From: an archaeon
Lineage (GTDB): Archaea > Hydrothermarchaeota > Hydrothermarchaeia > JALTZZ01 > JALUTC01
Direction: 5' to 3'
Assembly (NCBI GenBank): GCA_027051265.1
Contig: JALTZH010000194.1
Span: 1 to 10,741, forward strand
Length of the DNA stretch: 10,741 nt
Below the pieces are notes generated by a model, which saw nothing but the letters and a program-made list of their open reading frames with translations, searched no databases and had not been told where the DNA came from. Of this stretch, positions 1 through 10,741 are shown piece after piece (the first letter of the stretch is position 1; each line of letters opens with the position of its first letter). The position numbers and the translations under genes are program-made.

Positions 1-9
1 AATATTTGA

Positions 10-570
10 TTAAATATTTTTTCTAAGATTACTCATTAGGTTGTAATATTTTTCCAACCATCTTACATTACCGGGTTTAAATTTTTTTCTATAATTTTTA
101 TCGGAAATTATCCTAAAAATATCCTCACAGATTTCTTGAATTGTTTTATTCGTAACATCTATTTCATAAACTTTATTTAAACCATGAACTTCTATACTTT
201 CAACTAAACATACGTCTAAGATTTCAGCCTCAATATTTTCCACGATCTTTTTCTTCTTATATCCTCTGATTTTTAAGCGTTCCATTAAAATTTTTGGATC
301 CAATCTAAGTACTATTACAAAATCACCATCCATAAAATGAGAGATATGACTCTCTATTATATAATTATTATTCTCCGTAATTTTACGTAACTCATCTTTA
401 ACCTTATCCAAATCAACGATGTACGTCTCTCTTTCACTATCATATTTTATTATATATTTTTTTGAAAATTCGTTTAAATTTATATATTTATAATTATAAA
501 TTGAAGAGAATCTTTTTGCAACGGAAGTTTTTCCAACACCTGGTGTTCCAGTTAATAATATTGTTGTCAT
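10..570 (-). CDS. Fap7/AK6-type adenylate kinase-like NTPase
   Basis: This is a 186-residue P-loop protein of the archaeal Fap7/AK6 (hCINAP) family, broad-specificity NMP kinases that in yeast and Pyrococcus work with ribosomal protein S14/S11 in late small-subunit maturation. The Walker A loop GTPGVGKT lies at residues 8-15. A segment IIESHISHFM followed by a hydrophobic strand (FVIVLRLDP) matches the family's NMP-binding and Walker B region, and a run EAEILDVCLVE is typical of Fap7. The C-terminus carries the family-like GNVRWLEKYY. I start at the ATG at 570 because the P-loop strand begins there; a GTG at 594 would overlap the upstream gene and add eight unconserved residues. It lies 7 nt after the stop of the PIN-KH ATPase gene, so the two are probably cotranscribed. 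The family assignment is firm; the ribosome role is inferred from the family. Confidence 0.88.
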   Translation of the reverse strand: MTTILLTGTPGVGKTSVAKRFSSIYNYKYINLNEFSKKYIIKYDSERETYIVDLDKVKDELRKITENNNYIIESHISHFMDGDFVIVLRLDPKILMERLKIRGYKKKKIVENIEAEILDVCLVESIEVHGLNKVYEIDVTNKTIQEICEDIFRIISDKNYRKKFKPGNVRWLEKYYNLMSNLRKNI

Positions 571-577
571 AAATTTG

Positions 578-2365
578 CTATAAAATTTTTGCACGTATTC
601 TTTTTGCTTTTAGTATTTTTGAAGCTATATTTGTATTTTTTCCAATCTTTATTTCACCCTTTCTACTTACAGTTGCAATGAACAACTTTTCATCATCAAC
701 ATAAACCTCTATTTTCTTTCCAACATATTCTCTACCGAATTTCAATATGACGAATTTATCATTATATTCAATTGATACATCAATATATTTATCTTCATCA
801 AACGTTTTTGATTTTTTTTCTTTCGGATAAACATAAATATTTATTCCAAGTTTACGTTCCAATCTTTCAATTCGTTTTCCTTCTCTTCCTATTATTGTTG
901 GAATGTAATTTTCCTCAACATACACTTCTGCATAGTTGTTTTTAATAACAACCTCGGGATTTGATCGTGGTGCTATTTTCTTTATTTCAATTAGAACCCT
1001 TTCTTTAGCAAGCTTTTCTATAGGTGTTTCAACTTTTCTTTTGATTGGCATAACTATCGTTTCTTCTCCAAACGTATAAATTTCATATTCGATTTCATCT
1101 GTCTCAAAATTCTTTACTTCTATAACAGGTCTAGCTAAATCGGCATCAACCATTCCCGTAGGAACTTTAACCGTGAACTCTATCTTATATACTTTTTCAA
1201 TCCTCGCATCCTTTATAAAAATAATCGTATCAACAATTTGTGGGATCAATCCAAGATCAACTCTTCCTATAAATCTCTGTAACGCATCTATTGCACGATT
1301 TGCATGAACAACTCCAATCATTCCAACACCAGCCATTCTCATATCCGTATATATTTTGAAATCTCTCGTTTTCCTCATCTCATCATATATTGTATAATCC
1401 GGCCTAACCAGAAGCAATATATCGGCAGTTTTTTCCATATCTCCTTCAAGAGGAGAGTATTGCGTGATTTCATCACTTACCTGTAAATCTCTTGGAGATT
1501 CCATGGTCTTAACTATTTTACCCTGTTCTTTATAAAATTCTGCTAAAGCTTGAGCAAACGTTGACTTTCCAGACCCTGGAGGCCCTGCAATAATTATACC
1601 TTCAGCTTGTTTTTTCAATCTTTCCAACAATTTTTCCGTAATGTTATATTCATCGAGTCTAACTTTAACCGTAGGTCTGACGATTGTAACTTCATATCCA
1701 TCCGAGAAAGGTGGCATTGCTATTGCGATTCGAAGATCTTTTATCTGAACAACTATAGCATGTTTCCTATCAATTTCTATGAAACTATTTCTATCATATC
1801 TGGCAAACTCTAAGATTTCTCTTATTATTTTCTTGATTTTATTTCTTGATAACGGTTTATCATCAAGCTTTACAAGCTTAAAATTTCCTGGAGTTCCTTT
1901 CTTAGCTAATGGAACAACGTTTTCTTTTAGATGTACGCTCATCGTTTCCTCATCGAAATATTTAAGTATCGATAGTTTTTTCTTCTTTGGTATTATTAAC
2001 TTTACTTTGATTCCTTTACTTCTAGCAATATGTGCTTGTAATCTGTCGGATGTTATCAACGTAGCATTGAGTTCTTTGGCAACGTTTCTTATTATATCAT
2101 CTATATCTTTATATTCTTCTTTTTTAGGTCTCTTACCATAAAATTCGAGTTCTATTACTTTCTCATCAGAATATTTCTTGAGTTTCTTCAATTCATCCAA
2201 TCCAGCATATCCTATCTCTTTTCCTCTTAGTGCTTGATTTTCCAATTCTGAAACAACAGCTTCAGGTACAATTATCTTACAACCTCTAAGTTTTCCTTTA
2301 CTGATCAACTTACTAATTCTTCCATCAATTATTACAGATGTATCTGGAACATATATTTCGGACAT
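578..2365 (-). CDS. PIN domain / VirB11-like ATPase / KH domain protein
   Basis: This 595-residue protein combines three modules found together in a conserved archaeal family (COG1855 type). Residues 1-130 form a PIN nuclease-like domain with the acidic start VPDTSVIIDG (D8, D14) and a late DRLQAHIA segment. Residues about 150-450 are a secretion-type (VirB11/PilT) ATPase with Walker A GPPGSGKST at 261-269, an acidic DEMR box and a histidine box GVVHAN. Residues about 465-525 hold a KH RNA-binding fold with IIGREGKRIERLE. The combination suggests an RNA-acting, ATP-driven enzyme rather than a pilus motor, but the substrate is unknown. I start at the ATG at 2365 because it opens directly into the PIN domain. 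The reading frame stays open to 2473, but that stretch encodes a hydrophobic run read through the AT-rich promoter and is not conserved. The Fap7-like gene follows after 7 nt. Confidence 0.92.
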   Translation of the reverse strand: MSEIYVPDTSVIIDGRISKLISKGKLRGCKIIVPEAVVSELENQALRGKEIGYAGLDELKKLKKYSDEKVIELEFYGKRPKKEEYKDIDDIIRNVAKELNATLITSDRLQAHIARSKGIKVKLIIPKKKKLSILKYFDEETMSVHLKENVVPLAKKGTPGNFKLVKLDDKPLSRNKIKKIIREILEFARYDRNSFIEIDRKHAIVVQIKDLRIAIAMPPFSDGYEVTIVRPTVKVRLDEYNITEKLLERLKKQAEGIIIAGPPGSGKSTFAQALAEFYKEQGKIVKTMESPRDLQVSDEITQYSPLEGDMEKTADILLLVRPDYTIYDEMRKTRDFKIYTDMRMAGVGMIGVVHANRAIDALQRFIGRVDLGLIPQIVDTIIFIKDARIEKVYKIEFTVKVPTGMVDADLARPVIEVKNFETDEIEYEIYTFGEETIVMPIKRKVETPIEKLAKERVLIEIKKIAPRSNPEVVIKNNYAEVYVEENYIPTIIGREGKRIERLERKLGINIYVYPKEKKSKTFDEDKYIDVSIEYNDKFVILKFGREYVGKKIEVYVDDEKLFIATVSRKGEIKIGKNTNIASKILKAKRIRAKIL

Positions 2366-2389
2366 TTCAAATAAAAAAAAAGAGCTAAC

Positions 2390-2412
2390 AAAAAAATATA
2401 TTAATAATATAT
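2390..2412 (-). promoter_or_regulatory. Probable promoter of the PIN-KH ATPase gene
   Basis: An AT-only stretch with overlapping TATA-like sequences (TTAATATATT on the minus strand) is centred about 30-35 nt before the ATG at 2365. This fits an archaeal TATA box with a very short leader. The exact box cannot be fixed because the whole region is A/T. Confidence 0.4.
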
Positions 2413-2420
2413 ATTTAATT

Positions 2421-2440
2421 GAAAAAAAAAAACAAAAAAT
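2421..2440 (-). terminator. T-rich terminator after the DUF63 gene
   Basis: Read on the minus strand, about 50 nt after the DUF63 stop, there is a run of six T, a G and about a dozen T. Oligo-U tracts without a stem are the known intrinsic terminator of archaeal RNA polymerase. The position between the DUF63 stop and the next promoter supports this reading. Confidence 0.5.
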
Positions 2441-2486
2441 TCTAATAATAAAATTAATATAAGTAAATTGCACATACGTTTAACAA

Positions 2487-3245
2487 TTAAACAAAAGTTA
2501 TTAAGAAAGAGTTTCTAAATCCTGGTCCAAATCCTATTATGAATATAACGAATTTAATCATTTTATAAAACAAATCCGAAATCTCTCTTCTAATATAGCT
2601 TCTATCTATTAAATGTAAAACTATCGTTATTACTGAAACTTTTACAGGTATCAAAATCATGGCAGTACCTGCAAGGTTTATAAGATATTCTGCCAGAATA
2701 TGTTCCTCACCAAAACCGTAAAAATCTATTCCTATAAAGGAAGCAATAGCATCCAAGGAATGTCCAAAAATTATCGGAACGTTCTCTATTCTGTTAAAAA
2801 GAAATCCTCTTAGAATGTAAAATAAGAAAAGAGATAACGTGAACGCAATCGATGTTGCGATTACGAAATTTGCAGGTGATTTCATATGGTTAACGATTTC
2901 GTAATACAGGAAAAATACAGGTATAATTCCAATTAAAAATGAAGGTTTGTAATAATCGATCTTAAACATTCTTTCAAAAATTTTACCAATTCCTATGAGA
3001 ATTAAGGTATAAATAAATCCAACAATATATACACCGGGAGTTACATTCCAGAGTTTTGATTTCTCAAAATATCCTATATCAACGAGCAACCTTATTCCTA
3101 TGGAGAATAATATAGAAGGTATCGCTACGATTATCAATCTTCTATCAAAAGGAATTCTTCTAAATAAATATTTGTATGAGAAATATAACACTACGAGTAG
3201 TATTGAAAAATATATCAAATAATCTTCAGGTTTATATTCGGCCAC
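2487..3245 (-). CDS. DUF63 family multi-pass membrane protein
   Basis: This 252-residue integral membrane protein belongs to the archaeal DUF63 family, whose function is not known. About seven to eight hydrophobic segments can be traced, for example at residues 8-26, 37-55, 70-88, 100-117, 124-146, 187-210 and 228-246. The family signature is visible in FGHSLDAIASFIGIDF followed by EEHILAEY, where conserved polar residues (His, Asp, Glu, His) sit inside or beside membrane segments and could form an active or metal-binding site. The start is a GTG at 3245; no better start precedes it. It is divergent from rpl44e across a 67-nt AT-rich gap and is separated from the next minus-strand gene by 121 nt with a T-rich terminator, so it is probably transcribed alone. 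Confidence 0.82.
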   Translation of the reverse strand: MAEYKPEDYLIYFSILLVVLYFSYKYLFRRIPFDRRLIIVAIPSILFSIGIRLLVDIGYFEKSKLWNVTPGVYIVGFIYTLILIGIGKIFERMFKIDYYKPSFLIGIIPVFFLYYEIVNHMKSPANFVIATSIAFTLSLFLFYILRGFLFNRIENVPIIFGHSLDAIASFIGIDFYGFGEEHILAEYLINLAGTAMILIPVKVSVITIVLHLIDRSYIRREISDLFYKMIKFVIFIIGFGPGFRNSFLITFV

Positions 3246-3312
3246 AATTTTTTATAAAAATTTTTAATTTCTTAAAATAAATTAAATTCGTTATTTTTAT
3301 AATAAAATTTTC
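3246..3312. promoter_or_regulatory. Divergent promoter region, DUF63 gene / translation operon
   Basis: The 67-nt gap between two divergent starts is almost entirely A/T and must hold promoters for both directions. TATA-like strings occur (TTTTTATAATAA just before the rpl44e ATG, TTTTTATAAAA just before the DUF63 GTG), but both sit too close to the starts to be the usual box at -25. No Shine-Dalgarno sequence is visible before either start. The exact boxes are not resolved. Confidence 0.4.
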
Positions 3313-3588
3313 ATGAAATACCCAAAGAAAAAACGTACATATTGTCCAAGCTGTAATAAGCATACGTTGCATGAAGTTCTAAAATACAGGAAAAGAGAAG
3401 CCCGTAGCTTAGCTCTTGGACAAAGAAAATTCAAAGAAAAATTAAAGGGATATGGAAGTTTCCCGAGACCTAATCCTAAGAATAGAGGAAAACCGGTTAA
3501 AAAAGTTGCATTGATTCTAAGATGTACAGAATGTGGAAAAAAACATCATATAAGAGGCTTCCGTGTTAAAAGATTGGAGATGGTGTAA
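3313..3588 (+). CDS. rpl44e: Large ribosomal subunit protein eL42 (L44e)
   Basis: This 91-residue protein is the archaeal L44e/eL42 protein of the 50S subunit, located near the E site. It is very basic and carries the zinc-binding pairs C11-x2-C14 and C71-x2-C74, with the family motif [11 protein letters not shown] at about 30-40 and a conserved [10 protein letters not shown] stretch at 46-55. Length is normal for the family. It opens an operon with rps27e (1-nt gap), eif2a and nop10, a gene order widespread in archaea. The start [14 protein letters not shown] matches the family closely. Confidence 0.96.
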
Positions 3589-3589
3589 T

Positions 3590-3811
3590 ATGTTAACCGA
3601 AGATATAAGAAGAGTACATAAGAAAAAAAGACTCTTACCAATTCCAAACAGTCGATTTATAAAGATAAGATGTAAGAATTGTGGTAACGAGCAAATAACG
3701 TTCAGTCATGCATCTATGAGAGTTCGATGCAATGTTTGTAACGAATTGTTAGCAGAGCCTACAGGTGGAAAAGCTAAAATTTTAGGAGAAATCGTTGAAG
3801 AATTGGAATAA
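3590..3811 (+). CDS. rps27e: Small ribosomal subunit protein eS27 (S27e)
   Basis: This 73-residue zinc-ribbon protein is archaeal S27e of the 30S subunit. The ribbon is C28-x2-C31 and C47-x2-C50, with the diagnostic [12 protein letters not shown] and the C-terminal [16 protein letters not shown]. It is slightly longer at the N-terminus than most archaeal S27e proteins, with a basic run [10 protein letters not shown] before the conserved [11 protein letters not shown]. The ATG at 3590 lies 1 nt after the rpl44e stop, and no other ATG, GTG or TTG lies in frame before the conserved core, so the extension looks genuine. Cotranscribed with rpl44e and eif2a. Confidence 0.95.
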
Positions 3812-3812
3812 T

Positions 3813-4613
3813 ATGGTGAGAAAAAGGGAAGAATTTCCAGAACGTGGTGAACTTGTAATAGCAACAGTTACTCGTGTATATTCTCATGGATGTTTTGTAG
3901 AACTGGAAGAATATAATAAAAAGGAAGGATATATCCACATTTCTGAAGTGGCATCAACTTGGATCAAAAACATTCGAGACTTTGTGAGAGAGGGGCAAAG
4001 GGTTGTTGCTAAGGTTATTAGAATAGATAAAACCAAAGGTCATATAGACTTATCTTTAAGAAAAGTTACCGATTCAGAAAGGAAGAGAAAAATATTGGAA
4101 TGGAAAAGAAGCATCAAAGCTGAAAAATTATTGGAATTATTTTCAAAGAAGGTTGGAATAACTTTGGACGAAGCTTATGAGAAGATAGGATTTAAACTTG
4201 AAGAGAGATATGGAGAAATCTACGAAGGATTATTAAAGGTAGCAATTAAGGGAGAAGAAGCTCTTAGAGGTTTTAGACTTAAAAAGGAATGGAGAGAAGA
4301 ACTCGTTAAGATTTGTCAGGAAAACTTAAAGAAAGAAATACAAGTTGAAATCTCTGGACTTATAGAGTTAAAAAGCTATGCACCAAACGGTGTTGAAATA
4401 ATAAAAGAGACGTTAATGAAAGCAATTGAAGATAAATTCGAATCGGCAACCGTAGATATATATACAATAGGTGCTCCAAGATATAAAATCGTTGTAAAGG
4501 CACCAAACTATAAAATAGCAGAAGAAACGTTAAGGAGAGTTGGTGAAAGGGCTGTTACGCTTATTAAGGAGAAAGGTGGAGAAGGTACATTTTTAGGAAA
4601 GATAAAAGAATGA
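3813..4613 (+). CDS. eif2a: Translation initiation factor aIF2 subunit alpha
   Basis: This 266-residue protein is the alpha subunit of archaeal initiation factor 2, which with beta and gamma brings Met-tRNAi to the small subunit. Residues about 11-84 form an S1/OB domain (HGCFVELEEY, GYIHISEVAS, IRDFVREGQRVVAKVIRID, HIDLSLRKV), residues about 90-175 the helical domain, and 178-266 the alpha/beta domain that binds the gamma subunit. The ATG at 3813 lies 1 nt after the rps27e stop and gives the family's usual MVRKREEFPE start; a TTG at 3795 would overlap rps27e. The nop10 ATG overlaps its TGA stop, so translation is likely coupled. Confidence 0.96.
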   Translation: MVRKREEFPERGELVIATVTRVYSHGCFVELEEYNKKEGYIHISEVASTWIKNIRDFVREGQRVVAKVIRIDKTKGHIDLSLRKVTDSERKRKILEWKRSIKAEKLLELFSKKVGITLDEAYEKIGFKLEERYGEIYEGLLKVAIKGEEALRGFRLKKEWREELVKICQENLKKEIQVEISGLIELKSYAPNGVEIIKETLMKAIEDKFESATVDIYTIGAPRYKIVVKAPNYKIAEETLRRVGERAVTLIKEKGGEGTFLGKIKE

Positions 4614-4774
4614 AGCTAAAATATTGTAAAAACTGCAAAACATACACGTTAAAAGAGGTATGTAGTAAGTGTAATCAAAAAACCTCCACACCGCATCCTC
4701 CAAGATTTTCTCCCGTTGATAAATATGGAAAATATAGAAGAATGATAAAATATCCAGAATATTATAAAAAATGA
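4610..4774 (+). CDS. nop10: H/ACA ribonucleoprotein subunit Nop10
   Basis: This 54-residue protein is Nop10, which with Cbf5, Gar1 and L7Ae forms the H/ACA pseudouridylation complex. It begins MKLKYCKNCKTYTLKEVCSK, giving the archaeal zinc ribbon (C6, C9, C18, C21), and continues with the conserved TPHPPRFSPVDKYGKYRR that wraps against Cbf5. The ATG overlaps the TGA stop of eif2a (ATGA), the usual archaeal arrangement. Its own TGA overlaps the ATG of the next gene in the same way. The gene is short enough to be missed by simple length filters. Confidence 0.95.
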   Translation: MKLKYCKNCKTYTLKEVCSKCNQKTSTPHPPRFSPVDKYGKYRRMIKYPEYYKK

Positions 4775-5019
4775 ACACTGTTTTTATTTTGATATTGATT
4801 CTAGGTTTAATATTCTTGTACTATTACAGAAAGAAAATCAACATCGAAAGAATGGTTGCATCTCTTTTGATTTTAGCATTATTTTTTATATTCTACTCAA
4901 TATATATGAATTTAAACAATAAACCATTTCTGAACCATGTTCTTATAGGGGTTTTATTGATGATATTTGCAACCTATTTATTAGTAGAAAAGGGATTTTT
5001 TAGTGATGAAGAATCATGA
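4771..5019 (+). CDS. Small three-helix membrane protein, function unknown
   Basis: This 82-residue protein has three clear hydrophobic segments, at about residues 3-18, 28-46 and 55-72. A basic patch YYRKKINIER follows the first helix and an acidic tail SDEES ends the protein. By the positive-inside rule the loop after helix 1 would face the cytoplasm. No family is recognised. Its ATG overlaps the TGA of nop10 (ATGA), so it should be translated by coupling at the end of the translation operon, where many archaea carry a PAC2-family proteasome chaperone gene instead. It ends only 3 nt from the stop of the convergent exchanger gene. The frame and coupling make it likely real. Confidence 0.72.
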   Translation: MNTVFILILILGLIFLYYYRKKINIERMVASLLILALFFIFYSIYMNLNNKPFLNHVLIGVLLMIFATYLLVEKGFFSDEES

Positions 5020-5022
5020 AAT

Positions 5023-5991
5023 CTAAAGATAAAAGGTAGTGGGTGAATGAAAAGCAACAAGTGCAACCAGAGCATATAACAATAGAAAAATGAAAGCTTG
5101 ATATCTTTTTATAATACCTCTACTGAAAGAAATCCAGGTTACAAAAGTTATAAAAGTCATGAATAAAAACTGTATGTTTAAAACGTTTATGTTAAGATCT
5201 CCATTGATAAAACCGATCAAAGGTATAATACCAAACAACAAGCTGTTGTGATTTATCTTAGAACCAATAAAATTGGAGATTGATATTTCAGCAAGATTTC
5301 CATTTCTCATAACCGTTATAAATGCTGTTAATTTTTCAGGCATTTCAGATGCAATAGGCGCAATTAATATTGCCAACGCAACAGCAGGTACACCGAGTTC
5401 TTTTGATAATTCTATTATAGAATCAACAAATGGTTCCGTAAACGTGATTATTAGAACAGCACCAATTATTAGATATAAAAAACTTTTAATATAATCTTTT
5501 TTTGATATTGTTTCTTTTTCCCCAACGTTTCCTATAGCTTTATACGAATGATATACATAAAGAAAGAACAACGATATCAATATCAATCCATCTTTTACAT
5601 CAAATCCTCTATTTTCTATAGCTAATACCAAAGCAACGATGTTTGTTAAAAGAAGATACAAAGCATCAATTCTCGTTTTCTTAGATAAAACTATTTCTTT
5701 AACAGGTTTTTTGCTGAAGGTTGTTGCTGATAGGATAACCAATCCATATCCTAATGTTACCAACATCGCTGCAGCTCCAACCGCCGATCCAACTGCAACC
5801 ATGTATTCCTCTTTTAAACATGCATAAATTACAAACATATACTCAGGCATTACTGTAACCAAAGCTAATATTACTCCACCGGTAAAATTCGCTCCAAATC
5901 TCTTCGCAAGGGTTTCAGCACTCTCGCTTAATAGATAACCAGCTAATATTAAAAGTGAGAGATAAAATATTGTTTCAAATATGATCATCAT
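5023..5991 (-). CDS. CaCA superfamily sodium/calcium exchanger-like protein
   Basis: This protein of about 322 residues is a multi-pass antiporter of the Ca2+:cation (CaCA) superfamily. Two inverted alpha-repeats are visible. The first, about residues 38-75, contains GGVILALVTVMPE (E50). The second, about 198-255, contains APIASEMPEKLTAF and SNFIGSKINHN. The paired PE motifs supply the cation-binding glutamates in this superfamily. The usual GSN after the first repeat is replaced by GAA, so ion selectivity may differ. About ten membrane segments can be traced. I choose the ATG at 5991, which overlaps the TGA of the QueD-like gene upstream; a GTG at 6000 and an ATG at 5988 are alternatives. 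It is the last gene of a coupled set. Confidence 0.85.
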   Translation of the reverse strand: MMIIFETIFYLSLLILAGYLLSESAETLAKRFGANFTGGVILALVTVMPEYMFVIYACLKEEYMVAVGSAVGAAAMLVTLGYGLVILSATTFSKKPVKEIVLSKKTRIDALYLLLTNIVALVLAIENRGFDVKDGLILISLFFLYVYHSYKAIGNVGEKETISKKDYIKSFLYLIIGAVLIITFTEPFVDSIIELSKELGVPAVALAILIAPIASEMPEKLTAFITVMRNGNLAEISISNFIGSKINHNSLLFGIIPLIGFINGDLNINVLNIQFLFMTFITFVTWISFSRGIIKRYQAFIFLLLYALVALVAFHSPTTFYL

Positions 5992-6449
5992 AAAGAACAC
6001 TCAAACGTAGCACCTTGTCCTGGTTCCTCTTCAACAGTAACGAGTATTCTTTTAATATTTTTGTAATTTTCAAGTTTCTTTCTAAGTTTTTCCAGAATAT
6101 AAACCGATAACTCTTCGGATGTAACATTTTTCACAGGCAATAGAAAAACATCTTCCTTTGGAAAAACGTATTTTTTTCCAGCATTTATTTCTATATATTC
6201 TCCTCTATCAACAGCTAAATCTTTTGGTATTAGAACTTTATGATCCAATTCTTTACATATTTCTCTTAACAATCTTTTTATATAAATAAAATCTATAACA
6301 AAATTCTTTTCTTCAATTATTTCACCTTCTATTTCTACAGATACGTAAAAATTATGACCATGTAATCTTGAACATTTATCATGTTCGATGATAAAATGTG
6401 CAGAACTGAATTTTATGTTTAGATGTTTACCATCAACGATTATTTTCAT
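5988..6449 (-). CDS. 6-pyruvoyltetrahydropterin synthase / QueD-like enzyme
   Basis: This 153-residue protein is a PTPS/QueD-family enzyme. Zinc ligands are H18 (FSSAHF), H30 and H32 (LHGHNF). The catalytic cysteine C26 sits in the spacing C-x3-HGH, which is typical of QueD (6-carboxytetrahydropterin synthase, leading to preQ0 and archaeosine) rather than animal PTPS. D69-H70 (LDHKV), NVTSEELS (E112) and a C-terminal glutamate run complete the family pattern. In archaea the likely product is the archaeosine precursor, but a pterin role cannot be excluded and no queC or queE partner lies in the window. The ATG overlaps the TGA of the methyltransferase gene, and the exchanger gene overlaps its own stop, so three genes are translationally coupled. 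Confidence 0.87.
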   Translation of the reverse strand: MKIIVDGKHLNIKFSSAHFIIEHDKCSRLHGHNFYVSVEIEGEIIEEKNFVIDFIYIKRLLREICKELDHKVLIPKDLAVDRGEYIEINAGKKYVFPKEDVFLLPVKNVTSEELSVYILEKLRKKLENYKNIKRILVTVEEEPGQGATFECSL

Positions 6450-7165
6450 ATCAATTGACTCCTAAGCTTGACAACATCTCCAACTATTATAACCGCTGGC
6501 GGTTTTACATCTTCCTTCTTAGCAATGGATACTATATTATCTAATGTTCCTATTATTACCCGTTGATTCTTTAACGTTGCGTTTTCAACAATAGCTACTG
6601 GTGTCGAAGAGTTTTTGTACTTTTTCAATTCTTCTACTATAAGTTCTAGGTTTTTTACTCCCATTAAAATTATAATAGTATCGGCATTTATCTTTGAAAA
6701 ATCTACCTTCCTTTTATCCTTATCCGCTTCTTGTCCAGTTACTATTAAAACACTCGAAGATAATGTTCTTTCAGTTATAGGTATCAATGCAGATTCTGCA
6801 GCTGCAATTGCTGAAGTTATACCTGGTACTATTTCGAATTCAATCCCGTTTTTTTTCAGTTCAAGCATTTCTTCAAAAACTCTACCAAATATGAAAGGAT
6901 CACCACCTTTTAATCGAACAACGACGTTTTTTTCCTTTGCTTTTTTTACGATCAACTTATTAATATCTTCCTGAGACATTTCCTTCTTTTCTCTTGATTT
7001 TCCAACGTAGATAAGTTCACAACCTTTTTTTGTAAACTTCAATATATCTCTGTTTACAAGTCTGTCATAAATAACAACATCAGCAATTTTTAGTATCTTA
7101 AGAGCTTTAACTGTAATTAATTCCGGATCTCCAGGTCCTGCTCCTACTATATAGACTTTTCCCAT
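6446..7165 (-). CDS. cobA: Uroporphyrinogen-III C-methyltransferase (SUMT)
   Basis: This 239-residue protein is an SAM-dependent uroporphyrinogen-III C-methyltransferase, making precorrin-2, the branch-point to sirohaem, cobalamin, F430 and the archaeal alternative haem route. Signature motifs are GAGPGDPELIT (8-18), RLKGGDPFIFGR (84-95), GITSAIAAAE (115-124) and MGV (168-170), all in the order of the CobA/SUMT family and with normal single-domain length; no CysG-type fusion is present. The ATG at 7165 opens directly into the first strand (MGKVYIVGAG); the frame continues upstream to 7240, but that segment is hydrophobic filler overlapping the ferredoxin gene. Other tetrapyrrole genes are not in the window. 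The QueD-like gene overlaps its stop by 4 nt. Confidence 0.92.
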   Translation of the reverse strand: MGKVYIVGAGPGDPELITVKALKILKIADVVIYDRLVNRDILKFTKKGCELIYVGKSREKKEMSQEDINKLIVKKAKEKNVVVRLKGGDPFIFGRVFEEMLELKKNGIEFEIVPGITSAIAAAESALIPITERTLSSSVLIVTGQEADKDKRKVDFSKINADTIIILMGVKNLELIVEELKKYKNSSTPVAIVENATLKNQRVIIGTLDNIVSIAKKEDVKPPAVIIVGDVVKLRSQLI

Positions 7166-7179
7166 ATAAAAATTAGTCT

Positions 7180-7209
7180 TTGGAAAAATAATAAAAAAAA
7201 TAGAAAATT
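7180..7209 (-). terminator. T-rich stretch after the ferredoxin gene
   Basis: Immediately after the ferredoxin stop, the minus strand reads through several T runs, one of eight T. This fits an archaeal oligo-U terminator, which would make the ferredoxin transcript partly separate from the methyltransferase operon. The same AT-rich bases could instead hold the promoter of the methyltransferase gene, whose start is about 24 nt downstream of the centre of this tract. Confidence 0.35.
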
Positions 7210-7398
7210 TTATTGTAGAGTTATAGCACCCACTGGACAAGCATCAACGACTTCTTGACAATTACAATTACCAGCTTCACAACTATCGCAAATAACCCAG
7301 GACTTTCCATCTTCCTTTATTTTAAAACAATCTGGACACAAGGATTCGCATGTACCGCAACCAACACATTTATCGTGATCAACTACAGGAACTGCCAT
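7210..7398 (-). CDS. Single-cluster ferredoxin with extra cysteines
   Basis: This 62-residue protein is a small ferredoxin. The cluster ligands are C11-x2-C14-x2-C17 and C54 (ACPVGAI), the layout of single [4Fe-4S] ferredoxins such as those of Thermococcales. C21 and C47 occupy places that form a disulfide in the Pyrococcus protein. The ferredoxin is unusual in carrying four more cysteines, C24, C37, C40 and C45, so that residues 37-47 read CDSCEAGNCNC. These could bind another metal or form further disulfides. It likely serves as a soluble electron carrier; the partner is unknown. The ATG at 7398 follows an AGGGGATGAT run and a TATA box at -24. It is the first gene of the minus-strand group. 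Confidence 0.93.
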   Translation of the reverse strand: MAVPVVDHDKCVGCGTCESLCPDCFKIKEDGKSWVICDSCEAGNCNCQEVVDACPVGAITLQ

Positions 7399-7416
7399 GC
7401 ATCATCCCCTTTTTTT

Positions 7417-7427
7417 CTTATATAATT
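7417..7427 (-). promoter_or_regulatory. TATA box of the ferredoxin gene
   Basis: The minus strand reads AATTATATAAG here, a good archaeal TATA element centred about 24 nt before the A of the ferredoxin ATG. That spacing puts the transcription start at or next to the start codon. Confidence 0.6.
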
Positions 7428-7454
7428 AACTAATGAAAAAATTTTGAAATACTG

Positions 7455-7468
7455 GCATAATATTAAAC
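7455..7468 (+). promoter_or_regulatory. Possible ksgA promoter
   Basis: GCATAATATTAAAC is TATA-like and centred about 30 nt before the ATG at 7493. This agrees with translation beginning at 7493 rather than at the TTG at 7561. It is weaker than the boxes of the ferredoxin, tnpB and terminal genes, and another TATA-like string (GATATAAC, 7536-7543) lies about 22 nt before the TTG. Confidence 0.35.
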
Positions 7469-7492
7469 TACGTTAAAAAAGAATCAATATAA

Positions 7493-7560
7493 ATGAAGGA
7501 AATTTTAAATATTAGTACAATTAAAATTTTAAAAAGATATAACGTGAAACCAAAAAATTT
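7493..7560 (+). other. ksgA: Out-of-frame 5' part of ksgA (N-terminal codons)
   Basis: From the ATG at 7493 the reading frame gives MKEILNISTIKILKRYNVKP, then reaches a run of six A and five T (7552-7562) and would end at a TAA shortly after. The segment ILKRYNVKPK matches the known N-terminus of archaeal KsgA, which is followed by L-G/D-Q-x-F-L. One extra A or T in the run joins it exactly to FLDQVFLINDE in the main frame. The corrected gene would encode 263 residues, a normal KsgA length. It may be an assembly or sequencing indel, a true frameshift with restart at the TTG, or slippage on the homopolymer. Confidence 0.7.
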
Positions 7561-8283
7561 TTGGATCAAGTATTTCTTATAAACGATGAAATTCTAAGGA
7601 GAGAGGTTTTATATGCCGATATATCCGAGAAAGATATCGTATTAGAAATTGGGGCTGGTGTTGGAAATCTTACGAGATTTATTGCAGAGAGAGCAAAAAA
7701 GGTTATAGCTGTTGAAAAAGATAGATATCTCGTTAAAATTTTAAGAGATGTTCTAAAAGAATTCGATAACGTTGAAATAGTAGAAGGTGATATCCTCAAA
7801 ATTAAGGTTCCGAAATTTAACAAGGTCGTTTCCAATATACCCTTCTCAATATCTTCGGAAATTACCGAATATTTAATGCTTAATGGATTTGAACTTGCTG
7901 TTATCCTGTATCAAAAAGAATTTGCTGAGAGATTGGTTGCAAAGCCATGTAGTAAAAACTATTCAAGAATAACTATACTGGTTAATCTTTTCTCCAAGGT
8001 TGAACTACTTGAAATCGTATCGAAAAAGAATTTCTTTCCAATCCCAGAAATTGATTCAGCAATAGTTAGGTTCGAATATAAGAGACGAGATTATGATTTT
8101 GATGTAAATGATTTTCTCTCATTTATTAGAGATATATTTATTCATAAGAAAAAGAAGTTGAGAAAAGTGTTGAAAAACTACGGTTATAATTTGGAAAAGA
8201 TTTCTGAGGATTTCCTAAACAAGAGGATATGTTGTTTATCTCTCGAAGATTTAATTACCATATATCGTTCTTTTAAAAAGTGA
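7561..8283 (+). CDS. ksgA: 16S rRNA dimethyladenosine transferase KsgA/Dim1
   Basis: This is the in-frame body of KsgA, the SAM-dependent enzyme that dimethylates two adjacent adenines in the 3' hairpin of 16S rRNA during 30S maturation. With the TTG at 7561 as start, it has 240 residues: DQVFL at the N-terminus, motif I VLEIGAGVG at 27-35, E52 for the ribose of SAM, a GD pair at 76-77, and the catalytic NIPF at 92-95 (the N-I/L-P-F/Y motif of adenine N6-dimethyltransferases). The C-terminal helical domain follows. The true N-terminus probably lies upstream at 7493, one base out of frame. The stop codon TGA falls inside the right end of a tnpB element; before insertion it was probably TAA. 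Both sides of the insertion leave the protein sequence unchanged. Confidence 0.9.
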   Translation: MDQVFLINDEILRREVLYADISEKDIVLEIGAGVGNLTRFIAERAKKVIAVEKDRYLVKILRDVLKEFDNVEIVEGDILKIKVPKFNKVVSNIPFSISSEITEYLMLNGFELAVILYQKEFAERLVAKPCSKNYSRITILVNLFSKVELLEIVSKKNFFPIPEIDSAIVRFEYKRRDYDFDVNDFLSFIRDIFIHKKKKLRKVLKNYGYNLEKISEDFLNKRICCLSLEDLITIYRSFKK

Positions 8284-8440
8284 CCTCCTCCCCGTGTTAA
8301 GTGGCGAGGATTCTTTGCGGGGAGGTTTGTGCTTCTGCGGGAGAAACTCGCAGAAGCACGGGGTGGGCCAGCACCCGGTTAAACCCTCCTCTCTCGAACC
8401 CTCTAAGCCTACATCGTCGCCGGTTCGGCTTAGAGGGCAT
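8280..8440 (-). ncRNA. Probable TnpB omega-RNA (reRNA) scaffold
   Basis: The right end of the element holds a series of GC-rich hairpins in otherwise AT-rich DNA: an 11-bp stem 8399-8409/8427-8437, a 5-bp stem 8361-8365/8372-8376, an 11-bp stem 8329-8339/8349-8359, and an 8-bp stem 8287-8294/8318-8325. Characterised TnpB proteins bind an RNA from exactly this place, overlapping the 3' end of tnpB and running over the right end so that flanking DNA supplies the guide. Here the guide would start at 8279 and run into ksgA (antisense TTTTTAAAAGAACG). The 5' limit is uncertain. The overlap also means the last 45 or so residues of TnpB are constrained by RNA structure. Confidence 0.65.
8287..8309 (-). 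repeat. Right-end hairpin of the tnpB element
   Basis: On the minus strand CCTCGCC pairs with GGGGAGG around a 9-nt loop, with one G-G mismatch. It resembles the left-end hairpin in its arms (CCTC ... ACTT ... CGGGGA) and lies 3 nt from the TCAC at the proposed cut. It competes with the longer omega-RNA stem 8287-8294/8318-8325 for the same bases. Confidence 0.6.
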
Positions 8441-9610
8441 CATTGAGACGAGGGCTATATTTAGAGCACCAACGACATCTCTATGAGCTTCTATACCGCA
8501 AGCGAGGCATTTAAACAATCTACCTTTTTTAACGAACTTGGCTGATCCACACCAAGGGCAACGAGAGGAGGTATTATGTTCATCGACAGGTTTAACTTTA
8601 ATACCGAAGTTTTCGGCAGTTATTTTAATTCTTTGGATGATATATCTATAGCTGAAGAAGTTGTGGATGATAGCGTTAACTTTTTTACCTTTGTTGTTGT
8701 TTATTCTTAGACCTTTAGGATCGCCGACAAAGATAGTTTTAACGCCTTTTTTCAAGCAAAGCTTAACGAATCTATGCACGACAGTATTAACGTAATGTCT
8801 AAACCTTTTTTGTCTTATTCTGTAGAGTTTTCTAAGGGTTTTGGAGGTATGTTTGTTATTAACTCTTTTAAGAATGCTTTGATATTGAGCGATTTTTTTG
8901 TTCCAATACCACCAATCGGATAGAAGAGGTTTGCCGCTGAAAGCAATGGCTTGTCTTTCGTTTTCGATCCAAGCGGTTATTAAGCAGATAGCACCGATGT
9001 CGACGAAGGCTTTTTTATAACCTTTTGCTTCAGGCTTCTCGACTTCGATGGTTTGATGAGAGTACCAACTTTTGGTTAAGTCATCATATAGGATTTCCAA
9101 TTGTCCTTGTTTACCATGCCATTTAGCTTTGCCTGTTATTCTTATTCTCATGCCTTTAAATATCAAGTATTTTTTGCCTTTGGAGTTCCTTTCTATACGG
9201 TAGCGGTCGTTTCTTATTATTGTCATAAGTTTTCTTTTCCCAGCTTCTCTATCTTTCCAGTAGCGAGGTGGGGATACGTTCTTAATGTGTTTAGGCAGTT
9301 TATTCATCCTCTGAAGCCATTTGAGCTTGAAGAAGCTTTTCCAAGCGAAGTTGTTCTTTCTTATTATTTGCTGTGCAGTAGCTGAGCCTAAAATTGATTT
9401 GAACTCGTTATACAATTCGTCAACTCCTTCCTCCCAATCAAATCTCCCTTCGAAAAATGCCTGCCTCCTTATATAGTTTAGCTTATTCCAAAGAATCGTG
9501 GACATCTTGCAGATTTTGAGAAGAAATTTTTCCTGTTCCTTTGTTGGATAAAGCTTAAATACGTTGGTTCTTTTCATCGTTTTAAGCATTCGCTTCTCCG
9601 CTTTTTGCAT
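8297..9610 (-). CDS. tnpB: TnpB, RNA-guided nuclease of IS605 group (OrfB)
   Basis: This 437-residue protein is an IS605-group TnpB, the RNA-guided DNA nuclease family related to Cas12. The N-terminal helix-turn-helix/wedge part begins FKLYPTKEQEKFL (18-30). RuvC motif I is VDIGA with D204. RuvC motif II is FVGDPKGL, where D297 follows a glycine in place of the usual glutamate. VDEHNTS (342-348) leads into the zinc ribbon C351-x2-C354 and C368-x2-C371, and RuvC III is HRDVVGALNIA with D378. The tail after about 390 is Arg-rich and is encoded by the omega-RNA hairpin region. The ATG at 9610 has a TATA box at -24.5; ATGs at 9589 and 9577 are alternatives. It appears intact. Confidence 0.93.
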   Translation of the reverse strand: MQKAEKRMLKTMKRTNVFKLYPTKEQEKFLLKICKMSTILWNKLNYIRRQAFFEGRFDWEEGVDELYNEFKSILGSATAQQIIRKNNFAWKSFFKLKWLQRMNKLPKHIKNVSPPRYWKDREAGKRKLMTIIRNDRYRIERNSKGKKYLIFKGMRIRITGKAKWHGKQGQLEILYDDLTKSWYSHQTIEVEKPEAKGYKKAFVDIGAICLITAWIENERQAIAFSGKPLLSDWWYWNKKIAQYQSILKRVNNKHTSKTLRKLYRIRQKRFRHYVNTVVHRFVKLCLKKGVKTIFVGDPKGLRINNNKGKKVNAIIHNFFSYRYIIQRIKITAENFGIKVKPVDEHNTSSRCPWCGSAKFVKKGRLFKCLACGIEAHRDVVGALNIALVSMMPSKPNRRRCRLRGFERGGFNRVLAHPVLLRVSPAEAQTSPQRILAT

Positions 9611-9630
9611 ATTAATTATTTATAATTCAT

Positions 9631-9640
9631 TATATAAATG
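9631..9640 (-). promoter_or_regulatory. TATA box of tnpB
   Basis: The minus strand reads CATTTATATA, with TTTATATA centred 24.5 nt before the A of the tnpB ATG, the spacing expected of a leaderless archaeal transcript. It lies inside the element, so tnpB carries its own promoter. Confidence 0.65.
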
Positions 9641-9664
9641 TTTCGCTTGCCATTGCACCTTCAT

Positions 9665-9684
9665 CCCCGCTTTGAAAAGTGAGG
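9665..9684 (-). repeat. Left-end hairpin of the tnpB element
   Basis: On the minus strand CCTC-A-CTT pairs with AAG-C-GGGG (one T-G wobble and an A-C mismatch) around the 4-nt loop TTCA. The hairpin starts 18 nt inside the TTAC flank, a geometry like that of IS608 left ends, and shares the CCTC ... ACTT ... CGGGGA pattern with the right-end hairpin. Confidence 0.6.
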
Positions 9685-9702
9685 CTTTCTTAGCGACATT
9701 TT

Positions 9703-9706
9703 GTAA
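9703..9706 (-). other. Inferred TTAC insertion target / TAM
   Basis: Minus-strand TTAC directly precedes the proposed left end. In IS608-type elements TTAC is the target tetranucleotide, stays outside the element, and serves as the target-adjacent motif for TnpB. Its plus-strand form GTAA, joined to the ksgA end at 8279, gives AAG TAA, the presumed original ksgA stop. Confidence 0.6.
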
Positions 9707-9740
9707 CATTTGTGTGTTTAGACATTAAAATTTCATTTAC

Positions 9741-9748
9741 TTTATAAA
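9741..9748 (+). promoter_or_regulatory. TATA box of the terminal gene
   Basis: TTTATAAA is centred 24.5 nt before the ATG at 9769, the same spacing as at tnpB. It supports this start and a leaderless transcript. Confidence 0.6.
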
Positions 9749-9768
9749 TTAAAAATAATAATTAATCC

Positions 9769-10741
9769 ATGATTGAAGAAGTAAGGAAATGGATTGAAGA
9801 GGTTGAGAAGGAATTTAGGGAAGGAAGGCATCATAGAATAGTTTTTGAAAAGGAATTGAAACATCATGAGAGAGGATTTCATATAAAATCAGCGGGATTT
9901 GCCGTTGGGTTATTGAAAGGAAACCATTGCATAAACGACTTCGAAAAATTCAAATTCGTCGCATATAGAAAAATAGATCACCTTCTTGAAGTAAAAAGGG
10001 ATGGTAAGGCTGATGTAATCGATTGTAAAGAAAAAGAAATGCAATGTAAAATGATTATGGAAGAAATCGATGCAAAAGTTATGCAGCTCGCAAATAAAAC
10101 AACCGGAGACGTTCTAAAAGGAGATTACGAAAGATATTTCCTATTCGAAAATTACGACGGAAAGGATTTCAAAGAACTAATGATGCAAGATAAAATCAAA
10201 TCCGAACAATTCGGACAGGTTGAAGATGAAACGGAAATACTTGGACAAGGGGCAAACCTTAAAAGAATGGAATATAACATGAAAGCCACCGAAACGTTAA
10301 ACAATACAGCACTTGAAGTCCTTGAAGGATTTCTTGAACCTTGTATTCCAAAGACGGATATTTCTAATGCGAAGAAAATCGATGATATCAAGGACGAGGA
10401 AGACAGGAAAAGATTGGCAAGATGTTACGAAATATGGAAGGCTGCAAGTGCTTTAGAACCAATTATAAAGGATAAAGAAACGGATGAAAGATTTCAATAC
10501 GAATTCCTTGAGAAGTTTAAGATATTACAAAAAGCAATGAAAGGAAAGAAAACGGAATTATCAAGTCTCGGCCAAATAGATTACGATAAAGTTTCATACG
10601 TTGTTCATGAAAAACCATATACGTATAAGATGAGATTCATACATGACGTTCCAAGAGGAGTTTTAAAAACATGTCCATTACCAAATGCGGAAGCAGCGAA
10701 GGATGAAATGCTTTTCAGATTTGGTGACCATTATTTAATGC
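9769..10741 (+). CDS. Unrecognised charged soluble protein, 3' end outside window
   Basis: An open frame of at least 324 codons starts at the ATG at 9769 and runs past the window edge without a stop. No family is recognised. The protein has no signal peptide or membrane segment, is rich in Lys and Glu, and appears mostly helical with a coiled-coil-like start (EEVRKWIEEVEKEF). The first 95 residues hold a cluster of His and Cys: H21, H22, H32, H33, H38, H53, C54, H71, C86, C93, which could bind metal. The last visible part (270-324) is richer in aromatic residues and looks like a separate beta-containing domain. By hand count, 10 of 18 Phe codons are TTC against 1 of 8 in eif2a, which may hint at different origin or expression. 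A TATA box at -24.5 supports the start. Confidence 0.8.
   Translation, partial: MIEEVRKWIEEVEKEFREGRHHRIVFEKELKHHERGFHIKSAGFAVGLLKGNHCINDFEKFKFVAYRKIDHLLEVKRDGKADVIDCKEKEMQCKMIMEEIDAKVMQLANKTTGDVLKGDYERYFLFENYDGKDFKELMMQDKIKSEQFGQVEDETEILGQGANLKRMEYNMKATETLNNTALEVLEGFLEPCIPKTDISNAKKIDDIKDEEDRKRLARCYEIWKAASALEPIIKDKETDERFQYEFLEKFKILQKAMKGKKTELSSLGQIDYDKVSYVVHEKPYTYKMRFIHDVPRGVLKTCPLPNAEAAKDEMLFRFGDHYLM

What the first reader, a model, noticed from the sequence alone, without database searches (positions are those of the whole stretch)
8270..9716. tnpB element inserted exactly at the ksgA stop codon, exchanging TAA for TGA
With the element taken as 8280-9702, the flanks rejoin to read TTT-AAA-AAG-TAA, so ksgA would have ended in TAA with the same final residues (SFKK). 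After insertion, the right-end tetranucleotide TCAC, read on the plus strand as GTGA, supplies the last base of the Lys codon and a new TGA stop. The insertion is thus silent at protein level even though it hits a conserved rRNA-modification gene. TTAC on the target strand is the reverse complement of GTAA, so any gene ending in a xxG-TAA codon pair and any element ending in TCAC would have this property. That suggests stop codons as tolerated landing sites for this group.
Basis: partly seen in the sequence, partly recalled or inferred. Interest (0 to 1): 0.72.

Follow-up and report, generated by a model that had tools for sequence, protein, structure and literature searches.

The report
Transposon insertion that swaps stop codons
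A small archaeal transposon has landed exactly on the stop codon of an rRNA-methylase gene and supplies a replacement stop, leaving the protein intact; relatives of the element in another archaeon have done the same at about one in eight insertion sites, so this is a recurring, built-in way of inserting into genes without breaking them.

Summary
A tnpB-only IS200/IS605-type element lies at 8280-9702 (minus strand), preceded by its target TTAC (9703-9706) and ending in TCAC. Joining 8279 to 9703 gives ...AAG-TAA and the same 240-residue KsgA. Other copies share these ends: TTAC at the left, TCA plus one base at the right.

No relative with an empty ksgA site was found. The same event is proven elsewhere in the class. 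In genome G005 a 432-bp relative sits in CTG|TAA. Sister species G003 carries the uninterrupted site, and the filled gene reads CTC-TGA.

One correction: the stop comes from the conserved TCA (reverse complement TGA). The fourth base is usually G, so insertion normally alters the third base of the last codon. TCAC, which makes the ksgA case silent, is a minority variant and fails to match the element's predicted guide tetranucleotide. It may be a later mutation.

Generality: 12 of 95 right ends in G003/G005, and one more in the window's own genome, supply a gene's stop. TTAC sites on stops are 0.7-0.8% of all TTAC sites and 3-4% of those not interrupting genes. Tolerance of harmless sites explains most or all of this; active targeting is not shown.

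The parts
7561..8283 (+). ksgA (rRNA adenine dimethylase), 240 aa; its TGA stop at 8281-8283 lies inside the element
   Evidence: ORF; Pfam RrnaAD E=2.6e-50; C-terminus aligned with relatives
8280..9702 (-). IS200/IS605-type (IS1341-like, tnpB-only) element, 1423 bp
   Evidence: ends shared with other copies in the genome; end rule shown by empty/filled pairs of related elements
9703..9706 (-). TTAC target tetranucleotide kept at the left end (GTAA on +; inferred former last G of the Lys codon plus the TAA stop of ksgA)
   Evidence: sequence; TTAC at the left end in most copies; IS608 precedent PMC5934647
8280..8283 (-). right-end cleavage tetranucleotide TCAC; rc GTGA supplies the third base of the Lys codon and the new TGA stop
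   Evidence: consensus of other copies is TCAG, sometimes TCAA
8297..9610 (-). tnpB, 437 aa, intact; OrfB_IS605 and Cas12f1-like TNB domains; canonical RuvC-II Glu aligns with Gly (VGDPKG)
9685..9688 (-). putative left guide tetranucleotide AAAG (same as IS608 G_L), directly 5' of the left hairpin
   Evidence: sequence; IS608 G_L = AAAG in PMC5934647; conserved AAGAAAGCC in copies
9665..9684 (-). left-end hairpin CCTCACTTTTCAAAGCGGGG; mismatched here, perfect in the C52 copy
   Evidence: DNA folding, z -0.57 here vs -3.07 for the C52 copy
8310..8313 (-). putative right guide tetranucleotide GAAT (same as IS608 G_R), 5' of the terminal hairpin
   Evidence: sequence; other copies GAAC or GAAT; IS608 G_R = GAAT
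8287..8309 (-). terminal right-end hairpin region; an overlapping alternative pairing with the upstream CCTCCCCG is predicted here
   Evidence: z -3.0 for 8280-8330
8264..8279 (-). predicted 16-nt guide of the TnpB reRNA, antisense to the last ksgA codons
   Evidence: inference from ISDra2 reRNA anatomy (PMC8612924)

Best explanation
[quoted passage not shown] That TTAC was the complement of the G-TAA formed by the last Lys codon and the stop. Because the element ends in TCA plus one base, whose complement is one base plus TGA, the gene is closed at the same residue by a new stop: TAA is exchanged for TGA and no residue is added or lost. This follows from the two cleavage tetranucleotides (TTAC and TCAN), so it happens whenever such an element lands antisense on any xxG-TAA. 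Such insertions persist because they are harmless. Shown: the ends, the sequence relations, the event itself at another gene, and its recurrence. Inferred: that ksgA had TAA before, that TnpA acted in trans, and that the C in TCAC is a later change (G to C) or a minority right end. If TnpB is active, its guide would match the last bases of ksgA next to the TTAC, so it would cut any empty ksgA allele and help retain the element (inference from ISDra2).
For: Junctions and joined reading frame. Same ends in other copies of the genome. Empty/filled pair in the sister species: G003 GGGATTTAGCCT|GTAATTTCTGG versus G005 GGGATTTAGCCT|CTGACATATTCCCA...GATATC|GTAATTTCTGG, element 432 bp, CTG-TAA to CTC-TGA. 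Right junction of another pair: TTTAC|CATGTG empty versus GTATGTCAG|CAAGTG filled. Twelve of 95 right ends in G003/G005 supply the stop of an antisense ORF, the ones scanned being known families (RNase Z-like, MoeA, flavoprotein/UbiX-like, Fe-ADH-like, flippase); in seven of the eight genes compared with G003 the stop is at the same position, three being exactly G-TAA. Second case in the own genome, a glycosyltransferase ending ACC-TGA at G000:C57. IS608 uses TTAC, TCAA, AAAG and GAAT (PMC5934647); the window has TTAC, TCAC, AAAG and GAAT.
Against: No empty ksgA allele of the same species; the congener's ksgA is too diverged to show the junction. The window's last base C differs from the G or A of other copies, so a small post-insertion change at this very junction cannot be excluded. 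No TnpA in the own genome, so mobilisation in trans is assumed. TnpB lacks the canonical RuvC-II Glu, so its nuclease activity is uncertain.
Confidence: 0.88

Rival explanations
1. The element ends one base earlier (8281, TCA), the C at 8280 is host DNA, and the original ksgA ran 14 residues further (254 aa); the insertion truncated it.
For: The window's fourth base differs from the G or A of other copies; IS608 prefers C after TTAC (PMC5934647).
Against: Empty/filled pairs show that the fourth base belongs to the element; the 254-aa ending has no counterpart in relatives, the nearest being 239 and 243 aa.
Confidence: 0.07
2. These elements actively prefer stop codons or gene ends, for example because the antisense strand near gene 3' ends is exposed as single-stranded DNA.
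For: 12 of 95 versus 2-4 expected among TTAC sites that do not interrupt genes (P 7e-4 to 6e-6); TGA frame 12 versus 5 and 4 for the other frames (P=0.02).
Against: Relative to TTAC sites 1-100 bases downstream of genes the excess is 2-fold and not significant (P=0.20); the null ignores promoters and RNA genes, which would lower the number of truly harmless sites.
Confidence: 0.12
3. The C of TCAC is the original right end of this copy's lineage rather than a later mutation, so the insertion was silent from the start.
For: Two other stop-swapping copies in G005 also end in TCAC; TCAC is over-represented among stop swaps, 3 of 14 versus 3 of 98 (P=0.025).
Against: The 95%-identical copy C173 ends in TCAG; TCAC mismatches the predicted guide GAAT at position 4, which would hinder cleavage; numbers are tiny.
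Confidence: 0.35

Closest known systems
IS608 (IS605 group, Helicobacter pylori)
   Same: Target TTAC kept at the left end, right end TCA+N, guide tetranucleotides AAAG and GAAT beside subterminal hairpins (PMC5934647)
   Different: IS608 carries tnpA; its right end is TCAA; this element has tnpB only and ends TCAC (siblings TCAG). Stop exchange is not mentioned in the passages read
ISDra2 / TnpB-reRNA system (Deinococcus radiodurans)
   Same: Same single-strand transposition logic; TnpB gene and right end would give a guide from the flanking DNA (PMC8612924)
   Different: Target TTGAT; canonical RuvC catalytic residues; the relative here has Gly at the RuvC-II position
IS1341-type tnpB-only elements and non-autonomous (MITE/PATE-like) derivatives
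   Same: tnpB without tnpA; many short copies with the same ends in this genome and in G005
   Different: None of substance; group name is from general knowledge
IStrons (group I intron plus IS)
   Same: Insertions made harmless to the host gene (PMC4227781, abstract seen)
   Different: IStrons are spliced from RNA; here the element substitutes a stop codon at DNA level

Membership tests
IS200/IS605 family | Insertion 3' of a fixed short target retained at the left end, no target duplication | tested here: met
   TTAC at the left end of the window copy and most others; no duplication in the G003/G005 empty/filled pairs
IS200/IS605 family | Subterminal hairpins with adjacent guide tetranucleotides matching the cleavage sites | tested here: inconclusive
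   AAAG and GAAT/GAAC are in the expected places; hairpins fold in copies C52 and C138 but the window's left hairpin is degraded; pairing itself not tested
IS200/IS605 family | Y1 (HUH) transposase TnpA | tested here: not met
   No Y1_Tnp in the element or the own genome; present in G002 (1) and G005 (13). Absence is usual for tnpB-only IS1341-type members, which are thought to be mobilised in trans (general knowledge), so the element is filed as IS1341-type, not as a complete IS605-type element
IS200/IS605 family | TnpB protein with OrfB_IS605 and TNB/zinc-ribbon domains | tested here: met
   Pfam hits E ~1e-19
TnpB RNA-guided nucleases | RuvC triad D-E-D | tested here: not met
   RuvC-II Glu of UnCas12f1 aligns with Gly in VGDPKG; D motifs of RuvC-I and RuvC-III present. 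Rearranged RuvC-II clades exist and one member is active (PMC10278001)
TnpB RNA-guided nucleases | reRNA from the right end plus flanking guide | not testable with these tools
   No RNA data; no Rfam match in the window

The most novel reading that the evidence does not exclude
The cleavage-site pair TTAC/TCAN of this transposon group works as a safe-landing device: the target's complement contains TAA and the right end's complement contains TGA, so host genes are closed again automatically. The group exploits stop codons as a major niche (about 1 in 8 insertions in G005), while the TnpB guide then points at the 3' end of the host gene and penalises loss of the element.
Probability: 0.2. Interest if true: 0.72.

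Novelty: new member of a known kind. Interest (0 to 1): 0.52.

Why it matters
It gives a simple sequence rule for why some insertions of a very common transposon group do no damage to the gene they hit: TTAC-targeting, TCAN-ending elements replace TAA by TGA. The rule can be tested across all annotated IS605-type insertions, explains element-supplied stop codons that annotation would read as native, and links TnpB guides to the 3' ends of host genes. I found no description of it in the papers searched, which cover only open-licence articles.

Tried and rejected
A shared right flank of three copies (AAGTTAAG..) was looked for without an element and found only at those copies. A TnpB scan of genome contigs gave only two relatives. 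A search for a known guide-RNA family in Rfam gave nothing. The similarity CTTTTTA after TCAA in G002 and after TCA in the window was judged chance. Claim of enrichment over TTAC sites near gene 3' ends: not significant. The 70-codon open frame at C50:6969 has no start codon in it and was not counted.

Full report
What is there. The window is a contig of a 1.46-Mb, 257-contig archaeal genome, 95% complete. ksgA (7561-8283, Pfam RrnaAD E=2.6e-50) runs into a 1423-bp element on the opposite strand that carries an intact 437-aa tnpB. On the + strand the left junction reads TTT AAA AA|G TGA and the right junction TTTT|GTAAC. Deleting 8280-9702 gives TTT AAA AAG TAA.

Are the ends right? Copies elsewhere in the genome were read. 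At the left end, TTAC directly precedes AAA(A)YRTCGCTAAGAAAG in most copies. At the right end GGAGGTCA is the common close. The next base is G in 14 of 17 good right ends, A in two and C only in the window. In three G002 copies it is A; in 95 G003/G005 right ends it is G in 86. This base therefore belongs to the element, which agrees with IS608: target TTAC retained at the left, right cleavage site TCAA, guides AAAG and GAAT (PMC5934647). The window has AAAG (9685-9688) and GAAT (8310-8313) in the corresponding places.

Direct proof came from two congeneric genomes of the same class. Near cutA, G005 reads TTTAC|CATGTG where G003 has ...GTATGTCAG|CAAGTG; the left side of that pair is complicated by a second repeat and a 26-bp difference. 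A cleaner case is a CaCA-antiporter-like gene: G003 GGGATTTAGCCT|GTAATTTCTGG, G005 GGGATTTAGCCT|CTGACATATTCCCA...432 bp...GATATC|GTAATTTCTGG, both flanks aligned end to end. There a stop codon was hit and CTG-TAA became CTC-TGA. This is the event proposed for ksgA.

Why the stop survives. The complement of TTAC is GTAA and the complement of TCAN is N'TGA. An insertion antisense on xxG-TAA therefore always yields xxN'-TGA. Conversely, any gene read in that frame into a right end must have had TAA in the empty allele, so these cases cannot be truncations if the target was TTAC. The last residue changes or not depending on N': Lys AAG stays Lys only if the element ends in C (AAG) or T (AAA). In the window it is C, a minority variant; its nearest copy (C173, 95% identical) has G. 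TCAC also mismatches GAAT at position 4 by the pairing pattern of IS608 (TTAC/AAAG, TCAA/GAAT). I therefore think a later G-to-C change somewhat more likely than an original TCAC, but three of 14 stop-swapping copies end in TCAC against three of 98 others (P=0.025), which is unexplained.

How often. Of 95 distinct right ends in G003/G005, 12 close an antisense ORF of 98 to 415 codons at the TGA; those scanned against Pfam match known families. Of eight compared with their G003 orthologues, seven have the stop at the same place, three of them exactly G-TAA. In the own genome a second case is a glycosyltransferase fragment at C57. TTAC sites coinciding with xxG-TAA stops are 0.7% of all TTAC sites in 355 kb of the own genome and 0.7-0.8% in the G003/G005 flanks, or 2.6-4.2% of sites that do not interrupt an ORF. 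Against the latter the 12 of 95 is a 3-5 fold excess (P 7e-4 to 6e-6). Against TTAC sites within 100 bases downstream of genes the excess is two-fold and not significant. Harmlessness plus the natural frequency of GTAA at gene ends is thus enough; active targeting is possible but not shown.

How it moves and stays. No Y1 transposase is found in the own genome, though G002 has one and G005 thirteen, so the element depends on a TnpA in trans or lost. Its left hairpin is degraded, so this copy may be immobile. TnpB carries Gly at the position of the RuvC-II Glu, shared by relatives in G002; such rearranged clades exist and one tested member cuts DNA (PMC10278001). If it is active, the reRNA guide would be the antisense of the last ksgA bases and TTAC its flanking motif, as in ISDra2 (PMC8612924). 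That part is inference.

Limits. The empty ksgA allele was not found. The case for it rests on the end rule, on identical protein length after joining (240 aa; one base off gives 254 aa against 239 and 243 in the closest relatives) and on the proven parallel event. The literature search covers open-licence papers only. ORF-based nulls ignore promoters and RNA genes.

Noticed in passing
G005, e.g. L142, L161, L186, L196 (right ends listed): Minimal elements of about 50 bp with a single hairpin: TTAC|GATATCGTGAGCGGGAAAGCCCACGAACTTTAGTCGTGGGAGTATGTCAG, apparently a fused left and right end; many copies.
   Followed up: partly
window 8297-9610: TnpB has VGDPKG where the RuvC-II Glu is expected; conserved in G002 relatives.
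   Followed up: partly
G000 C50:13373, C119:3053, C48:14104: Three copies share a further right flank (AAGTTAAGRCTTATAAGAATGAAA...), seen nowhere else in the genome; a longer element variant or a shared target repeat.
   Followed up: partly
G005 C159:2163 and C176:2148 (L229, L231): Two right ends of the form AGAACGTCAC, both closing antisense ORFs; why TCAC is over-represented at stops is unexplained.
   Followed up: no
G000 C232:6811-8559 (L068): A degraded copy of the element interrupted by an unrelated repeat-like insertion.
   Followed up: no
window 9769-10740: 324-aa open frame downstream of the element, running off the contig, with no Pfam match.
   Followed up: partly
L022 (G001): In the congener ksgA overlaps the start of a putative isopentenyl phosphate kinase gene by ATGA; the neighbourhood differs from the window.
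   Followed up: no
window 7561: ksgA has no ATG in the expected place; the best start is TTG at 7561.
   Followed up: no
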